Source: Defluviicoccus sp.
Lineage (GTDB): Bacteria; Pseudomonadota; Alphaproteobacteria; MPNO01
Assembly (NCBI GenBank): GCA_028820505.1
Contig: JAPPIT010000004.1
Span: forward strand, 1 to 64,000
Length of the DNA stretch: 64,000 bases
Direction: 5' to 3'
The notes beneath the pieces were generated by a model that made no database searches, was not told where the DNA came from, and saw only the letters and a list, made by a program, of their open reading frames with translations. Shown piece after piece: positions 1-64,000 of the stretch. Within the stretch, counting starts at the first letter, position 1, and every line of letters starts with the position of its first letter. Made by a program: the position numbers and the translations under genes.

Positions 1-201
1 ACCCATCCCGTACCGAAAACTCATCGCTGGATGAATCTCAGGGATAAGCAGGAACCAGATTGACCAGGTTTTGGCGAGCTCGCTCAATCCTTAAGATTGT
101 GCTCGCGGCAAGAGCTTGCACTCAAGGCACCCTCGCATATAGTGAATTTTGCGACCCGCCAGAAACGGAAATTTCGTCGCCAAGAGATAGGGAATCAGGC
201 C

Positions 202-747
202 ATGGCGAGAGCTCCCGCCAGCAGCGCGGACAGACTGTCCGCGCTCATCACCGAGATCGAGGCCGAGGCTTATGCGCGCGGCCAGGCGGACGCCAGAAAG
301 GAATTGCTGGATCTCCTCGGCGGCGGGACGGAGCGCCGCGCGGCCGCAAAGGCGTCGCGGGGAAGGCCGGCGAAGCCGGCCGCCGCGCCGAAGCGCAGGC
401 CGAGCGACCGAAAGAGGGCGCCCAAGGGCTCGGTTCCCCGCTTCGTCGAACAGGCCTTGCGTGACAATCCGGGCCAGACGCCGCCGGAAATTCTGGCCCG
501 CGCCTCGGACGACATGGAACGTCTGATCAAGCTTCCCTCGATCCGGACCGAGCTGCGGAACGGCGGGAGACAAGGCAAGTACGAACAGAAGGACGGCCGC
601 TGGTTCCTTGCGGGGTCCGACGCGGGTGCGGCCGCGACTGGCCCGCCGCCTGCCTCCGAGACGTTGCCGGCCGGGGAGCCCGGGGAGGCCGCGTCCGACG
701 CCACCTCCGGGACGTCTTCGACGGAGGCCTCACCGAGTTCGGAGTAG
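202..747 (+). CDS. Ala/Arg-rich protein with C-terminal winged-helix-like domain
   Basis: The 181-residue product starts with a helical stretch of about 40 residues (ADRLSALITEIEAEAYARGQ), followed by a basic low-complexity linker rich in Ala, Arg, Lys and Pro, and a compact C-terminal block (about residues 77-135) with SVPRFVEQALRDNPGQTPPE and ERLIKLPSIRTELRNG. That block has the feel of a HARE/winged-helix domain, so DNA binding is a reasonable inference. A clear paralog lies on the other strand at 28669-29190, with the same layout and near-identical core motifs, which is the best evidence that the frame is real. The ATG at 202 is chosen because homology with the paralog begins there; an upstream in-frame ATG at 97 adds unrelated sequence. 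The Ser/Thr/Ala-rich tail is probably disordered. Function unknown. Confidence 0.7.
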   Translation: MARAPASSADRLSALITEIEAEAYARGQADARKELLDLLGGGTERRAAAKASRGRPAKPAAAPKRRPSDRKRAPKGSVPRFVEQALRDNPGQTPPEILARASDDMERLIKLPSIRTELRNGGRQGKYEQKDGRWFLAGSDAGAAATGPPPASETLPAGEPGEAASDATSGTSSTEASPSSE

Positions 748-1070
748 GACGCCCGCGCGACGGCGGTCAGCGCGGCCTGCCTGCACGCCATCTTGCGGCC
801 CCGACGGATGCGCTGAGGGCGGAGATTCCATAGGGTGTCTCGCTGCATCGCCTTCATCGGCCGCTGGCCTATGACGTCAGTTGCGCAAACCGTGCCCGCT
901 TCCGCGGAACGAATTGAGCTACCGTACTTCTTCGCGACGGTGACGTGCGCAAAGTCGGCCAATTTGCGCAACCGCGGATGCCCAATGTAGTCGAGTTGTA
1001 TTCGTGCGGCCCCCTTGTCTCAAACGGTAGCCCTTCGCCGGTTCGAGTTTCGCCGTTTCGATGTCCAACG
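748..1070. other. Intergenic stretch, nothing recognised
   Basis: This stretch lies between two convergent genes. I see no convincing coding frame, hairpin terminator or repeat in it. Confidence 0.5.
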
Positions 1071-2030
1071 CTATCGTTCCAGTTTCAGGTACCACTCCGC
1101 GAGCCGATCAAGGGCGGTGAAAGCGTGCTCGGCAGCATCGTCACGAAAGCCGGTCGATTGCGTCATCCTCGATACTCGGAGCGAGACCCTGATGCCAAAC
1201 TTGCCGTATCCCTCCACGATGGCCTCGTCGCCGAATGCGATACTCGCGGAATAGTGCACCTGTTCCCGCATCGCCTCCGGCGCTGGGCAAATGACGAGAT
1301 CGACAAGGCCCGTCGTGTTCTCGACCCGCGATTCCCAGAGCCGATAGCGGATCCAGACATTTTCGGGGAATTCCGGGTGCCGGATCTTCCAGATCCAGGA
1401 TTCGTTATGGGCGTAAGCCTCACGGAGCGGCGGAAACTCGTACGGACGCTCCTCCGCCGCACAGCGGTCCGTGGCCCAATTCAGGAAATCGGAGTGAAGC
1501 GCATGCAGTGCGTGGTCGGGCGACTTGACGCCGGTGCTTTGCTGCTTCTTCACCGCCCGCGCGATGATTTCCCGCCGGTACTTGAGCCGGCGCGGATCGG
1601 GTGAGGAGAGCAACTCCGCCACCTGCTCAAGATCGATGCTCGCGTCGTATCCATCCCGCTCTCCGCGGTAGGCCCCAGGCGCCACGAGCACGGTCCTCAC
1701 GAAATCATACCCCTCGTCCCTCATGCGTTCGGCATGTTCCCTGTACCGCTCCGCCTGCCGCACGGCCGGACCGGCGGTGATCTTGTCCTCGATCAGGAGC
1801 GCTGCACGCCGCCCATCCAACTCGGCTTCGACCAGGAGGTCAGCAAATCCGTTGCCGCCGAGCGGGGGCTCCACGACAGCGGAAACGACATTGAGAGTCT
1901 CGAACCGCAATCCGCATGCGGAGGCAAATCCTGCCGCGAATGCCGGATCGCATTCGAACTCCTCGGCCAGGAGGTAGTCGATCTCAGACTCTCGCGACGA
2001 TTTCCGCTCAAGATCGTTCTGGTCTGTCAT
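1071..2030 (-). CDS. PD-(D/E)XK nuclease-like protein
   Basis: The 319-residue protein carries a recognisable PD-(D/E)XK core in its N-terminal third: Asp64 in GFADLLVEAE, then the E-x-K element Glu81/Lys83 in ALLIEDKI after a beta hairpin, with a conserved-looking QAERYREHAERM helix behind it. That is the arrangement of bacterial nuclease-fold proteins that resemble restriction endonucleases. The C-terminal half has aromatic-rich strands (WIWKIRHPEFPENVWIRYRL) and no domain I can name. There is no signal peptide, so it should be cytoplasmic. It follows the small HTH gene at 2080-2481 on the same strand with a 49-base gap and may be co-transcribed with it. Nuclease activity is inferred from motif geometry only. 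Role in defence or repair is unknown. Confidence 0.72.
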   Translation of the reverse strand: MTDQNDLERKSSRESEIDYLLAEEFECDPAFAAGFASACGLRFETLNVVSAVVEPPLGGNGFADLLVEAELDGRRAALLIEDKITAGPAVRQAERYREHAERMRDEGYDFVRTVLVAPGAYRGERDGYDASIDLEQVAELLSSPDPRRLKYRREIIARAVKKQQSTGVKSPDHALHALHSDFLNWATDRCAAEERPYEFPPLREAYAHNESWIWKIRHPEFPENVWIRYRLWESRVENTTGLVDLVICPAPEAMREQVHYSASIAFGDEAIVEGYGKFGIRVSLRVSRMTQSTGFRDDAAEHAFTALDRLAEWYLKLER

Positions 2031-2079
2031 CGGCGGTCCGCCGACCGCATCGCAGCTCTCGCCCGCTCCGCTCGCACCG

Positions 2080-2481
2080 TTACCGGCCGCCCTGCCCAGC
2101 GTCCTTCAGCACGCCCTCCACCTGGGCGCGCGACAGGCGGAACTCCCGCGCGATCGCCGACGGTTTCAGGCCGGCCCCGAACGCCGCCAGAATCAGCTTT
2201 TCCTGCCCGGTCGTCACTGGCGTAGGCTTGCCGTGCGCTCTCCCCGTGGCCGTCTTGCCGTCCAGCCGGCCGCGTCTGCGGGCTTCGGCGGTCGCCGCTT
2301 CGAGCAGCCGGTCCAGGTCTGCGTCGTCGAGATGGCGGAGCGAACGGCTCAGGTTTGCGGGCAGGGCGAGCGTCCCCTGCACGTGGGCGCCGCCTTCGGA
2401 GGCGCTTCCGCCCGACCGGCTCCCGGCGCGCTTTCCGGGCTCGCGCCCCGGCCCGGCGACCCTCCCCGCATGCCTCGCCAT
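2080..2481 (-). CDS. Small protein with C-terminal helix-turn-helix
   Basis: The 133-residue product has a basic Gly/Arg-rich N-terminus, a short acidic helix (LDDADLDRLLEAATAEARRR) and a C-terminal helix-turn-helix of the resolvase/Hin type, recognisable in LILAAFGAGLKPSAIAREF followed by LSRAQVEGVL. Such HTHs occur at the ends of serine recombinases and in small stand-alone regulators; no recombinase catalytic domain is present. It lies 49 bases upstream of the PD-(D/E)XK gene on the same strand, so it could be its regulator or partner. Start ATG at 2481 is the only good candidate. Function beyond probable DNA binding is not known. Confidence 0.62.
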   Translation of the reverse strand: MARHAGRVAGPGREPGKRAGSRSGGSASEGGAHVQGTLALPANLSRSLRHLDDADLDRLLEAATAEARRRGRLDGKTATGRAHGKPTPVTTGQEKLILAAFGAGLKPSAIAREFRLSRAQVEGVLKDAGQGGR

Positions 2482-3257
2482 TCACTTCGCCCCCATCCCA
2501 CGCCGGTACGGCCGCGCCGCCGATTACAGCGCGGACAATGCTGAGGCACCATAGCAAAAGGCACTCTTTCGCCTCCGCCACGTCCCCATGGCAGAATATG
2601 CGCCATCGACTCGATCGGCCGGCATCGCGGCGGGACGTAACGTCTCGGCATGGATCAGCGCCGCGCCGCACCCGTCGTAGACCCGGACGAGACAAACGTC
2701 GTGCTACGGGATGGTCTACCGCTTCGTCGGGGCGGCGTTTCTTCAGAGGCTTCCGCGGATGGGAGGCGCGCAACGCCGCCCCCGGAATACGGGAACGGAC
2801 AAGCGCCGGACGATTGAGGAGGCGCGGTTGCCGGCCACCTGCCTTGGCCTTCCCCCGAGAACCGGCTGAGCCGCCCCCTTAAAGATGTATGGAGCATTGT
2901 CGAGTCAAGCGACGGTGCCATGCGGGGTCGCAGCCAGCCCGCACGGTGCATTGACTCTTTTGCGGTATGCTTACGGTACAGGGGTTGGATCAGGGGAAGG
3001 AAAAGAGAATCCCCGCTATCCAGTTGAAATAGCGGGGATTTTTGGTTGCAGGGGCCCCCAACCACGGCGAAGAGACCGTTTGACCAGGTGTGGAACGGCG
3101 ATCCACACAGTGTTGCAGTTTCGCAACGGACAGGGCTCATCGTCCGATTGGGCGTCAAGAACACTCGCTCAGACTTGCAAACCGGAATGGCATACCCACA
3201 TGTCAACTCGTGGCCCAAAGTCAGGCTATGCGCCTGTTCATCAAGACGGGGAGAGTC
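2482..3257. other. Intergenic stretch with a strong terminator
   Basis: Apart from the intrinsic terminator at 3008-3043, I see no supported gene. Open frames here are Arg/Pro/Ser-rich and look like chance frames of GC-rich DNA. Base composition falls to near balanced after about 2880. Confidence 0.5.
3008..3043 (+). terminator. Intrinsic terminator (11-bp perfect stem, T5)
   Basis: AATCCCCGCTA (3008-3018) pairs perfectly with TAGCGGGGATT (3030-3040), with an 11-base loop and five T's at 3039-3043. On the minus strand the same hairpin is followed by CTCTTTT, so it may work in both directions. No gene is recognised just upstream on the plus strand, so what it terminates is unclear; it may be left from an inserted element. 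Confidence 0.85.
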
Positions 3258-3449
3258 ATGAGAAATCTAGGCAAAGCAGTAGCGGTTGGTGCCGTGGCTA
3301 TCGTGCTTGCAACCAGTTTGCCGTCTGCACGTGCCCAGGCAGCGGTAACGGGGGCTGCTGCGGCAACGGCGATTGGTGCGATCGCCGCATACATCTACGT
3401 GTGGAAGGAGTCATACAAGTTCGGTGAGTATCTCGCCAGCAAGTGGTAA
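3258..3449 (+). CDS. Small exported protein, 63 aa
   Basis: The product begins with a typical signal sequence (MRNLGKAVAVGAVAIVLATS, then LPSARAQA with an ARA-Q cleavage site) followed by an Ala/Gly-rich hydrophobic stretch and a short aromatic, charged tail (YVWKESYKFGEYLASKW). It should be secreted or held in the inner membrane by the second hydrophobic segment. A purine-rich GGGGAGAG lies just before the ATG. Longer in-frame readings upstream lack a signal sequence. No family recognised. Confidence 0.6.
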   Translation: MRNLGKAVAVGAVAIVLATSLPSARAQAAVTGAAAATAIGAIAAYIYVWKESYKFGEYLASKW

Positions 3450-3607
3450 GGTAAACATCCGCTAGAAGCTGCGGGGGTATTCAGTCTGATTTTGAGCAGT
3501 TGAAGGTTTCTCCCCACGGCTCGGATGCGAGCGTGCTCTGCCATTCGGGCTATGTCCCGAAATCAAGCATTGCTCCGCAGCGTATGGGCTGTGGAGGGAG
3601 GGGTGAG

Positions 3608-4567
3608 CTAAGCCGCAGAGACCAAGACCAAGATCAGCACCACCAACAAGCCGATCACCCAGCCGAGCCGTGCGCGAACGGAGCGCAGCATCTCAACCGA
3701 CCGATCATCGGGCATGGCAAGCATCGGCGCGGCGTGGTCGTTGTCGACCTGAACGGCAGGATACTGAACGGACGCCGGCTTTGAGTAGCCAATTGAAATG
3801 CGCTCGATCCGTGCGCGACCGCTCACCAAGTCTTTGTGATCGCCTTGGAGCAGGCCGTACTCGCTATTCATCCACGGCTCGTTCAACGAAGCCTGCACCT
3901 CAGTCTCAAACATTTCCACGATCGTGGCCATAGTAGCCTTTTCCACCTTGTCAGAGTTCGCGAGCAGGCTATTGAAGAAGTCATTGAACTGCGGCTCGTC
4001 CAAATACAGGTTGAGATGTAAAGCCGGTGCCTCGTTCGCTCCGCGCTCCGGCCATGGATCGGTGTGTAGCCAAAGCGAGCCCGGCTCGCCGTCCATGAGG
4101 CCCTTTTCTGGCACGTCCCGCGAACTCATTCCCGAAAAGCCAATGCCATCCAATGTTGTTGCATTTGTTTCGCCGCCAATTTTGCCGACCGATATCGGTC
4201 GGATAAGGACGTTCATGATCTCATGAAATTGCAGAAGCGCGCCGTCTTCGATGCTAAATATCGTGATCTTGTCCTCGGTGTCTGCCCTCGCGCTAATGAG
4301 CGGTTCGTGTCGATATTCCGGGGCACCGTCTTCAATGTCATTCCAATCGTCAGCGCTACACCCGTAGCTATCGACAGCGCGGATATCTGCAAGGTCGAGC
4401 TGCAATCTCTTGGGTACTTTAGTCAGCATCATCGGACGGTCGGAGAGTTGATGGTCCGTGTGTATGGTAAACTCGTTCACGAGTGTCCATCCTTCGGTGT
4501 CGTTGAAGTCCGAAGAAAGGATATCCTGTTTCTTTATCACGACAGCCGTTCCTATTGCCGTCCACAA
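3608..4567 (-). CDS. Tail-anchored hypothetical protein
   Basis: This 319-residue, acidic protein has no signal peptide but ends in one hydrophobic helix (GWVIGLLVVLILVLVSAA) at its extreme C-terminus. It is therefore probably tail-anchored in the inner membrane with the bulk in the cytoplasm. Its codon use is less GC-biased than that of the surrounding genes, which suggests recent acquisition. It overlaps by 16 bases the end of the damaged upstream gene (4552-5059), the usual sign of translational coupling, so the two were probably an operon. I do not recognise a family. A helix-rich central section (FNDFFNSLLANSDKVEKATM) is the only other notable feature. Confidence 0.65.
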   Translation of the reverse strand: MWTAIGTAVVIKKQDILSSDFNDTEGWTLVNEFTIHTDHQLSDRPMMLTKVPKRLQLDLADIRAVDSYGCSADDWNDIEDGAPEYRHEPLISARADTEDKITIFSIEDGALLQFHEIMNVLIRPISVGKIGGETNATTLDGIGFSGMSSRDVPEKGLMDGEPGSLWLHTDPWPERGANEAPALHLNLYLDEPQFNDFFNSLLANSDKVEKATMATIVEMFETEVQASLNEPWMNSEYGLLQGDHKDLVSGRARIERISIGYSKPASVQYPAVQVDNDHAAPMLAMPDDRSVEMLRSVRARLGWVIGLLVVLILVLVSAA

Positions 4568-5059
4568 GCAGGCCCATTCACCCGCAGGTACTCGTCGATA
4601 TAATTATCAATGATCTCAGCCACAATCCGAAGGATGAGCATTGGGCCTCGACCATACGTTCCCGTCGTACCGGTCTGCCAAGACGGGAGCAAATGTTCCA
4701 GCTTGATGTCAGTGTCCGTCATGAACTTGGCGTACGAGACCTGTACATGGAAGGCGGCCCGAACGACGTCTTGAGCGATATCATTGCCGACAACTTCCAC
4801 CTTGACATGCAAGAACGCCCCTTCCGCCTTTCGGAAGTGTGCTGTGTAGAGATGCATGGCGCGGAGTCGGCTGCGGGCAAAGACAAGGATGTCCTCCTTG
4901 ATCGGGCCGAAGACACTCGCTGGATCCGACCGCACATCGACTGACAATCCCATAGGCCGACAGGCGTTCCAGCTGGAAGCGGTCTTGGTCACTAACCTTG
5001 GCGGCCGAGGCTGGAACCACCAAGAGAATAGTCGCGAGCAGCGCGGCGACAATGCGTAT
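4552..5059 (-). pseudogene. Exported protein gene with lost start codon and +1 frameshift
   Basis: From position 5059 the minus strand encodes a textbook signal peptide (IRIVAALLATILLVVPASAA, then KVSDQDRFQLERL), but its first codon after a good AGGAGG (5072-5067) is ATA, not ATG, and the frame has no other start before an upstream stop. Around 4949-4953 the frame must slip by one base to continue in the long downstream frame (GLSVDVRSDPASVFGPIKED onward to 4552). A single extra G in the GGGA run would explain the slip. An alternative GTG at 5064 opens the downstream frame directly, but it sits only two bases from AGGAGG and gives a Trp/Pro/Arg-rich non-signal N-terminus. I read this as a decaying gene, or an assembly error for the slip. 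It precedes and overlaps the tail-anchored protein gene. Confidence 0.6.
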
Positions 5060-5091
5060 GGCACTTCCTCCTAAGCAGGGGAGAGACTAGG

Positions 5092-6130
5092 GATGCACGG
5101 GATGGTTCGCTAGGAAACCTAGGAGGCCCTAACCTGTCCGTAGGGAGAATGCCGGAATAGGGGTGAACCGGCTGACCAAGGACGCTCCGGCCCGACGACC
5201 GCGCCTGCCGGTCGACGGGAGCGCGCAACGCGGACACGAACGCGCAGGCACTCTGCGGAACCGACCGGCGAATCAATAAGTCCGAGGGATGCAGGCCAGG
5301 GAGTCGTAGCGCCTTCATAGTACCGATGACGGCGGGGAACCCGGTCCACGGGGACCCGTCCGAGGAAAGGGAGGCGTCACATGCGCAGACCCACTGACGG
5401 GAAACGATGGAGGAAACGCTGGGTTCCACCAACACGTCGACGAAACGGCAGTGGATAGCCGAACAGGCGAGGGAACACCCGGAGCGGGTCTTCACGTCGC
5501 TGCACCACCTGATCGACATCGACTGGATGCTGGAGGCGTATCGCCCGACGCGGAAGGATGGTGCGACGGGGATCGACGGCGTAACGGCTGCCGACTACGA
5601 GAAGGACCTGCGGGCCAATCTTGAGGACCTGCTGGAACGGATCAAGTCGGGCCGCTACTTCGCGCCGCCGGTTCGCCGCCACTACATCCCGAAGGCGGAC
5701 GGCAGGAAGCGCCCGCTCGGCATTCCGACCTTCGAGGACAAGGTGGTGCAGCGGGCGATCGTGATGATCCTCGAGCCGATTTACGAGACGGACTTTCTGC
5801 CGTGCTCGTACGGCTTCCGCCCCGGGCGCTCGGCCCATGATGCCCTCGACGCTCTGCGCAACGGCATCATGGAGCAGAGGCTGAGATGGGTGATCGACGC
5901 GGATCTGGCCAGATACTTTGACTCGATTCCGCATTCCCACCTTCGCTCTTTCCTCGACCTGCGGATCAAGGACGGTGTGGTCCGGCGAATGCTGGACAAG
6001 TGGCTGAAGGCCGGGGTTCTCGACCAAGGAGTGCTGCAACGGTCCGAGACTGGAACTCCTCAGGGCGGGGTTGTCAGCCCTTTGCTATCGAACGTGTTCC
6101 TGCACTACGTGCTGGACAAATGGTTCGAAG
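5092..6130 (+). mobile_element. Group II intron, 3'-truncated
   Basis: About 300 bases upstream of a maturase-type reverse transcriptase frame are rich in short hairpins and contain phrases typical of intron domain I leaders (for example GGAGTCGTAGCG near 5298 and the CACGGGGACCCGTCCG helix near 5350), which identifies the ribozyme 5' part. The exact 5' boundary is uncertain; I place it near 5092. The element stops abruptly at about 6130 in the middle of the reverse transcriptase. No domain V/VI hairpin follows, and the sequence passes directly into an unrelated broken gene on the opposite strand. It should be incapable of splicing or retrohoming. Confidence 0.75.
5407..6130 (+). pseudogene. 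ltrA: Group II intron reverse transcriptase/maturase, C-terminally truncated
   Basis: The first 241 codons match bacterial group II intron reverse transcriptases: KDGATGIDGVTAADYEKDL, RRHYIPKADGRKRPLGIPTF, PCSYGFRPGRSAHDAL, WVIDADLARYFDSI and GTPQGGVVSPLLSNVFLHYV, in the usual order. The frame then leaves the family right after YVLDKWFE (position 6129), before the catalytic YADD box, and the maturase (X) and DNA-binding regions are missing; the remaining 49 codons of the open frame are read from the antisense of another gene. Complete relatives are roughly 420-480 residues. It is therefore inactive. A second related fragment is at 39807-40390. Confidence 0.9.
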
Positions 6131-6439
6131 CCCACCCACGACGTCGTAGCGCGAGCCGGCAACGCCAAGCCAAATACGGTCCCAGGCCGCGATCCCTGTG
6201 CGCTCGAACTTCAGGTTCGCGCCACGCGTCGCTTCAAGGGCCGTCAGAAGGTCCGCCTCGTACCCGAGATGCACGTTGAAGCCCGGCGCCGCGGGATCGC
6301 GATCCGCGCTGTAGCTGACAGGCTGGAAGTACGGGTAGAAGCCGAACCGCAGGGTCGTCGGTTCCTCGGGGCAGGCGGCCGCGACCGGCACGTTCGTTGC
6401 CAATGTGGCGAGCAAGGCCAGTGCGAACGGCGTTTTCAC
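6131..6439 (-). pseudogene. Family-3 solute-binding protein, N-terminal stump
   Basis: A GTG at 6439, six bases after GGAGAG, opens a frame with a signal peptide (VKTPFALALLATLATNVPVA, cleavage near AAA) and a mature N-terminus that closely parallels the intact gene at 21126-22130: RFGFYPYFQPVSYSADRDP against SFGFYAHFEPVSHSAADRP, then FNVHLGYEADLLTALEA against FDTHLGYEADLLSALEA. The similarity ends exactly at DVVGG (6131), where the group II intron fragment starts. About two thirds of the protein is gone. The gene was probably cut by the intron insertion or by a later deletion between copies. Confidence 0.85.
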
Positions 6440-6939
6440 CGCGGCTCTCCAACGACGGCTTCTTCGCGCCGAACTCCTCGACCATGTTCGCCTGCTCGAA
6501 AATCCGGGCGGCCTCGAGATGCTCCGGATCGCACCAGCCGCCCTGAATAGGGTTGCCCGCCAGGCCGTTCCCAAAGGTGCCTCGGAAAGCGATCGGCACC
6601 TTGGCGAACAGCACGGTCTGCGTCGAATGCGCGGTGCCGCGGTCGACGTTCGTGATGCTGCCGAACGCGACGTCGGCCGACAGGCCGTGCGCGACGCCCA
6701 GGCTCGGCGCCCCGTCGCCCTGCAGGCGGCCGCCACGATCGTTCCCCATCGCCGACCCTCCAACCGTGATCCCGAGCCACGCCGCACTTCCGCTTGGCGC
6801 GCGTGCTCGTCAGTTGCATGGATCCGCCCCTGGTCTGCTCCATCCGCGTGTAGACCGATCGGTGCTCTTGCGCCTTGAGGACGGACCCACCCTTCTGAGC
6901 CACGGAGTGCCTCCCTGTCACCGGGCTGAATTCAGCCAT
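6436..6939 (-). pseudogene. Frameshifted gene of unknown function
   Basis: The gene starts with an ATG at 6939 behind GAGGAAAGAGG and reads well for about 52 codons (MAEFSPVTGRHSVAQKGGSV, then a Met/Thr/Arg-rich section ending KRKCG). Near 6785-6800 the first frame turns Arg-rich, while the neighbouring frame becomes protein-like (SAAWLGITVGGSAMGNDRGG, later STQTVLFAKVPIAFRGTFGN and FEQANMVEEFG). A one-base slip is the simplest explanation. The second frame has no stop before it runs into the solute-binding stump, so the original end is also lost. No family recognised. It belongs to the minus-strand chain with the micro-membrane proteins upstream. Confidence 0.5.
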
Positions 6940-6951
6940 CGCCTCTTTCCT

Positions 6952-7083
6952 CTACTCGCTCAGGGGCGCGAGCCCCCACGGGGGGATCTGTTCCGCTTCC
7001 ATCTGCAAGAACAGCAGCCCGCCAATCGCTATCGCGATCGCCAGGCCAATCACAATCGCCGCACGCGGCCAGCGAAACTTCAC
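6952..7083 (-). CDS. Micro-membrane protein, 43 aa
   Basis: A GTG start at 7083 overlaps the stop of the preceding 50-aa gene (GTGA), giving VKFRWPRAAIVIGLAIAIAI followed by GGLLFLQMEAEQIPPWGLAP and LSE. It has one membrane helix, with positive charges before it and a short acidic tail, so the N-terminus probably faces the cytoplasm. The four-base overlap and the placement directly before the next ribosome binding site make it very likely to be translated. Unknown family. Confidence 0.65.
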   Translation of the reverse strand: MKFRWPRAAIVIGLAIAIAIGGLLFLQMEAEQIPPWGLAPLSE

Positions 7084-7232
7084 AACCACCCGTACGCCGC
7101 CCACACGAGCAGCCCGAGAAGGCTGACCGCGACCAGCGCAATGACCGCCCTCTTTTTGTCGGGCCCGTTCCGCCCGAAGGGCTCGCGGCCGTTGAACCGG
7201 TCGCCTGTAGGGCGGCTGTCTTCCTTCACCAT
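7080..7232 (-). CDS. Micro-membrane protein, 50 aa
   Basis: ATG at 7232 opens a frame with a charged, Gly/Asn-rich N-terminal half (MVKEDSRPTGDRFNGREPFG) and a C-terminal membrane helix (AVIALVAVSLLGLLVWAAYG). The stop TGA shares bases with the GTG of the next gene. The pattern, a soluble charged head with a tail anchor, is like small accessory subunits or modulators of membrane complexes, but no family is recognised. Confidence 0.62.
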   Translation of the reverse strand: MVKEDSRPTGDRFNGREPFGRNGPDKKRAVIALVAVSLLGLLVWAAYGWL

Positions 7233-7236
7233 GAGA

Positions 7237-7338
7237 TCACCCGATAAAGTACCAGACGCCGATGCCGGCGAGCGTCAGCACGGCGACGACGGCAATGACG
7301 ACCGCCGCCCGCCGGAGGATGATCGACCACCACATCAT
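7237..7338 (-). CDS. Micro-membrane protein, 33 aa
   Basis: Two consecutive ATG codons at 7338 and 7335 begin a peptide that is almost wholly one membrane helix (MMWWSIILRRAAVVIAVVAV, then LTLAGIGVWYFIG). It ends four bases before the next gene in the chain. Short and therefore less certain, but its position and hydrophobic design match its two downstream neighbours. Confidence 0.5.
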   Translation of the reverse strand: MMWWSIILRRAAVVIAVVAVLTLAGIGVWYFIG

Positions 7339-7372
7339 TGTCAGTCGAGCAACTTCTTGATGCTTTTGCCGC

Positions 7373-7576
7373 TCATCGCGGGCCCGGCATCGACGCAAGG
7401 GACTCTTCGTCCGGAACCCCAACCCCCGTCCTGTCGCGTGACGATGCCGAGTGCCTGCTCGATCGGGCGATCCGCCCCTCGATCAGAGACAGCCGAAACG
7501 GCAGGCCGCGAGTGATCTCAGCGAGATCGTTCGGCAGCGGTGGATATTTTCCGAAGCCCATCAAGCCGCCCTTCAT
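7373..7576 (-). CDS. Small hypothetical protein, 67 aa
   Basis: The frame from 7576 (or from the internal ATG at 7561, which has the better-placed GGGCGG) encodes MGFGKYPPLPNDLAEITRGL followed by a basic helix and a Ser/Arg-rich tail. It is the first member of the minus-strand chain of small genes (7576 to 6436). It has no membrane segment. I do not recognise it; the C-terminal part may be an artefact if the frame slips near 7390. Confidence 0.35.
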   Translation of the reverse strand: MKGGLMGFGKYPPLPNDLAEITRGLPFRLSLIEGRIARSSRHSASSRDRTGVGVPDEESLASMPGPR

Positions 7577-7727
7577 CCTGCGATGGGACCCGCTGTCTTC
7601 TAAGGCCGAAATCCGCAACCCTGGAAGCCGAAACCGGACAAGAGGCCGAGACGGTGCTGGCGGCCGAACCCCGGCAACCCGACAGCGCCGGCGACGGCGG
7701 CCTGGCCCGGGCGGACGCAGACGCCGC

Positions 7728-8455
7728 TCATCTCGGCGCGAAGCGCGAGAACTCCCCCCGATACGTCTTCGCCCGCGGCGGCGCGTACCCGCCTCTCTTC
7801 GACGTGGCGATTCCGAGCCGGGCGAGTCCCTCCACCGCCTTGACCGCGGTCGTGACGCCTTCGAGCACGGGGACCGAGAATTCGTCCGCGAGCGCCCGGG
7901 CCATGTCCACCATGCCGGCGCAGCCGAGCACGATGGCTTCCGAGCCGTCCTCCGCGAGCGCCCGGCCGATCTCGCGGCGCAGCCGGTCGCGCGCGTCCGA
8001 CCACGGGTCCTCGAGCGCCAGCACCGGGATCTCCGACGCGCGGACCCGGCGGCACATCTCCCAATGGCCGTAGCGGCGCACCAGATGCTCGATCGCCGGC
8101 ACCGAGCGCCCGAGCGTGGTGACGATGCTGAAACTCCCCGCCACGATCGAGGCTGCGTGCAGCGCCGCCTGGCAGAGACCGATCACCGGCGCCTCGGTCG
8201 CGCATCTGGCCGCATCCACGCCGGTATCGTCGAAGCACCCGACGACCACGGCCGCGGCGTCCGGGTGTTGCCGGATCGCGTCCAGCAGCGCCGGCACGGC
8301 GAACGCCTCGTCGTAATAGCCCTCGATGCTCTCCGGCCCGTCCGCCGCGGTGACGGCGACGATCTCGGTGCCCTCCGCGGCGACCGCTTCGGCCGCGAGC
8401 CGCATCCCCATCGTCATCGTGTCCGTCGTGTTGGGATTGACCAGAAGCAGCTTCA

Positions 8456-8456
<1 letters not shown>
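7728..8456 (-). CDS. Aspartate/glutamate/hydantoin racemase family protein
   Basis: The 242-residue protein has the family's hallmark start (LLLVNPNTTDTMTMGM) and two cysteines in the expected acid/base positions: Cys in VVVGCFDDTG in the N-terminal half and Cys in IVLGCAGMVDM in the C-terminal half. These enzymes invert the alpha carbon of amino acids or hydantoins without a cofactor in the cytoplasm. Its ATG overlaps the livF stop (TGATG), so it is translated with the transporter operon. That context suggests that the imported substrate is a chiral amino acid, hydantoin or similar compound. Exact substrate cannot be told from sequence. AroM-like or maleate isomerase-like activities are alternatives. 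Confidence 0.85.
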
Positions 8457-9178
<722 letters not shown>

Positions 9179-9181
9179 CGC

Positions 9182-9957
<776 letters not shown>

Positions 9958-9961
<4 letters not shown>

Positions 9962-10953
9962 GTCCCGCCCCTCCGGTGTCGTGGAAGCCGGATGCTGAGC
10001 AGCCCGTTGGGCAGCAGCAGGATCAAGGCGATGATCAGGCTCGCATAGATCAGCAGCTGGAACCTTCCGGTCTCGAACAACAGGTCCCACCCGAAATAGA
10101 GGATCAGCGTCCCCAGCATCGGCCCGAACACGTAGCCGAGCCCGCCCAGGAAGCAGTTGAGCATGAAGTCGATCGAGTCCTTCACCTGGAAGCTCGACGG
10201 GTAGATCGACTGGGAGATGGCGACGAACACCGCCCCCCCGATCCCGCCGAGAAAGGACGAGATCGCGTAGATCACGATGCGCAGGTAGGCGATGTTGACG
10301 CCGATCGAGGAGGCGAGCTCCTCGTTCTGCTGCAGCGAGCGGCAGAGGCGGCCCAGCCGCGAATTGACCAGGCGCCAGAGACCCGCGAAGCAGAGGATCA
10401 TCAGGATCGCCGCGAGGTAGTAGAAGCCGAGCTTCACGTTGGCGAGCCCGGCGAAGTCGGGGATGATCGTCACCCCGAACAGAGCGACCTCGCCCGGCAG
10501 CGGGATCGAGACGATTCCCTTCGCGCCCCGGGTGATCGGCAGCGCGAGCGCGGTGAGCCGCGCGACCTCGGTCAGCACCAGCGTGATCATCGCGAAATAG
10601 ACCCCGCGAAGGCGCAGGATGGGGAGCCCGATCAGCACGCTGAGCGCCGCGCAGGCCAGGCCCGCGGCCGGCAGAGTCAGCCAGAACGAGACCCCGTGCT
10701 GAGTCACCAGGATCGCGGAGGTGTAGCCGCCCGCCAGCGCGTAGGCGCCCTGGCCGATATTGATCCGCCCGATATAGAAGGTCAGCCAGACGCCGGCGCT
10801 CGCGATGGAGAGAAGCGCCACCGAGGTCAGGGTGTAGTATAGGTCGGTGCGCCCGGCCGCCTCGATCGTCCACGGCACGACGAGCAGGACGAGGACGAGG
10901 AACGCGGCCACCCACAGAAGACGGGCCGAAACGACGCGGGTCGGCCGGGACAC
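9958..10953 (-). CDS. livM: Branched-chain amino acid-type ABC permease LivM
   Basis: The 331-residue inner-membrane permease starts at GTG 10953 and carries about nine or ten hydrophobic helices. Typical LivM phrases include FYIGRINIGQGAYALAGGYT, GVYFAMITLVLTEVARL and GIGGAVFVAISQSIYPSSF. It forms the channel with LivH. It begins three bases after the livH stop and ends inside the livG start. Length is in the family's normal range. Confidence 0.92.
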
Positions 10954-10956
10954 GGC

Positions 10957-11826
10957 TCAGCCCCAGGGCTTGCCCATCAGCCCTTGCGGGCGGATGGCGA
11001 GGAAGACCATCAGCGAGGCGAAGATGACGAGATAGGTGACGTCGCCGTATTGCGAGAGCACCGAGAGCCCGATCGATTCCATCATGCCGAGGATAAAGCC
11101 GCCCGCGATGGCGCCCGAGATCACGCCGGCGCCGCCGATCATCACCATCAGGAACGCCTTGATCGAGGTCGGACCGCCCATCCCGAGATTGACCCCGGTG
11201 ATGGTTACCAGGAGGCCGCCGACGATGCCCGCCAGCATGGCGCCGAGCGCGAAGCCGATCATCGAGTAGCGGCTGACGTCCACGCCCATCAGCTCGGCCG
11301 CGATGCGGTCCTGCGCCAGCGCCCGGAGCGCGCGGCCGGTCCTCGAATACTGCATGTAGAGGATGAAGGCCGCGACGAACGCGATGGCGAGCGCGCAGAT
11401 CAGGATCCGGTCATAGGGCATGATCACCCGGAAATCCCAGTTGAGCACCCCGTCGACGATCTTCGGCACGCCGCGCTGCTTCTCGCCGAACAATAGGAGA
11501 ATGACGGCATCCAGCAGGAAGGCGATGCCGGCCGCCAGCAGCATCGTGCTCTCCTCGCGCTGCGAGCGCCGGATCACCGGCCCGAACAGGAAGCCCTGGA
11601 GAGCCGCGCCTACGATGGCGAGGCTCACCGCGGAGGCCAGAAGCGCGACCACATAGGGAAGGCCGAGCTGGCCGTAGATCGTGTAGGTGACGAAGCCGCC
11701 CAGCACGTAGAGCTGGCCGTGCGCGAAGTTGAGCACGTTCATCAACGCGAAGATGAGAGTGAGGCCGAGCGCGATCAGCGCGTACTGCGCGCCCAGATAG
11801 ACCCCGTTCGCGAGCACCTGCTCCAT
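10957..11826 (-). CDS. livH: Branched-chain amino acid-type ABC permease LivH
   Basis: The 289-residue protein is the second permease subunit, with about eight membrane helices and LivH signatures GLTLIFALMNVLNFAHGQLY near the N-terminus and LRALAQDRIAAELMGVDVSR before a Gly-rich helix pair. It begins 77 bases after livK, downstream of the hairpin at 11848-11877, so its expression may be lower than that of livK. The start ATG at 11826 leads directly into the first helix. Confidence 0.93.
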   Translation of the reverse strand: MEQVLANGVYLGAQYALIALGLTLIFALMNVLNFAHGQLYVLGGFVTYTIYGQLGLPYVVALLASAVSLAIVGAALQGFLFGPVIRRSQREESTMLLAAGIAFLLDAVILLLFGEKQRGVPKIVDGVLNWDFRVIMPYDRILICALAIAFVAAFILYMQYSRTGRALRALAQDRIAAELMGVDVSRYSMIGFALGAMLAGIVGGLLVTITGVNLGMGGPTSIKAFLMVMIGGAGVISGAIAGGFILGMMESIGLSVLSQYGDVTYLVIFASLMVFLAIRPQGLMGKPWG

Positions 11827-11847
11827 GCGCGCTCAGACGTCCCTTGG

Positions 11848-11877
11848 AAAAGGGCCCGGAGCCTGCGCTCCGGGCCC
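11848..11877 (-). terminator. Attenuating hairpin between livK and livH
   Basis: On the minus strand the arms GGGCCCGGAGC (right arm 11877-11867, left arm 11862-11852) are perfectly complementary, with a 4-base loop, and are followed by TTTT (11851-11848). This is the form of an intrinsic terminator. Placed between the binding-protein gene and the permease genes, it would let most transcripts stop after livK, giving the excess of binding protein that such systems need. Read-through must occur for the rest of the operon. Confidence 0.8.
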
Positions 11878-11903
11878 GAGCGTCTCAGGAACTGGAGGGT
11901 GTA

Positions 11904-13091
11904 CTAATCGACCTCGGCCACGAACAGGGTCTCGAACTTGCCGCCCCGGAACTCGTTGACCACGAGCGGCACCGCGATCTGGCGACGCTGGCCGAACGAG
12001 GACGAGCCGACATATTTGAGCTTCGCGTCGCCCTTCATGTAGGGGTTGGGCGCGGAGAACGTGTCCATCGTCTTCTTGAATGCCTTGACGTCGTCGATCG
12101 CCGCCGGGTTCGCCTTGAGCGTCTCGATGATGTACTCCAGCGCATAGACCTTGGTGTTCGACTCGTCGTTGTACTCACCGAACATCTTGGTGTAGCGCGC
12201 GACAAACTCCTTCATCGCGTCGGACGCGATCTCGGGCGTGGACGCACCGCCGACCGAGATGAACCCGTCGGCGAGCTTGCCCGCGCCCTCCATAAGCACC
12301 GTGGCATCCTGCGCGGTCTCGGTCGAGATCAGACCCTTGAACCCGAGCTCGCGGGCCGAGCGGATGATCTGCGGCGCGTTGGCCGGCGCGACCCCGGACA
12401 GCACCAGCAGGTCCGGGTTCGTCCTGATGACCGGCGTGATGACCGGCGTGAAGTCGGTGGTGTCCACCTGGTAGGTGACGCTGTCGGAAACGATCTTGAG
12501 GCCGAGCGCCTTGGCGGCGGCGATCCCGTCGGCGCGCTGGCTGAGCGGGTCGGACTCGTTGGCCGAGATGAAGGCGATCGTCTTGACGCCCTTATTCTCC
12601 TTCAGATGCTTGTAGATCGCGGGTCCCGACTGGTAGCTCGCGACCATGCCGAGCACGGCATTGGACGCGGGCGGGCTGTAGAGCGCCTTGGGGAAGGCAT
12701 AGGGGAAATAGATGATGCCGTTCTGCTCGGCGACCGGGCGCACCGCCGCCGCGCCGTCATCGACGTTCGGCCCCACCACGTAGCGGATCCCTTCCTGGGC
12801 CATCTTTTCCATCCCGGCGATGGCGCGCTTGGGATCCTTCTGATCGTCGAAGGTGACGATCTCGATGTCGTAGGTCTTGCCGCCGATCTTGACGCCGCCG
12901 ATCTCGTTCAGCCACACCGCGCGGGCCTGCATCGACCGCACGTTGGAGATGCCCCACGCCGCGGCCGGACCGCTGGTCACGCCGACGAATCCGATCTTGA
13001 GCTTCGGGTTCGCCGCCTGTGCGCCGGCGCCGATCGCGAGCGATGCGACCAACGGCAGCACAAGGGATGCAAGGACGGATCGTCTGTTCAT
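11904..13091 (-). CDS. livK: Branched-chain amino acid-type periplasmic binding protein
   Basis: The 395-residue protein begins at ATG 13091 (ribosome site GGGAGAG), with a signal peptide MNRRSVLASLVLPLVASLAI ending near AQA-AN. The mature part is a type I periplasmic-binding fold: KIGFVGVTSGPAAAWGISNV, AIAGMEKMAQEGIRYVVGPN, PVAEQNGIIYFPYAFPKALY, and a second lobe with TPVITPVIRTNPDLLVLSG. It captures substrate in the periplasm for LivHMGF. The substrate is not necessarily leucine; the co-operonic racemase suggests a D/L amino acid or related acid. An upstream in-frame ATG at 13139 would add 16 residues ahead of the signal peptide and is rejected. Confidence 0.92.
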   Translation of the reverse strand: MNRRSVLASLVLPLVASLAIGAGAQAANPKLKIGFVGVTSGPAAAWGISNVRSMQARAVWLNEIGGVKIGGKTYDIEIVTFDDQKDPKRAIAGMEKMAQEGIRYVVGPNVDDGAAAVRPVAEQNGIIYFPYAFPKALYSPPASNAVLGMVASYQSGPAIYKHLKENKGVKTIAFISANESDPLSQRADGIAAAKALGLKIVSDSVTYQVDTTDFTPVITPVIRTNPDLLVLSGVAPANAPQIIRSARELGFKGLISTETAQDATVLMEGAGKLADGFISVGGASTPEIASDAMKEFVARYTKMFGEYNDESNTKVYALEYIIETLKANPAAIDDVKAFKKTMDTFSAPNPYMKGDAKLKYVGSSSFGQRRQIAVPLVVNEFRGGKFETLFVAEVD

Positions 13092-13954
13092 AATCGTCTC
13101 TCCCTTTGTTATCGCCTTGTCAGGCGAACTCCATTGCATGAACCCCGGAAGTGGCGAGCCGATCGGTTCGGCCGAAATTCAACGCCTTCGTCTGCGCAGC
13201 CACTTCGTACGCCGGGGCCTCTCATCCGCGGTCGGGGTGCCTGAATTGCGGAGAAACCGTGCTCTTCGCAGCCAGCGGTCGCAGCTTTCTGCGCATGCGA
13301 CCTCCGGAGCCCCGGCCCCGCTCGCCGGCACAGGCGCGAACGCGACGGCGATCGTCCGCCGTCCGGCGGACACGGGTACGGCTCGCAACCGCTTGCCCCG
13401 CGGGTTGCCCCAGCCGGTTTCCGTCGCCTCGCGATCCGGCAGACCGGAGCCATACATGCCCTTCGCCTCATCCCGGAATGGCTGCACACGCTCTCCCGAC
13501 GGGAATGTGGGATCCCGTCCCTGCCTTCCCTGACACGCCGGTATCGACACACTACCGGAATTTCCAACATTGCCAAGTGTCAACAATGTCTCGTTCAACG
13601 CAATAACTGTGGCTATTATGCTCCGATCAAGTTGTGTTCTACGGTTCCCTCCAGGCGGGGGCTTCAGGATCGGCGGGTGAAGCGACGCTTGCGCGACCCC
13701 TCGACCGCTCCGGATCGTTGTGCAGTGACCGGTATGGATGCATCGGGCGACAGCATTTCCGGACGCTTCCGGGGATCGGAGGAACCGGCGGCCGGCGATC
13801 GTCTGACGACCGGACGGCGCCGAGAGCACGTGGAGACGGAAGCTGGCGAACGGAATTCCCAAGCGCATCTGCTCTGCGGCGAGACGCGTTTGCGGCCCAA
13901 CGAGCCGACACCCCAGCGACATGCAGCCGCCCGCTACCGGACCGGGACGTGCCG
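13092..13954. other. Intergenic stretch upstream of livK
   Basis: No convincing gene. It holds the 13-base motif shared with the dispersed repeat (13542-13554) and an AT-richer segment around 13560-13640 that could contain the livK promoter; a TTGACA occurs on the minus strand near 13580, but no good -10 follows at the usual distance. Confidence 0.4.
13542..13554 (-). repeat. Third copy of the TAGTGTGTCGATA motif
   Basis: The 13-mer TAGTGTGTCGATA, read on the minus strand here, also sits inside both copies of the dispersed repeat (19133-19145 plus, 52579-52591 minus). Only the core is shared; the flanks differ from the longer copies, so this may be a short relic or a binding site. Confidence 0.5.
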
Positions 13955-14131
13955 ATGCGTTACCTGCGCCACAGATGGGAAGATCCGTACGACGGGCCGC
14001 GCAAGCCGTCCCGGCATGCGAACTGGCGCCGTCTCCCCTTCTGGGCGTTCCGGGTCCTGATCGCGCTCGCGCTGCTCGCGCTGGTCCCTATGAGGCTCGC
14101 GGTGGCGAGCAGCCTGACAGTGATCTCCTGA
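13955..14131 (+). CDS. Small membrane protein, 58 aa
   Basis: The product has a basic, aromatic N-terminal half (MRYLRHRWEDPYDGPRKPSR) and a single membrane helix (LPFWAFRVLIALALLALVPM) with a short periplasmic tail. It ends 35 bases before the lipoprotein gene and is probably co-transcribed with it. The pairing of a micro-membrane protein with a TbpB-like lipoprotein or solute-binding gene recurs in this window (6.1-7.6 kb and 20.0-22.6 kb). Unknown family. Confidence 0.55.
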   Translation: MRYLRHRWEDPYDGPRKPSRHANWRRLPFWAFRVLIALALLALVPMRLAVASSLTVIS

Positions 14132-14166
14132 TCCGGAATTTCTCAAACGACAGGAGCAGGAAATCC

Positions 14167-15162
14167 ATGCGAACGCTCGCCGCGCTGGGAACCGTAGCCG
14201 CCGCCCTCCTGGCCGCTTGCTCCAGCGGCGATGGCGGCAACGACAAGAAGGTCGCCATGCTGGAAGCCGACCTCGCGGCGGCGCAACGGCAGCTCGAGGC
14301 CGCCGAGGCCCGCAGCAACGCCGCCCTGTTTTCCGACGTTTGGCCGTATTTCGTCGCCGTAGACAATCTCCGCCGCGGCCGCGCCAATCCGATCGACGAC
14401 TTCGCCCAGACCGACCCGGATCGCGTCACGCACAGCGACGCCCGGATCGCGATCGACGATGCCGACGACCGATACGACGCGACGCTCGTCAACACCGGCG
14501 CCGCCGTCCCGCCGATGGGACGGTGGGGCGGCCAGTTGCACGATGCGATGGACGGATCGGTGACGGATGTCGCGTGGGTTTATACCGATGCCGCAGGCCG
14601 GTCGGATCCCACAAACTATCTCTATTTCGGGTGGTGGGTGCGCCACGATCCCGAGAACGATCGCTTCACCGTCGACGTGCTGAGCGGCACGGTCGGGGAG
14701 ACCATCGGCGCGCCCGTCGATGTCGGCGCGGTCGCCGGCACGGCCACCTATGCGGGCGCGGCGGCTGGCAACTATGCCCTCCACGCCCCGCACGGCGGGC
14801 CGGTGGAGAGCGGCCCCTGGATCGCGGACGCGACGCTTGCCGCGGACTTCGATACGGGCAGGGTTTCGGGCCGGATCGAGAACTTCGTGGCCGGCACCGA
14901 CCCCAACCCGCGCAACTGGACGATTGAATTGCCGGCGGCGGAGTTTTCCAACCCAGCCGACGGAATCGTCGGCCGGCCGGGTGGCGCCAACCCTGTCTGG
15001 TCGATCGGCGCCGAGCGGGATCGCGGTCGAGGCGCGTGGCTCGCCCGGTTCCACGAAGCCGACCCGGACGGCGGCGCTCCGCTTACCGCGACCGGCCGGT
15101 TCACGGCCGCCTTCCAGAATTGGGCCGCGATGAGCGGCGCCTTCGGCGTACACAGGAATTAG
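14167..15162 (+). CDS. Lipoprotein with TbpB/transferrin-binding-like barrel
   Basis: ATG 14167 follows ACAGGAGCAGG. The 331-residue product has a lipoprotein signal with lipobox ALLAAC (lipidated Cys18), then a coiled-coil heptad stretch (KVAMLEADLAAAQRQLEAAE), then a beta-rich domain. It shares with the gene at 20053-21075 a DPTNYLYFGWW-type motif, a GTATYAGAAAGNYAL motif and the DATLAADFDTGRVSGRI strand pair. These are hallmarks of TbpB-like C-terminal barrels, in which a G-x-A-x-Y-x-G strand is followed by a short DF-x-x-G hairpin. Such proteins sit on the outer-membrane surface or in the periplasm and bind host or metal-carrying proteins in known cases; ligand here is unknown. A large hairpin follows the gene. 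Confidence 0.72.
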   Translation: MRTLAALGTVAAALLAACSSGDGGNDKKVAMLEADLAAAQRQLEAAEARSNAALFSDVWPYFVAVDNLRRGRANPIDDFAQTDPDRVTHSDARIAIDDADDRYDATLVNTGAAVPPMGRWGGQLHDAMDGSVTDVAWVYTDAAGRSDPTNYLYFGWWVRHDPENDRFTVDVLSGTVGETIGAPVDVGAVAGTATYAGAAAGNYALHAPHGGPVESGPWIADATLAADFDTGRVSGRIENFVAGTDPNPRNWTIELPAAEFSNPADGIVGRPGGANPVWSIGAERDRGRGAWLARFHEADPDGGAPLTATGRFTAAFQNWAAMSGAFGVHRN

Positions 15163-15641
15163 CAGATGTCGGCCGGTCCCTTCCGAGACCTATGGCCGAC
15201 AGGGGGGGCGGGCGTTTTAGTCCTCCGCCCGCCCCCCGCACAGCGTTGGCCGGCTTGGAGTTCGCCTCTCCTTGTAGCCGGTCGACCGGGGCCCAGCGCG
15301 GCGGCAAGGCCGTCGAACGGGTCCCGGGGCCGGGAAGCGAGTGGTCTCCCTTCCCGGCCCATCCGCCCGACAGGACGACCGCTCCAGGCCGATCGCCCGG
15401 TCGGAACACCGAACCAGCCAGCGGAAGAGTACAGTGAACAGCCCCAAACCGTTCTGCGAGACATGGCGATACTTCGACCTGCCCGATGTCGGGGAGGCGG
15501 ACGATAGCGGCACCTGCCGACTGAATCCTCCGAGCCGGATAAGCCGCGATGAAGCGGCGTGGCCGAGGGTCGCGAAACACGACCGGTGTGGACACCGCAT
15601 GCACGCCGGCGCCCTGGCAACCCTCAACGAATCCGGCGGGA
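15163..15641. other. Intergenic stretch
   Basis: Apart from the hairpin at 15203-15237 I see no gene or repeat. Confidence 0.5.
15203..15237 (+). terminator. 12-bp GC hairpin after the lipoprotein gene
   Basis: GGGGGGCGGGCG (15203-15214) pairs perfectly with CGCCCGCCCCCC (15226-15237) across an 11-base loop, 40 bases after the stop codon. There is no T-run after it, so it may act as a transcript-stabilising or Rho-assisted 3' end. Confidence 0.6.
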
Positions 15642-15899
15642 ATGCGAACCGTCATCCTTGAACCCGCGGCCGAGCTCGCGCGTCAACGGTTCTCGGAGAG
15701 CCTGCCCGGCTTCGCCATGGCGTACGGCATTCTAGTCGCGGATCTGGCGGTCCACTCGGAGAACGGCTGGTTCAGCCCGGGCGGCCAGCTCGAATCCACC
15801 ATCGCGATGCGGAAGAAGCCGCGTATCCGGGTGATCTACCGGTACGAGCACGACACCCTGGTCATCTGCCAGCTCGACGCCGATCTGCCGATTGGTTAG
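15642..15899 (+). CDS. RelE/ParE-like small protein, 85 aa
   Basis: The 85-residue product starts MRTVILEPAAELARQRFSES and ends with a strand pair RIRVIYRYEHDTLVICQLDA, which is the alpha-beta layout of the RelE/ParE superfamily: N-terminal helix pair, then antiparallel strands ending in a hydrophobic VIYRY-type strand. In that family the C-terminal strand carries catalytic Arg/Tyr residues, and Arg/Tyr occur here. No antitoxin gene is visible on either side, so if it is a toxin relative it is orphaned or inactive. The assignment rests on pattern, not on a strong motif. Confidence 0.5.
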   Translation: MRTVILEPAAELARQRFSESLPGFAMAYGILVADLAVHSENGWFSPGGQLESTIAMRKKPRIRVIYRYEHDTLVICQLDADLPIG

Positions 15900-16408
15900 A
15901 GGATAAGACGGCGCGCTCGTGCGTGTTGCCGTGGGACCCGAACGGAAGATTGCCCATGGCCGAACGGTTTCCTTTGGCGCGCGAACCCCTCCCGGACAAT
16001 GCTCCGCCGCCCAAGGCGATACGAGCTGCCATTCAGCCGGGCCGGAACCCCTACACCACGCCCGGGGACACGGCCCTCCGGTCATACCGGTCCGCCTGCG
16101 CAGGCCGGGACCTTCTATCCTTCGACTCACGCCTTGCCATTGGACGAAAGGGGTCCGGAAAGACAGGAACGGCCCGTTGCCCGCGCGGCCGGTCCGGCGC
16201 CCGTTCTTCCGCCGGCGGCGGCCGGGATTCGCTTCCGTCTCCGCGGCCGGACATTGGCCTGAGCGGCCGAAATCCCGCCAGATCCCGGGGATTGCCGTTC
16301 AGGAGACGGTCAGCCGAAGGGGATGCACCTGCCCGGGGAGTCGAACGCAATCGATCCTTTTCGAGGGTCCCGTCTCAGACTTGCTTTCGAGCCCAATGGC
16401 ACGGATCG
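15900..16408. other. Intergenic stretch, nothing recognised
   Basis: No supported gene. A TTCGACTCCC phrase on the minus strand near 16338-16347 resembles a tRNA T-arm but no cloverleaf can be built around it. Confidence 0.45.
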
Positions 16409-18760
16409 TCACGACTGGTCCGGCCGGGCCATGCGGTAGCCGACGCCGCGCACGTTGAAGATCCAGGTCGGACGTCTCGCGTTCTCCCCGAGCTTGCCGC
16501 GCAGCTTGCGCACGAAGTTTCGCACCTGGTTGGGCTGGATCCCGCGCCCCTCGCCCCACAGCTGGCGCAGCAGCGACTTGCTGGTCATCACCCGTCCCGC
16601 ATTGACCGAGAGCAGTCGCAAAAGTTCGAACTCGGTGGCGGTGAGGTGCACCGCCTTCCCGGCCACGCTCACCCGGCGCCGCTCGTAGTCGATGGCGAGA
16701 TCGCCCAAGACGAACGGTTCCGGATCGGCCCGGCCGCGAAGCGCCGCTCCGACCCGCGTCAGCAGCTCGGTCGGCGAGAACGGCTTGACCACATAGTCCG
16801 CCGCGCCCGCCTGAAGCGCACGCGCGACGGTCTCTTCCCGGCCATAGGCAGAGATGAAGATGACGGGCAGATCGGCGAGTTCGGGGACGGTCTCCATCAG
16901 CTCGATCCCGTCGGTGCCGGGCAGCAACAGATCGAGCAGGACCAGTGAGGGGCCGTTCGCCTCGATCAGCGCGCTCACCTCCAACGGATCCGCCGTCACG
17001 ACCGGACTGTAGCCTCCGCTCGCGAGCGCATCGCGCACGTAGCGCAGCATCTGCGGGTCGTCGTCCACCACGAGGATACATCTGCGCTCCCGACCGTCGC
17101 GCGACGCTCGCGTTCCGCCGCCGGGTCCTCCGGCCTCCGCGCCGGATGAACCGGCGGCGGGAAGCGTGAAGGTGAACCGCGCGCCCCGCCCATCGCCATC
17201 GCTCTCTGCCCGGATGCGTCCGCCATGCGCTTCGACCAGCCCCTTGCAGATCGAAAGGCCGAGCCCGGCGCCCGCGGGCTCACGGCCGCCATGGACGCCG
17301 ACGCGCCTGCGGAACAGATGCGGCAGGCGCTCGGACGCGATCCCCCGGCCCTGGTCGGAGACCGAAATCGCGACATGAACGCCGTCGCGCGCCGCGTCGA
17401 TCCGAATGGCCGAGGATTCGGGTGCGTTGTGGGCGGCGTTGGCAAACAGGTTGCCCAGCACCTGGACGATGCGTTGCCGATCGGCCGCGACCCGGGGCAG
17501 CTGCGGCGGCAGGTCGATGACGAGATCGTGCCGGCCGCCGCCGCTCAGAAACGTGTTCCGGGCCCGGTCGACCAGTTCGGCCACCTCGGTGGGTTCGGGG
17601 TCGACCGTGAGCGTCCCCGTCTCGATACGCCCGGCGTCGAGCAGATCGCCGATCAGGGCGTCCATCTGGTCGGCATGCTCCTCGATGATGCGGAAAAACT
17701 GTCGTATCTCGGCCGGGTCGAGCGCGCGCGAGGCGCCGCGCACGGTCGCCGCCGAGCCCTTGATCGCTGCCAGCGGGGCCCGCAGTTCGTGGCTCACCAA
17801 CCCCACGAACTCGACCCGCGTGCGTTCGAGCTCCTCGAGCGGCGCCAGGTCCTGCATGGTTACCACGACGGACGTGACCGCGCCGTCATCCGAGCGGATC
17901 GGGGTCGCGTTGATGAGCGCGGTAACGCTGCGCCCGTCGGGCACGGAGAGCACCATCTCCTCCGCCCGCACCGTCTCGCCGGTGCGCAGAGCCTCGGACA
18001 GCGGGAAGTCATCGAGCGCGATCTCGCTCCCGTCACCGCGCCTGCAGGTCAGAATCTTCAGCAGTTGCTCTGGATCGAAGCCCGGCGCGTGCAGCCCATC
18101 GACCAGCCGCCGCGCCTCCCGGTTGAACGACACCAGACGGCCGGTCGTCGCATCCAACACCACGACCCCGACCGGCGAGGTCTCGACCAGCGCCTCGAGA
18201 TCGGCCCGCGCCTTCCGCTCGTCGCGGTAGATGCGCGCGTTGACGATCGCGGTCGCCGCCTGGGAGGCGAACAGGACCAGCAGTTCCTCGTCCTCCGCGG
18301 TGAACCCGTCAGCCCCCTCCTTGCCGCCAAGGAAGAAGATGCCGACATGCTCGCCGCGATGGCGCATCGGCGTCCCCTGGAACGGCTTCGCCGGGATCAG
18401 TTCGGTCGAGAAACCGAGCGCGCGCACATAGGCCGGGAGGTCCGCCACCCGCAACGGCGCCTCCAGGTCGCGGAAATGCTCGAACAGAACCCGCCCCTCT
18501 TGCCAGGCCTCGTATCGGGCGTGTTCCTCCTCGGTGAACCCCGAAGTGATGAAGTCCGCGGGCTGGCCCGACTCGTCGACGGTGGTGATGATGCCGTAAC
18601 GCGCGCCGGTCAGCGCCCGGGCGCTCTCGACGACCTCGCGCAGCACGGTGGCCGGATCGAGACTTGCGCTGATGCGCAGTATCGCCGCGCTCAGTCTGGA
18701 CACGCGCTCGCGCGCCACCTCCATCCCGGGCGCTGTGCTCTCCGTTGGGTTCATCCCCAT
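16409..18760 (-). CDS. Single-chain phosphorelay: GAF-PAS-histidine kinase-receiver-winged helix
   Basis: The 783-residue protein has a GAF domain (about residues 25-178), PAS-like domain (185-305), HisKA with the phospho-acceptor His324 in SHELRAP, HATPase_c with N-box NLFANAAHNA and G-boxes SDQGRGIA and GAGLGLSICK (to about 533), a Gly-rich linker, a receiver with acidic pair in VVDDDP, phospho-acceptor Asp610 (LVLLD) and Lys659, and an OmpR/PhoB-type winged helix (684-780; TATEFELLRLL, NFVRKLRGKL, VRGVGYRM). There is no membrane helix, so it is a cytoplasmic sensor. Kinase, receiver and DNA-binding output lie in one chain, so the protein can sense, phosphorylate itself and bind DNA. An N-terminal stump of a relative is at 24494-24775. 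The ATG at 18760 follows GTGAGGG; ATG 18754 is an alternative, and the longer upstream reading is not protein-like. Confidence 0.92.
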   Translation of the reverse strand: MGMNPTESTAPGMEVARERVSRLSAAILRISASLDPATVLREVVESARALTGARYGIITTVDESGQPADFITSGFTEEEHARYEAWQEGRVLFEHFRDLEAPLRVADLPAYVRALGFSTELIPAKPFQGTPMRHRGEHVGIFFLGGKEGADGFTAEDEELLVLFASQAATAIVNARIYRDERKARADLEALVETSPVGVVVLDATTGRLVSFNREARRLVDGLHAPGFDPEQLLKILTCRRGDGSEIALDDFPLSEALRTGETVRAEEMVLSVPDGRSVTALINATPIRSDDGAVTSVVVTMQDLAPLEELERTRVEFVGLVSHELRAPLAAIKGSAATVRGASRALDPAEIRQFFRIIEEHADQMDALIGDLLDAGRIETGTLTVDPEPTEVAELVDRARNTFLSGGGRHDLVIDLPPQLPRVAADRQRIVQVLGNLFANAAHNAPESSAIRIDAARDGVHVAISVSDQGRGIASERLPHLFRRRVGVHGGREPAGAGLGLSICKGLVEAHGGRIRAESDGDGRGARFTFTLPAAGSSGAEAGGPGGGTRASRDGRERRCILVVDDDPQMLRYVRDALASGGYSPVVTADPLEVSALIEANGPSLVLLDLLLPGTDGIELMETVPELADLPVIFISAYGREETVARALQAGAADYVVKPFSPTELLTRVGAALRGRADPEPFVLGDLAIDYERRRVSVAGKAVHLTATEFELLRLLSVNAGRVMTSKSLLRQLWGEGRGIQPNQVRNFVRKLRGKLGENARRPTWIFNVRGVGYRMARPDQS

Positions 18761-19397
18761 GTCCCTCACCGTCGCGTCTCCGGCGCGGGGCGGATTCGCT
18801 CCCGGCCGCTGCATCGGCGGTGCACTGCCCGCCCGGTCGGATTCGCGCGCATGCGACTCGGCCGCCCCATGCTGTCGTATGGGGCCGAATCTAACCCAAC
18901 GGGCACAGGAAAAACCACTTTCCGGGACGGTAGGAGGGGCGCGACCGCGCACCGGTGGAGCGGAAGCGCGCCCGGTGCCGGCCTGGCGCGGATCCGGGAG
19001 CGATGGAGCGATCCCGATTCGACGCGCGTCAGGAGAAGGCGCCTGCTGCGCGCGCGTCCACAAGACACAATGAAGGTAAAGAGTCCCCGGAAAAGATACT
19101 ATAGGGGCCTCGGTTCGGTCGTTCGTTTCCTATAGTGTGTCGATACGATGCGAAATCCCGTCCGAGCAGGAGGATTGTGTCGGCTGCCGTCGTACCCGGG
19201 GTTGCCGCGATGCGATCGAACCGGCCTGGATTGGCAGCCCGTCCATGGAGGACAAGCCGCATGGCGGATCGCGACGCACCGGGAGTCTCCGTCGGGCCCT
19301 CGATCGCCGCCCGTCCGGCAGTCACGGTCGTCGCCGCGGCGAACGGTATCCACACCGTCGGTATCTTCGCCCCACGACTCCTGCCGGGCGCCAGTCG
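18761..19397. other. Intergenic stretch with dispersed repeat
   Basis: Holds the repeat copy at 19124-19280. An AT-richer section around 19066-19135 may carry the promoter of the phosphorelay gene. No supported gene. Confidence 0.45.
19124..19280 (+). repeat. Dispersed repeat, copy A (about 157 bp)
   Basis: From CGTTTCCTATAGTGTGTCGA to GCGACGCACC the sequence aligns along its whole length with the minus strand of 52438-52600, by eye around four fifths identical, with small indels. Shared blocks are TAGTGTGTCGATA, GGATTGTGTCGGC, GCCGCGATGCGAT, CGAACCGGCCTG and CGCATGGCG. Neither copy encodes a consistent protein, so this looks like a non-coding cassette, an IS remnant or a regulatory element. 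Confidence 0.75.
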
Positions 19398-19634
19398 GTG
19401 ACCGCCATATGGATCCTTGTGGTCGCCTTCACGACCACGGCAAGCCCGTCGCCGGTAATCCCGGAGCCTGCCGCGTTCATCGACGAGAGGTCGTGCCAGG
19501 AGGCCCAGCGTTCCTTGCGCGCCGCCGACCTGCAGCCCTACTCCCCGCCCAACAGCCGGATCGTCGCGGTGAGGAGCGGATGCCTCGCCGTCGATGTCAC
19601 GTCACTGCTCCCCGCACGTGAAGATGCCGCATGA
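19398..19634 (+). CDS. Small exported protein with two cysteines, 78 aa
   Basis: A GTG at 19398 opens a frame with a short signal-like segment (VTAIWILVVAFTTTASPSPV) and a mature part with Cys in DERSCQEAQRSL and Cys in VRSGCLAVDV, spaced as for one disulfide. Small periplasmic proteins of this design are common in alphaproteobacteria and uncharacterised. No ribosome binding site is striking, so the start is uncertain. Confidence 0.5.
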   Translation: MTAIWILVVAFTTTASPSPVIPEPAAFIDERSCQEAQRSLRAADLQPYSPPNSRIVAVRSGCLAVDVTSLLPAREDAA

Positions 19635-20052
19635 AGCACGCCCCGTCCGGGAGGACGCCTGTGCCGCGCGGAGACGGCCAATACCGCGGCGGGGATGATC
19701 GTCCAGGACCATCGGGTGGACCGTCATGCGGATACGGTCAGGTTGCCGACGCTCATGGGGAACGAATTCGACTCGGTCGGCCTTGTGCGCGAGAGCCGGG
19801 TGCGGCCCATAGTCCTCGACGAGAGATTGCCGGACGACCGCTTCGTCCAGGACGCGGATACCGATCCTATCTCCGCCGGGAACCCCGATGTGTCGATCGT
19901 CAACGACCCGCGCCTGCTGCCGCGCCCGGGCGGGGCGCGGACCGGCGCGGACCGATCCTGCGGTGCCCCTCCCCGGAGCAGGGACGAAAGGCCCATTTGG
20001 CATGGGTTCCGGGGATGGGGGCGAACCGCTTGGGAAGAAGGGAACCAAGCCG
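19635..20052. other. Stretch with an unassigned open frame
   Basis: A frame beginning near 19695 reads acidic and fairly protein-like for about 75 codons (GNEFDSVGLVRESRVRPIVL, then DADTDPISAGNPDVSIVND) and then becomes Arg/Gly-rich as it nears the lipoprotein gene. It could be a gene remnant; I cannot name it. Nothing else is seen. Confidence 0.3.
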
Positions 20053-21075
20053 ATGAATTTCCAGCGCGTGCTTGTCGTTGCCATTGCAGGTACGGCGTTG
20101 ACCCTCGGCGGGTGTACGGGTGGGGGCGGGGATGAAGCCGCGCCGCTGCCCCCGGTCGAGATTCCGGAGCTCACGCCCGAGCCCCAGCCGTTTCGCGCGC
20201 AGACGTCCTTCGCCGATGGCGTGCTCAGCGTCGACGTGGTGGTTCCCGACGGCGGCACCCGCACGCTCGATACCGTGCGAAACACGGACTGGACAGGGGG
20301 GTTGTTTCTCCCCCGCCCCGTCCAGCCCGGTCACTCCAACCGCGAATGGATGCTGTCGGACAACCACTATGACGGCCGGGTGTTCCTCTACGCCCTCGTC
20401 TCGTGGGACAACGCCGACCCGACCGATTACCTCGCGGCGGGATGGTGGCTGACCTACCCGCCGGATGTCGACTACCGGGACTTCGAGACCGCCGCCCGCG
20501 GGGTGTATCTCGATGGCCCGGAGATCGATCCGGCCCACCCGCCCGCCCTGCCCCTCGAGGGCACGGCCAGCTATGCCGGTGGGATGGGCGGTCTGTACAC
20601 GTACACCTACGGACGGGCGTGGGGCGAACTCGCAGGCGCCACCGAGATCACGGAGTTTGCCGGGCTGGTTGCCTTGACCGCCGACTTCGAGCGGAACCGC
20701 CTCACCGGCTGCCTCGGCTGTCTGGCGCCGATCGAGACCGCACCCGGTCGCCATCTCTATCCGGTCGTACCGTGGCGGGGGCCCGATCCCGCCGCATTGC
20801 CCGCCGACTACGACGTGCGCTTCGAAGCCCGGATCGGCGCCAGAGGCGCCTTCGGGGATACCGCCATCAGCGTGACCCATCCCGACCGCGCCGTCGTCAG
20901 CAGCGCCGGGACGTGGCGAGGACAGTTCTCTAACCGGCAGGACGTGGATGGCAATCCCCGGCGCGTGGTCGGCTCGACCGATGTGCTGTTCGCCGAGGAG
21001 GACGGCTCGCATGGACGCTTTACCGGCATCTTCGATGCGTTGACGCCCAAGACCGTCGAGCCGCCTGAGCGGTGA
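20053..21075 (+). CDS. Lipoprotein with TbpB/transferrin-binding-like barrel (paralog)
   Basis: The 340-residue product has a lipoprotein signal peptide (MNFQRVLVVAIAGTALTLGG then lipidated Cys21) and a Gly/Pro-rich tether. The beta-rich body contains DPTDYLAAGWW and GTASYAGGMGGLYTYTYG, matching the gene at 14167. The C-terminal part is the classic TbpB-like barrel run: VRFEARIGARGAFGDTAISV, GTWRGQFSNR, VVGSTDVLFAEEDGSHGRFT. The pair Cys-Leu-Gly-Cys (GCLGC) in the middle could form a tight disulfide or metal site. It is directly followed by a family-3 solute-binding gene (51 bases), so the two probably act in one uptake or sensing pathway. Ligand unknown. Confidence 0.75.
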   Translation: MNFQRVLVVAIAGTALTLGGCTGGGGDEAAPLPPVEIPELTPEPQPFRAQTSFADGVLSVDVVVPDGGTRTLDTVRNTDWTGGLFLPRPVQPGHSNREWMLSDNHYDGRVFLYALVSWDNADPTDYLAAGWWLTYPPDVDYRDFETAARGVYLDGPEIDPAHPPALPLEGTASYAGGMGGLYTYTYGRAWGELAGATEITEFAGLVALTADFERNRLTGCLGCLAPIETAPGRHLYPVVPWRGPDPAALPADYDVRFEARIGARGAFGDTAISVTHPDRAVVSSAGTWRGQFSNRQDVDGNPRRVVGSTDVLFAEEDGSHGRFTGIFDALTPKTVEPPER

Positions 21076-21125
21076 GCCCGCCAGCGCCCGACCGCCCGCC
21101 GTTCCGCAAGTCGAGGAGGAAAGCC

Positions 21126-22130
21126 GTGTTGCGTCCCACCATCTTCGCATCGATCACCCTATTGTCTCTCGGCTTGGCGACCGCCGGTGCCTCGGCCGAG
21201 GGCTGTCCCAAGGTGGACAGGAAGCTCTCCTTCGGCTTCTACGCCCATTTCGAGCCCGTCAGTCACAGCGCCGCCGACCGGCCCGGGGCTCCCGGCTTCG
21301 ACACCCATCTTGGCTACGAGGCCGATCTGCTGAGCGCGCTTGAGGCGATCGAAGGCGCCAACCTCTCGTTCTCGCGCAAGGGCATCGCGGAATGGGCCGG
21401 GATCTGGCAACTCCCGGCCGCCGGGTGGTTCGATGTCGTGGGCGGCGGCATCACGATCCTCGAGACCCGAACCAGGGATTCCGCCGGCAAGACGACGATC
21501 GTCTTCACCTCGGGCCACATCGCGTTCCGTCACTCCCTTCTCGTGCGGGCGGAGCACACCCGTCGTCTTGCCCGCTACGGGGATCTCACCGGCGCGGACC
21601 GCGTGGGCGTGGTCAGGGGGACGACGGGCGAGGCGCGGCTGCTGGAGCTGACCGGCATCGCCAACGCCGCCGGAGTGCTGGCGGCCGGCACCCGGGTGGA
21701 GACGCCGGACGGCCCGGTTCCAGCGGACGGCAGCGCCGCCTACGTCATCAACGCCGCCGGGGTTTCGCCGATGCTGACCGGCAGGCGTCAATTGCGACCG
21801 GCCTCAGCCGCGATGCCCAGGGTGATGTACTACTCGGAAGAGCCGGCGCTGATCGAGGCACTTGTGTCCGGGCGGATCGACGCCGTCGCGAAGGACGAAA
21901 TCGGCAACCGGGCCGACGCGGCGGCTCATCGCGGCACTCTCGTCGTCACGGCTGTGGACAGCCGGGCGGAGGCCGGCGGGTTCGCGTTTGCGGCGAAGGA
22001 CGCGCCGCTTGCGGCCTGCTTCGACCGCCACATCGCTCGGCTGACCGATGGCGGGCGGATCGGCTTTCGGGACTGGCTCGACGACCGACAGGTGTTCATG
22101 CGGCGCGCCTCGCAGTTCGGACGAAGGTAA
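21126..22130 (+). CDS. Family-3 extracellular solute-binding protein
   Basis: A GTG at 21126 follows GAGGAGGA and opens a 334-residue protein with a signal peptide (cut near ASA-E24). The mature part matches the family-3 periplasmic-binding fold: SFGFYAHFEPVSHSAADRP, FDTHLGYEADLLSALEAIEG, a first-lobe segment with FDVVGGGITILETRTRDS and TSGHIAFRHSLLVRA, and a second lobe with GVVRGTTGEARLLELTG. No permease or ATPase gene is adjacent, so it may serve a transporter elsewhere, or a receptor. It comes right after the TbpB-like lipoprotein gene. A paralogous stump remains at 6131-6439, where the neighbours are also micro-membrane proteins. The longer frame from 21072 adds no signal and is rejected. 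Confidence 0.82.
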   Translation: MLRPTIFASITLLSLGLATAGASAEGCPKVDRKLSFGFYAHFEPVSHSAADRPGAPGFDTHLGYEADLLSALEAIEGANLSFSRKGIAEWAGIWQLPAAGWFDVVGGGITILETRTRDSAGKTTIVFTSGHIAFRHSLLVRAEHTRRLARYGDLTGADRVGVVRGTTGEARLLELTGIANAAGVLAAGTRVETPDGPVPADGSAAYVINAAGVSPMLTGRRQLRPASAAMPRVMYYSEEPALIEALVSGRIDAVAKDEIGNRADAAAHRGTLVVTAVDSRAEAGGFAFAAKDAPLAACFDRHIARLTDGGRIGFRDWLDDRQVFMRRASQFGRR

Positions 22131-22244
22131 GGGATCCGGATGCCTCCCCGTTCTTCACCTATAGCGGCGGGTCGCGGGGATCGACCCCTCATCCCGCTCC
22201 ATCGCAGCGTCGACTGGCCGGGCCCTGCGCGCCCGGAGAAACAC

Positions 22245-22409
22245 ATGGAAGCCGATCGCGGCACAGGTCAGCCCCGGCGGGTGGCCCACGTAACGCTTTG
22301 GCCGCCAGCGCTCATCCTGCTCGCTTCGGTGGCCGTGACGCCGATATCCGGCGCGACGATCGCGCTGGCCGCGGGTGCCTTCCGAGGACAGGCAAGGCGG
22401 AGCAAATGA
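22245..22409 (+). CDS. Small membrane protein, 54 aa
   Basis: ATG 22245 follows CCCGGAGAAACAC. The product is MEADRGTGQPRRVAHVTLWP, then one hydrophobic helix (ALILLASVAVTPISGATIAL) and a basic tail. Its stop TGA overlaps the ATG of the next gene (ATGA), so both are translated in turn. Unknown family; belongs to the lipoprotein and solute-binding module. Confidence 0.55.
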   Translation: MEADRGTGQPRRVAHVTLWPPALILLASVAVTPISGATIALAAGAFRGQARRSK

Positions 22410-22555
22410 GTCGATTCTTCGAGGATATCCTCCGATCCCTCGGCCTAGCGGAGCCTGTAGAACCCTCGGAACTTGTCCGGCTCGGATACGCGGCCGCCCT
22501 GCTGCTGGTGCTGCTCTGCGCCGTGGCCGCGTTCCTGCTCTGGCTGGCGCTCTGA
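22406..22555 (+). CDS. Small tail-anchored membrane protein, 49 aa
   Basis: The product has an amphipathic N-terminal helix (MSRFFEDILRSLGLAEPVEP) and a C-terminal membrane helix (GYAAALLLVLLCAVAAFLLW). It starts inside the stop of the preceding gene. The design is the same as that of the 50-aa protein at 7080-7232, though the sequences differ. Confidence 0.6.
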   Translation: MSRFFEDILRSLGLAEPVEPSELVRLGYAAALLLVLLCAVAAFLLWLAL

Positions 22556-22956
22556 GCGAAGCTGTCGGCGCCGTGTGAACGTCCGGCGTCGGAACGAGGC
22601 CCATGGGCCGGCGTTCCGGCCCTGAACGGCCCGGTGACGATCTAACGTAAGCACGATACGGCGCGGATCCGGCATGAGCGTGCGCCTGGCAGCTCGATCC
22701 CATACTCGGCATCGCCGCCGACCCCGGTGTGGATACGCCCAACTCGGAGACCGCGACATCGAGGTCGCCGCTCAGCGGGTCGGACAGGCCATCGCACGAA
22801 CCATCGGTCCGGAGAACGATCGAACCGCCGCTGTCGTCCCCCATGCCCTCCGGCTGTTCGGTCGTGGTCACCATGTTGCTTCCGGACTCGCCCTCCCACA
22901 GCAGCAAGCGCGCGCAACTCCCGAGACCCGTTGGCGGCGCCCGCGTCGAATGGAAT
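22556..22956. other. Stretch with integrase tail relic
   Basis: Only the integrase relic at 22674-22810 is recognised; the remainder shows no gene. Confidence 0.4.
22674..22810 (+). pseudogene. Tyrosine integrase, C-terminal tail relic
   Basis: The frame contains YAQLGDRDIEVAAQRVGQAI followed by ARTIG, which lines up with YAHLADRDIKRAAERVGREI of the integrase fragment at 39294-39800. This region includes the nucleophile tyrosine and the final helix. Everything upstream of the tyrosine has degenerated into an Arg/His-rich string, so only the tail survives. Confidence 0.65.
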
Positions 22957-23622
22957 TCATCGGCTGGTTCGGCGATATTCGGCAGCGAGGTGTCTCACGC
23001 CGTTCTCGATGTCCGAGATCGCGCCCGGGATCTCGCGGGCGATGAGCTCCATCGCGCGCAACGTTTCGATCCGCGGGCGGCACGCCTCCATGTCGCGGTC
23101 CGGGAACAGCCCGCCCAGCATGCCGCAGGCGTCCGCCAGGCCGATAAGAGCCGCGTCGCGGGGTGCGGGTATGTCGCCGGAGAACAGCGCGTCGCCGACG
23201 CGCAGCCGGACGTCCCGCCGGGCCGCGCGTTCGGCGACGGCACTGCCCCGGGCGCCGAAGACCCAGTGGAAGCTGTTCTCCGGAAGACGCAGAATGCCGC
23301 GCCGGACGAGGCTCACGGTTGCCCGGTCGCGGGCGATCCGCGCCTCCCGTTCCGACAGCGCCGCGATCCAGCTGCGGGCGTCCGCCGCCTCTTCCAGCCC
23401 GCCGATCCTCGCCAGCACCCGGTCGAGCGCGGGATTGCCGGTCGGGGTTCGGTCGACGACGAACAGGGTCGCGGGGTCCGTGTCGATCCGGTTGGCGAAG
23501 GCGAGGTCCATCAACACCGCGCCGGCGAACGCACAGGCGACGGCCGAGCTGGGCGCCGCGGCGGCGGTCCCGCCTTCCTCGTCCAGCAAGAGAAGCAGCA
23601 ATTCTTCGGTGAAGCTCAGCAT
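22957..23622 (-). CDS. GPP34 (Golgi phosphoprotein 3) domain protein
   Basis: The 221-residue product begins MLSFTEELLLLLLDEEGGTA, the hallmark of GPP34/GOLPH3-type domains, and continues with the family's helix-rich pattern: an Ala-rich helix ending VLMDLAFANRID, a VVDRTPTGNPALDRVLARIG segment, and a beta-hairpin-like turn RRGILRLPENSFHWVFGARG. In eukaryotes this fold binds phosphoinositides at the Golgi; bacterial members are poorly characterised and may bind lipids or regulate them. No signal peptide; cytoplasmic or membrane-peripheral. Start ATG 23622 is supported by the family's conserved N-terminus. Confidence 0.85.
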   Translation of the reverse strand: MLSFTEELLLLLLDEEGGTAAAAPSSAVACAFAGAVLMDLAFANRIDTDPATLFVVDRTPTGNPALDRVLARIGGLEEAADARSWIAALSEREARIARDRATVSLVRRGILRLPENSFHWVFGARGSAVAERAARRDVRLRVGDALFSGDIPAPRDAALIGLADACGMLGGLFPDRDMEACRPRIETLRAMELIAREIPGAISDIENGVRHLAAEYRRTSR

Positions 23623-24493
23623 CGCGGATCGATCGGGGTCAGGCGATATCGGCCGGCGCGACCCGCGCGACGTTCGGTTCGTGTGAAGCGGCGGGCAGCG
23701 GCAGGCAGGCGCGGCCGGGATCGAGCGCCGCTTCGCCGCCCGCGACCGGATCCGGCATCGCCCGCTAGGTCCATCGATCGCGGGGAACCCCGGCGGCGTG
23801 GACGTCGATCGGGCGATCGTCGCCGATTCTCGCTCCAGTGCTTTCGGTTTCGCGGCAGCGAAAGCTCGCGAGATGCATCGGCCGCCTCCACGCATCGCCA
23901 ACCCGAACCGGGTCATGGACCGAGACGCGAAACTCTCATGTCCGCAACACATGGATCAATGGGATAGAAAGAATAATAGTTATGGAAAATGTTCATATCG
24001 AACGATGCCTGCGGCGTTTGCCCTCGCAGGAGCCTGATCGAACGTACGGTCCGATAGGAGGAGGCTATCCGATCCAAAAGAAAACGGTCTTGGAAGCAGG
24101 TTCCGAATGTCGACATTTCCAGAGCCGGTTCGAAGGAGGGGACTGTATTTGGAGAGGCTGCCGGGAGGCGTCCGAGGTGAGAAGCAACGCGCGTAGGGGA
24201 TCGAGGTGCGCGGCCCCGAGGTGCCGCGACCGAACGGTCGGGCCGGCGCGCCGACGCCCGTGGAACAGAAGTAGTCGGCCTTGGCTGGTTCTGCTTAGCA
24301 GTCCCTTCACGAAATTTCCGATGGCATGCTCTGCGGCGATCGAGTCCCGGTTCGAGGAACACCGCCGCTTGTGACGTGATCGAGAAGACAGGGACGGATC
24401 GTGCGCAAGGGATCGACACCCCTCGCACGAGATCGCATCGGCCTGTCGGGACGGCACGGTCCAGAGTAGGCGGGTAGATAGCTGAGGGCGCAA
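23623..24493. other. Intergenic stretch, lower GC centre
   Basis: A stretch around 23935-24060 is clearly more AT-rich than the genome average and may hold promoters or be foreign DNA. No gene supported; open frames are Arg/Ser-rich. Confidence 0.4.
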
Positions 24494-24775
24494 TCAGCGC
24501 GAACCGCCGAAAGCCCCGATCAGTCCATCGCGTTCGAAGATACCCCCGACCTCGCCATGGTCGGATCCATAGAACCGGCCTTCGATCGAGCTCGCCTTGT
24601 CCCGCGCCTCCCGCAGCACCGTGTCCAGGTCAAGGCTCGTGCCGATGCGCAGGATCGCCGCGGTCAGCGTCCCCTCGCACGCGGCGGTATCGTCTTCGCG
24701 CGGAGTGTCGTCGTGCGCCGATTCGCCGGTCTCGCGCGGGGCGTCGTCCCACGCGGTTTCGTCGCCCTGTCCCAT
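24494..24775 (-). pseudogene. GAF sensor kinase, N-terminal stump
   Basis: The 93-codon frame encodes an acidic leader and then LTAAILRIGTSLDLDTVLRE, which closely matches LSAAILRISASLDPATVLRE at residues 23-42 of the large phosphorelay protein (16409-18760). After that only fragments of GAF sequence remain (RFYGSDHGEVGGIFERDG) before a stop. The GAF, kinase and output domains are missing. Either a truncated relative or a small stand-alone domain; truncation is more likely. Confidence 0.6.
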
Positions 24776-25552
24776 GGTCCCGTCCTCCCCGGTTCCCGCC
24801 GCCGGCGGGCGGTTCGCTGCATCAATGTGACGATATAGACATAATAAATGTCCGAAAAGACATGTTTAAGGCATAATATTCATGCGTCCAGCACCGGTAT
24901 TCCGACGACAAATGGCAAGATTTGGAGCAAGGTCTTGTCAATTTCGATGTTATGGGCATACCGTGCCCCCGTCCCGGGGCCGCCATGCGTCCGGCAGCTG
25001 AGGGCGAGCGCAGGGACCTGGTCCGTCGGGGAGTTACGGCAATGCGGTTTGCGAGGTTCACAAGGCCGGCCGGTCGGGATGGCGCGCATCGCCCCGACAC
25101 CCAGTCAGTTAGAGGAATCTCCGGAATGATCGATCGAGTGTTCGGATTCAATGACGCGCACGCCCGGAGGGCCGCCGCTTCCGCGGGCGGTTCGGCCGGC
25201 GGAATGCCGCTCACGGGGGAATTCGCGGTTGGCGGCGATGCCTCCGGGTGTGGAATAGGCGCCGAGCGCCCATCTGCGTGTTGCGTCATGAGGGCGCTCC
25301 ACCAGGCCTCGGCGGCGCCGCCCGTATTCTCCCGCCGCTCTCGTTCCGAACTCCGAACTCGCTCTTCTGAGCCTGCCCGCGCCGCTCGTCCGCAAAGCGG
25401 CGGGGCGGTTGGGCGTGTCTCCTCCTGCCTCTCGGACGCGCCACGCGGTTCGTACCGGCGGCTGCGTACCGGCACTTCCCGCCGGCCGGCCGCGGCCCGC
25501 GCCGCGGCGGGGCTCCGGGCGGCTCTCTCGAACGCCTTCTGACGTGGTTGCA
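24776..25552. other. Intergenic stretch upstream of the flavoprotein gene
   Basis: Contains the AT-rich segment with the inverted repeat at 24848-24863 and nothing else that I can support. Confidence 0.4.
24848..24863. promoter_or_regulatory. Inverted repeat upstream of the GAF stump
   Basis: ATGTC (24848-24852) and GACAT (24859-24863) flank a 6-base centre inside an AT-rich stretch just upstream of the stump's start. It could be an operator of the former promoter. Confidence 0.35.
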
Positions 25553-26926
25553 ATGAGCCGGACCCGGCCCGTCGTCGTGATCGGTGGCGGGATCGCCGGG
25601 CTTGGGGCGGCCTTCCGGCTTCGAAGGCGGGGCGTTCCGGTCATGGTTTTCGAAGCGGCTTCGACAACGGGCGGCCGAATTGCCGGGGCCGAAATGCACG
25701 GCTTTCAAATGGACCTCGGCGCCAACATTTTTCTAGAGACCTACGGCGCAGTCCGGGAAATTGCCGAAGAACTCGGCGTGCCCTTGCGGCGGACCCGCGT
25801 GCCCATCAACGGAGGCGTGTTTTTCAACGGGAGGCTTCACGGTTTCTACGGCGGCGACCGGCTGGGAAGCCGATTGAAGACGCTCAAGACGCTGTTGTCT
25901 CTTCGACTGCTGTCGCCAAGAGGCGTCCGGGAGGCCCTGCGGTTCGTCAGGATGTTGCGGGCGCGCGCCGACGATCTGAGCTTCGACGATCCTTCAGGCG
26001 CCTTGGATCTCGACACCGGGGAGAGCATTGGCGAGTTCTTCGAGAAGCGCATCGGAACCGAGTGTCTCGACCGGTTCGTCGGTCCGACGCTGGCCAGCTA
26101 CACCTTCGGGAGACCGGATGAGGTGGGGGTGGTGTATGCAATGATCGCGGCCTGGAATTTCGGCCTGAACGGGACGGCGTGGCCCTGCATGCCCGAGCGA
26201 GGTCCGGCTGTCTTCGTCGACGCTCTGGCGGATGCGTGCCGGGAAGACATCCGGTTGTCCACACCGGTCCGCCGCATCGAGATCGAGGATGGCGCCGTGA
26301 AGGGCGTGAGCATCGACGGGGGCTTTGTCGAGGCCGATGCGGTGATCTGCGCCACCACCGCTACCACGGCCCTGAGGATCGCTACCGGCCTGCCTGCCGA
26401 GATCCGCGATGTCCTGGATCGGGTGACCTATTCGAAATGTTGCCGCGTGTTTTTCGGACTCCAATCGAGCCCTTTGCCCAAAGACTGGTATGCCGCGTGC
26501 TTTCCCGCTGCAACCGGGGCGACGATGGTCGGCATATCCAATTCGGCAGTGCTTCTGCCGGGAACGGTGCCGGAGGGCAAGACGCTTCTGGATGCGCTCG
26601 TGATGGGAAAGCAGGCGGAGGAACTGTTCGCCCTGAGCGACGCGGAGGTGGGGGGGAGGATGCTGTCCGAAGTCCGAAGGTTTTTCCCGGCCATGACGGA
26701 AGAACCCTTGTTTACCCACGTCCATCGTTGGGGCGAGGCCGTGTGCCTCGCACCCGGCGGCGTCATGACGGCGCTGCAGGAAATGCGCCAGCGGTGTCTT
26801 GGGAGCGTCCACGGTTTGTTTCTGGCCGGCGAGTACATGGGGGTGCCCTCGACGAATGGAGCGCTCCGGAGCGGGATGAACGCGGCCGCCGATTGCGAAG
26901 CGTTCTTTTCACGCCCACGGGACTGA
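25553..26926 (+). CDS. Protoporphyrinogen oxidase-like FAD-dependent oxidoreductase
   Basis: The 457-residue flavoprotein has an N-terminal dinucleotide fold (PVVVIGGGIAGLGAAFRLRR with GGRIAG after it) and the amine-oxidase/PPO layout. Near the C-terminus is the second FAD-contact motif GLFLAGEYMGVPSTNGALRS. The middle contains the PPO-like AWPCMPERGPAVFVDALADA segment where other members have GG-x-x-x-L. Possible roles are oxidation of protoporphyrinogen or coproporphyrinogen in haem synthesis, or desaturation of a lipid or carotenoid-like substrate; haem genes are not adjacent. The ATG at 25553 gives the expected short run before the FAD motif. Confidence 0.8.
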   Translation: MSRTRPVVVIGGGIAGLGAAFRLRRRGVPVMVFEAASTTGGRIAGAEMHGFQMDLGANIFLETYGAVREIAEELGVPLRRTRVPINGGVFFNGRLHGFYGGDRLGSRLKTLKTLLSLRLLSPRGVREALRFVRMLRARADDLSFDDPSGALDLDTGESIGEFFEKRIGTECLDRFVGPTLASYTFGRPDEVGVVYAMIAAWNFGLNGTAWPCMPERGPAVFVDALADACREDIRLSTPVRRIEIEDGAVKGVSIDGGFVEADAVICATTATTALRIATGLPAEIRDVLDRVTYSKCCRVFFGLQSSPLPKDWYAACFPAATGATMVGISNSAVLLPGTVPEGKTLLDALVMGKQAEELFALSDAEVGGRMLSEVRRFFPAMTEEPLFTHVHRWGEAVCLAPGGVMTALQEMRQRCLGSVHGLFLAGEYMGVPSTNGALRSGMNAAADCEAFFSRPRD

Positions 26927-27149
26927 CCAGATGGTCTCGCCGCGGGGCCGGAGCACGGGGTCAGGAGGACGCGCACCCGGTCGCGCGCCACGGCGTGCGC
27001 CCGGTGCTCACCGACGATCTCCTCCAGACGCACGCGCGTCTCGGCGGCAAGCCCCTCGCTCCGGGCGAAGGCGGCGAAGCGCTGGATGAGCGCGGCGGCT
27101 CCGTCGAGGTCGAAGTGATGCTCGTCCTGCCTCCCGGCCCGGAGAAGGT

Positions 27150-27542
27150 GTGGTCGGCACGGTCATCGTCGCGCCCGTGCCAGGCGAAGACGTAGATGTC
27201 CGCTTGCCGGCCCGGGGTATCGATCCACACGCCCCCTTGTGTCCATAAGCCGCTGCGGGACGCGATATCGAAGGCCGGGGCGCGTCGCCTCCGGGCCGGT
27301 CCCTTGTCTCATGTTTGCCGCGCGGCGGCCTGCTTGATCTCCAGCCGGGCGCCGGAAGGCCCGTGCTCGCAATCCCACGCCGCCCAATCCCAACCGTCCA
27401 TCCAGGTCAGGCGCCAATCGTCCCCCAGTGCCGAGGCGATCATGCATTCGACATAGTCGCCGCGAGAGAGGTTGTTCATGATCGGCCCGTCGTAGCGTCG
27501 CCCGAGCATCGTCAGGATGTCTTCGTGCCGGAGTTCCTTCAC
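27150..27542 (-). pseudogene. Island-type nuclease-like hypothetical, broken by a TGA
   Basis: A GTG at 27542 begins a frame with KELRHEDILTMLGRRYDGPI, GDYVECMIASALGDDWRLTW and ARLEIKQAAARQT, features of a conserved hypothetical family found beside integrases, whose D/E...E-x-K pattern suggests a PD-(D/E)XK fold. At 27309-27311 an in-frame TGA stands where the family has Trp (QTW). The same frame continues past it with FDIASRSGLWTQGGVWIDTP and GRQADIYVFAWHGRDDDRAD, so one nonsense change interrupts it. After about 27150 the similarity stops. The minus-strand frame from about 27130 to 26935 (HHFDLDGAAALIQRFAAFAR) is unrelated and may be another remnant. Confidence 0.65.
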
Positions 27543-27757
27543 GGCAACCCTCCAATCCCGGTCGCATGGAAATCGCGCCGCGATACCGGCGGCCTGTGCG
27601 ACCCGAGTAACCGCCTTCTCCAACACGCCGGCGCCATGTCTTGCGACTTGCGGACGGGCAGCGCTTCGGAAGGACCATGCCGTGGTGTGGTACGGCACGG
27701 GGCTGGAGGATTGCCCACGACCCGGCCCACAGGGCGCCGGGAGAGCGGCGCCGCGCC

Positions 27758-27883
27758 GGGTGGCGGCTGGCGCGGCTCGCCGCTGTCGCGCATCGCCGCC
27801 GCGACGAGGCTGCCCGCCTTCTCCACCGCTTGAACGGGATGGGCGTCGGCGATCGTCGCACAGACGTCGCCGTAAACGGTCAT
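27758..27883 (-). pseudogene. Tyrosine integrase, C-terminal tail relic
   Basis: IADAHPVQAVEKAGSLVAAA followed by MRDSGEPRQPPP matches LADAHRVEAAEKVGHFVARA and the GEPRQPSP ending of the integrase fragment at 33577-33925. Only this tail is left. It precedes the broken nuclease-like gene on the same strand, a pairing mirrored at 33.6 kb by an integrase followed by the UDG-like gene. Confidence 0.6.
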
Positions 27884-27964
27884 GCCGAATGCGGTGCCAC
27901 AGGGGTGCGATTGGCGGGAGCGCTCCGTACGCCGCGCACGAAGCGTCTTCACTTCCGGATGACC

Positions 27965-28522
27965 TTACATCACCGGCTCGCCGAAAAGCGTGCCGTGAAA
28001 TCCGGCCAGGAGCCCGGCGACAACCAAGCCCCCGACGACGGCAGCGATGTCCCTGGCAATACGGGGCGCCGGCTCCGCCGGCGGGCGCTTGCCTCGCAAC
28101 ACGGCGCTGACGATCTCGACCGCCGCGAACAGGGCGAAGCCGCCGAACAGCACCACGGAGCGTACTTCGCCATTGGAGAGAAGATGGGCGAGGGCCCACA
28201 GCAGCAGCCCGAGCAACATCGGATGCTGGACCAGGGCGCGTATGCGGGTGGGCATGTTGGCCGCGGCGAACAGCACCAGCGCGATCGGCACCAGGATCAT
28301 CGAGGCTCGATGCCCCCAGGCCGGAGGCGCGTAGACCTCTTCGAAGGGGGCGCGCGAGTAGCCCCACACAACGGCCACCAGGGAGAGCAGCACGACCGCG
28401 CTGAACACGCCGCGATAGGACATCGCTCCCAACCGTTCCACCAGGGCGGCGCGCAATCGCGGGACGCTCGGTATCAGGTGGACTGCCAGGAACAGCACGA
28501 GGCCCGCTACCAACAGTGACAT
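27965..28522 (-). CDS. NnrU family membrane protein
   Basis: The 185-residue inner-membrane protein has about six helices and the NnrU layout: an N-terminal helix ending FLAVHLIPSVPRLRAALVER, SYRGVFSAVVLLSLVAVVWG, the YAPPAWGH motif, and MPTRIRALVQHPMLLGLLLW before the last helices. NnrU relatives were first described with nitric-oxide reduction genes and are related to methyltransferase-like membrane proteins; direct activity is not established. No denitrification genes are adjacent, though an NsrR-like regulator is at 51511-51990. Confidence 0.85.
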   Translation of the reverse strand: MSLLVAGLVLFLAVHLIPSVPRLRAALVERLGAMSYRGVFSAVVLLSLVAVVWGYSRAPFEEVYAPPAWGHRASMILVPIALVLFAAANMPTRIRALVQHPMLLGLLLWALAHLLSNGEVRSVVLFGGFALFAAVEIVSAVLRGKRPPAEPAPRIARDIAAVVGGLVVAGLLAGFHGTLFGEPVM

Positions 28523-28668
28523 GCGCGTACTCCAGGCTCAGTTGTCGACCACGGATTTCAGACCGAAGGACTCAAGAAATGGCTGCGTGCCGGCTCGGGG
28601 GAATATGCACCGTTGCGGGCAGGACAGCCGGTGGGTGGGCGGCCTCGGACGCGCTGCCGCCCGGCGGC

Positions 28669-29190
28669 TCAGAAGTTCAGTCCGAGCGGGCTCTTGTCCT
28701 CGCCTGCGCCGGTCTCCGAACCCGGCGCCGCCCCCGGCTGCGCCGTCTCGACCGTTCCCCCGGCGACCGCCACTGTCGACGGAAGGGACCAGCGTCCGCC
28801 GTTCAGCTCGTACCTGCCTTGCCCGCGGCCGTTGCTCAACTCCGTCCGGATCGACGGCAGCTTGATCAGACGCTCCATGTCGGTGGCGGCGCACGCCAGG
28901 ATTTCCGGCGGGGTGAGGCCGGGCCGCTCGCGCAGCACCCGTTCGACAAAGCGGGGGACCGAACCCCTGGGCGCGCGCTTTCCTCCACGCGCCCGGCGTC
29001 GCGGCGCCGCCGCCGTTTTCCCTCTTCGCCCGCGCGACGCCCGCGCCCGCGGAGCCCCGGCCCGTCCCGCGCCGAGGAGGTCCAGCAGCTCTCTCCTGGC
29101 GTCGGCCTTTCCGCGCGCGTAGGCCGCCTCCTCGATCTCGGCGAGGAGCGCCGCAAGTTTGTCCGATCCGCTCCGCGAGGCTTTAGGCAT
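28669..29190 (-). CDS. Ala/Arg-rich winged-helix-like protein (paralog of 202-747)
   Basis: The 173-residue protein repeats the layout of the gene at 202-747: N-terminal helix SDKLAALLAEIEEAAYARGK, basic Ala/Arg linker, and core with SVPRFVERVLRERPGLTPPE and ERLIKLPSIRTELSNG. It ends in a disordered-looking tail. Conservation is concentrated at both ends of the protein and the linker is divergent, which supports selection on the two structured parts. A histone-like or nucleoid-associated role is possible given the basic linker, but not shown. Confidence 0.7.
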   Translation of the reverse strand: MPKASRSGSDKLAALLAEIEEAAYARGKADARRELLDLLGAGRAGAPRARASRGRRGKTAAAPRRRARGGKRAPRGSVPRFVERVLRERPGLTPPEILACAATDMERLIKLPSIRTELSNGRGQGRYELNGGRWSLPSTVAVAGGTVETAQPGAAPGSETGAGEDKSPLGLNF

Positions 29191-29769
29191 CGACCGTTTC
29201 CCTGTTCCACGAGGAATGGCTGGCGTGTGCCCGGCTTTAGCTACACTGCGGCACGGACGCGCTCAAGCGTTCGATCCTGGACGTCGACACGAAAGAGCGG
29301 GGCGCGCGGTCCCACGCCGCGCACCGCGTCGGACTGCACCGCGTCGGACTGTACCCACCACCGGCGGCCTCAGCGCCGACCGGGACATGTTGCGGTCCGG
29401 CTGCGGGAGAGCGCCGCCGCCGGGGGAGCGTCGCCGGCCTGCCGGGCAGGTGGCGGAACGATCGCCGGCTCGAACGTGCCGCTGCGGACGCGCGGCACCG
29501 CCGGTTCGACCGCGCTGTCCCCGGTCGGCACTCTCGTGCCCGTATGACCGTTGCGGCCGCTGCCGCGGTGCGCCGGATCGCCATTCCCGCAGCCCAGGCG
29601 GTCGATCGGCTCGGCGCCCGACCCACCGTCCGTCCAACCGCCTCCTCGCCCATCGGAAGGTGACGACGCCAGCCGAACAAGTCCGGGCATGACGAATTGC
29701 GGGAAAGACGTGGCGGAAGAGACTGCGTGACGGGCCTTGTGCGCGCCAATGAACTTCGGAACCGGGACA
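29191..29769. other. Intergenic stretch, nothing recognised
   Basis: No supported gene; several Arg/Pro-rich chance frames only. Confidence 0.45.
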
Positions 29770-32166
29770 TCAGGAAGGGCCCGGCGCCCGCGCGCCCGTG
29801 CCCGCACCCGCGTCGATTTTCATGAGCAGCGGAGGCAGCAGGAAGAAATCGGCGACGAGCGCGAGCGCGATGACGAGCGCGGTGAGCTTGCCCATCCCGG
29901 CGTTGAGTTCGAAGCTCGAGAGGCTGACCACGACGAAGCCCGCCACCAGTACGAGGGAGGTCGTGAGCAGGGCGCGGCCCACGGTGCGGAAGGCAACGCG
30001 CACCGCATCGGGAGACGCGTAACCGAGCTCGCGCCGGGCCCGCAGGTACTTGCTGAGGAAGTGCACCGTGTCGTCGACGACGATGCCCAGCGTCATGGCC
30101 GATACCATCGAGAGCGACACGCCCACCTCTCCCACCGCCAACCCCCAGATCCCGAAGCCCAGCGCGCCCGGAGCCAGGTTCGGGACCAGGCTCGCGATCC
30201 CGAGCCGCAGAGATCTGAGGGCAAGCACAAGGACGAGGGAAATTCCAACCAGGGCGATGGTGGTTCCGAGCAGCATCGCCACAATGTTGCGTCGCCCGAG
30301 ATGCGCGAACATCAAGGTGCCGCCGGCGCTCTCGGCGCGGACGATGTGGGGCGCGCGGTCGGCCAGCCATCGCAAGGCGCGCCGATCCAGCGCGATCACC
30401 TCGTTCGAAGAGAGCGTCCGCGTCGCCACCGTCATCCGGGTGGCCGACTTGTCCACGGCTATCTGGTTGTTGAGATCGAGACCGGCGGGGAGCGATATCT
30501 CGTAGAGCAGCAGGTACTGCGCGGCCTGCTCCTCGCTCGCGGGCAGCCGGTATTCGGCGGGATCGTCGCCGTGCATGCTCCTGTTGAGCCGCCGGAAGGT
30601 ATCCGTGATGACGTTGACGTGGATCGTTTCGGGCTGCGCCCGGTACCACTCGGCGAACGCCGCAACGTCGGAAAGATAGGCGGGATCGACGATCCCTTCG
30701 GCGCCGGCCGATGCGAGCGCGTACTCCATCGTGTAGATGCCGGTGAGGTTTTCGACGGTGAAGTCCGCATCGCGGCGAAACTCGATGCTCTCGTCGAAAT
30801 AATGCAGGAAGACGTCGTTCAGCTCGTTGCGGGGTATCGACGCGAGGAGGGCGATCACGATCACGCCGAATCCCCATCCCAGCGCGCGGCGCCGGCGGAT
30901 CACGAACTCGCCGAGCGCGGCCATCGCCGCATCGCGGCGGTCCCCGGCCGCGCGCACCCGGACCGGCAGCAGCGAAAGCAGCGCCGGCAGAAGGGTCACC
31001 GACAGCACGAACGCCGCGCCGACCCCGAACGCGACGAAGGTGCCGAGATGACGGAGCGGCGGCACCTCGGAGAAGTTCATGCTCAGGAAACCGAACGCGG
31101 TGGTCAGGCAGGCGAGGAAGACCGGCTGAAGATTCACCCGCATCGCCTCGACGATCGCGTTGCGCTTGCGTTCGCCATCTCGATGGAACGGTAGTGGCGT
31201 ATCCGTAGCCCGGCCTGTCGGCGTTCCGGACGTATCGCCTCGCATCGAGTGGACGAAGCTCGAGAAGATGTGGACGCAGCTTGCGATCGCCACCGTGAGC
31301 ACGACGACCGGCGCGATGGCGGACGGCGCCGTCATGGGCAGCCCCACCCAGCCGCCGAGACCCACCGCGGCCATCACCGAGAGCGCGACGACGAGCATGA
31401 TCGCGAACGTCCCGCCAAGCCCGCCCGTCAGAAACAGCAGCATCAGGGTCATTGTCGCGAAGGTCGCCGGGACCAGCGTCTGGAGATCGCGGAGCGAGAC
31501 CTGCATGAACGTCTGGTTGAAGATCACCAGACCGGTCACGCGCACGTCGATGCCGGGGAAACGCTCGCGAACCCGGTCGGCGAGGCCGTAAGCGAACTCG
31601 GCGACCCGCTCCCCTTCGCGCATCTCGTCCTTGCCGGGCAGCGCGACGGCGACGTTGACGCCGCTGAGCCCGCCATCGCGCGCGATCAGGCGCCCCGCCA
31701 GGAGCGGTTCGGCGAGCGCGATAGCGCGAATCCGGGACCGCTGCTCGACGTCGCCGGGGGCGCTGCCGTCAACCAGATCGCGGACCAGGATGTCGTCGCC
31801 GTCGGCCGTGGAGTGCTGGAAGTTGGTCAGCGAGTCGACGCGGGTCGCAAACGGAATTTGCCACGCTCGGTCGGTCAGCCAGAGGGCGGCCTCCAGCGCG
31901 ATGGCGGAGGTGGCGTCGCGGTCCTCGGGCACGACGGCGAAGAACACGTTGCTGGACTTGCCGTAGGTGTTCTCCATCGCCTCGCTTGCGAGGAGCTGGG
32001 GATTGTCCCTGGAAAAGTAGATGCGATCGTCGGCCGAGAATTCGAGAAACGCCGTGCCGCTCGCCGCGATCCCGGACATCACCAGCGCGGCCGCGACAAT
32101 CGGCCAACGCCGCCCGATGGCCCAGCCGCCGAGCCGCGACTCCAACCCGCGCAACGCCTGCATCAT
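29770..32166 (-). CDS. RND/MMPL superfamily exporter
   Basis: The 798-residue protein has two repeats of the RND pattern: one membrane helix, a large periplasmic loop, then five helices. The first membrane bundle contains LTGGLGGTFAIMLVVALSVM and PSAIAPVVVLTVAIASCVHI, the second LGIVVDDTVHFLSKYLRARR, which is the typical MMPL/SSD-type motif with acidic pairs for proton flow. The length is right for the MMPL/HpnN-like class rather than the 1,000-residue AcrB class. Members export lipids, hopanoids, or hydrophobic compounds. No membrane-fusion or outer-membrane partner gene is adjacent, so the substrate is open. ATG 32166 (MMQALRGLESRLGGWAIGRR) leads to the first helix. Confidence 0.85.
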   Translation of the reverse strand: MMQALRGLESRLGGWAIGRRWPIVAAALVMSGIAASGTAFLEFSADDRIYFSRDNPQLLASEAMENTYGKSSNVFFAVVPEDRDATSAIALEAALWLTDRAWQIPFATRVDSLTNFQHSTADGDDILVRDLVDGSAPGDVEQRSRIRAIALAEPLLAGRLIARDGGLSGVNVAVALPGKDEMREGERVAEFAYGLADRVRERFPGIDVRVTGLVIFNQTFMQVSLRDLQTLVPATFATMTLMLLFLTGGLGGTFAIMLVVALSVMAAVGLGGWVGLPMTAPSAIAPVVVLTVAIASCVHIFSSFVHSMRGDTSGTPTGRATDTPLPFHRDGERKRNAIVEAMRVNLQPVFLACLTTAFGFLSMNFSEVPPLRHLGTFVAFGVGAAFVLSVTLLPALLSLLPVRVRAAGDRRDAAMAALGEFVIRRRRALGWGFGVIVIALLASIPRNELNDVFLHYFDESIEFRRDADFTVENLTGIYTMEYALASAGAEGIVDPAYLSDVAAFAEWYRAQPETIHVNVITDTFRRLNRSMHGDDPAEYRLPASEEQAAQYLLLYEISLPAGLDLNNQIAVDKSATRMTVATRTLSSNEVIALDRRALRWLADRAPHIVRAESAGGTLMFAHLGRRNIVAMLLGTTIALVGISLVLVLALRSLRLGIASLVPNLAPGALGFGIWGLAVGEVGVSLSMVSAMTLGIVVDDTVHFLSKYLRARRELGYASPDAVRVAFRTVGRALLTTSLVLVAGFVVVSLSSFELNAGMGKLTALVIALALVADFFLLPPLLMKIDAGAGTGARAPGPS

Positions 32167-32791
32167 CGCCTTTTCCGTCGAGCGGCCCGCGCCGGATCCC
32201 GAACCCGGCGTGACCGCATCCTACGCCGCGAAGGCGGCCGCGCGGTACGCGAATCGCGAGCCCGGCGCCAACCGGAGTGCTTTACCACGCCTCAATTTGC
32301 CCGGAGCGCCGGCCGGCTCCCGCCGAAAATCCTTCCGGCCGGCCCCGGCCGATACCCCCGGTCAGGCCAGCGCCGCCGGACGATACAGCGCACGCTGCAC
32401 GATGCCGAAACCATCGCGGCGGTCGGTCCGTGGAACGGTGCACGCTCCCCGCGTGGGGTGTGTGCCAGAAACGCCGAAGGGCGTCCCGATCCTGCTTCCT
32501 GACCGCTCAAACGTTCGCGCGATGCAAGCCAGTTTGTAACCGGCAGTTAGCCCGAGCGGCGCTTGAGCGACCGCGTCAGCCACGCACCTCGGGACACAGT
32601 TCCCGAACCGCCGCGCGGCTTCCGGGCAGTAGTGTAGGAAGCACGAGGTCACTGATCAATGCAGGAAGGCATGCGCGTCGGCAGCATCATTTACTCGACC
32701 CGCACCGGTGGCGGTACGGGATTGCGCTGCTGCTTCAGGGTTGGAACCGTTCTACTCCGCCCGACGTTCCGGCAACTGAACGAAGCAACGC
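32167..32791. other. Intergenic stretch, nothing recognised
   Basis: No supported gene. GC falls towards the UDG-like gene. Confidence 0.45.
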
Positions 32792-33580
32792 CTATCGACC
32801 ATCCCCATATGCCTTCAGCAACAATTCACCTGCCGCTCGCTTTTGGTCGGCAGCCAGCTTCCCAAAGGGCTTTTGGGCCGCCGCGCCGAAAATGAACAAC
32901 GACCGTTCGCCGCCAACGTCGTACCACCTCGCGCATATCTCGTACGGTCTAGAACGAAGCTCGCCGCTGGCTGTCCGCTCGAAGGCGAGGATGACCCTCC
33001 AATTCGTCTTTGGCGCAAACTTGATGCGCTTGAGGTGCGCCTTCGCGACCGAGAGCGCCACGATTTGTGGTCGGAGTTCCTCCAACAGCATGTGCCAGAG
33101 CGAGGTGCCGTCGGCCGCGAGAACCGAGCGAGTGTCCTCGTTGAGTCCGGACCAAGTCGGATTCGTGGCGACAGGCGAGCAGATGTCCGTGTGGAGCGCA
33201 GTGGATGCGCGACCCTCGTAGTAGCTCGCCTCCATGCCGTTAAGCAACGGCTCGAAGGTGCTGAACCATCCGCGGTACGGATTAGTGCGAAAATACGCGG
33301 ACATCGCGTCGAGGTAGCGAGACGGCTTCCGGGCGACGCAACCCTCCGCCAGGGGAAATCGCCGGAACGGCTCGTCATTCGGAAACTCACGCAGAGAGGG
33401 ATTCAATCCGACCGTCAGCAGGCGTAGCGGTGAATCCCGGTACGCATGGAGATCACCGAAGAATAGAATGGGCGCGGCCGGCGTAACGCACCACGACCGA
33501 CCGGCGGAGTGGTCGAAAGCTTGCCAAGCCCGCGCAACGTGCTCAACGAGTGGTTGTACCATCGGGGAAATCTTGCTCAT
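32792..33580 (-). CDS. UDG-superfamily-like protein
   Basis: The 262-residue protein has GLNPS (residues 58-62), reminiscent of motif 1 of the uracil-DNA glycosylase superfamily (GxNP), a central VALSVAKAHLKRIKFAPKTN strand-helix and a late SLFIFGAAAQKPFGKLAAD segment where UDG relatives have their second active-site loop. The match is to the fold pattern; typical catalytic Asp/His residues cannot be fixed by eye. Its ATG overlaps the stop of the integrase fragment (ATGA at 33580-33577), so it is part of an island and is translationally coupled. It might be a DNA-repair or defence protein. It could also be an unrelated family. Confidence 0.45.
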   Translation of the reverse strand: MSKISPMVQPLVEHVARAWQAFDHSAGRSWCVTPAAPILFFGDLHAYRDSPLRLLTVGLNPSLREFPNDEPFRRFPLAEGCVARKPSRYLDAMSAYFRTNPYRGWFSTFEPLLNGMEASYYEGRASTALHTDICSPVATNPTWSGLNEDTRSVLAADGTSLWHMLLEELRPQIVALSVAKAHLKRIKFAPKTNWRVILAFERTASGELRSRPYEICARWYDVGGERSLFIFGAAAQKPFGKLAADQKRAAGELLLKAYGDGR

Positions 33581-33925
33581 GGGCTCGGTTGTCGTGGTTC
33601 GCCAACATCGCTGAGCCGCATCGCCCTTGCAACGAAGTGTCCCACTTTCTCCGCCGCTTCAACGCGGTGCGCATCAGCGAGGTGAGCGTAGATGGCAGTC
33701 GTGCGATCGCGCCGATGGCCAAGCAACCTCCCGACTTGGGACAGTCCCTCACCCGACATGACCGCCTGACTTGCCGCCGTGTGCCGCAGGTCGTGCAGCC
33801 GCATCCTGCCGATCTGCGCGTCCGCACAAATCGCCTGCCAGCGGTCAATCAGGGTTGTCGGCATGCGTTTCCCGGCATAGCGTGAAAACAGGTACGCATC
33901 CGGGTCTCGTCGACTGAGCAGCGCA
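33577..33925 (-). pseudogene. Tyrosine integrase, C-terminal catalytic fragment
   Basis: The fragment of about 115 residues includes the H-x-x-R box (RMRLHDLRHTAASQAVMSGE), the LGH motif and the tyrosine (GHRRDRTTAIYAHLADAH), ending VGEPRQPSP. The sequence before DPDAYLFSRYAGKRMPTTLI is unrelated, so the N-terminal and core-binding domains are lost. It is inactive as an integrase. It lies immediately upstream of the UDG-like gene. Confidence 0.8.
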
Positions 33926-34600
33926 TTGATCGTGGGGTGTGGACTCCGGCAAATTGTCCCAATTCTGCAACCCGTCAAGCGATTGGCCTCCTCCGGGTAC
34001 GACCGGGAGAGCACGGCACGGGGACGACTCTCGATCGCCGGTCCGCTGCGAAGTGGACGGATCGTGCTGCTGACGCGCCCGGACTGTACCGACGTCTCCG
34101 GCGCCTTTGCCGTGGATGGAACGGACGCCGGCGCGGGCGGCGCGGACGGGGACAGCGCGATGGCCGTACCCCCGTTACCGCCGCCGCAACCGAAGGGGAC
34201 CGTCGCGCCACCAGGGCGAAGACTGACAATCGCACAAACATCGTCTGGCGCGGGAGGGCGGGTCCAGGCATCCGAAGAACCGGGATACGCATACGAGGCT
34301 CCGTCCGCATCGGGAGCCGCTCGACCGTAGTCGCGATAGGTCCGCCGCTGCACCCAGGTCAGGGCGGACCGCATAGGTCCGGCGCCGGGCGCATCGGCCC
34401 TTTCGGTCGGAGGACCTGTCGCCGTGTCCCGCCGGATGAGCGAGGTCGCGCCGGGATAATCTCCAGCTGCGATTGCGCTCCTCTTCGGACCGGGCTCTAT
34501 TCCCCACGGCTATAGTTCGATCGCGCTCGTCCTCGATGCCGATCGGGCGCACGCCAGCCGGAAGACGGCGGCAAACAAGCTGGGGGCGGTTCGCGAAGGC
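33926..34600. other. Gene-poor stretch
   Basis: No supported gene. Open frames are Ala/Gly/Pro-rich. The left edge is the point at which the integrase fragment loses similarity. Confidence 0.4.
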
Positions 34601-34879
34601 ATGAAGGTGACGAACGACCGGGGCAACGACAATCTCTGCCTCCGATTGCTGGAAGGCGAGGTGAGCTTGGCGCTCGCATACGTTCGGCAGTCGCTCGATG
34701 TCGATCGCGACAACGGGATGATACCGGACGACGTCGCGATTCCCGATGCCGCGATCGCGACGTCGGTCCGCCTCATGCGGAAAGACGGCCCGATGGAGGA
34801 CCGGCCGGCGAGGAACCCGGCCGCGGTCATCCACGACAGCGTCCGCCTCGGGGCGGCAGCGCGGGCGTCGGAACGATGA
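34601..34879 (+). CDS. Unassigned small ORF overlapping the DoxX start
   Basis: The frame MKVTNDRGNDNLCLRLLEGE then VSLALAYVRQSLDVDRDNGM reads acidic and helix-forming, and its stop TGA overlaps the DoxX ATG (ATGA), as in coupled genes. The same frame continues upstream to about 34466 with hydrophobic sequence but no start codon. No family recognised; may be a remnant. Confidence 0.3.
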   Translation: MKVTNDRGNDNLCLRLLEGEVSLALAYVRQSLDVDRDNGMIPDDVAIPDAAIATSVRLMRKDGPMEDRPARNPAAVIHDSVRLGAAARASER

Positions 34880-35229
34880 TGGACGGGCACGATCTCGTCC
34901 GTATCGCTTGCGGGCTCTTCCTTCTGCCCCATTTCGTCCTGAAGATCCCGAGACTGCGAACCCTGCACGAGTTCTACGTCCGGGCGAAATTGCCCCTCCC
35001 CAGGGTGCTCGCGCCGATCGGGTTTGCAGTGGAGGGCGCCATCGTGGCGTCGCTGCTGACCGACACGCTGGTCTTCTACGGGGCTGTGCTCGGCGTCGCG
35101 TTCATGCTGGTTGCGAGCTACGCCGTCGTCCGCCTTTACGGCGGGGGCAAGTGGCGTTGGGAGAAGCAGGGGCCCGAGTACCCGTTGTTCCTGGCGGTAA
35201 TGCTCGCGATCGTCGCGGCGGAAGCCTGA
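34876..35229 (+). CDS. DoxX family membrane protein
   Basis: The 117-residue product has four hydrophobic helices with the DoxX pattern: LVRIACGLFLLPHFVLKIPR, LPRVLAPIGFAVEGAIVASL, then YGAVLGVAFMLVASYAVVRL and a last helix LFLAVMLAIVAAEA. The WRWEKQGPEYPLFLAV segment, with GPEYP before the last helix, is common in this family. DoxX-like proteins are small inner-membrane subunits linked to quinone or thiol redox in some species. ATG 34876 precedes a second ATG at 34879; either could be used. Confidence 0.8.
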   Translation: MMDGHDLVRIACGLFLLPHFVLKIPRLRTLHEFYVRAKLPLPRVLAPIGFAVEGAIVASLLTDTLVFYGAVLGVAFMLVASYAVVRLYGGGKWRWEKQGPEYPLFLAVMLAIVAAEA

Positions 35230-35782
35230 CCGGGTATCGGGATTCTGCCGCGGTGTCGTCGTGCGCAAGAACCTGGCGCACCGCCCACCGCCGCGTCCCG
35301 TTGCGGCGCTCGATCCACCGGGAAACGGCACATAGCTCGTCCATGCCGGGCCGGAACGTATTCGCGCGGCGCGGGGAGGCCCTGCCGCTGCGACCGGGAC
35401 ATGCCGGCGAGACGCAGCCGGGGATCGGCCGCAGCAGGCCCCAGCGCCGCGTTCCAGAATGGTCGATCCCTGCGGCGCGATGCCGACGGCACGACGCCGC
35501 CCCGGACCGTTCCAGGTCGCGGGCGATCGGGCGAACCCGCTGCCCGGCTGGCAGGACGGCGTCCTACGCGCCTGACATGTAGCCACGGAGGCAACTCGTC
35601 GCCGATCTGCCGTCAGGCAACGCGACTCCGGCGCCCCCATGCCGGAGATTGCGTGAGATATTGGCACGGTAGCGGATGAGTCGAAATTCCCGGCCGGTTC
35701 CGGATCCTCAAATCCCCAGCAATACAATTCTTCCGATCCCGGTTGCGGGAGGAGGGGCGATCGAATGGCGACTTCCTGCCGC
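35230..35782. other. Intergenic stretch, nothing recognised
   Basis: No supported gene between the convergent DoxX and outer-membrane protein genes. Confidence 0.45.
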
Positions 35783-36664
35783 CTAGAAGGAAATGGTGAG
35801 CGACCCGCCGACGCCCAGGTCGCCCACACCGGTGGTGTAGCGGGCTCCGACGCCGAGGCGGGCCGGGCCGAATGGCAAACCCATACCGGCGGTCGCCCTC
35901 AGCCGGGGATCGTAGGCGTCGGAGTCGATGCCGCCGAGCCCGGCCTGGAAGCCGACCGGCCCGCTCGTTTCGATACCGGCGAAGGAAACCGGCCCCTCCG
36001 TCCGGGTGCCGAGCTTCGCCCCGGCCTCGCCGCGCCGGAAGTCCACGCCGTTCTTTTCCGCGTAGGTGCCGACGACAAAGGGCGTGAGCAGCAAGTAGGG
36101 CGGCAACGGGACGTCGAGCTCGACATGAACCTGCGTCATCCACAAATCGTCGCCGCCGCCGAGGGCCCGCAACGCGATGTAGCCGCCGTCCCCAAGCTTC
36201 GCGGCGCCCCACGCCCCGCCCAACAGGTCCCGGTCGACCGTGTCCCCGGCGAACAAGCCCCCATCGAAATACTCGACCAGAGCGCCGCCGGCCAATCGGT
36301 CCGTCGTGTACCCGGCGACGCCGAACAGCATCCCGTCGAGTGCGAACCCGGCGAGCGAGGCGAAGCCGTCGGACCCGTCGCGCTGAAGGGCCGCCTGCAG
36401 GGACGGCTGAGCGTCGGTGAGATCGTCGAGATGTTCGATCTCCGCCGCCGGGGACGGGCGTGCGGCAAGAGCAAGTACAAGCGTCAACGCGGCAACGATT
36501 GTGCGCCGGACCGCGCGGCGCGTCGCGCGGCTTCGGCTCTTGCCGCTCACAGGCTCCGCGGCCTCGAGCCGGCCCGATACGAGCTTGCCACTGCCCGTCG
36601 TCGTCTTCACCGCAGCCTTATTCCCCAGCACTCTTCTTCCCGATGCTCCTGCCCCGATTGCCAT
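35783..36664 (-). CDS. Outer-membrane beta-barrel-like protein
   Basis: The 293-residue product has a long basic leader followed by a signal core (TIVAALTLVLALAARPSPAA, cleavage before EIEHL) and a mature part made of alternating strands (PPYLLLTPFVVGTYAEKNGV, GPVGFQAGLGGIDSD, RLGVGARYTTGVGDLG). It ends in LTISF; a terminal phenylalanine is the outer-membrane insertion signal. These features support a small outer-membrane barrel. The ATG at 36664 gives a leader longer than usual; the GTG at 36610 is a possible start. No ligand or partner is evident. Confidence 0.65.
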   Translation of the reverse strand: MAIGAGASGRRVLGNKAAVKTTTGSGKLVSGRLEAAEPVSGKSRSRATRRAVRRTIVAALTLVLALAARPSPAAEIEHLDDLTDAQPSLQAALQRDGSDGFASLAGFALDGMLFGVAGYTTDRLAGGALVEYFDGGLFAGDTVDRDLLGGAWGAAKLGDGGYIALRALGGGDDLWMTQVHVELDVPLPPYLLLTPFVVGTYAEKNGVDFRRGEAGAKLGTRTEGPVSFAGIETSGPVGFQAGLGGIDSDAYDPRLRATAGMGLPFGPARLGVGARYTTGVGDLGVGGSLTISF

Positions 36665-37219
36665 CCTAGCCGACAGGACTTAACGGATGGCTCGGCGGAA
36701 CCGGTGGGCTTCCGACATTCCTGAACCGAAAGCCTCGCGTACCCGGTCTGCATCGACCGGACTATTCCATTCGCACCGATTGACTGCAAGCCGATCTACC
36801 CGAGCCACACTTTCGCTTGCGCGGTCAGCGCCGCGATCTTTCGGACTTTCGCCGCAGCCGCGGCCCAGTGAGAGGCAATTTCCCGGCAAGTCTGCCGGCC
36901 TTCTCGGTACCGAGTGCGTCCGGAGCCGCTCTGCTTTTCGCCGCTGCGATTCCGATCCCGGTCAGCCATCCCCTGCTGTCCCGGGTTCGATGGCGGTGTT
37001 TGAACCTCATCCGCCATGGCCGGATCGCCGCCCCGGGACTCACGGACCTTGCGCGACCGGGCGCTGGCGGTGCAAATGCCGGAGGCGATGCCGGGTTTTC
37101 GATGGCGGTCCGACGCGTGGTGAAGGCGGAGGATCTCCTCGCGCAAGAGGAGCGGAGGCGTCTCGACGCCGTTCCCGATCGGGTTCCGCCGATCGGGAAC
37201 GCCCGTACGGCAGGACATT
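36665..37219. other. Intergenic stretch, nothing recognised
   Basis: Several overlapping Arg/Ser-rich frames but no consistent gene. Confidence 0.4.
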
Positions 37220-37686
37220 CCGGACAACGAGTCTCCTCCGGCTTGCCGCGCCACCGACCATCGGGCTCTTGGGTGTGGCGGGCGCGCCCGAGCGGGGCGG
37301 CGGAGCTGCCTCCCGTGGAAGACCTGCAGCGGCAACCGCGATCTCCGGCCCGGACGGTGGAGGTCTACGAGCAGCATCTGAGGGTGGGAGACAGTCATGT
37401 CCGGATCGGCTATGTCGGCTATCCCGCTGTCCTCGTCATGGCGCGGCTCTTCGGCGAGGACTGGCGAGGCCGGGGAAGGACGATCGACTTCTGCGCACTC
37501 GACGGTTACATCTCCCGGCTGGACGTCGTCCGCTTTCTGGAGGAGAGCCCCTACATCGTCTTTGCCCGGAAGGACGGCGCGCCGTTCACCGCCGACAACA
37601 TCCGCCAAAACGAGAAGGACGTGCCGCCCGGGCCGTACTACCTGGTCTGGGACGACATCTCCATTCCGGCGCTGCTGGCGAAGGGG
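37220..37686 (+). pseudogene. Secreted redox-type protein, frameshifted and cut by IS21 remnant
   Basis: One frame gives a signal-like segment (LLRLAAPPTIGLLGVAGAP); after a one-base slip near 37290 the next frame continues AAELPPVEDLQRQP, then TVEVYEQHLRVG and a conserved-looking domain: DFCALDGYISRLDVVRFLEE, YIVFARKDGAPFTADNIRQN and DVPPGPYYLVWDD. This resembles the sulfite-oxidase/molybdopterin-like substrate domain seen ahead of cytochrome c modules (A-x-DGY...GPYYLVW). The frame ends at ALLAKG (37686), where IS21 sequence begins. Any downstream haem domain is missing. Confidence 0.6.
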
Positions 37687-37689
37687 CCC

Positions 37690-38214
37690 GGAACGAGCCC
37701 CATCGGGTGCCCGCGAGCTTCAGCGTCGTCATCATCGTCAATACCTCGTCACGCTCCACGACCGGCCCCCTCCGGCGGTCGTAGCGCTTGCAGTCGGCGA
37801 CCGGGCGGTGGCGAAGCCTGAGCCCCTCCGGACGACAATGTTGAGCACCACGTCGGCGTTGCAAGCGCCGCTTTCGAGCGCCTCGGCGCAGCCCGCCTCA
37901 ACCGCCTCCTGCCCGTCCTCCCGCACTGCCGCCAGCACCTTGACGAACTGCCGGTCGCCATCGTCGGAGCCCGCCAGCCGGCGCCGTATCGGGCTGAGCG
38001 CCGGGGGCAGCTTCCATCCCGTGAAGGGCGCGCCGTTGCGCAGCGCGCCGGGCTTGCGCGCCAAAATCGCCACGTATTGCCACGCATCGTATAGGACTTG
38101 GAGGACCTGGCCGCGCCCAAAGCTGCGGGGATGCTCGGCGCCGATCTCGCCGTCCTGGCGGATGACGATCCGATCGGCATAGGCCCGCACGTCGACTGGC
38201 CGCCCCCGGCATTG
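37690..38214 (-). mobile_element. IS21-family remnant (istA C-terminus plus istB N-terminus)
   Basis: The minus strand from 38214 carries the C-terminal part of an IS21 IstA transposase (GRPVDVRAYADRIVIRQDGE, FGRGQ, LARKPGALRNGAPF, RRLAGSDDGDRQFVKVLAAV, CAEALESGACNADVVLNI). After a frame slip near 37800 it shows the IstA ending LRLRHRPVADCKRYDRRR and then the first codons of IstB (VERDEVLTMMTTLKLAG). The DDE catalytic core of IstA and nearly all of IstB are missing, so the element is dead. Its left edge abuts the truncated secreted protein. Confidence 0.85.
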
Positions 38215-38330
38215 TCGCTGGGCCTTTCCGGATGGGCAGCCCTGGCACAATGTATTTCGGGAAGACGGAAACCGTCATATAGGGTTCGGTCGCGATTGCG
38301 ATCCTGCGACAGGCGGGGAGGGGGAGGCGT

Positions 38331-39095
38331 ATGGTGACCGCACAACGGAGAGGGTTACTTCTTGCGATCTTCATGGGGGCCGGTCTGCACGCGCCGACTG
38401 CCGGCGCAGCGGATTTGGTGCGGGTGGATTATCCGGGATTCACCCTGTGGCTGGACTGCGCGCAGCGAGGCGCTGTCTTGGCGCGCTACCAGCTTGCGCT
38501 CGACACCGGAAACATCGATACCAAGCACGGCTTCCGACTCGATGAGGATCATCGGGACTGTCAGCAAGCGTCGACCAGCACCTACAGGAGGCCCAAAGAT
38601 GCGGGAGACAAGTACGACCGTGGGCACATCGTTCCGGCGAACCACTTGGACGACGATGAGGAGGCATACAGGGCGAGCTACTTCATGACCAACGTCGTGC
38701 CGCAACACCGAAAGCTCAACCGCAAGGGCGGCGCGTGGCGGAAGACCGAAGACCTTATCGAGTGCTGGCGCGAGGAAGGGCCTCTCGAAATCTGGATCGG
38801 AGTGCTCTGGGGAACGGACGAGGCCAACGATCATTTCGTCCGCTCACACGGCATTGCCACGCCGGATGCATTCGTGAAGCTGGTCTATCGACCGGGACTA
38901 GACGGCGAAGAGGGCAAGGCGATCGCCTGGCGCCTGTCAAACCGGTTCATTCCGGACGAAACGCTGATGGAAGAGAGCGTGGCGCCCGGGAAGGTCGAGA
39001 AGGAAATCGGCCGCGTGCTGAATTTGCCCGGTGTCGACAAGACCCGGAAGGCAAATCCCGCGGATTGGCGGGATGCAACGAACTGCGATCCCTGA
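38331..39095 (+). CDS. Secreted DNA/RNA non-specific endonuclease
   Basis: The 254-residue protein has a signal peptide (MVTAQRRGLLLAIFMGAGLH, cleavage near AGA-AD) and the NUC (beta-beta-alpha metal) motif: DRGHIVPANHLDDD with DRGH at 96-99 holding the catalytic His, then NVVPQHRKLNRKGGAWRKTE with Asn121 and Glu140 as metal and support residues. This is the full catalytic set of NucA/EndoG-type nucleases. It should act in the periplasm or outside the cell, perhaps in nutrient scavenging or defence against DNA uptake. It begins 116 bases after the IS21 remnant. Complete and probably active. Confidence 0.92.
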   Translation: MVTAQRRGLLLAIFMGAGLHAPTAGAADLVRVDYPGFTLWLDCAQRGAVLARYQLALDTGNIDTKHGFRLDEDHRDCQQASTSTYRRPKDAGDKYDRGHIVPANHLDDDEEAYRASYFMTNVVPQHRKLNRKGGAWRKTEDLIECWREEGPLEIWIGVLWGTDEANDHFVRSHGIATPDAFVKLVYRPGLDGEEGKAIAWRLSNRFIPDETLMEESVAPGKVEKEIGRVLNLPGVDKTRKANPADWRDATNCDP

Positions 39096-39293
39096 CCGGG
39101 CGCTGACAATGGATCAAACGCGGCGCGTCTCTGATAATCTTGAGTGCTGAGCCTGCTTTATTCTCGCGCCGGGGAAGAGTGCCGTCCCCGAGCGAGTGCG
39201 AACCCCGCCCGGGACGTTCACGCTTCCACCCCATCACCGGCTTGACCTCGACCAGTTCGAACTCATGACCGTAGAGCGGGTGAAACGGGTGTA

Positions 39294-39800
39294 TCACCTG
39301 GTCGAACCGCCGGTCGCCGCATCGAAGGGGTACAGTTGAGTGCCCTGTCCTATGATTTGGGGGATCTCCCGTCCGACACGCTCGGCGGCCCGTTTGATGT
39401 CGCGGTCCGCGAGATGGGCGTAGCGCAGCGTCATGCGGGTGCTGGAATGACCGAGCAGGCGAGAGACCACCGGCACCGGCACACCGTTCATCACCGCGTG
39501 ACTGGCATGGGAATGACGCAGGTCGTGCAGCCGCACGTTCTCGATCCCGGCCTCGCGCCGCACCCGGTACCAGAGCCCGAGGTTCTGGCCACGCGGCCGT
39601 GACGGCTCGCAGAGCGACGGGAACACGAACGGACTCTCTCCGCGCGGCCGGCGTTCGAGAATGCGCCGGGCCTGGCTGTTGAGCGGAACCTTTCTTGGCC
39701 CGGTCTTGGAATCCGCCAGCACAATGGTGTCGCCCCGCACCTCGGACCAGCGCAGCCGAACGATCTCGTTCCTGCGGTAGCCGAACAAGCGCGGGAGCAT
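39294..39800 (-). pseudogene. Tyrosine integrase, catalytic-domain fragment
   Basis: The 168-codon fragment holds the integrase catalytic domain: first Arg in YRRNEIVRLRWSEV, Lys in SKTGPRKVPL, the H-x-x-R box VRLHDLRHSHASHAV, LGH, and Tyr in MTLRYAHLADRD. It starts abruptly at the junction with the second reverse-transcriptase fragment (about 39800), so the N-terminal arm and core-binding domains are lost. All catalytic residues are present, but without DNA-binding domains it is unlikely to integrate. Confidence 0.85.
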
Positions 39801-39806
39801 CCGAAT

Positions 39807-40390
39807 CGGGTGTTCACGTCCCTGCATCACGTCACTAATGGCGAATGGATGCGCGAGGCGTACCGCCTGACGCGCAAGGATGGAGCGACAGGCATCGACG
39901 GCGTGACGGCCGCCTACTACGAGAAGGACCTGGAGGCCAATCTCGATCACCTCCTGGGCCGAATGAAGTCGGGCCGTTACTTCGCGCAGCCGGCACGACC
40001 CCACTACATCTCCCAAGGCGGATGGCACAAGACGACCGCTCGGCATTCCGACCTTCGAAGACAAGGTGGCGCAGCGGGCCATCCTGATGCTGCTGGAGCC
40101 GATCTACGAGACGGACTTTCTGCCGTGTTCCTACGGCTTCCGGCGCGGACGGTCGGCCCACGATGCCCTAAACGCACTTCGCTCGGGCATCATGGAGCAC
40201 CGCCAACGGTGGGTGATTGACGCGGATTTGAAATCCTACTTCGACTCGATCTCGCACACCCATCTGCGGTCATTCCTCGACCTGCGGATCAAGGACGGCG
40301 TCGCTAGGCGCATGATCGACAAATGGTTGAAGGCAGGGGTACTCGAAGAGGGCACCCTGCACAGACCGGTCGCTGGCACCGCCCACCCTC
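39807..40390 (+). pseudogene. Group II intron reverse transcriptase, doubly truncated and frameshifted
   Basis: VFTSLHHVTNGEWMREAYRL and KDGATGIDGVTAAYYEKDLE open the fragment in one frame. A one-base insertion near 40010 (ATCTCCCAAGG where the intact relative has ATCCCGAAGG) moves the match to the next frame, with EPIYETDFLPCSYGFRRGRS and WVIDADLKSYFDSI. The match ends at GTLHRPVAGT (about 40390), before the QGG and YADD boxes. It is homologous to, but clearly different from, the fragment at 5407-6130, so it represents a second intron. Confidence 0.88.
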
Positions 40391-40642
40391 TGAGTGACGT
40401 CACCTTTCCACGGTGCATTGGCTATTATAGATGATATCTGGCGGGTAGGTTGCATGATATTCACCGACTACATTGGTGAAACCCGGCACGGAAGGGCGAC
40501 GGCATCGCGTCCGTCTGACGAACTGCTTACCGCTCGTATCAGAGATGGAAATTGACCGCTTACGGTGCGATGATGAGCAGCAGCGCAGCGAGGTGTCCTG
40601 CGTTGCTGTCGGGTGTTCGAACTAAAGTGAGAAACGCAGAAA

Positions 40643-41230
40643 ATGACAGAGATATCCTCGTGGTTCAGCCCGGAAATCGTGGTCGAGATCGGCAAGGGTG
40701 TCGGCTTGCTGCTGGCGGCGGGCGTGGCGGGGACTTTTGCCCGGTGGCGCTACATGACTGCTGATGCCCATCTCCGACAGGAGAAGTTCCATACGGCCTC
40801 GAAATTGCTTGCGGATGAACGAAGTGGTGAGACGAACCCATCGAATATTACCCGCGTAAGTTGCATAACGGTCTTGGGCCGGTTGGCGCGAGAAGACCCG
40901 AAAACTTACCACATTGCTGTCATGAGCATCTTCGAGAATTTTCTAACTTGGACAACTGTCTTCGGCGGCGATCGGACCGTGGTCGACCCAGATGCCGAGG
41001 ATACTCGTGAGGCGATCCGGTTTATCGAATCTCGAAACCGCAAACAGTTGAAGGTGGAGCGGAAAGAAGGCTACAAGTTTTCATTGCGATATTTCGACCC
41101 CCTTCGCTCGCCCTTTCGCTTGAAGGATGGACGAATGTTTCTTACCGATGAGGCGCTGCCTTTGGTCCGCGAAAAAATCAAAGAACTTGGAATAGAAAGT
41201 CGCTTCCTGGCAGAGCGACATCCGGAATAG
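40643..41230 (+). CDS. Single-pass membrane protein with helical repeat-like domain
   Basis: The 195-residue product has one N-terminal membrane helix (IGKGVGLLLAAGVAGTFARW), then a helix-rich block (HTASKLLADERSGETNPSNI, RVSCITVLGRLAREDPKTYH, IAVMSIFENFLTWTTVFGGD). That block resembles the helical repeat preceding pentapeptide-repeat domains in other bacterial membrane proteins (G-x-x-x-LGRLAxxDP). The C-terminal part is basic and unfamiliar. GC is lower than in flanking genes, which suggests transfer. It sits next to the integrase and reverse-transcriptase fragments, in a typical cargo position. Function unknown. Confidence 0.65.
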   Translation: MTEISSWFSPEIVVEIGKGVGLLLAAGVAGTFARWRYMTADAHLRQEKFHTASKLLADERSGETNPSNITRVSCITVLGRLAREDPKTYHIAVMSIFENFLTWTTVFGGDRTVVDPDAEDTREAIRFIESRNRKQLKVERKEGYKFSLRYFDPLRSPFRLKDGRMFLTDEALPLVREKIKELGIESRFLAERHPE

Positions 41231-41510
41231 AAGTACCCTCTGTCAAAGAGTTGCCAAGGGTTGCAGTCAAGGGGCTGCATTCAGGCCGCCATCGGGGACA
41301 TCCATCGCCGCATCGTGGCGGTAGGGTATTTGCGGGGGACAGAGTTGGATTGGTTCGCCGTCAGCGCGGCACGCCGCCGCCACCAAGTTGACCTGTCCGA
41401 TAAGAAAATCTTATCCTGCGAGCCGCGGAGGCCTCCTTCGTCCCCCGCTACGCACGAGGGTTGCGGCTGGGCGATCCGGTGGATTGCGATGGAAGTCGAG
41501 GTGCGATGTC

Positions 41511-43199
41511 ATGCGGGTCAAGGCCGTGTTCGATCGTCGTCGACTGTCCGTTAAGCTCCTCGCCACGCTGATCGCGGCGGCGCTGCTGCCGGTGGCGGCT
41601 CCGTCCCATGCGCAGGACGCCCACGGCGCGATCGCTGTGGGTCGGGCGGCCCAGGAGCGGACCGTCGCCTACGGATTTTCCTGGAACCACGCGGGCCGCG
41701 ACACGGCGAGCAAGGCGGCGCTCGGCGCCTGTCGCGCCGGCGGCGGAACGGACTGTGTCGAGCTCGCCTGGTTCCAGAACGGCTGCGGCGCGCTCGTGCT
41801 CGACCGCCACGGGATGGCCCAGGGAAAGAGCGCGAGAACGCTGGAACAGGCCGAGGCCCGGGCGCTTCAAACCTGCGAGGCCGCTGGGGGCTCTGGCTGC
41901 ACGGTGGTCGGCTCGCAATGCGCCAGCCCGGGCGGGCGGGCGGGCACATGGACGGGCAGCGAACGCGCCCTTGCGAAACAGGAGGGGCTGCATGGCCAGC
42001 CGGCGGAGGACGGCGCGCAACGGGACGAGGGTCTGACGCGCGGCGAGCGCGTCCGGGTACAGCGGGGCCTCGCCGCGCTGGGTTTCGAGACAGGTCCGGC
42101 CGACGGCATGTTCGGTCCCAAGACGAGATCGGCGATCTGGCAATGGCAGGAAGCGAAGGGGCTCAAGGCGACGGGCTACCTGACGCGCGACCAAGCTGCG
42201 GCACTTGTCGCTACCGGCGCGGCGCATCGGATATTTCAAGGGAAAGCATACGCCTCAGGGGGCCGGGCGACGAGACGCGCGGTTATCCCAAGTCCGAAAT
42301 GCACGGAGGTTTCCGACGGCGCAGCTTGCTGGAAGGAAGTAACGAACAAGCGCGGCTGCTATTTCCGGATAAATGGGCCCGAACCTGATCATTCGGCGAC
42401 CTGGTCTGGAACGTGCACCGGGGGCATCGCCGTCGGAAAAGGAACCTTGGTGTGGACAGAGGGCGATGCAGTAAGTTCCGAATTCATTGGAGCGTTTGTT
42501 GAGGGTCGGTTCAGCGGTCCCTGGCTCTTGCGATATCCCGGCTGGGGCTTTGGAAAAGGGCCCTACGTGGAAGGTGTGATGCATGGCGAATGGGTCTGGC
42601 ACGGGAGCGGCTGGGGGCTCATTCGCGGCTCCTATATTGCGAGAGGCCCATATGTAAAGGGCAAGAAACAAGGTGAATGGGTCTATCGCTACATAGACTA
42701 CGATAGTGTTTACAGAGGCCATTTTGTCGAGGACAGGCAACATGGAGAATGGATATTCTACAGGATCACCACCGGGGGACCTAAGAGCTTTTACAAGAAA
42801 ACCTATGTGCATGGAGAAACGGTTCACGAATACATTGCCGATGATCTCAGTGAAAGAACATCCGATTACGATGAGGCGACAGGCGTAGTGGTCAGCCGCT
42901 TCAAAGATGGAAGCGTCTATAAACGGAATATTGATCGTAGGACTGAATCGTACACCGTACGTTTTGCCGATGGAACCGTCTCGGATGCTTTTCCGAAGGA
43001 TGAAAAGAGTGGGCGTTGGGTTCTACGGTACCCGGACGGAAGCATTTGCCAAGGTCCCTATATGGGATATGACGAGAAAAAGCATGGGGAATGGACTTGT
43101 CACCACGCCGATGGAATCGTTCACAAGGTTACATTCAAGGAAGGCGACAAGCAGGGGACCTGGGTAATTCGCTACCCTGACGGAACCGTCCAGGAGTGA
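41511..43199 (+). CDS. Secreted DUF4189 / peptidoglycan-binding / MORN-like repeat protein
   Basis: The 562-residue product has a signal peptide (cut near residue 34, SHA-Q), a DUF4189-type domain (about 36-130) with a regular Cys pattern and repeated A-x-x-x-AL-x-x-C, then a peptidoglycan-binding domain (about 172-232; RVRVQRGLAALGFETGPADG, FGPKTRSAIWQWQEAKGL). From about 290 to the end is a set of MORN-like repeats of roughly 25-35 residues, marked by HGEWVWHG, QGEWVYRY, HGEWIFYR, SGRWVLRY, HGEWTCHH and QGTWVIRY. The mosaic suggests attachment to the cell wall with an adhesive or scaffolding repeat face. GC drops in the repeat half. The combination is unusual. Function unknown. Confidence 0.78.
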   Translation: MRVKAVFDRRRLSVKLLATLIAAALLPVAAPSHAQDAHGAIAVGRAAQERTVAYGFSWNHAGRDTASKAALGACRAGGGTDCVELAWFQNGCGALVLDRHGMAQGKSARTLEQAEARALQTCEAAGGSGCTVVGSQCASPGGRAGTWTGSERALAKQEGLHGQPAEDGAQRDEGLTRGERVRVQRGLAALGFETGPADGMFGPKTRSAIWQWQEAKGLKATGYLTRDQAAALVATGAAHRIFQGKAYASGGRATRRAVIPSPKCTEVSDGAACWKEVTNKRGCYFRINGPEPDHSATWSGTCTGGIAVGKGTLVWTEGDAVSSEFIGAFVEGRFSGPWLLRYPGWGFGKGPYVEGVMHGEWVWHGSGWGLIRGSYIARGPYVKGKKQGEWVYRYIDYDSVYRGHFVEDRQHGEWIFYRITTGGPKSFYKKTYVHGETVHEYIADDLSERTSDYDEATGVVVSRFKDGSVYKRNIDRRTESYTVRFADGTVSDAFPKDEKSGRWVLRYPDGSICQGPYMGYDEKKHGEWTCHHADGIVHKVTFKEGDKQGTWVIRYPDGTVQE

Positions 43200-43263
43200 G
43201 ATGGTTCCGAAAAATTCGGAGAGCTCGTCAAGGTGTATGCGGCACTCTGAAGAAGGAACGCGG

Positions 43264-43416
43264 ATGAGCGCACACAAACAGGCGTACGCAAACAGACACA
43301 GATTTTCGGAAACGCTGCAGATGAAAATCTCCTTGCAGGGGAGTCGGTGCAATCAGACACTTCAGCAGATTGTCGCGCATCACCAAGCTGTGCAAATAGG
43401 CGAGGGAAACAGATGA
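43264..43416 (+). CDS. Small soluble protein, 50 aa, coupled to the next gene
   Basis: ATG 43264 follows AAGAAGGAACGCGG. The product (MSAHKQAYANRHRFSETLQM then KISLQGSRCNQTLQQIVAHH) is hydrophilic and helical. Its TGA overlaps the ATG of the membrane protein gene (ATGA at 43413). Coupling and a clear ribosome site favour real translation. Unknown family. Confidence 0.45.
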   Translation: MSAHKQAYANRHRFSETLQMKISLQGSRCNQTLQQIVAHHQAVQIGEGNR

Positions 43417-43656
43417 CGGATGAACACGAGACATGTGTCGCGGAAAACGTAGTGCGGCAGACCACTTTCCGAGGCTGGCAGGCCCGAGGATGGTCCATCC
43501 GCGGTCCAGACCCCACTTCAAACCTTCAAAGTCGCGTTTGCCCGAGCTTTTGGAATCTCGATCGGGCTCTGGTTTGGCCTACTCGTCTTGGTGCTTGTTT
43601 TTTTCTTGGTGGAATCACTGTTCAATCTCAGCAGTCTAGTCATGGGTCTGCCCTAA
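43413..43656 (+). pseudogene. Small membrane protein with one-base frameshift
   Basis: ATG 43413 follows CGAGGGAAACAG. The first frame reads MTDEHETCVAENVVRQTTFR, GWQARGWSIRGPD. At the CCCC run near 43510-43514 the sensible continuation is one base over: PLQTFKVAFARAFGISIGLW, FGLLVLVLVFFLVESLFNLS, ending SSLVMGLP at the TAA 43654-43656. Together they give an 80-residue protein with one strong membrane helix. The frame break in a homopolymer may be a sequencing error or a real inactivation. Coupled to the preceding small gene. Confidence 0.5.
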
Positions 43657-43699
43657 TATATTTTAGCGAACGCTCCGCGCTTAGAGTTCGACTTGGATA

Positions 43700-43923
43700 A
43701 GAGAGGGCCCAGTCCGGGTGGCCCTACGACATTGTTGCCGTCCCAGACGAGAACTTTCAACGAGGACCGTTCGGTTTCCCCTGGCATCTTGCGCAGGTCG
43801 TGGCAGAAGCGGAAGCAATGGAGGCCCAGGCGATTATTGAGAATACTCGGGTCAACAACACTCAACAAAGGGCAGTCGACGCGGGTCTCAAGGCGCCGGT
43901 GATTCCCCGATGTCCCGTCTGTT
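43700..43923 (+). pseudogene. Short coding remnant
   Basis: The frame AQSGWPYDIVAVPDENFQRG, FGFPWHLAQVVAEAEAMEAQ, ending APVIPRCPVC reads like a protein C-terminus but has no start codon before an upstream in-frame stop. It may be the end of a gene whose start has been lost to a frame slip near 43693. Unknown family. Confidence 0.3.
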
Positions 43924-44149
43924 AACGGCGGTGGAATTATGCTCAACGCGGAGCGGCCGGTCGATCCGGTCTCGACAGCGCAAGAGTGCGCCAATTAGGT
44001 CCTTTTGTCTGTTTAGGCACGGGACGGGGATGTACGGCGTGGAGCTCTATGCGGCGGTTCGGCTTGCGGTTGTCAAGAAGGGTCTGAGCCATCACGAGGC
44101 CCGTTGGCGGTTCCCTGACCAATTGTGATCAAATGAGATTCCGTCAAAG

Positions 44150-44350
44150 TCAGACACGCTCTAGGGGAACTGAGCGGACGGATGGCAGCAAGTCGGTAGG
44201 CGCCCCGGAGACGCTTTTAGGACACCCGGTGAAGCCTCCGGCGTAGCCGATCTTCAGCTGCGCATCCGCGGCGAGGCCAGGGCCGGCAGACGAGAAGACG
44301 CAGATCGCCGACACGGCACCCGGAAGAGTCCCCAGTATTCCGGAATTCAT
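44150..44350 (-). pseudogene. LivK-like binding protein, signal-peptide stump
   Basis: ATG 44350, after CCGGAGGGAACAGCG, begins a signal peptide (MNSGILGTLPGAVSAICVFS, cleavage at GLA-AD) followed by ADAQLKIGYAGGFTG, the first strand of type I periplasmic-binding proteins (compare KLKIGFVGVTSG of livK). The sequence then becomes unrelated and stops. Only the export signal and first strand remain. Confidence 0.65.
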
Positions 44351-44703
44351 CGCTGTTCCCTCCGGGGATTGCGGTGGCACAGGACCTGGCGGTCCCGCCT
44401 TTCCCTCCGAGATGGTTGTTGTTGCTGACGCATATCCAGACATCGTCAACTGAAACTGGACCGGGATCGAGGAAAATCCATCAAGACACGAAGGTCGCGT
44501 TCACCGCAATTTTGCGAGGACTCCGACTGTCAATCTCGAAGCGACTCAATTTCAACCGCTTGCCGGAGCACGCCAATGCCGGACACCGCCCCTAGCGTTC
44601 GCGTTCGGCTTGACGCGTCCGCCGGAAACGGAACACTGAAGGGACATGGACTCTCGGGAACGGCGAAAGGCCGGATCGACGCCGGCCCGGAGCTCTTGGC
44701 CGG
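44351..44703. other. Intergenic stretch, nothing recognised
   Basis: No supported gene or repeat. GC rises to the genome level near 44560, which may mark the right end of the decayed island zone. Confidence 0.4.
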
Positions 44704-45174
44704 TTGCCCCCCCGGCGCGATTCCGAAGAAGGGACCCTGAACATCGCCATTCTCGAACTCTCGCTGCGCAACGATCTTGCGGAGCTCGCCGTCGCGGCGG
44801 CTCAGGTCGACCGGTTCTGCGCCACGCACGGCCTGTCGCCCGACATCGCGTTCGCCGTCAACCTGTCGGTCGACGAATTGCTCACCAACACGATCCGGTA
44901 CGGTTACCCGAACGGCGGCAGCCACCGCATCGCGATGACGGTTCGACTGGATGGCGGCGTTCTGCAAGTCGAACTCGAGGACGAAGCCGAGCCTTACGAT
45001 CCCACCACGGTTCCCCATCCCGATATTGGTGCGCCCATCGAAGCGCGGCCGATCGGGGGGTTGGGGGTGCACTTCGTCCGGGAGATGATGGACGGGTTCG
45101 CCTATCGCCGCGGCGAGGACCGCAACATCGTCACGCTGACCAAGCACACTCAGAGCGGCGGAATCGCCAGCTAG
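44704..45174 (+). CDS. RsbW-like serine kinase / anti-sigma ATPase
   Basis: The product of about 150 residues is a stand-alone GHKL ATPase domain: SPDIAFAVNLSVDELLTNTI (N-box with ELLTNTI), EDEAEPYDPT (G1, with the Asp adapted to EDEAEPYD), and GGLGVHFVREMMDGFAYRR (G2). This is the layout of RsbW/SpoIIAB-type anti-sigma kinases. It should act in the cytoplasm with the STAS protein that follows, in partner switching. Start is uncertain: a TTG at 44704 opens the frame, and homology begins near ILELSLRNDL. The next gene is 100 bases downstream on the same strand. Confidence 0.82.
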   Translation: MPPRRDSEEGTLNIAILELSLRNDLAELAVAAAQVDRFCATHGLSPDIAFAVNLSVDELLTNTIRYGYPNGGSHRIAMTVRLDGGVLQVELEDEAEPYDPTTVPHPDIGAPIEARPIGGLGVHFVREMMDGFAYRRGEDRNIVTLTKHTQSGGIAS

Positions 45175-45274
45175 GCGCCGGAGGGACGCGTGGGGACCGA
45201 AACCGTGCGGGATCGCGAAGGGGCGGATTGGACGCATCGCGTCGACGCGGGCGTTGGGGGGGGGGGACGGCAGT

Positions 45275-45616
45275 ATGATGGAATTGACGACCGAACGGCA
45301 TGAAGACGTCCTGTCAGTGGGCGTGGCGGGACGGATCGACGGGTCCAACGCGCCCGCGTTCGCAGAAGCGCTGCGGGATGCCGTCGCGCCGACCGACCGC
45401 GCGGTGATCGTGAACTTCCGGGAACTGGCCTACATCAACAGCGCGGGGCTGGACGCTGTGGTGGTAACGGCCAAGTCCCTGGGGGACCGGGACGGCGGGC
45501 TCGTGCTATGCGGGCTGTCGGAACCGATTCGCACGTTGTTCAGGATCAGCGGTCTGGACAAGTTCCTGCCCATTCACGAGAGCGAGGCGGAAGCGCGGGC
45601 CTCCCTCGACGGATGA
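45275..45616 (+). CDS. STAS-domain anti-anti-sigma factor (RsbV-like)
   Basis: The 113-residue protein is a single STAS domain: VLSVGVAGRIDGSNAPAFAE, AVIVNFRELAYINSAGLDAV and GGLVLCGLSEPIRTLFRISG. The phospho-acceptor serine sits in INSAGL, as in SpoIIAA/RsbV. It is the expected antagonist of the preceding kinase-like gene; the pair forms a partner-switch cassette, but no sigma factor or PP2C phosphatase gene is adjacent. Two tandem ATGs (45275, 45278) follow a G-rich ribosome site. Confidence 0.85.
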   Translation: MMELTTERHEDVLSVGVAGRIDGSNAPAFAEALRDAVAPTDRAVIVNFRELAYINSAGLDAVVVTAKSLGDRDGGLVLCGLSEPIRTLFRISGLDKFLPIHESEAEARASLDG

Positions 45617-45753
45617 TGCGACTTCGCGCGGGCGCTTTCCCCGCCACGATGGCCGGCATGGCCCTCGCGTTCCGCGGGCGGGGTTGGCAATTTCTATTCC
45701 CTTACTGCGAGCATTGATCGAGGCGATCCCGGATCCGCGATGCCGCTCGCTCC

Positions 45754-46059
45754 CTATGGATCGAGAGTCAAGGTGAGCTTTCTCAGCCATTCCGCGTCGA
45801 GGAACACGCGCATGTCGTAGGCCTCCCGCGTGAACCACTTGAACTTCACCGCCATTTGCAGTCGCGCGAGTCGGTCGGCGTTCGTGAACCACGCCTCGAA
45901 AAGCTTCCGGTCCTTCTCCACCAGGTCGAAGAACCCGCATTCGCCGCACCTGTAGCCGGTCGCGTGATCCCTGTCGGGATTGACCTCCGCCGTCCCGCCG
46001 CAGATGAAACAACGGCCGTTCAGTTGGAAATCGCGGTTGACGTTCCGGCCGACGGCCAT
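45754..46059 (-). CDS. Small zinc-ribbon protein
   Basis: The 101-residue product has two Cys pairs (Cys17-x2-Cys20 in GRCFICGG and Cys38-x2-Cys41 in YRCGECGF), forming a zinc ribbon, and a helical, aromatic C-terminus (LARLQMAVKFKWFTREAYDM). It is cytoplasmic and likely binds nucleic acid or protein. No family beyond the ribbon is recognised. Confidence 0.65.
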   Translation of the reverse strand: MAVGRNVNRDFQLNGRCFICGGTAEVNPDRDHATGYRCGECGFFDLVEKDRKLFEAWFTNADRLARLQMAVKFKWFTREAYDMRVFLDAEWLRKLTLTLDP

Positions 46060-46339
46060 GTCACCCCGCTACCGGTGGCGCGCGTGCTTCCGCGACGGCG
46101 CCTCGCCGTGCTCCAACCCCGAGATTGTCGCCGTCAGACGGATATTTTCCATGAACACCGCATTTCCGGCAATGGGGAAGAGGGATTCACCGATTGTCCC
46201 GCCGGTCGCCCACACCCGCCAGATCCAGATACAGTTGCGTACCGATTCGGCTCGTGTCTCGGTCCCGGTGGGATCGCGGGACGAGGTACCGTGAACCGAT
46301 TGATCCTTCGTCGGACAGAGGTTTGCCAGCGACCTGCGC

Positions 46340-46801
46340 TCAGAGAGGCAGTTCGGTCGTCGACTTGATCTCCTCCATGGAGAGCAGGGAGGTCATATTG
46401 AAGATCTTCACCTGCGAAATCAGCGCCTGGTAGAAATCGTCATAGGCCCGGGCGTTCGGAACGCGGACCTTCAGGATGTAGTCCACGTCGCCCGCCAGGC
46501 GGTGGGCCTCCATCACCTCCGGGCGTCCCCTAAGCGCCTCCAGAAACCGGTCCTGCCAGTCCTTCTGGTGCTCGGAGGTCCGGATGAGCACGAAGAAGCA
46601 CGCCTCCAGCCCCAGCTTGTCGGGGTCGAGGAGAACCGTGTCCTGTCGGATGACCCCGGCGTTTCGGAGCTTTCGAATTCTGTGCCACACGGGCGTCCTG
46701 GACGCGCCGGCGATCTCCGCGATGTCGTCGAGGGAGCGCGAAGCGTCCGCCTGCATCGCCGCGAGGATTTTCCGGTCGACCCCGTCGAGTTGGACAGCCA
46801 T
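46340..46801 (-). CDS. AsnC/Lrp family transcriptional regulator
   Basis: The 153-residue protein has an N-terminal HTH (LDGVDRKILAAMQADASRSL, DIAEIAGASRTPVWHRIRKL) and a C-terminal RAM ligand-binding domain (ACFFVLIRTSEHQKDWQDRF, AGDVDYILKVRVPNARAYDD). It is divergent from cysG, with 146 bases between starts. In related genomes Lrp-like genes beside sulfite reduction respond to cysteine or sulfur status, so control of the cys operon is a likely role. The start at ATG 46801 follows CCTGGAGGAGAACGA; the longer frame upstream is not needed. Confidence 0.92.
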   Translation of the reverse strand: MAVQLDGVDRKILAAMQADASRSLDDIAEIAGASRTPVWHRIRKLRNAGVIRQDTVLLDPDKLGLEACFFVLIRTSEHQKDWQDRFLEALRGRPEVMEAHRLAGDVDYILKVRVPNARAYDDFYQALISQVKIFNMTSLLSMEEIKSTTELPL

Positions 46802-46876
46802 TTCGTTCTCCTCCAGGAACCGGAAGGATTTTCCAAAAGTCGGCCATAACACCAGTAGTTGTCCTTATTTTTCCAG

Positions 46877-46896
46877 TCTACTACTCAGTGCGTAGA
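46877..46896. promoter_or_regulatory. Candidate Lrp operator in the cysG divergent region
   Basis: TCTAC (46877-46881) and GTAGA (46892-46896) form an inverted repeat with a 10-base centre, flanked by TTTTC and AAAA runs that extend the symmetry. It lies midway between the divergent starts, in the AT-rich part, as expected for an Lrp-type site. Confidence 0.45.
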
Positions 46897-46947
46897 AAAT
46901 TAGTACGTTACGGCCACGCCAAGCGCAATGGTCAGCAGGTGGTCGCC

Positions 46948-48351
46948 ATGCGGCATTTTCCGATCTTCCTTCGCCTTTCTAGCCGGAGCGTCGTGGTGTC
47001 CGGCGCCGGGCAGGCCGCGACGGCGAAGCTGCGCCTGCTGCTCAAGACGGACGCCGCGATCACCGTTTTCGGCCCCGACCCGGATCCGAACATTCTCTCG
47101 TGGCACCGTGCAGGCGCGTTGCGGCACGACGGACGCCCCGTGCAAGGAGCCGATCTCGACGGCGCGGCGCTCCTCTATTGCGCGAGCGGCGATCCCACGG
47201 AGGATGCGCGCGCCGCCGCGCTGGGCCGGCGGCGAGGGATTCCGGTCAACGTCGTCGACAGTCTCGAAGCCAGCGACTTCATCACGCCTGCGATCGTGGA
47301 CCGCGATCCGGTGACGGTGGCCATAGGAACCGAAGGGACGGCCCCGGTGCTGGCCCGCAACCTCAAGGCGGCGTTCGAGGCCCGGATGCCGGTGTCCCTG
47401 GGGCCGCTCGCCCGCATCGGACAGGCGTTCCGGAGCCGATGCGAACACCGGCCCTCCGCCCGGATGAGACGGGCGCTCTGGTCCGAATATTTCTTCAAGA
47501 GCGGTCCCCGAGGATTCGCCCGCGACGGCGAAGACGGTGCGCGCGAGGCGCTCCGCTCGCTGCTCGAAGAGGCCCGAACCGCATCGCGCCCTGCCGGCCT
47601 GGTTTCCTTAGTGGGCGCGGGGCCGGGCGATCCGGAGCTGCTCACGCTCAAGGCCCGCAACCGCCTGCACGAGGCGGATGTGGTGGTACACGACCGGCTG
47701 GTGTCGGCACCGGTGCTCGAGCTCGCGCGGCGCGAAGCCGAGCGGGTCTCTGCCGGCAAGACGGGATACGGCCCGTCATGGCCGCAGGACTCGATCAACG
47801 CGCTGATGGTTCGCGAGGCCCGCGCCGGTCGCCACGTCGTCCGCCTCAAGTCGGGCGATCCCGCGGTGTTCGGCAGGCTGGACGAAGAGATCGACGCGCT
47901 GGAGGCCGAAGGCATTCCCTGGGAGGTGGTTCCCGGCATTACGGCCGCCTCCGCCGCCGCGGCGGACATGGGGGCGTCGCTTACGCGCCGCGGCCGGAAC
48001 TCGGAGCTTCGGATACTTACCGGGCACGACGTCGACGGCTTCGCGGAGCAGGATTGGGCCGCGCTTGCCCGGCCGGGAGCGGCGGCCGCGATCTACATGG
48101 CAAAGCGCGCGGCGTCCTTTCTGCGGGGACGTCTGCTGATGCGCGGCGCCGCGCCGTCGACGCCGGTCACGATCGTCGAGAACGCCTCCCGCACGGACCG
48201 GCGCATCGTCGCGACGACCCTGCTCGGGCTGCCCGAAGCGCTGGAGCAAGCGGTATTTCCGGGTGCGGTGTTGCTGATGCTCGGCATTCCGCCGCGTGGA
48301 AGCATCGAGAAAGCAGGGTCGGGGCTCGCGCCGCGGCTGGAGGCCGTCTGA
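46948..48351 (+). CDS. cysG: Siroheme synthase CysG
   Basis: The 467-residue bifunctional enzyme has an N-terminal precorrin-2 dehydrogenase/ferrochelatase part (FPIFLRLSSRSVVVSGAGQA with a Rossmann Gly-rich turn; VAIGTEGTAPVLARNLKAAF) and a C-terminal uroporphyrinogen-III methyltransferase (SLVGAGPGDPELLTLKARNR, DVVVHDRLVS, VVPGITAASAAAADMGASLT). It makes siroheme for the CysI-type reductase encoded in the same operon. The stop overlaps the next ATG (TGATG). ATG 46948 begins the family's first strand; the upstream GTG 46888 is not needed. Confidence 0.93.
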   Translation: MRHFPIFLRLSSRSVVVSGAGQAATAKLRLLLKTDAAITVFGPDPDPNILSWHRAGALRHDGRPVQGADLDGAALLYCASGDPTEDARAAALGRRRGIPVNVVDSLEASDFITPAIVDRDPVTVAIGTEGTAPVLARNLKAAFEARMPVSLGPLARIGQAFRSRCEHRPSARMRRALWSEYFFKSGPRGFARDGEDGAREALRSLLEEARTASRPAGLVSLVGAGPGDPELLTLKARNRLHEADVVVHDRLVSAPVLELARREAERVSAGKTGYGPSWPQDSINALMVREARAGRHVVRLKSGDPAVFGRLDEEIDALEAEGIPWEVVPGITAASAAAADMGASLTRRGRNSELRILTGHDVDGFAEQDWAALARPGAAAAIYMAKRAASFLRGRLLMRGAAPSTPVTIVENASRTDRRIVATTLLGLPEALEQAVFPGAVLLMLGIPPRGSIEKAGSGLAPRLEAV

Positions 48352-48650
48352 TGGCGCGCGCGTTCCGGCCCTGCGTTCTGACCGCCAACGACCTCTTCGA
48401 TGGCGCGGTGGTCTATCTCGATCCGGACGGCGCCTGGACACGGCGCCCCGGCGCCGCCCGGCTCCTCGAGGACGAGGCAGAGGCGAACCGCCGCCTCGCG
48501 GCGGCGGCGCGGGAGGACGCCATCGTCGATCCCTATCTGGCGGAGGCCGTGCCCGCAAGCGATGGAAGGCCGAAGGCGGTCCATGTCCGCGAGGCTCTAC
48601 GCGCGACCGGGCCCTCCAACTACGACCACGGCAAGCAGGCGGGGAGTTGA
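48351..48650 (+). CDS. DUF2849 domain protein
   Basis: The 99-residue protein (VLTANDLFDGAVVYLDPDGA, ARLLEDEAEANRRLAAAARE, VDPYLAEAV) matches the small DUF2849 family found between cysG and cysI in alphaproteobacteria. Its role is not known; conserved placement suggests an accessory of sulfite reduction. It overlaps cysG by one base and ends three bases before cysI. Confidence 0.88.
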   Translation: MARAFRPCVLTANDLFDGAVVYLDPDGAWTRRPGAARLLEDEAEANRRLAAAAREDAIVDPYLAEAVPASDGRPKAVHVREALRATGPSNYDHGKQAGS

Positions 48651-48653
48651 CGC

Positions 48654-50324
48654 GTGTACCGATACGACAGTTTCGACCGGGACTTCGTGCGCAACCGGGT
48701 GGCGCAGTTCCGCCAGCAGGTGGAACGGCGGATCGACGGCTCCCTGACCGAGGAGGAGTTCAAGCCGCTGCGGCTGATGAACGGCCTCTATCTGCAGCTG
48801 CATGCCTACATGCTTCGCGTGGCCATCCCCTACGGAACGCTCGACAGCCGCCAGATGCGCCGGCTCGCCCATATCGCGGAGCGCTGGGACAAGGGCTACG
48901 GGCACTTCACCACCCGGCAGAACGTCCAGTTCAACTGGCCCAGGCTGAAGGACGTGCCGGACATCCTCGACGCGCTGGCGGACGTGGAGATGCACGCGAT
49001 CCAGACATCGGGGAACTGTGTCCGCAACGTCACCGCGGATCACTTCGCCGGCGCGGCCGCCGACGAGATCGCCGATCCCCGCCCGACCGCCGAGCTGCTC
49101 CGGCAATGGTCGACGGATCACCCGGAATTCGCGTTCCTGCCGAGGAAGTTCAAGATCGCGGTGAGCGGCTCCCCGGTCGACCGCGCCGTCACCCGCGCGC
49201 ACGACATCGGCATCCGTATCGTCCGCATCGCGGACGGCGAGCTCGGATACGAGGTCGCGGTCGGCGGCGGGCTCGGGCGCACCCCGGTGATCGGATCGGT
49301 CATCCGCAAATGCCTGCCCGAGGCGGACCTGCTTCCCTATGTCGAATCCGTCCTGCAGGTCTACAACGCCATCGGGCGCCGCGACAACAAGTTCAAGGCG
49401 CGCATCAAGTTCACGGTCGGCGAGCACGGGATCGAAGCCTTCCGGGATCGCGTCGAGGAACGCTTCCGGCTTCAGCGGAAGGCATTCGGCGGTGCGGACC
49501 GGGCGCTGCTTGAGCGCATCCGCGCGATGTTCGCGGCGCCGGCATACGTCCAGGCGCCGACCGGAGGCTTCGATGCGGCGCTCGCGCGCGATCCGGTGTT
49601 CCGCTCATTCGTCGACACCAATCTGCACCCGCACCGCAATCCCGATTACGCGATCGTCACCGTCTCGCTCAAGGCCCACGGCGCGACGCCCGGCGATGCG
49701 ACCGCGGACCAGATGCGCGTCATCGCCGATCTGGCGGAGCGCTACGGGCACGACGAGATCCGGATCAGCCACGAGCAGAACTGCGTTCTGCCCCATGTGC
49801 ACAGGCGCGATGTGCCGGCGGTCCACGCGGCGCTGCGCGAGGCGGGGCTCGCGACCGCCAATGTCGGGCTGGCATCCGACATCATCGCCTGCCCCGGCCT
49901 GGATTACTGCAACCTGGCCACCGCCCGATCCATCCCGATCGCCCAGGGCATCGCCAGGCGAATGAAGGAACGCGGGGACGAGCGCGAGGTCGGCGACCTC
50001 AAGATCAGGATATCCGGCTGCGTCAACGCGTGCGGACACCACCATGTCGGGCATATCGGCATCCTCGGCCTTGATCGCGCCGGTGTGGAGAACTACCAGA
50101 TCACTCTCGGCGGAGACGGCACGGACACCGCCGCGCTGGGCGAACGCACGGGCCCGGCTTTTCCCGCGGAAGACGTCGTACCCGCCGTGGACCGGCTGAT
50201 CGACACCTACCTCGAGCTCAGGTCGGACGACGACGAGGCGTTTCTCGCGACCTACCGGCGTGTCGGCATGCAGCCCTTCAAGGCGGCGCTCTATCCCGAC
50301 TCCGCCTCAACCGCCGGGAGCTAG
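48654..50324 (+). CDS. cysI: Sulfite/nitrite reductase hemoprotein (CysI-type)
   Basis: The 556-residue protein has the siroheme/[4Fe-4S] reductase fold. The ligand cysteines are in IIACPGLDYCNLATARS (C-x5-C) and ISGCVNACGHHHVGHIG (C-x3-C). The N-terminal ferredoxin-like half contains YGHFTTRQNVQFNWPRL and ALADVEMHAIQTSGNCVRNV, with siroheme-contact Arg residues. It reduces sulfite to sulfide for cysteine synthesis, using ferredoxin or another donor; nitrite is a possible alternative substrate. The operon context (cysG, DUF2849, DUF934) favours sulfite. GTG 48654 follows GGGGAG. Confidence 0.92.
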   Translation: MYRYDSFDRDFVRNRVAQFRQQVERRIDGSLTEEEFKPLRLMNGLYLQLHAYMLRVAIPYGTLDSRQMRRLAHIAERWDKGYGHFTTRQNVQFNWPRLKDVPDILDALADVEMHAIQTSGNCVRNVTADHFAGAAADEIADPRPTAELLRQWSTDHPEFAFLPRKFKIAVSGSPVDRAVTRAHDIGIRIVRIADGELGYEVAVGGGLGRTPVIGSVIRKCLPEADLLPYVESVLQVYNAIGRRDNKFKARIKFTVGEHGIEAFRDRVEERFRLQRKAFGGADRALLERIRAMFAAPAYVQAPTGGFDAALARDPVFRSFVDTNLHPHRNPDYAIVTVSLKAHGATPGDATADQMRVIADLAERYGHDEIRISHEQNCVLPHVHRRDVPAVHAALREAGLATANVGLASDIIACPGLDYCNLATARSIPIAQGIARRMKERGDEREVGDLKIRISGCVNACGHHHVGHIGILGLDRAGVENYQITLGGDGTDTAALGERTGPAFPAEDVVPAVDRLIDTYLELRSDDDEAFLATYRRVGMQPFKAALYPDSASTAGS

Positions 50325-50326
50325 AA

Positions 50327-50926
50327 ATGGGAAGCGGCGAAGCGAACCCCGAGGCGCAACGCGCCGCGCCCGCACCGGCACGTCCCGCGCAAACCCGTGC
50401 GAGTGCCGGCAACGCGCTCGAAAGCGCCAGGATTCTCGTCCGCGACACCGGGTTCGAGGACGATGACTGGCAGGGCGAATTCATCCGGTGGACCGGTGCG
50501 GACCCCTTTCCGGCGCTGTCGAGCGCGGCCGCGCTCGATCTCGAGAACACCGCGCAGGCAGAGGACATCGCGCCCGCCTTCGGGCGCATCGCCCTGATCC
50601 GCATCGCCTTTCCGTCGCACACGGACGGCCGGGGGTTCTCGCTCGCCCGCCATCTGCGCCTGCTCGGCTACCGGGGCCGGCTCCGGGCGGCAGGCCGCAT
50701 CCTCGCGGATCAATACGCCATGGCTCGGCGCAGCGGCTTCGACGAGGTGGAAATCGATCGGGCGCTCGCCGAGCAGCAACCGGAAGAGCAGTGGCTGTTC
50801 CGCGCGGATTGGCGGTCGCACGACTATCAGAAGCGGCTGGGCCGGCGTCCCCGCCGGGCGTTGTCCGTCGCGGCGCACCGCCGGGATACCGAAGCACCTC
50901 CCGCGGCCCCTCGGCAAGCGCCGTGA
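50327..50926 (+). CDS. DUF934 family protein
   Basis: The 199-residue protein has a variable Ala/Pro-rich N-terminus and a conserved core: DDDWQGEFIRWTG, IALIRIAFPSHTDGRGFSLA, RHLRLLGYRGRLRAAGRILA and YAMARRSGFDEVEIDRALAE. This is the DUF934 family, usually encoded beside cysI and cysH, and regarded as an accessory of assimilatory sulfite reduction. It starts two bases after cysI. The usual next gene, cysH, is absent here. Confidence 0.88.
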   Translation: MGSGEANPEAQRAAPAPARPAQTRASAGNALESARILVRDTGFEDDDWQGEFIRWTGADPFPALSSAAALDLENTAQAEDIAPAFGRIALIRIAFPSHTDGRGFSLARHLRLLGYRGRLRAAGRILADQYAMARRSGFDEVEIDRALAEQQPEEQWLFRADWRSHDYQKRLGRRPRRALSVAAHRRDTEAPPAAPRQAP

Positions 50927-51510
50927 CTCTCTCGCCGCCGGGCAGCGCCCTGGCAAGGGCAGTTCCAGGCGGCTGGCCCGGCTCCGGGTCGATCCTCGCC
51001 GGAAACCCATTGTCGCCGGGGCCGCGCGACACCGTCATCGAGGGCTCCCGTTTCACCCGACGAACGAGCCTCGCCAACACCCCGGACACCCCGGACACCA
51101 TGCAACGACGCGTGCTTGCGGTGGCAGATCTCCCGGCAGGGAAACCGGATGGGGGGTTGCCATCGTCGGCGCCGAGCAGATTTGCGACGCGCAGCCCGTC
51201 ACCGCCCGCCGCCGGCAGTTTCGATCCAGGCGAGGAATCGTTCCGATTCCTCCGCGTCCGATCGAGGCTTGCCGTAATTCGGCCTCTCGCATCCGCTGTT
51301 CGCGCGACGGATGCCGGGTGCCGGACATGGCGATCCAGCATGTCCCTCGGCACATCTCGGATCCGTTCCCGAAATCGGTTCGAACCCGGTTCGCTCGACA
51401 GGAGGCCCCGCCGCGTGATCGTCCCGGGCGGAATCCGGTCAGGCTCCGCGGGGACGGCGCAGGTCGGGCCAGGGCTGACCAATCGGCTGACGACATTGAC
51501 CGCCGGCATG
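50927..51510. other. Intergenic stretch after the cys operon
   Basis: Nothing recognised apart from a short tandem of CCCCGGACA around 51087-51105. cysH is not present. Confidence 0.5.
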
Positions 51511-51990
51511 TCAGTCGCGACGGTCGGAGCCGGCTTCGACACGATCACGCTTTTCGCCCGCCTCGAATACAGCCGTCAACGCATTGGCCGACGCCAGGAG
51601 ATCTTGAAGCGTATGCCGGTCGAGGACATCCAGAAAGGCCTGTAGCGCCATTTCCAGAACGTGCGTCAGAACGCACGGTCCCGCTATCGCGCAAGAATTC
51701 TCTTTCTCCCCCGCGAAGCATTCGGCGAGTTTGAAGTTTCTTTCCGTCGTCCTGAACACCTCGCCCAGGTTGATCTGGCTCGCCGGCATCGCGAGTTCCA
51801 GGCCTCCGTTCTTCCCCCTGGTGGTTGCGATGAACCCTTTCTGGCCGAGCCGATGGATCGACTTCATCAGATGACTCTGCGAGATACCGTAGGCGTCGGC
51901 GATTTCTTGGGCGGTGCAGCGCCGATGCCGATTGAGACCGAGATAGATCAGGGCACGCACCGAATAGTCGCTGTATCGGGTGAGCTGCAT
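51511..51990 (-). CDS. Rrf2 family [Fe-S] regulator, NsrR-like
   Basis: The 159-residue regulator has the Rrf2 winged HTH (MQLTRYSDYSVRALIYLGLN, AQEIADAYGISQSHLMKSIH, TRGKNGGLELA) and three cysteines at 91, 100 and 106 (C-x8-C-x5-C), the region used by NsrR and IscR to hold an iron-sulfur cluster. The spacing and the start MQLTRYSDY fit NsrR, a nitric-oxide sensor, better than IscR. No target gene is adjacent; NnrU at 27965-28522 would be a plausible regulon member. ATG 51990 is the family's conserved start. Confidence 0.85.
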   Translation of the reverse strand: MQLTRYSDYSVRALIYLGLNRHRRCTAQEIADAYGISQSHLMKSIHRLGQKGFIATTRGKNGGLELAMPASQINLGEVFRTTERNFKLAECFAGEKENSCAIAGPCVLTHVLEMALQAFLDVLDRHTLQDLLASANALTAVFEAGEKRDRVEAGSDRRD

Positions 51991-53603
51991 GATTTCGACC
52001 TCATCGGTTCTAACGTCTACGCCGTTCCTCGAGCCGCGAATCTCGCGCGCGACGCCATGGGCTGAATGATCCGAAGCGGTGTTGTCGCCAACTTGCACTC
52101 ATGCTTCGATGCCCGGGCGACACGCTGTTCCGGGACTTGCCATACGGCGTTCGCCGGCCGGGCTTCCGAGATGCGCTCTTCCAACCCGGCCAGGGGCGCC
52201 TTGCCGCTTTCGTCCCGCTTGAGCGCGTCGCCAGCGCGCGGCGACCGACTGTGCGATAAGAGGTGCCGCAAGAAGAAGGGTGGGCGCGCACAGGAGGAAT
52301 CGCCGCGGGGGCGTTCGAGATGGAGGTTTCGGCGTCGACCGCTGCGCCGGGAATGCCTCTGGAACGGTCTCGGAATGTCAATTGGCACCGAAAAGTACTC
52401 ATTTTCTGCGATCCAAGAGCTCCCACTTGGGGCATGGGGTCCGTCGCAGCGCGCCATGCGCCTCGCCTTCCATAGACGGTTTGCCCATACAGGCCGGTTC
52501 GACCGCATCGCATCGCGGCGACCCCCGGCACGACGCCGGCCGACACAATCCACCTGCCCCGATGCGGAAATTGCGTCCTATCGACACACTAGAGGAAACG
52601 TTCGCGGAAACAGAGTGTTCAAATCGTGTCGTTCCAGGGGGTTGCCCAGGGGCTGCCGTGCCTTTGACGTCGCTTTCCGACGCGGGCGTGGCAGGCGCCG
52701 ATTCGCCGGATCTGGGGCGGGAAGGGCGGCGGCAATTCGGAGGCGTCGGAGAGCGGAGGGGGAATTGAGTGCTCGGGAGGTGCGGCAATCCGGTTAGCGA
52801 TACGGCAATATCCGCGAAAGGAGCGGACGGGTGCGCACGGGACGCTTCGGCGAATGGCGTTCGAGCGGCGCGGCTAGCGCGCCGGGCGTGGCGACGGTGC
52901 TGGCCGGCTCCGCGTTCGCCGGCGAAGACGGGCCTGACCCCCGGACGCGCAACAGCGGAGAACGTCGCCCCTGATAATCGACACTGGATTCAGGCGCGGC
53001 CATGGATGTCAGGACGCAGACCCCGATTTCCGTGGTACGGGGACGTCGGGTGTCCACCCATCGGGTGCCTAGTCGACAAGGATCGTACCGTCCACTTGGC
53101 TGGCCAAGCTCACGGGTCCATGCGCTTCGTAGCCAGGAAGGCCGTGATGCCCAACGACCCGGGCATGCCAAGCGGCCGGCCGCTGGACCTCTTGCACGAC
53201 GGAAACCCGGCCGGTAGCGCCACGCACCTCGACACCTGCGCCAACGCCGCCGTCGAGCGCGGCCAACCCATCGAGCGGACCGGGACCGGCGACCTCGTCC
53301 CCGAGCCGACGCCCCCGTCGCTGGCGATGCGCAAATTCGAGGAGAGGGGCCGATGTGCCTGCATCGCTTCGACTTCTCCCGCATGCCCTTCGAGACCCTG
53401 GCGGAGACCGCCGACCGGGACGACGGCCCCGAAACGCCGCTGGATGTCGCGCGAAAAACCGAAAATGGGGACGACCCGGGTGACGAATTGTTCGTCGACG
53501 CCGTGCCGGCGGAGGAGGGGGTCGAGAACCACAGGTCGAGGGCGGATGCGTTGCCGGCCTCCGGACGTCCGTACAGCTCGCGGCCCTGTCTTGTCCCGGC
53601 GCC
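51991..53603. other. Long gene-poor stretch
   Basis: Holds dispersed repeat copy B (52438-52600). Open frames on both strands are Arg/Pro-rich. The segment 53340-53580 reads fairly acidic on the plus strand (MPFETLAETADRDDGPETPL) and may be a remnant, but no gene can be supported. The stretch borders an integrase pseudogene. Confidence 0.4.
52438..52600 (-). repeat. Dispersed repeat, copy B (about 163 bp)
   Basis: Read on the minus strand from 52600, this is CGTTTCCTCTAGTGTGTCGA and continues with the same block order as copy A at 19124-19280 (GGATTGTGTCGGC, GCCGCGATGCGAT, CGAACCGGCCTG, CCGTCTATGGA, CGCATGGCG). The two copies are inverted with respect to each other and 33 kb apart. Confidence 0.75.
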
Positions 53604-54257
53604 TCAGGCCGCCTCAATGGCGGTCGCCTGGAGCCCGCGCGGCACGGTCTCCGCGCGGACGAGCACGCGCTGGCCCGGCTGGAGGTCGGCCTGCTGTCGA
53701 CTGTCCTCTCCGGTGGCCTCGTCCAGGGCCTTGTGAAGGCGCCCGATCTCCTCGCGCGACAGGAAGCGCGTGCACGTCGGCCGCCGGTTTCTCTTCACGC
53801 CCCGCGTCGGGTTCCTGTCGATATAGCCTCAGGCGATCGCGAAATTCATGATCTGCCGGAACGGATCGGGCGTGCGACTGGCACCGCCCGGGGCCGTCCG
53901 GCTGAATGCGTCGAACCGGGATCTGACCGCCGTCGGTGCGATGCGATCGAGCGGCTTCGCGCCGAAGGCGGGCAGACTCCGGCTCGCAAGCACGATTCGG
54001 CTGCTGCGCTTGGTCGAGGGCTTGTGGCGGTCGAAGCGAGCAACCTTCCACGCGCCCGCGACGAAATCCCGCACCGTTGGGGCCAGCCGCTCCCGCCCTG
54101 GCGTTTCGTTCGACGTCGTCCGGAGTGCGAGGCATTGCCGGCGAATATCGGCGATGTTCCTCGTAGACGCGGGACCGAGCGAAACGCGTCTTAAGCTGCC
54201 GCCTTGCCCCTGCAAGAGGACGCAGCGCCGCCCGCCGGGCGGGCGCAACATCCCCAT
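53604..54257 (-). pseudogene. Tyrosine integrase, N-terminal part, interrupted by TGA
   Basis: In one continuous minus-strand frame the region encodes the core-binding domain of a tyrosine integrase: PTVRDFVAGAWKVARFDRHK, PAFGAKPLDRIAPTAVRSRF, FSRTAPGGASRT, RQIMNFAIA. An in-frame TGA (53829-53831) stands where relatives have Cys or another residue, and the frame resumes with GYIDRNPTRGVKRNRRPTCT and RFLSREEIGRLHKALDEATG. Similarity ends at DSRQQAD (about 53690), so the catalytic domain is missing. It is the only N-terminal integrase piece in the window. Confidence 0.8.
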
Positions 54258-55046
54258 GGGTCACCTCCCCTGCGCCGTCGCGGCTCTGGGGACGGAAGCG
54301 AAGGTCCGGCTGCCGGAGGAATACTGCTCGGTAGCGGGGCAGCGGGTCGACAGCAGCGTCGCGGAAATGCCGTTCCGGCCGTCGGTGAACCCGAACGCGC
54401 GGGAGATCGTGTGCGCAGAGGGGCGCGATACCGCATGCTTACAGATCCCGGCAACTCGCGATGGCGGTGTGCAGATTCGAGGACTGGCGCGCCAGCTCCA
54501 GGGCCGGCGGCACCTTCAGGGTCATCGCCATGGCCGGGTGCGACGAGAGGCGCCGTATCGCGCGCGCCTCCGCTGCCGTCCGCGACATCGCAGCGGCGGC
54601 GACCGCTTTCGCCGCGGGCTGGAGGATCGGACCCGCCTTCGCGGGCGTGCTGCATGATGCGACGGAGAGCTTCGCGCCCGCGCCGTTCGCGACCTCCGAC
54701 ATCGCGATCGCGACCGGTATACTCCTGGCGCGATTCGATCCCGATACCCGCTCCGGGACCCGTGAGCGTTGAATTCGTTGGATCTGGGCCCTGGCCGGAT
54801 GCGATGCGGAGGCGGCGGTATCCTGTGCGCCGGTGCGTTCGCAGGTCGCCGGGATCGCCCAAAGGAACCCGGGGCGCGATTTCATGGAGGCCGAAGAGAA
54901 AGCCTTCGACCGCTCCGGAGGGTTCCACCACCGAGCCCGGGCATTGTATTTCCTGCATCGAGCGTCAGATTGGAATCGATCCATTCGCGGACATTGCAGG
55001 GTTGCGGGTACGAATCGGGGATACGCTTCGGTCAAGGGAGAACACG
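54258..55046. other. Intergenic stretch, nothing recognised
   Basis: No supported gene. Start-less or low-complexity frames only. Confidence 0.45.
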
Positions 55047-55454
55047 ATGCCGGACGCGCCGAAGACGCAGGGAGTCCATCACATCGGCCTGACGGTTCCG
55101 GACGTGAAGAAAGCCCGCGATTTCTTCGTCGATGTGCTCGGTTTCCGCCAGTTTGCCGAACGCCCGCGCTATCCGGCGATCTTCGTGTCGGACGGCATCG
55201 TCATGCTCACCCTTTGGCAGGCGGCGGATCCGGCGACGGCGGTCCGGTTCGACCGCAGGAACGTCATCGGCCTTCACCATTTCGCGCTCCGCGTCGACGG
55301 CGATGCGCTCGATGCGCTCCACGAGAGGCTCAAGGGCGCCGAGGGCGTGACCATCGAGTTCGCGCCGGAAACGCTTGGCGACGGCCCGGCGCGGCACATG
55401 ATGTTTGCGATCCCCGGCGGGGTCCGGATGGAACTCATTGCCGCGAGCGGCTGA
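55047..55454 (+). CDS. VOC (glyoxalase/bleomycin-resistance) family protein
   Basis: The 135-residue protein is one vicinal-oxygen-chelate domain: VHHIGLTVPDVKKARDFFVD, VLGFRQFAERP, VIGLHHFALRVDGDALDALH and AIPGGVRMELIA. Metal ligands are His in VHHIGL and His in LHHFAL, and a Glu near the end (RMELIA). The family includes lyases, dioxygenases and epimerases. It has a good ribosome site (AAGGGAGA) and is followed 22 bases later by the PNPOx-family gene, so both may share a catabolic or detoxifying role. Substrate unknown. Confidence 0.85.
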   Translation: MPDAPKTQGVHHIGLTVPDVKKARDFFVDVLGFRQFAERPRYPAIFVSDGIVMLTLWQAADPATAVRFDRRNVIGLHHFALRVDGDALDALHERLKGAEGVTIEFAPETLGDGPARHMMFAIPGGVRMELIAASG

Positions 55455-55476
55455 GGATTCCGGATCGAGGAAACGA

Positions 55477-56502
55477 ATGATGACTCAGCCCGATACCAGA
55501 CCCGCGTCTCCCTTTCACCGGGGAGAGCGCATGGCGCAGGAACGGATGGACGTCCGCGACAGGGTAGAGAGATTGAGCCGGCGGTCCGTCCGCGATCATA
55601 TGCCGGACCAGCACCGGGACTTCTACGGCGCGCTGCCGTTCGTGCTGGTCGGTACGGTGGATGGCGAAGGATGGCCCTGGGCCTCGATCGTGCCCGGGCG
55701 TCCCGGATTCATAACCTCGCCCGATCCGCGAACCCTCGATATCGGCGCGCCGCCGCTCCACGGCGATCCGTTGCGCGGGACGCTCAAGGGCGGGGTGCAT
55801 ATCGGGCTGCTGGGGATCGAGCCCCATACCCGGCGCCGCAACCGTATGACCGGACGGGTCGCGTCGGTACGCGGGGACGGTTTCACGATCGCCGTCAACC
55901 GAACCTTCGGCAACTGCACCCAGTACATCCAGACGCGCAGCGTCGAGCTCGGGCCGGACATCGACGGCCCGCGACGCGAACGGGAGGTATTCCGGTCGGA
56001 CCGGTTCGACGATGACGTCTGTCGCATTGTCGAGCGGACGGACACGCTGTTCGTCGCCTCGGCCCATCTCGACGAGAACGAGCCGGATGCCCAGGGCGCC
56101 GATGTTTCCCATCGTGGCGGCAAGCCCGGCTTCGTCAGGATCGAGGATCGCCGGACTTTCGCGTTCCCCGATTTTTCCGGCAACAACCATTTCAATACGG
56201 TCGGCAACATTCTCCTCAACCCGAAGGCGGGATTTCTGTTCATCGATTTCGAGAGCGGCGACCTCGTCTATCTGACGGGCGACGCCGAAATCGTCTGGAG
56301 CGGCGCGGAGGTCGATGGCTTCCGCGGCGCACAGCGCCTGATCCGGTTTCACGCAGAGCAGGTAATTCGCGTTGCGAACGCCCTGCCGCTGCGTTTCGCC
56401 TTCGGCGAATACTCCCCGTTATTGAAAGAGACCGGATCGTGGGAACTGGATGCCGACACCGGGGAATTGAAAGCCTTGCGTCACAAACAACTGAGACAAT
56501 GA
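55477..56502 (+). CDS. Pyridoxamine 5'-phosphate oxidase-family flavin-binding protein
   Basis: The 341-residue protein has two split-barrel motifs: FVLVGTVDGEGWPWASIVPG with FITSPDPRTL in the first half, and NNHFNTVGNILLNPKAGFLF with GDLVYLTGDAEIVWSGAEVD in the second. This is the pattern of the larger PNPOx-like proteins that bind FMN; the second half carries the canonical NHFNTVGN-type FMN-site segment. It may be an FMN-dependent reductase or a general stress flavoprotein. It is in an operon-like pair with the VOC gene. ATG 55477 or the adjacent ATG 55480. Confidence 0.82.
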   Translation: MMTQPDTRPASPFHRGERMAQERMDVRDRVERLSRRSVRDHMPDQHRDFYGALPFVLVGTVDGEGWPWASIVPGRPGFITSPDPRTLDIGAPPLHGDPLRGTLKGGVHIGLLGIEPHTRRRNRMTGRVASVRGDGFTIAVNRTFGNCTQYIQTRSVELGPDIDGPRREREVFRSDRFDDDVCRIVERTDTLFVASAHLDENEPDAQGADVSHRGGKPGFVRIEDRRTFAFPDFSGNNHFNTVGNILLNPKAGFLFIDFESGDLVYLTGDAEIVWSGAEVDGFRGAQRLIRFHAEQVIRVANALPLRFAFGEYSPLLKETGSWELDADTGELKALRHKQLRQ

Positions 56503-56901
56503 CGCGGGACCAATCCTGACTGCAATGAAAGTCACACGATCGGACTGGAACGCAACGCGGCGGCGGGCTTTCAAGCACGCAATTTCGACGGTTGGAGCCG
56601 GATGGATTAGCGACCGTGTCTGGATCTGCGGGGCGGTTCAAAGCGATGCGCAATCCTGCCGCATCTCCGGAGAACGCCGGGATACGGACGCCCCCGCCGC
56701 GATGCGAAATCACCGGGTGTTGCGCCACGCCGCCGACTCTCTCTCCACGGCAGCCGATGAGTCCATCGAGCAACGTGAAAACACCTCTTGAACAATTGTG
56801 AACTCGCTCACCTGGCACTATCGCGTGGACCAAGGCCTCCTCAAGGACCACCGCTGTCTTTCGCGTGACCTATCCGATCTCGGATGGTCTGCCACTATCG
56901 T
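56503..56901. other. Intergenic stretch, nothing recognised
   Basis: Lies between convergent genes; no gene, repeat or clear terminator found. Confidence 0.5.
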
Positions 56902-58305
56902 TCAGTCGAGACGATTGATTCCGTCGAAGGCGGCGGTCTTGTAGCACTCCGCCAGTGTCGGAAAGTTGAACACCGTATCCACAAAGTAGTCGATCTTGCC
57001 GCCGTGCGTCAGCACCGCCTGACCGATATGGATCAGCTCCGTCGCGCCCTCGCCGAGTATTGCGACGCCCAGCAGCTCGCGGCTCTCGAGGTGAAAGATC
57101 AGCTTCAGAATACCCTCGGAGTCGCCGAGGATCTGGCCGCGGGAAATCTCGTTGTAGGCGGCCCTGCCGACCTCGTAGGGAACGCCCGCATCGGTCAGCT
57201 CCTCCTCGCTGCGCCCGACGATGGAGATCTCCGGGATCGTGTAGATGCCGTAGGGCAGCAGGTCGGGGGTGCTTTCGGCCGGCGCGCCGAAGGCGTGGCA
57301 GGAGGCGATGCGGCCCTGCTCCATCGACGTGGAGGCCAGGCTCGGGAAGCCGATCACGTCGCCGACCGCGTAGATGTGCGGAACCTCGGTCTGAAAGGAC
57401 TCGTTGACGGCGATCAAGCCGCGATCGGTCGCCTTCAGCCCGGCCGCACTCAAATCGAGCGTCTTCGTGGCGCCGGTCCGGCCGATGCTGTAAAGGGCGG
57501 AATCGGCCTGGATCTGCTTGCCGCTGGCAAGATGCACCCGAACCTTCTCGCCCTGGTTGCCGTCCAGCCGCTCGAGGCTGCTGACTTCTTCGCCCAGGCG
57601 CAGCGTCATGCGGTTCTGCCGCATCTGGTAGACCAGCGTATCGATGATCTCGAAGTCGATGAAGCTCAGCAGGCGCGGCCGCCTGTCGACGACGGTGACC
57701 CTGACCCCGAGCGCCGCGAAGATGGTCGCGTATTCGAGGCCGATGACGCCCGCGCCGATGACGACGAGCGAACGCGGAAGATGCTTCAGGCTCAGGATCT
57801 CGTCGCTGGTGAATATCCGCTGACCGTCGAAATCGACATGGTTCCCGCGCGTCGTCGTCGTGCCAACGGCGATGACGATCCGGTCGGCGGTGACTTCCCA
57901 GGTTCCCCGCCCGTCGAGGCCGGCGAGGCGCAGCCTGTGCGGATCGACGAAGGCCGCTTCCGCCTGCAGCAGTTCGACCTGGTTGCGCAGCAGCTGATGG
58001 CGGTTCACGTCGAGCTCGTGGGCGATGACATTGTCGGTGCGGACCAGCAGGTCCGCCATCGAAATGTCCTTCTTCACCCGATAGGAGGCACCGTAGATAT
58101 TGCGCTCCCGGTAGCCGGAGAGATGCAGCACCGCCTCCCGGAGCGTCTTGCTCGGGATCGTGCCGGTGTTGATGCAGGTGCCCCCGACGACCGCTTGACG
58201 TTCCACGACGGCGGTTTTCTTGCCGAGCTTCGCCGCCTGTATTGCCGCCCGATGGCCGGCGGGTCCGGATCCGATGACCAACAGCTGGTAGTCGCGCTCC
58301 GACAT
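56902..58305 (-). CDS. sthA: Soluble pyridine nucleotide transhydrogenase
   Basis: The 467-residue flavoprotein belongs to the class-I disulfide reductase fold: LLVIGSGPAGHRAAIQAAKL (FAD), GGTCINTGTIPSKTLREAVL, VVIGAGVIGLEYATIFAALG (NAD(P)), HIYAVGDVIGFPSLASTSME and a C-terminal dimer domain. The redox-active pair is incomplete: Cys44 is present but the second cysteine is Thr49 (C-I-N-T-G-T). This is the mark of SthA and excludes dihydrolipoamide dehydrogenase or glutathione reductase activity. It moves hydride between NADPH and NAD in the cytoplasm. ATG 58305 is the family start; an upstream reading is not conserved. Confidence 0.93.
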   Translation of the reverse strand: MSERDYQLLVIGSGPAGHRAAIQAAKLGKKTAVVERQAVVGGTCINTGTIPSKTLREAVLHLSGYRERNIYGASYRVKKDISMADLLVRTDNVIAHELDVNRHQLLRNQVELLQAEAAFVDPHRLRLAGLDGRGTWEVTADRIVIAVGTTTTRGNHVDFDGQRIFTSDEILSLKHLPRSLVVIGAGVIGLEYATIFAALGVRVTVVDRRPRLLSFIDFEIIDTLVYQMRQNRMTLRLGEEVSSLERLDGNQGEKVRVHLASGKQIQADSALYSIGRTGATKTLDLSAAGLKATDRGLIAVNESFQTEVPHIYAVGDVIGFPSLASTSMEQGRIASCHAFGAPAESTPDLLPYGIYTIPEISIVGRSEEELTDAGVPYEVGRAAYNEISRGQILGDSEGILKLIFHLESRELLGVAILGEGATELIHIGQAVLTHGGKIDYFVDTVFNFPTLAECYKTAAFDGINRLD

Positions 58306-59117
58306 GTCCGGCGCTCCCCCTCCCGCCAGCCTATCCCCGCCCGCCGCCGACCGGAAGCCCCGGTACATCGCTAGACGGGGGAAGGTGAAGCCGCCAATCG
58401 ACAACACGGGCCGCAGCGTCCGCGAGGTGAGCGAGGTGGCAGGCGCGCGAACTCTGGCTCGAACCGGACTGTCCGATGTTTGTTAACGGCGGTCCGACAA
58501 TGCACCGCGCGGTCGAGCGGATCCCGGGCGTCGGATAGTTTCCAGCCGCGGTCATGACCGGCTTGCGGGGATGTTCTGCCTTGCCGCGGTTGGAGCATCG
58601 CGGCGCTCATCCGCGCGCCGAGGCCCGCCAGCGTGTCGCCCAACGCGAAAGCGGTCTCCATCGCCTCGGCCGGAGTCGCGTTCTCCGATTTCGCACGCGC
58701 AGGCGCCTGGGAGAGCTTCGAGGTAACGCGAGCGAAACGATGCGCGCCTCGGCGAAGCGCGACGAAAGTATGGCCGCAGCCGGGCGCACGTGCCGCACGA
58801 AACGACGCCGGGCCCGGCGAAGATGGCTTCGACCGCCGGGCCGGGCGTGCCCAGTTTCGAAGGCGAGATGGAATTTCACCGTGCGCGCGACGCAGGCGGT
58901 GAATGACGTCTGCTTGTCCACCCGCGGCATCGCCCAGAGTGCTTCGAAGGCCTCGCCATCGTCCTCGCTCCGGGGGCAGGGGTGGCCGTCCCACCGATCC
59001 TCGAGCATGCGGAACCGGGCCGCCAGCCTCACGGGAAGCGGCCGCCCTTATTCGGTGATATGCGGCGGTCGGCTGGCCGGATCGTTCAGGGTTAACGAAC
59101 CGTCCCCACCCGGTTCC
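58306..59117. other. Intergenic stretch with a possible decayed gene
   Basis: On the minus strand, one frame from about 59032 reads MRLAARFRMLEDRWDGHPCP and WAMPRVDKQTSFTACVARTV, and a different frame near 58700-58590 reads ARAKSENATPAEAMETAFAL and GDTLAGLGARMSAAML. Together they look like two ends of a frameshifted gene of unknown function. No other signal. Confidence 0.35.
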
Positions 59118-59939
59118 TCACCGAACGCCCATGAGGGCGACCGTGCACCCGACTGCGAAGATCGGAATCGGCGCATAGAACCACAACTCGCCGGTGGCGC
59201 TTTCGGTTGCCGCGGCGACCGCGATGAAAGTGCGGATTTCGAAACCGCCGTGGCCGGCCTCGCGATACACCTCCTCGTCGGTGTAGGCGACCAGATCGTC
59301 CCTGCGGTTGGCGATCAGCTTCTCCAGGAAATCCCGGTCCCACGCCTCGTTGATCCTGCCGCTCTCCGGCGTGCAGGGCCAGTGGGAGATACCGCCGGTT
59401 CCGACCAGCGCGATGCGCTCCGGCGCGGCGTCGCAGGCCTTCCGCAGCGCGCGACCGAACGCCCAGGTCCGGTGCAGCGGGGTCAGCGGCGGTTCCTGGC
59501 AGTTGATGTTGACCGGAACCACCGGCAGGTCGTAGCGCGGCGTCAGGAAATGCAGCGGCACCGAGATGCCATGGTCGAACTTCCATTCCTGCGCGTAGGC
59601 GACGTCGCAATCGTCCATGATCCGGGCGATCAGCCGCCTCGACAGGTCCGGCGCGCCAGGGATACGCTGGCGCTCTATGCGCAGCCATTCCTCGTCTTCG
59701 ATCGGACCCTCGTAGAACTCCGCCATGCCGATGCAATAAGCCGGCATGTTGTCGAAGAAGAAGTTGGCGAAGTGTTCGGCACCGACGACGATCAGGGCGT
59801 CGGGCCGACTCGCTTGCAGCGCCCCGCGCAGCCTTTCGAATTGGCTGTAGAGTTCGTCGCGAATCGCCGAATCGGCCAGATGCGCCCGCCCGGTGATTCC
59901 GGGGGCGTGGCTGCATACACCGGCAAAGACCAGCGGCAT
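59118..59939 (-). CDS. Class III extradiol dioxygenase, LigB-type catalytic subunit
   Basis: The 273-residue protein has the LigB superfamily layout: first iron ligand region FAGVCSHAPGITGRAH, second His in ALIVVGAEHFANFFFDN, a central DHGISVPLHFLTPRYDLPVV segment, and IALVGTGGISHWPCTPESGR with the catalytic His. It would cleave a catechol-type ring next to the hydroxyls using Fe(II). With hpaE and hpaR next to it, homoprotocatechuate or a related dihydroxyphenyl acid is a likely substrate; protocatechuate or gallate are alternatives. It directly follows the LigA-type gene. Confidence 0.85.
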   Translation of the reverse strand: MPLVFAGVCSHAPGITGRAHLADSAIRDELYSQFERLRGALQASRPDALIVVGAEHFANFFFDNMPAYCIGMAEFYEGPIEDEEWLRIERQRIPGAPDLSRRLIARIMDDCDVAYAQEWKFDHGISVPLHFLTPRYDLPVVPVNINCQEPPLTPLHRTWAFGRALRKACDAAPERIALVGTGGISHWPCTPESGRINEAWDRDFLEKLIANRRDDLVAYTDEEVYREAGHGGFEIRTFIAVAAATESATGELWFYAPIPIFAVGCTVALMGVR

Positions 59940-60246
59940 CGCGAAATTCCTCCAGCATGGCCGACAGGCCTCGAAGCACCTTGCCGTGTTCGGCGACGCC
60001 GTCGCGCATGGACCGGATATAGTCCGCCCAGCGATACCCGGGCATCGCCGCGTGATGCATGAGGAGCTGGCTGTTGACCCCGAGCACGAACGGGACGCCG
60101 ATATCGGGTCTTCGAATGGCGTCCGGCTCCTCGTCCGTCAGCTCGAATTCCCGCAACACGCTCTGCGGGTCGGCTTCGAAGCGCTCGCGCACCCGCCGGT
60201 CGCGGTTGAGCCGGTAGAGCGGCTTCTGAACAGGATAGAGCCGCAC
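59940..60246 (-). CDS. LigA-type small subunit of extradiol dioxygenase, no own stop codon
   Basis: From GTG 60246, four bases after the hpaE stop, the frame encodes about 102 residues typical of LigA alpha subunits: LYPVQKPLYRLNRDRRVRER, ADPQSVLREFELTDEEPDAI, FVLGVNSQLLMHHAAMPGYR and WADYIRSMRDG. LigA closes the active site of LigB. The frame has no stop before the LigB ATG and runs on, out of the LigB frame, to 59092, which would add a roughly 285-residue nonsense tail. A one-base slip near 59940 would instead join it in frame to LigB. The C-terminus is therefore uncertain: stop lost, indel, or a natural fusion. Confidence 0.7.
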
Positions 60247-60250
60247 GGCC

Positions 60251-61771
<1,521 letters not shown>

Positions 61772-62441
61772 CCGCCAGCCTCCACGGCGCGTGTCGGCGC
61801 ATGCGCATATCCTTGGAGGACGTCCGCCTCGATGCCCGGATCCGGGCGCTCGTCAGCATCGCCGCGGCAGCCCCGTGGCGAGGCCCGTCGGAAAATTCCG
61901 GGAGGCGGACAGATGCCGACGGCGACGGCAAACCCTGTCGGCCACCAGTCGGACCGGATTGGCGCGTCCGGCGCCCGGTCTCGGACACGGCAATTTTCGA
62001 CCTTGCGACGGGCCATGCGGAAGTCCCGGATCGGCGGGGTGGCGCCGATTGACCGGCAGCCCCTTAATCTTTAACATGTTATCTAATATCGACCGCCCGA
62101 TAGTCAATCGGATGTCCGGTTTGCATGTGCCGCGTGCATGCTGCCGGGTTCGGAGAAGACCCCGTTGAAACTGTTCGGCCTGCGTGAAGATGACGGATTC
62201 CGAAGGACGAGCGCCTCGCCTACCGGCTACGCCTTGACGAAGGCCGGGTCCGGAACCGCTTGCGCCGCGCGAAGCGCGACATCGCGGAAGGAGGAAGCAC
62301 CCGAAGACCCGGCGCGCATGCCCCGTTCGACCCGGCGGGGCGACTGATGCCGGTGGATGTCGCAGAGGTCGGAGCGTCGGTCATCGGCCTGCCTTGGGGC
62401 GGGGGAGCGGACGATTTCCGCCCCGCCGCGCGGGTTCGCCG
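61772..62441. other. Divergent control region hpaE / hpaR
   Basis: Between the two divergent genes lies a long region. The AT-rich centre (62060-62110) holds the overlapping promoters described separately; the arms towards each gene (about 300 and 330 bases) show no gene, so the transcripts have long leaders or other promoters exist. Confidence 0.55.
62049..62107. promoter_or_regulatory. Overlapping divergent promoters with palindrome
   Basis: Plus strand: TTGACC (62049-62054), 17-base spacer, TAACAT (62072-62077). Minus strand: TTGACT (62107-62102), 18-base spacer, GATAAC (62083-62078). The perfect 10-bp palindrome TAACATGTTA (62072-62081) overlaps both -10 elements. A MarR dimer such as HpaR bound there would block both promoters. 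Confidence 0.65.
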
Positions 62442-62906
62442 ATGAACCGCGGCAATCCTCCCCAGCCCCCGATGAGGGATTTCTCGCGTTCCCTGCCCAT
62501 GGCCCTGCTCACGACGCGCGAAGCGGTGATGGACCGCTTCCGGCCGTCGCTCCGCGCGTTCGGCGTCACCGAGCAGCACTGGCGGGTGCTGCGCGCGCTC
62601 TACGGCCGCGGCAAGGTGGAGACAGGCGAACTCGCCGGGCTGTGCTGCCTGCTGAACCCCAGTCTCAGCCGCATCCTCAAGCGTCTCGAAGCGGCCGGCC
62701 ATGTCACGCGCTGCCGGGTCCCGTCGGACCGGCGCCGGACCATGGTCGCGATCGCGCCGGCGGGGCGTGCGCTGCTGGAGCGGCGGGCGCCCTTCTCCGA
62801 GGCCGAGTACCACGCCATCGAAGAGGCGTTCGGCAAGCAACGTCTGGCCGCCCTCTATGAGACGCTCGAGGATCTACGGAAGGCGCTGGAAGAACCGGGA
62901 TGCTGA
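62442..62906 (+). CDS. hpaR: HpaR, MarR-family regulator of homoprotocatechuate degradation
   Basis: The product is a MarR-type winged helix of about 150 residues: FSRSLPMALLTTREAVMDRF, GVTEQHWRVLRALYGRGKVE, LAGLCCLLNPSLSRILKRLE, and the wing CRVPSDRRRTMVAIAPAGRA. The N-terminal motif MRDFSRSLPMALL is typical of HpaR. HpaR represses the hpa degradation genes and is released by 4-hydroxyphenylacetate-type acids. It is divergent from hpaE. The ATG at 62472 (before RDFSRSLP) is an equally good start. Confidence 0.88.
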   Translation: MNRGNPPQPPMRDFSRSLPMALLTTREAVMDRFRPSLRAFGVTEQHWRVLRALYGRGKVETGELAGLCCLLNPSLSRILKRLEAAGHVTRCRVPSDRRRTMVAIAPAGRALLERRAPFSEAEYHAIEEAFGKQRLAALYETLEDLRKALEEPGC

Positions 62907-63467
62907 CGGCGGCGAACTCGTGCCCCACGCCGGCGTGTCGTCCGAAATTCTCACTGCAATTTGAAAGCGATCCGGACACTGAATTCGCAACAGCCAGACC
63001 GGCGCGAATGCCGAGGTGGACCGTCGAAGCCAAGAGAGCAGGGCCGCCGACATTGGGTGACCTCGTGGGAGAAACCGGACCGCCTGTCGGACAACCTCCA
63101 AGGCGAACATCGGTTCCGGCGACCGACGCCGCGTCCCGGGCCGCGAGCCGCACGACAGACCGGCGCGCCCACGCATGCTTGACGTCCCTGTCCGGGCGGG
63201 CACACCGGGCCTTGAGCGGCGGCCCAAGGAATCGACCGGAGGCTGGCGGGGCGTCCTCCTGCCGGCTCTGTTCAACCGACGCCGAACCCGCATGGCCGTC
63301 GAGAGAGCCGGCCCCGCGATCGACATGTATCGTAGAGTGCCGGAAAGCGGGGGCGGCGCGTCGTGTCGGCCTGCGCCAGGCGTATGCGGATCTTTCTCCA
63401 TTCCCGCCGGTGGCGCGACGCTCCACTATCGCCGCGGCGCCGAGATCCAGCGAGGAGAAGCCGGGAC
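62907..63467. other. Intergenic stretch, nothing recognised
   Basis: No supported gene or repeat before the LysR gene. Confidence 0.45.
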
Positions 63468-64000
63468 ATGGACGCCAACGATATCGACGATCTGAGCGTA
63501 AAGGCACTCAGGATCTTCCTGTTGATCTACCGCACCGGCTCGGTCTCGCGCACCGCGGAATTGCTGGGGCAGGATCAGTCCTCTGTCAGCTACACCCTCG
63601 GCAAGCTGAGGACATCGTTTTCGGATCCTTTGTTCGTTCGCACGGGGCGAGGGCTTCAGCCGACCGAGACCTGCGAACGTCTCGTCAGCAGCCTGGGAAG
63701 CGCCATCGAGACGATCGACCACGCCGTTGCGGACAGGGAGTTCGTGCCAGACGAGAGCCGGCGCCGCTTCACCGTGTCGTCCAACTACCTGGAACGGGCG
63801 ATCTTCCTGGCGCCGCTGCTTCGATCGCTCCGCCGGGAAGCGCCCGGAATTTCGCTCGACATCGTTCCCTCGGGCGGCGGCGCGGCCGGCTACCGGCAGT
63901 TGGTCGCGGGCGAGTGCGACATGCTGCTGTCGCCGATTCCGGTTCCCGACAGCAAGATATTCCAGCACCTGCTGGCGCGTGACCGCTACGCGTGCTTTGC
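63468..64000 (+). CDS. LysR family transcriptional regulator (runs off the window)
   Basis: The first 177 codons encode an N-terminal LysR HTH (VKALRIFLLIYRTGSVSRTA, ELLGQDQSSVSYTLGKLRTS, DPLFVRTGRGLQPTET) and the start of the periplasmic-binding-type effector domain (FTVSSNYLERAIFLAPLLRS, ISLDIVPSGGGAAGYRQLVA, GECDMLLSPIPVPDSKIF). The HTH matches the NodD/NahR-like subgroup with RTGRGLQPT. The gene is open to the right edge, so its length and target are unknown. ATG 63468 follows GAGGAGAAG. Confidence 0.93.
   Translation, partial: MDANDIDDLSVKALRIFLLIYRTGSVSRTAELLGQDQSSVSYTLGKLRTSFSDPLFVRTGRGLQPTETCERLVSSLGSAIETIDHAVADREFVPDESRRRFTVSSNYLERAIFLAPLLRSLRREAPGISLDIVPSGGGAAGYRQLVAGECDMLLSPIPVPDSKIFQHLLARDRYACF

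Follow-up and report, generated by a model that had tools for sequence, protein, structure and literature searches.

The window, a stretch of 64,000 nucleotides from a Defluviicoccus genome of 5.49 Mb in 228 contigs (it forms part of contig C197), contains two similar intergenic segments in inverted orientation. Copy A (positions 19124–19280, plus strand) lies upstream of, and divergent from, the gene (16409–19063, minus strand) of a hybrid histidine kinase that combines GAF, PAS and receiver domains with an OmpR/PhoB-type DNA-binding domain; this protein likely starts near 18930, because its homologues begin near residue 44–48. Copy B (52438–52600, minus strand), 79% identical to A, is located upstream of the gene of an Rrf2-family transcriptional regulator (51511–52098, minus strand), for which homology begins at about 52010 and which adjoins cysG and sulphite/nitrite reductase genes. 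A third position, 13542–13554 on the minus strand, has an exact match to the 13-mer TAGTGTGTCGATA found in both copies and lies upstream of a liv-type ABC transporter operon, the first gene of which codes for a periplasmic binding protein of the branched-chain amino acid type (11904–13139, minus strand). The kinase gathers a two-component system in one protein (GAF-PAS-HisKA-receiver-OmpR output) and is 44–83% conserved across MAGs of many phyla (loci L029–L108); many of the other relatives that bear the kinase are MAGs with isolate names resembling those of sponge metagenome bins. Two adjacent genes (20036–21095 and 21231–22109) have relatives elsewhere in the genome and in the genus with 71–83% DNA identity; the former has no known domain and the latter only a weak match to solute-binding proteins.

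Several pieces of mobile or repeated DNA accompany these genes. At its 3′ edge, copy B meets the beginning of a second dispersed repeat of 66 bp (52376–52441, minus strand), other copies of which are found at G000:C66:203–268 (89% identity) and G000:C107:4440–4501 (about 83%). The C107 copy follows, at a distance of about 150 bp, a reading frame that by eye resembles istB; the 66-bp repeat is solitary at two of its three places and is perhaps the end of an IS21-type element. On the other side of B, the region 53367–54434 includes stretches of 60–570 bp present in more than 20 copies across the genome and the genus, and the reading frames tested in this high-copy DNA (53110–53532 and 53848–54657) have no Pfam match. 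The window also codes for two tyrosine recombinases (33577–34374 and 39294–40082) and contains a 569-bp direct repeat (5456–6023 and 39778–40346, 80% identity) formed by two group II intron reverse transcriptase/maturase genes, both fragmentary; Rfam detected no intron RNA near 5456–6023.

Copies A and B align over 157 and 163 bp, respectively, with 78.5–79% identity, an E-value of about 1e-31 and two gaps of 1 and 5 bp, in full agreement with the alignment of A (plus) to B (minus) over about 160 bp reported in a preliminary description of this DNA. Outside A and B, their neighbourhoods show no similarity of note. The same description called them a dispersed repeat, a label that has to be abandoned: BLAST against the whole 5.49-Mb genome retrieved A, B and, beyond these, chance-level matches only, with no third copy. 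As DNA, the repeat is missing from 60 relatives, from 35 genomes reached through loci, and from the plasmids, phages and viral contigs searched. The model search for further copies that had been suggested yielded none that convinced us, since a sequence model built from A and B and applied to 41 genomes recovered these two and elsewhere weak matches only, none of them convincing in the 40 other genomes. One match to this model in G001 (E = 1.6e-4), upstream of the gene for a fadD-type acyl-CoA ligase and considered as a third copy or as a sign of gene-start origin, was taken as chance because the matching stretch is absent from the orthologues in G004 and G000. As a recent gain would predict, the repeat is also absent beside the homologues of the A- and B-flanking genes in relatives, so that the duplication looks lineage-specific. 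With only two copies, and none in the other genomes searched, A and B are thus a two-copy lineage-specific duplication and not a dispersed family; they do not look like a new family of elements or of RNAs. The “perfectly conserved blocks” described at first show no more clustering than mismatches placed at random would produce (p about 0.15). Set against chance at about 80% identity, the differences of A from B have no significant clustering (p 0.15–0.17), so that these blocks need no selection and are no proof of selection within the repeat.

The 13-mer stands out more than the 160-bp repeat itself. Besides the third site, where its exact recurrence on the minus strand had rightly been noted from the start, it occupies 19133–19145 in A (plus strand) and 52579–52591 in B (minus strand), exact in both. 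These are its only exact matches in the 5.49-Mb genome, all three inside the window, where an order-3 Markov model predicts 1.1e-4 occurrences in 64 kb and 0.01 in the genome; the reversed 13-mer, used as a control, has no exact match in the 5.49-Mb genome. Three 13-mers are shared exactly by A and B, for which reason the fair expectation that one or other of them would turn up again in the window by chance is about 0.02. All three sites are outside recognisable genes, which bears out their first description as intergenic, and all three are upstream of a gene start and oriented towards it. The 13-mer is thus over-represented upstream of genes in this genome, with three occurrences versus 0.01 expected. 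Because two of the three sites sit in the duplicated segment, the independent evidence for a box comes from the third one.

Other places where this box might occur were considered. Near-matches in G004:C86 and G005:C127 are both located inside reading frames and were rejected as further sites, and box-like sequences near homologous kinases (80 loci) show no enrichment, with nothing beyond the sister species. The box extended by three further fixed bases, which is a short pattern, matches five viral contigs among 2.9 million; longer patterns of the repeat have no match among viral contigs. The box contains GTGTG, the usual start of group II introns, and reverse transcriptase fragments are nearby; its identification as the 5′ end of such an intron was nevertheless discarded, given that there are no further copies and no intron RNA is recognised by Rfam.

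At the third site, the 13-mer is centred in an inverted repeat, CCGGTA-9-TACCGG (13538–13558), that A and B lack. All that this site shares with the two copies is the 13-mer plus, at an equal offset, a TTCC; the 160-bp repeat is absent from it. The sister species G004 (Defluviicoccus sp. isolate jk18x22bins.41, from the same genus as the window genome) keeps the site as TTTCCGGTAGTGTGTCGATA (L029:7984–8003), upstream of the liv-type operon and with the same genes on both sides. G004 also has the kinase, without the repeat upstream and with an apparent IS5-type transposase in place. What makes the 13-mer plausible as a putative small cis-regulatory box is that its third copy precedes an ABC operon of the branched-chain amino acid type and persists in the sister species. 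Of the three ideas advanced in the preliminary description, a shared binding site is therefore the one that best suits the 13-mer, thanks to this retention, but the retained run of 19 identical bases lies in a spacer that is itself 70% identical, and a run of this length has a p of about 0.09 given that background.

The main rival to a duplicated promoter or leader supposes that A and B have decayed from an end or an interior part of a mobile element, either undescribed or lost, and no longer function; the third 13-mer would then match by chance or as a target site. We consider this possible, if doubtful. It would accord with the flanks of copy B (the 66-bp dispersed repeat on one side, high-copy DNA on the other), with the group II intron reverse transcriptase fragments and the two tyrosine recombinases in the window, and with the neutral appearance of the divergence between A and B. 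However, it has to accommodate the lack of any other copy in the genome, relatives, plasmids, phages and viral contigs, a 13-mer match that is improbable by chance, and the lack of terminal inverted repeats, the best 12-mer end matches being 8/12 (A) and 7/12 (B). Like the dispersed intergenic repeats of the MITE, ERIC and REP types, A and B are short, non-coding, intergenic and present in both orientations, but they differ from them in being two copies only, in having neither terminal inverted repeats nor a stable hairpin, and in being absent from relatives; on these grounds, the undescribed miniature element initially envisaged is not supported. A further likeness is with the template and variable repeats of diversity-generating retroelements, as there are two similar repeats of about 150 bp and reverse transcriptase genes in the window. 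Nonetheless, the mismatches are not adenine-directed (9/30 in A, 6/30 in B) and the reverse transcriptases are of the group II intron type and fragmentary.

Transcription of A and B, in the direction of the 13-mer, into a structured RNA or a structured 5′ leader is unlikely. Folded singly, the two copies are no better than shuffled sequences (z −0.1 to −0.7) and differ from each other, but on the 13-mer strand the consensus fold of both is a little more favourable than under simulated divergence (z about −1.4 to −1.6, p about 0.04–0.08), and the reverse strand shows nothing of the kind. In this consensus, built from two sequences only, none of the 43 pairs is broken, with five one-sided and two two-sided changes; the latter are no commoner than in shuffled columns, and two sequences cannot establish covariation. 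Rfam gave no match for the repeat at gathering thresholds, and none or one chance match at E up to 5. The regulatory RNA family proposed at first is thus not supported, given ordinary single folds, a borderline consensus and the lack of an Rfam match.

Descent of both copies from a single protein gene, or from the start of one, appears quite improbable. Its appeal comes from the 3′ end of copy A, where a possible Shine-Dalgarno sequence (GGAGG) is followed by an ATG at 19261 (19239–19263, plus strand, from reading the sequence); copy B has the counterpart GGAAGG...ATG, and a few similar codons are found in both. Past the ATG, however, the reading frames of A and B are unrelated, and the tested frames over A and B have no match in Pfam or NCBIfam. 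Judged from the alignment, the repeat is not coding, because the 1- and 5-bp gaps break every shared frame and the substitutions have no codon-position bias. The preliminary description would have fallen if no further copies existed and the similarity came down to two decayed copies of one protein gene; there are indeed no further copies, but these frame-breaking gaps and the absence of codon-position bias leave the decay of a protein gene unsupported. The 13-mers are still less probable as the attachment cores of an integrated element, for which the third site and copy B would be direct repeats 39 kb apart with the recombinases of 33577–34374 and 39294–40082 between them: the asymmetric 13-bp core within an inverted repeat at the third site would fit, but the same genes flank that site in the sister species, so that no insertion boundary is there, and the 160-bp repeat in A and B would be left unexplained.

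We tentatively favour, short of an even chance, a duplicated segment of promoter or leader type with a putative regulatory box, copied amid mobile-element remnants. An intergenic segment of about 160 bp would have been duplicated inside the lineage and then have diverged to 79% identity. The segment would most likely carry a promoter-proximal regulatory module, beginning near its 5′ edge with the 13-bp box (TTTCC-N2-TAGTGTGTCGATA) and continuing as a leader that ends in the Shine-Dalgarno-like sequence and the ATG. The box is probably a regulator-binding site, because it also occurs upstream of the liv-type operon and is kept there in the sister species; the nearest candidate regulator would be the adjacent hybrid kinase, with its OmpR-type DNA-binding domain. 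Recombination or IS-linked copying is the probable route of duplication, since mobile-element remnants border copy B; remnants of IS and of group II introns are plentiful in the region. The data show the repeat, the number of its copies, the count of the box and its persistence in the sister species, whereas the regulatory function, the identity of the regulator and the way of copying are all three what we infer. A and B resemble duplicated promoter/leader segments and the operators of local regulons in lying upstream of genes and in the short exact box, which is common to the upstream region of another operon and kept in a sister species. They depart from both in having neither recognised promoter hexamers nor a known operator, and no sigma-70-type promoter or terminator match was found near A or B. 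A bolder version is very improbable in our opinion: the lineage would have two copies of a structured leader RNA, not yet described and equipped with a promoter box of its own, and this box would tie it to a local regulon comprising the hybrid kinase, the liv-type transporter and the Rrf2 regulator beside the sulphite-reduction genes.

Should the box have no such role, the locus would serve as a caution that a repeat with 79% identity and seemingly perfect blocks can result from plain neutral divergence after a single duplication. A genuine operator role for the box would instead connect three transcription units that are neighbours, in an alphaproteobacterial genus that is uncultured and has been little studied.

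Follow-up and report, generated by a model that had tools for sequence, protein, structure and literature searches.

What does a protein do that carries a peptidoglycan-binding domain followed by MORN-like repeats, and how did its gene come together? Such repeats are familiar above all as intracellular features of eukaryotes. The question is raised by a gene of Defluviicoccus sp. found in the window, by which we mean the whole stretch of 64,000 nucleotides that was analysed (contig C197 of a 5.49 Mb genome). The initial annotation had described the product as a secreted mosaic and took the lower GC of its repeat half to suggest assembly by transfer. The gene and the parts of its product are the following.

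41511..43199, + strand: whole gene, 562 aa from ATG (ORF list and translation)
41511..41612, + strand: signal peptide, residues 1-34 (by eye; the signal is aligned in both paralogs)
41625..41921, + strand: DUF4189 (Rv1813c fold), residues 39-137 (Pfam; pLDDT mostly 74-89; 7nhz, Z 11.5)
42042..42206, + strand: PG_binding_1, residues 178-232 (Pfam; PG-binding part of SltB3, Z 8.8)
42288..42428, + strand: four-cysteine cap, residues 260-306 (invariant columns of profiles A1 and A3)
42420..43196, + strand: MORN-like array, residues 304-562 (motif count and family-profile match; by eye, about 8 of its units look clear and 3 worn)

Domains of the window protein

The N-terminus reads by eye as a Sec-type signal, with RRR, a hydrophobic run and SHA|Q. 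Pfam placed the protein in both DUF4189 (PF13827; 67 bits, cut-off 25) and PG_binding_1 (PF01471; 51.7 bits, cut-off 23). The modelled DUF4189 region superposed on 7nhz, the NMR structure of Rv1813c, over 90 residues (Z 11.5, rmsd 2.3, 29% identity), and the PG_binding_1 region on SltB3 (Z 8.8) and SltB2 (Z 7.7), with 38-42% identity. Together with the MORN-like tail, these assignments bear out the description as a mosaic, and the signal suggests that it is secreted: the product would be exported, and is probably bound to the cell wall.

The cysteine-bearing DUF4189 domain, seldom named in the literature searched, is common to Rv1813c, which is exported, and to the window protein, which is predicted to be. 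However, Rv1813c is a 143-aa protein with neither a PG-binding nor a MORN part, and the WACN C-terminal motif that marks its group, according to excerpts of PMC10269737, is absent from the window protein. With the lytic transglycosylases SltB3 and SltB2 the likeness lies in the PG_binding_1 domain, whereas no catalytic domain was matched in the window protein.

The repeats were examined by motif counts over residues 257-562. The motif [HQS]G[ERT]W is present in 6 copies (at 358, 387, 411, 500, 525 and 548), a number that none of 10,000 shuffles reached (mean 0.039, maximum 2), so that the claim of at least six repeats stands. The 6 copies of G.W[VIL] were not reached in 10,000 shuffles either, the 7 copies of the weaker G.W were reached in 4, and the 2 copies of [GDE]..[GS].W in 1,446. 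As this last count is within the shuffle range, the repeat units are not uniform. Spacing between G-x-W repeats is mostly 23-29 residues.

Pfam did not call MORN (PF02493) in the window protein, and MORN_2 scored 11.4 bits against a cut-off of 29.6 (E 0.44). Of the two paralogs described below, C107a had no MORN call, and C107b scored above cut-off in one scan (26.7 bits) and below it in another (21.2 bits). Taken alone, the window protein matched solved MORN chains at E 0.03-0.3 only. In contrast, profile A1, made of 12 related tails with the window protein as first row, matched 6t4r (MORN repeat-containing protein 1) with E 7.9e-15, followed by other MORN1 chains and by radial-spoke and SETD7 arrays. 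The strong profile match, set against the weak single-sequence ones, indicates that the repeats are MORN at the family level and that the window copy has diverged. The window protein is thus like MORN proteins (6t4r MORN1, RSPH1, SETD7, junctophilin) in profile match and in G-x-W repeats, but differs from them in being predicted exported and wall-tethered, in having a four-cysteine cap at the start of the array, and in going unnoticed by the Pfam MORN models.

As to possible disorder of the repeat region, the profile match does not point to it, but AlphaFold failed to model most of the array. With the tail alone, mean pLDDT was 44.1 and fell below 50 over much of the tail; with the full protein and three relatives it was 50.7, residues 335-556, mostly strands, being under 50. 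The beta-sheet of the tail is therefore putative. A Foldseek search with the AlphaFold model gave no match at E <= 0.001. The first repeats resembled 9ijj_3Q (MORN repeat containing 2, Z 5.2, the best match to a chain of that name) and 9e5c_2a (RSP1, Z 5.0), but neither score settles the fold. For residues 448-562, the last part of the tail (42852-43196), a low-confidence model was weakly similar to the sheet of CPAP/TCP10 (Z 5.5, rmsd 7.0), and the Pfam match to Tcp10_C was also weak (E 0.006).

Between PG_binding_1 and the array lies the cap, with residues C264, C273-W, C283 and W298-S-G-x-C302, a stretch for which Pfam scans of this and related proteins gave no family exceeding its cut-off. 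The pattern W-[SFTY]-G-x-C was found at the start of the array in 34 of 48 related rows, or 34 of 45 once the 3 rows lacking a MORN match were dropped (6 duplicate places had been skipped beforehand). A cysteine precedes the cap tryptophan by 15 residues in 26 of these 34 rows, counted from the listing, as C283 precedes W298 in the window protein. C264 and C273 form a second cysteine pair, typical of a narrower group around the window protein, and the cap cysteines may well be joined by disulfides. In a 26-row subset, leaving out L102-L119, 14 rows had both the cap and an export signal, 6 had neither, 3 had the cap without a signal and 3 a signal without the cap (Fisher p 0.028); this association is a lead only, because the regular expression misses variants (WLGNC and WQGGC were seen) and because the rows are related.

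Head and tail of different history

Three DUF4189 matches are present in the genome, namely the window gene and two genes in tandem, C107a and C107b, on contig C107. Pfam finds DUF4189 and PG_binding_1 above cut-off in both, and when aligned with the window protein they also show the cap, followed by a repeat-like tail that is shorter. Comparison of the window gene with C107a delimited two further features.

41367..42196, + strand: head block, 84% DNA identity to C107a (blastn), covering the upstream region, signal peptide, DUF4189 and PG_binding_1
42196..42230, + strand: seam between the common head and the exchanged tail (end of the blastn match, end of the 80% tblastx segment, dS jump)

The head block, 830 bp long, starts 144 bp before the start codon and stops at the end of PG_binding_1; blastn of the window gene against C107a gave no match beyond 42196. 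In 40-residue blocks, amino acid identity between the two proteins is 0.78-0.90 up to residue 240, then 0.31-0.42. Between C107a and C107b it is 0.70 and 0.72 on either side of residue 240 and drops only further on. Fast evolution could explain part of the drop in the window pair. Synonymous divergence, however, is hardly affected by selection on the protein, and the dS between the window gene and C107a jumps from 0.41 (residues 1-235) to 1.43 (residues 241-345), which argues against that explanation; across the same border, C107a and C107b have dS values of 0.93 and 1.08. The tail of C107a was still found by tblastx, at 43.5% over 85 residues, and as this match persists past the seam, the two tails are distant homologues.

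Trees of the two parts conflict. In the head tree (7 rows), the window gene and C107a group together (100/99), and a grouping of C107a with C107b is rejected (p-AU 0.001). In the tail tree (21 rows), it is the grouping of the window gene with C107a that is rejected (p-AU 0.022), as is the union of the three copies of this genome (0.042). There the window row stands beside two tails of another genome, G210, at 81/73 and unstarred, in a tree where p-AU values are moderate and branches long, that of the window row included. Head and tail of the window gene thus differ in history. The claim that the gene was assembled from parts gains a mapped seam, with an abrupt dS jump at a domain border. The tails of C107a and C107b have stayed related to each other, so that the change of tail is most simply placed in the window copy rather than in C107a.

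The lower GC of the repeat half had been taken as a sign of transfer. The drop is real: GC is 0.733 in DUF4189 and 0.702 in the PG-binding domain, but in the repeat region it is 0.54 in one part and 0.508 in the other, against 0.66 for the window. It marks transfer only partly, though, because GC falls at this border in both paralogs too, in one from 0.737 to 0.623 and in the other from 0.697 to 0.627.

Two sites lie in the upstream part of the head block.

41388..41416, + strand: promoter-like site TTGACC-17-TTATCC (by eye; same spacing in C107a)
41399..41415, + strand: palindrome GATAAGAAAATCTTATC (GATAAGA-AAA-TCTTATC), candidate operator inside the promoter-like site (C107a keeps the ATAAG/CTTAT arms by eye)

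Further upstream, several other elements were observed. A tyrosine-recombinase fragment (39294-40082, - strand; Pfam Phage_integrase, 1e-19) has at least 15 similar stretches in the genome, of about 390-525 bp, 14 of them at 75-82% identity and one at 67% (40 of 131 candidates were scored). A reverse-transcriptase fragment in two frames (39810-40434, + strand; Pfam RVT_1, 1.5e-8) is 80% identical to 5456-6023 of the window. A DNA/RNA non-specific endonuclease (38331-39095, + strand; Pfam Endonuclease_NS, 5.6e-24) looks exported by eye. A small low-GC protein without family (40643-41230, + strand) had one distant match among 30 other genomes searched; by eye, its N-terminus contains a single hydrophobic stretch. 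PADLOC gave no match.

On the proposed island origin of the whole gene the evidence points both ways: integrase and reverse-transcriptase fragments do lie 1-2 kb upstream, but two tandem paralogs of the head are found on another contig. The same fragments would suit a decay accident, in which the head happened to fuse with the remnant of a MORN gene and the result is non-functional, and a cousin of the window gene in genome G387 is indeed interrupted by a stop. Against this stand the intact frame of 562 codons, the promoter-like site kept in C107a, and a dN/dS of 0.235 for the head pair, although this pairwise value cannot say which copy is constrained. We regard decay as improbable.

Relatives of the tail and their tethers

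Within the order, DUF4189 was found in 2 of 27 genomes, the present one included, and in 0 of 4 other genomes of the genus, a sporadic spread that fits gain or loss. In a sample of the class, 56 of 385 genomes have relatives of the tail and 49 have DUF4189 (43 above cut-off). The order DUF4189-PG_binding_1-MORN came up in three genomes: the present one, L037, where the repeat match is weak (E 8e-5), and G387, which has it in one intact gene besides the one cut by a stop. This count comes from one peptide-pattern scan and the class sample, and more may exist. The architecture, which the initial annotation held to be unusual, is thus rare in what was searched, and no description of it was found in the literature searched (MORN with peptidoglycan, DUF4189, symbionts, secretion).

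Outside this exact order, both halves were found in other company. Two loci (L038 3899-5005 and L039 3884-5179) have the head of the window gene with different, cysteine-bearing tails, in which neither a MORN match nor a Pfam family was found. A constant head with other tails recalls polymorphic toxins, whose variable tail would be toxic. Yet no enzyme or toxin family was matched in the tail of the window protein, no immunity gene is evident by eye among the downstream ORFs, and MORN is a binding repeat, so that a toxin-like system appears very remote.

Conversely, the capped MORN tail follows PG_binding_1 alone (G004), SH3_3 (G210, G380, G303) or DUF4189 alone (G101, G310), and a further protein of G210 falls just short of the threshold both for Sel1 (27.7 bits, cut-off 30.7) and for PG_binding_1 (20.8 bits, cut-off 23). 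Of the 45 MORN-matching frames, which are the best matches with loci given and a subset of all matches, 33 have an export-like signal by a simple signal-peptide rule, or 32 after one judged spurious (L110) is removed. Exported MORN proteins had seemed unusual on the ground that MORN is mostly intracellular, a view that the 32 exported-looking frames of 45 contradict for this set of relatives.

In a sample of the phylum, the cap-MORN model matched 68 of 398 genomes. The matches listed outside the present genome start at model position 10 or later, leaving the first cysteine (position 4) uncovered, unlike the cap-bearing tails, which came from the class search. A search of viral contigs gave no match for one query; for the window protein, 9 stretches fitted a pattern, and 0 of them were confirmed. 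Among plasmids, 24 records were matched, none covering 80% of the query; 20 of the 24 were listed, 18 with the PG-binding stretch, one with DUF4189 (H12) and one with the repeats at 24% identity (H1).

Several of the tethers named above (PG_binding_1, SH3_3) are envelope-type modules, which would suit a housekeeping scaffold: arrays would associate with one another or with enzymes of the wall and so organise the periplasm, no tail being specific for a partner. Excerpts of PMC7725318 argue for homotypic contacts in MORN structures and caution against presuming lipid binding. A fixed role of this kind is nevertheless at odds with tail exchange and with the sporadic presence of DUF4189 in the order, and we hold it to be unlikely.

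One further tether deserves attention. In G285, a single protein (L118 265-2106) has a signal-like start, ankyrin repeats, PG_binding_1, the cap and a MORN array. PG_binding_1 directly precedes the same kind of cap-MORN tail as in the window protein, but ankyrin repeats stand where the window protein has DUF4189. The present genome itself has, on contig C154, a 592-codon frame with ankyrin repeats (L004 556-2331), exported-looking by eye, which also includes a stretch 45% identical to the PG-binding part of the window protein. Ankyrins are among the eukaryotic-like proteins of sponge symbionts, and the window protein might then be a eukaryotic-like surface repeat protein of an animal-associated bacterium, which binds a host protein and swaps tails for a new target. 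Such proteins are reported abundant in sponge symbionts in the available part of PMC6790972, and excerpts of PMC10269737 describe Rv1813c as a secreted protein that, if produced inside host cells, acts on their mitochondria. However, the present genome has 6 ankyrin matches, a number inside the range of the other 25 genomes (0-12); 'MORN' in the same part of PMC6790972 occurs twice, both times in author names, and in the excerpted coral/sponge paper only within 'morning'. Moreover, a wall tether suits holding more than delivery. Host interaction therefore seems to us rather doubtful.

A probable tethered adaptor with an exchangeable tail

The reading that we favour, and consider probable, is that the window gene is a chimera in which a head of the C107a type acquired a cap-MORN tail with a separate past, giving an exported protein held at peptidoglycan with a protein-binding MORN tail. 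The protein would be exported by Sec and its signal peptide removed; PG_binding_1 would hold the mature protein at peptidoglycan, wall binding being predicted from this domain, and DUF4189 would form a cysteine-rich globular head. The tail would consist of the cysteine-stapled cap, then a MORN beta-sheet offering a protein-binding, possibly self-associating, surface. That the array binds proteins or self-assembles is proposed here as it is argued for MORN repeats in the excerpts of PMC7725318. The product may thus serve as an adaptor, tethered to the wall in the periplasm or at the surface, with an exchangeable tail whose MORN sheet would bind partner proteins. The joining of the 830-bp head to a tail of different history would provide the genome with one type of tether and different binding tails, and tail exchange suggests that the choice of partner is the variable part.

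More tentatively, the window gene may belong to a display family of Alphaproteobacteria with constant tethers and exchangeable tails, a possibility to which we give limited credence. Tethers made of DUF4189-PG_binding_1, PG_binding_1, ankyrin-PG_binding_1 or SH3_3 would share a promiscuous, cysteine-capped MORN tail, and tails of paralogs would be swapped at the border of the tether. The result would be a varied set of binders, at the surface or in the periplasm, which might recognise hosts or neighbours. MORN is here the exchangeable outer part of bacterial proteins that are predicted to be exported and tethered to the wall, and it follows a cysteine cap that is conserved. If tails do swap to change partners, bacteria would have a display system whose recombination seam has been mapped, and DUF4189 would gain a testable setting.
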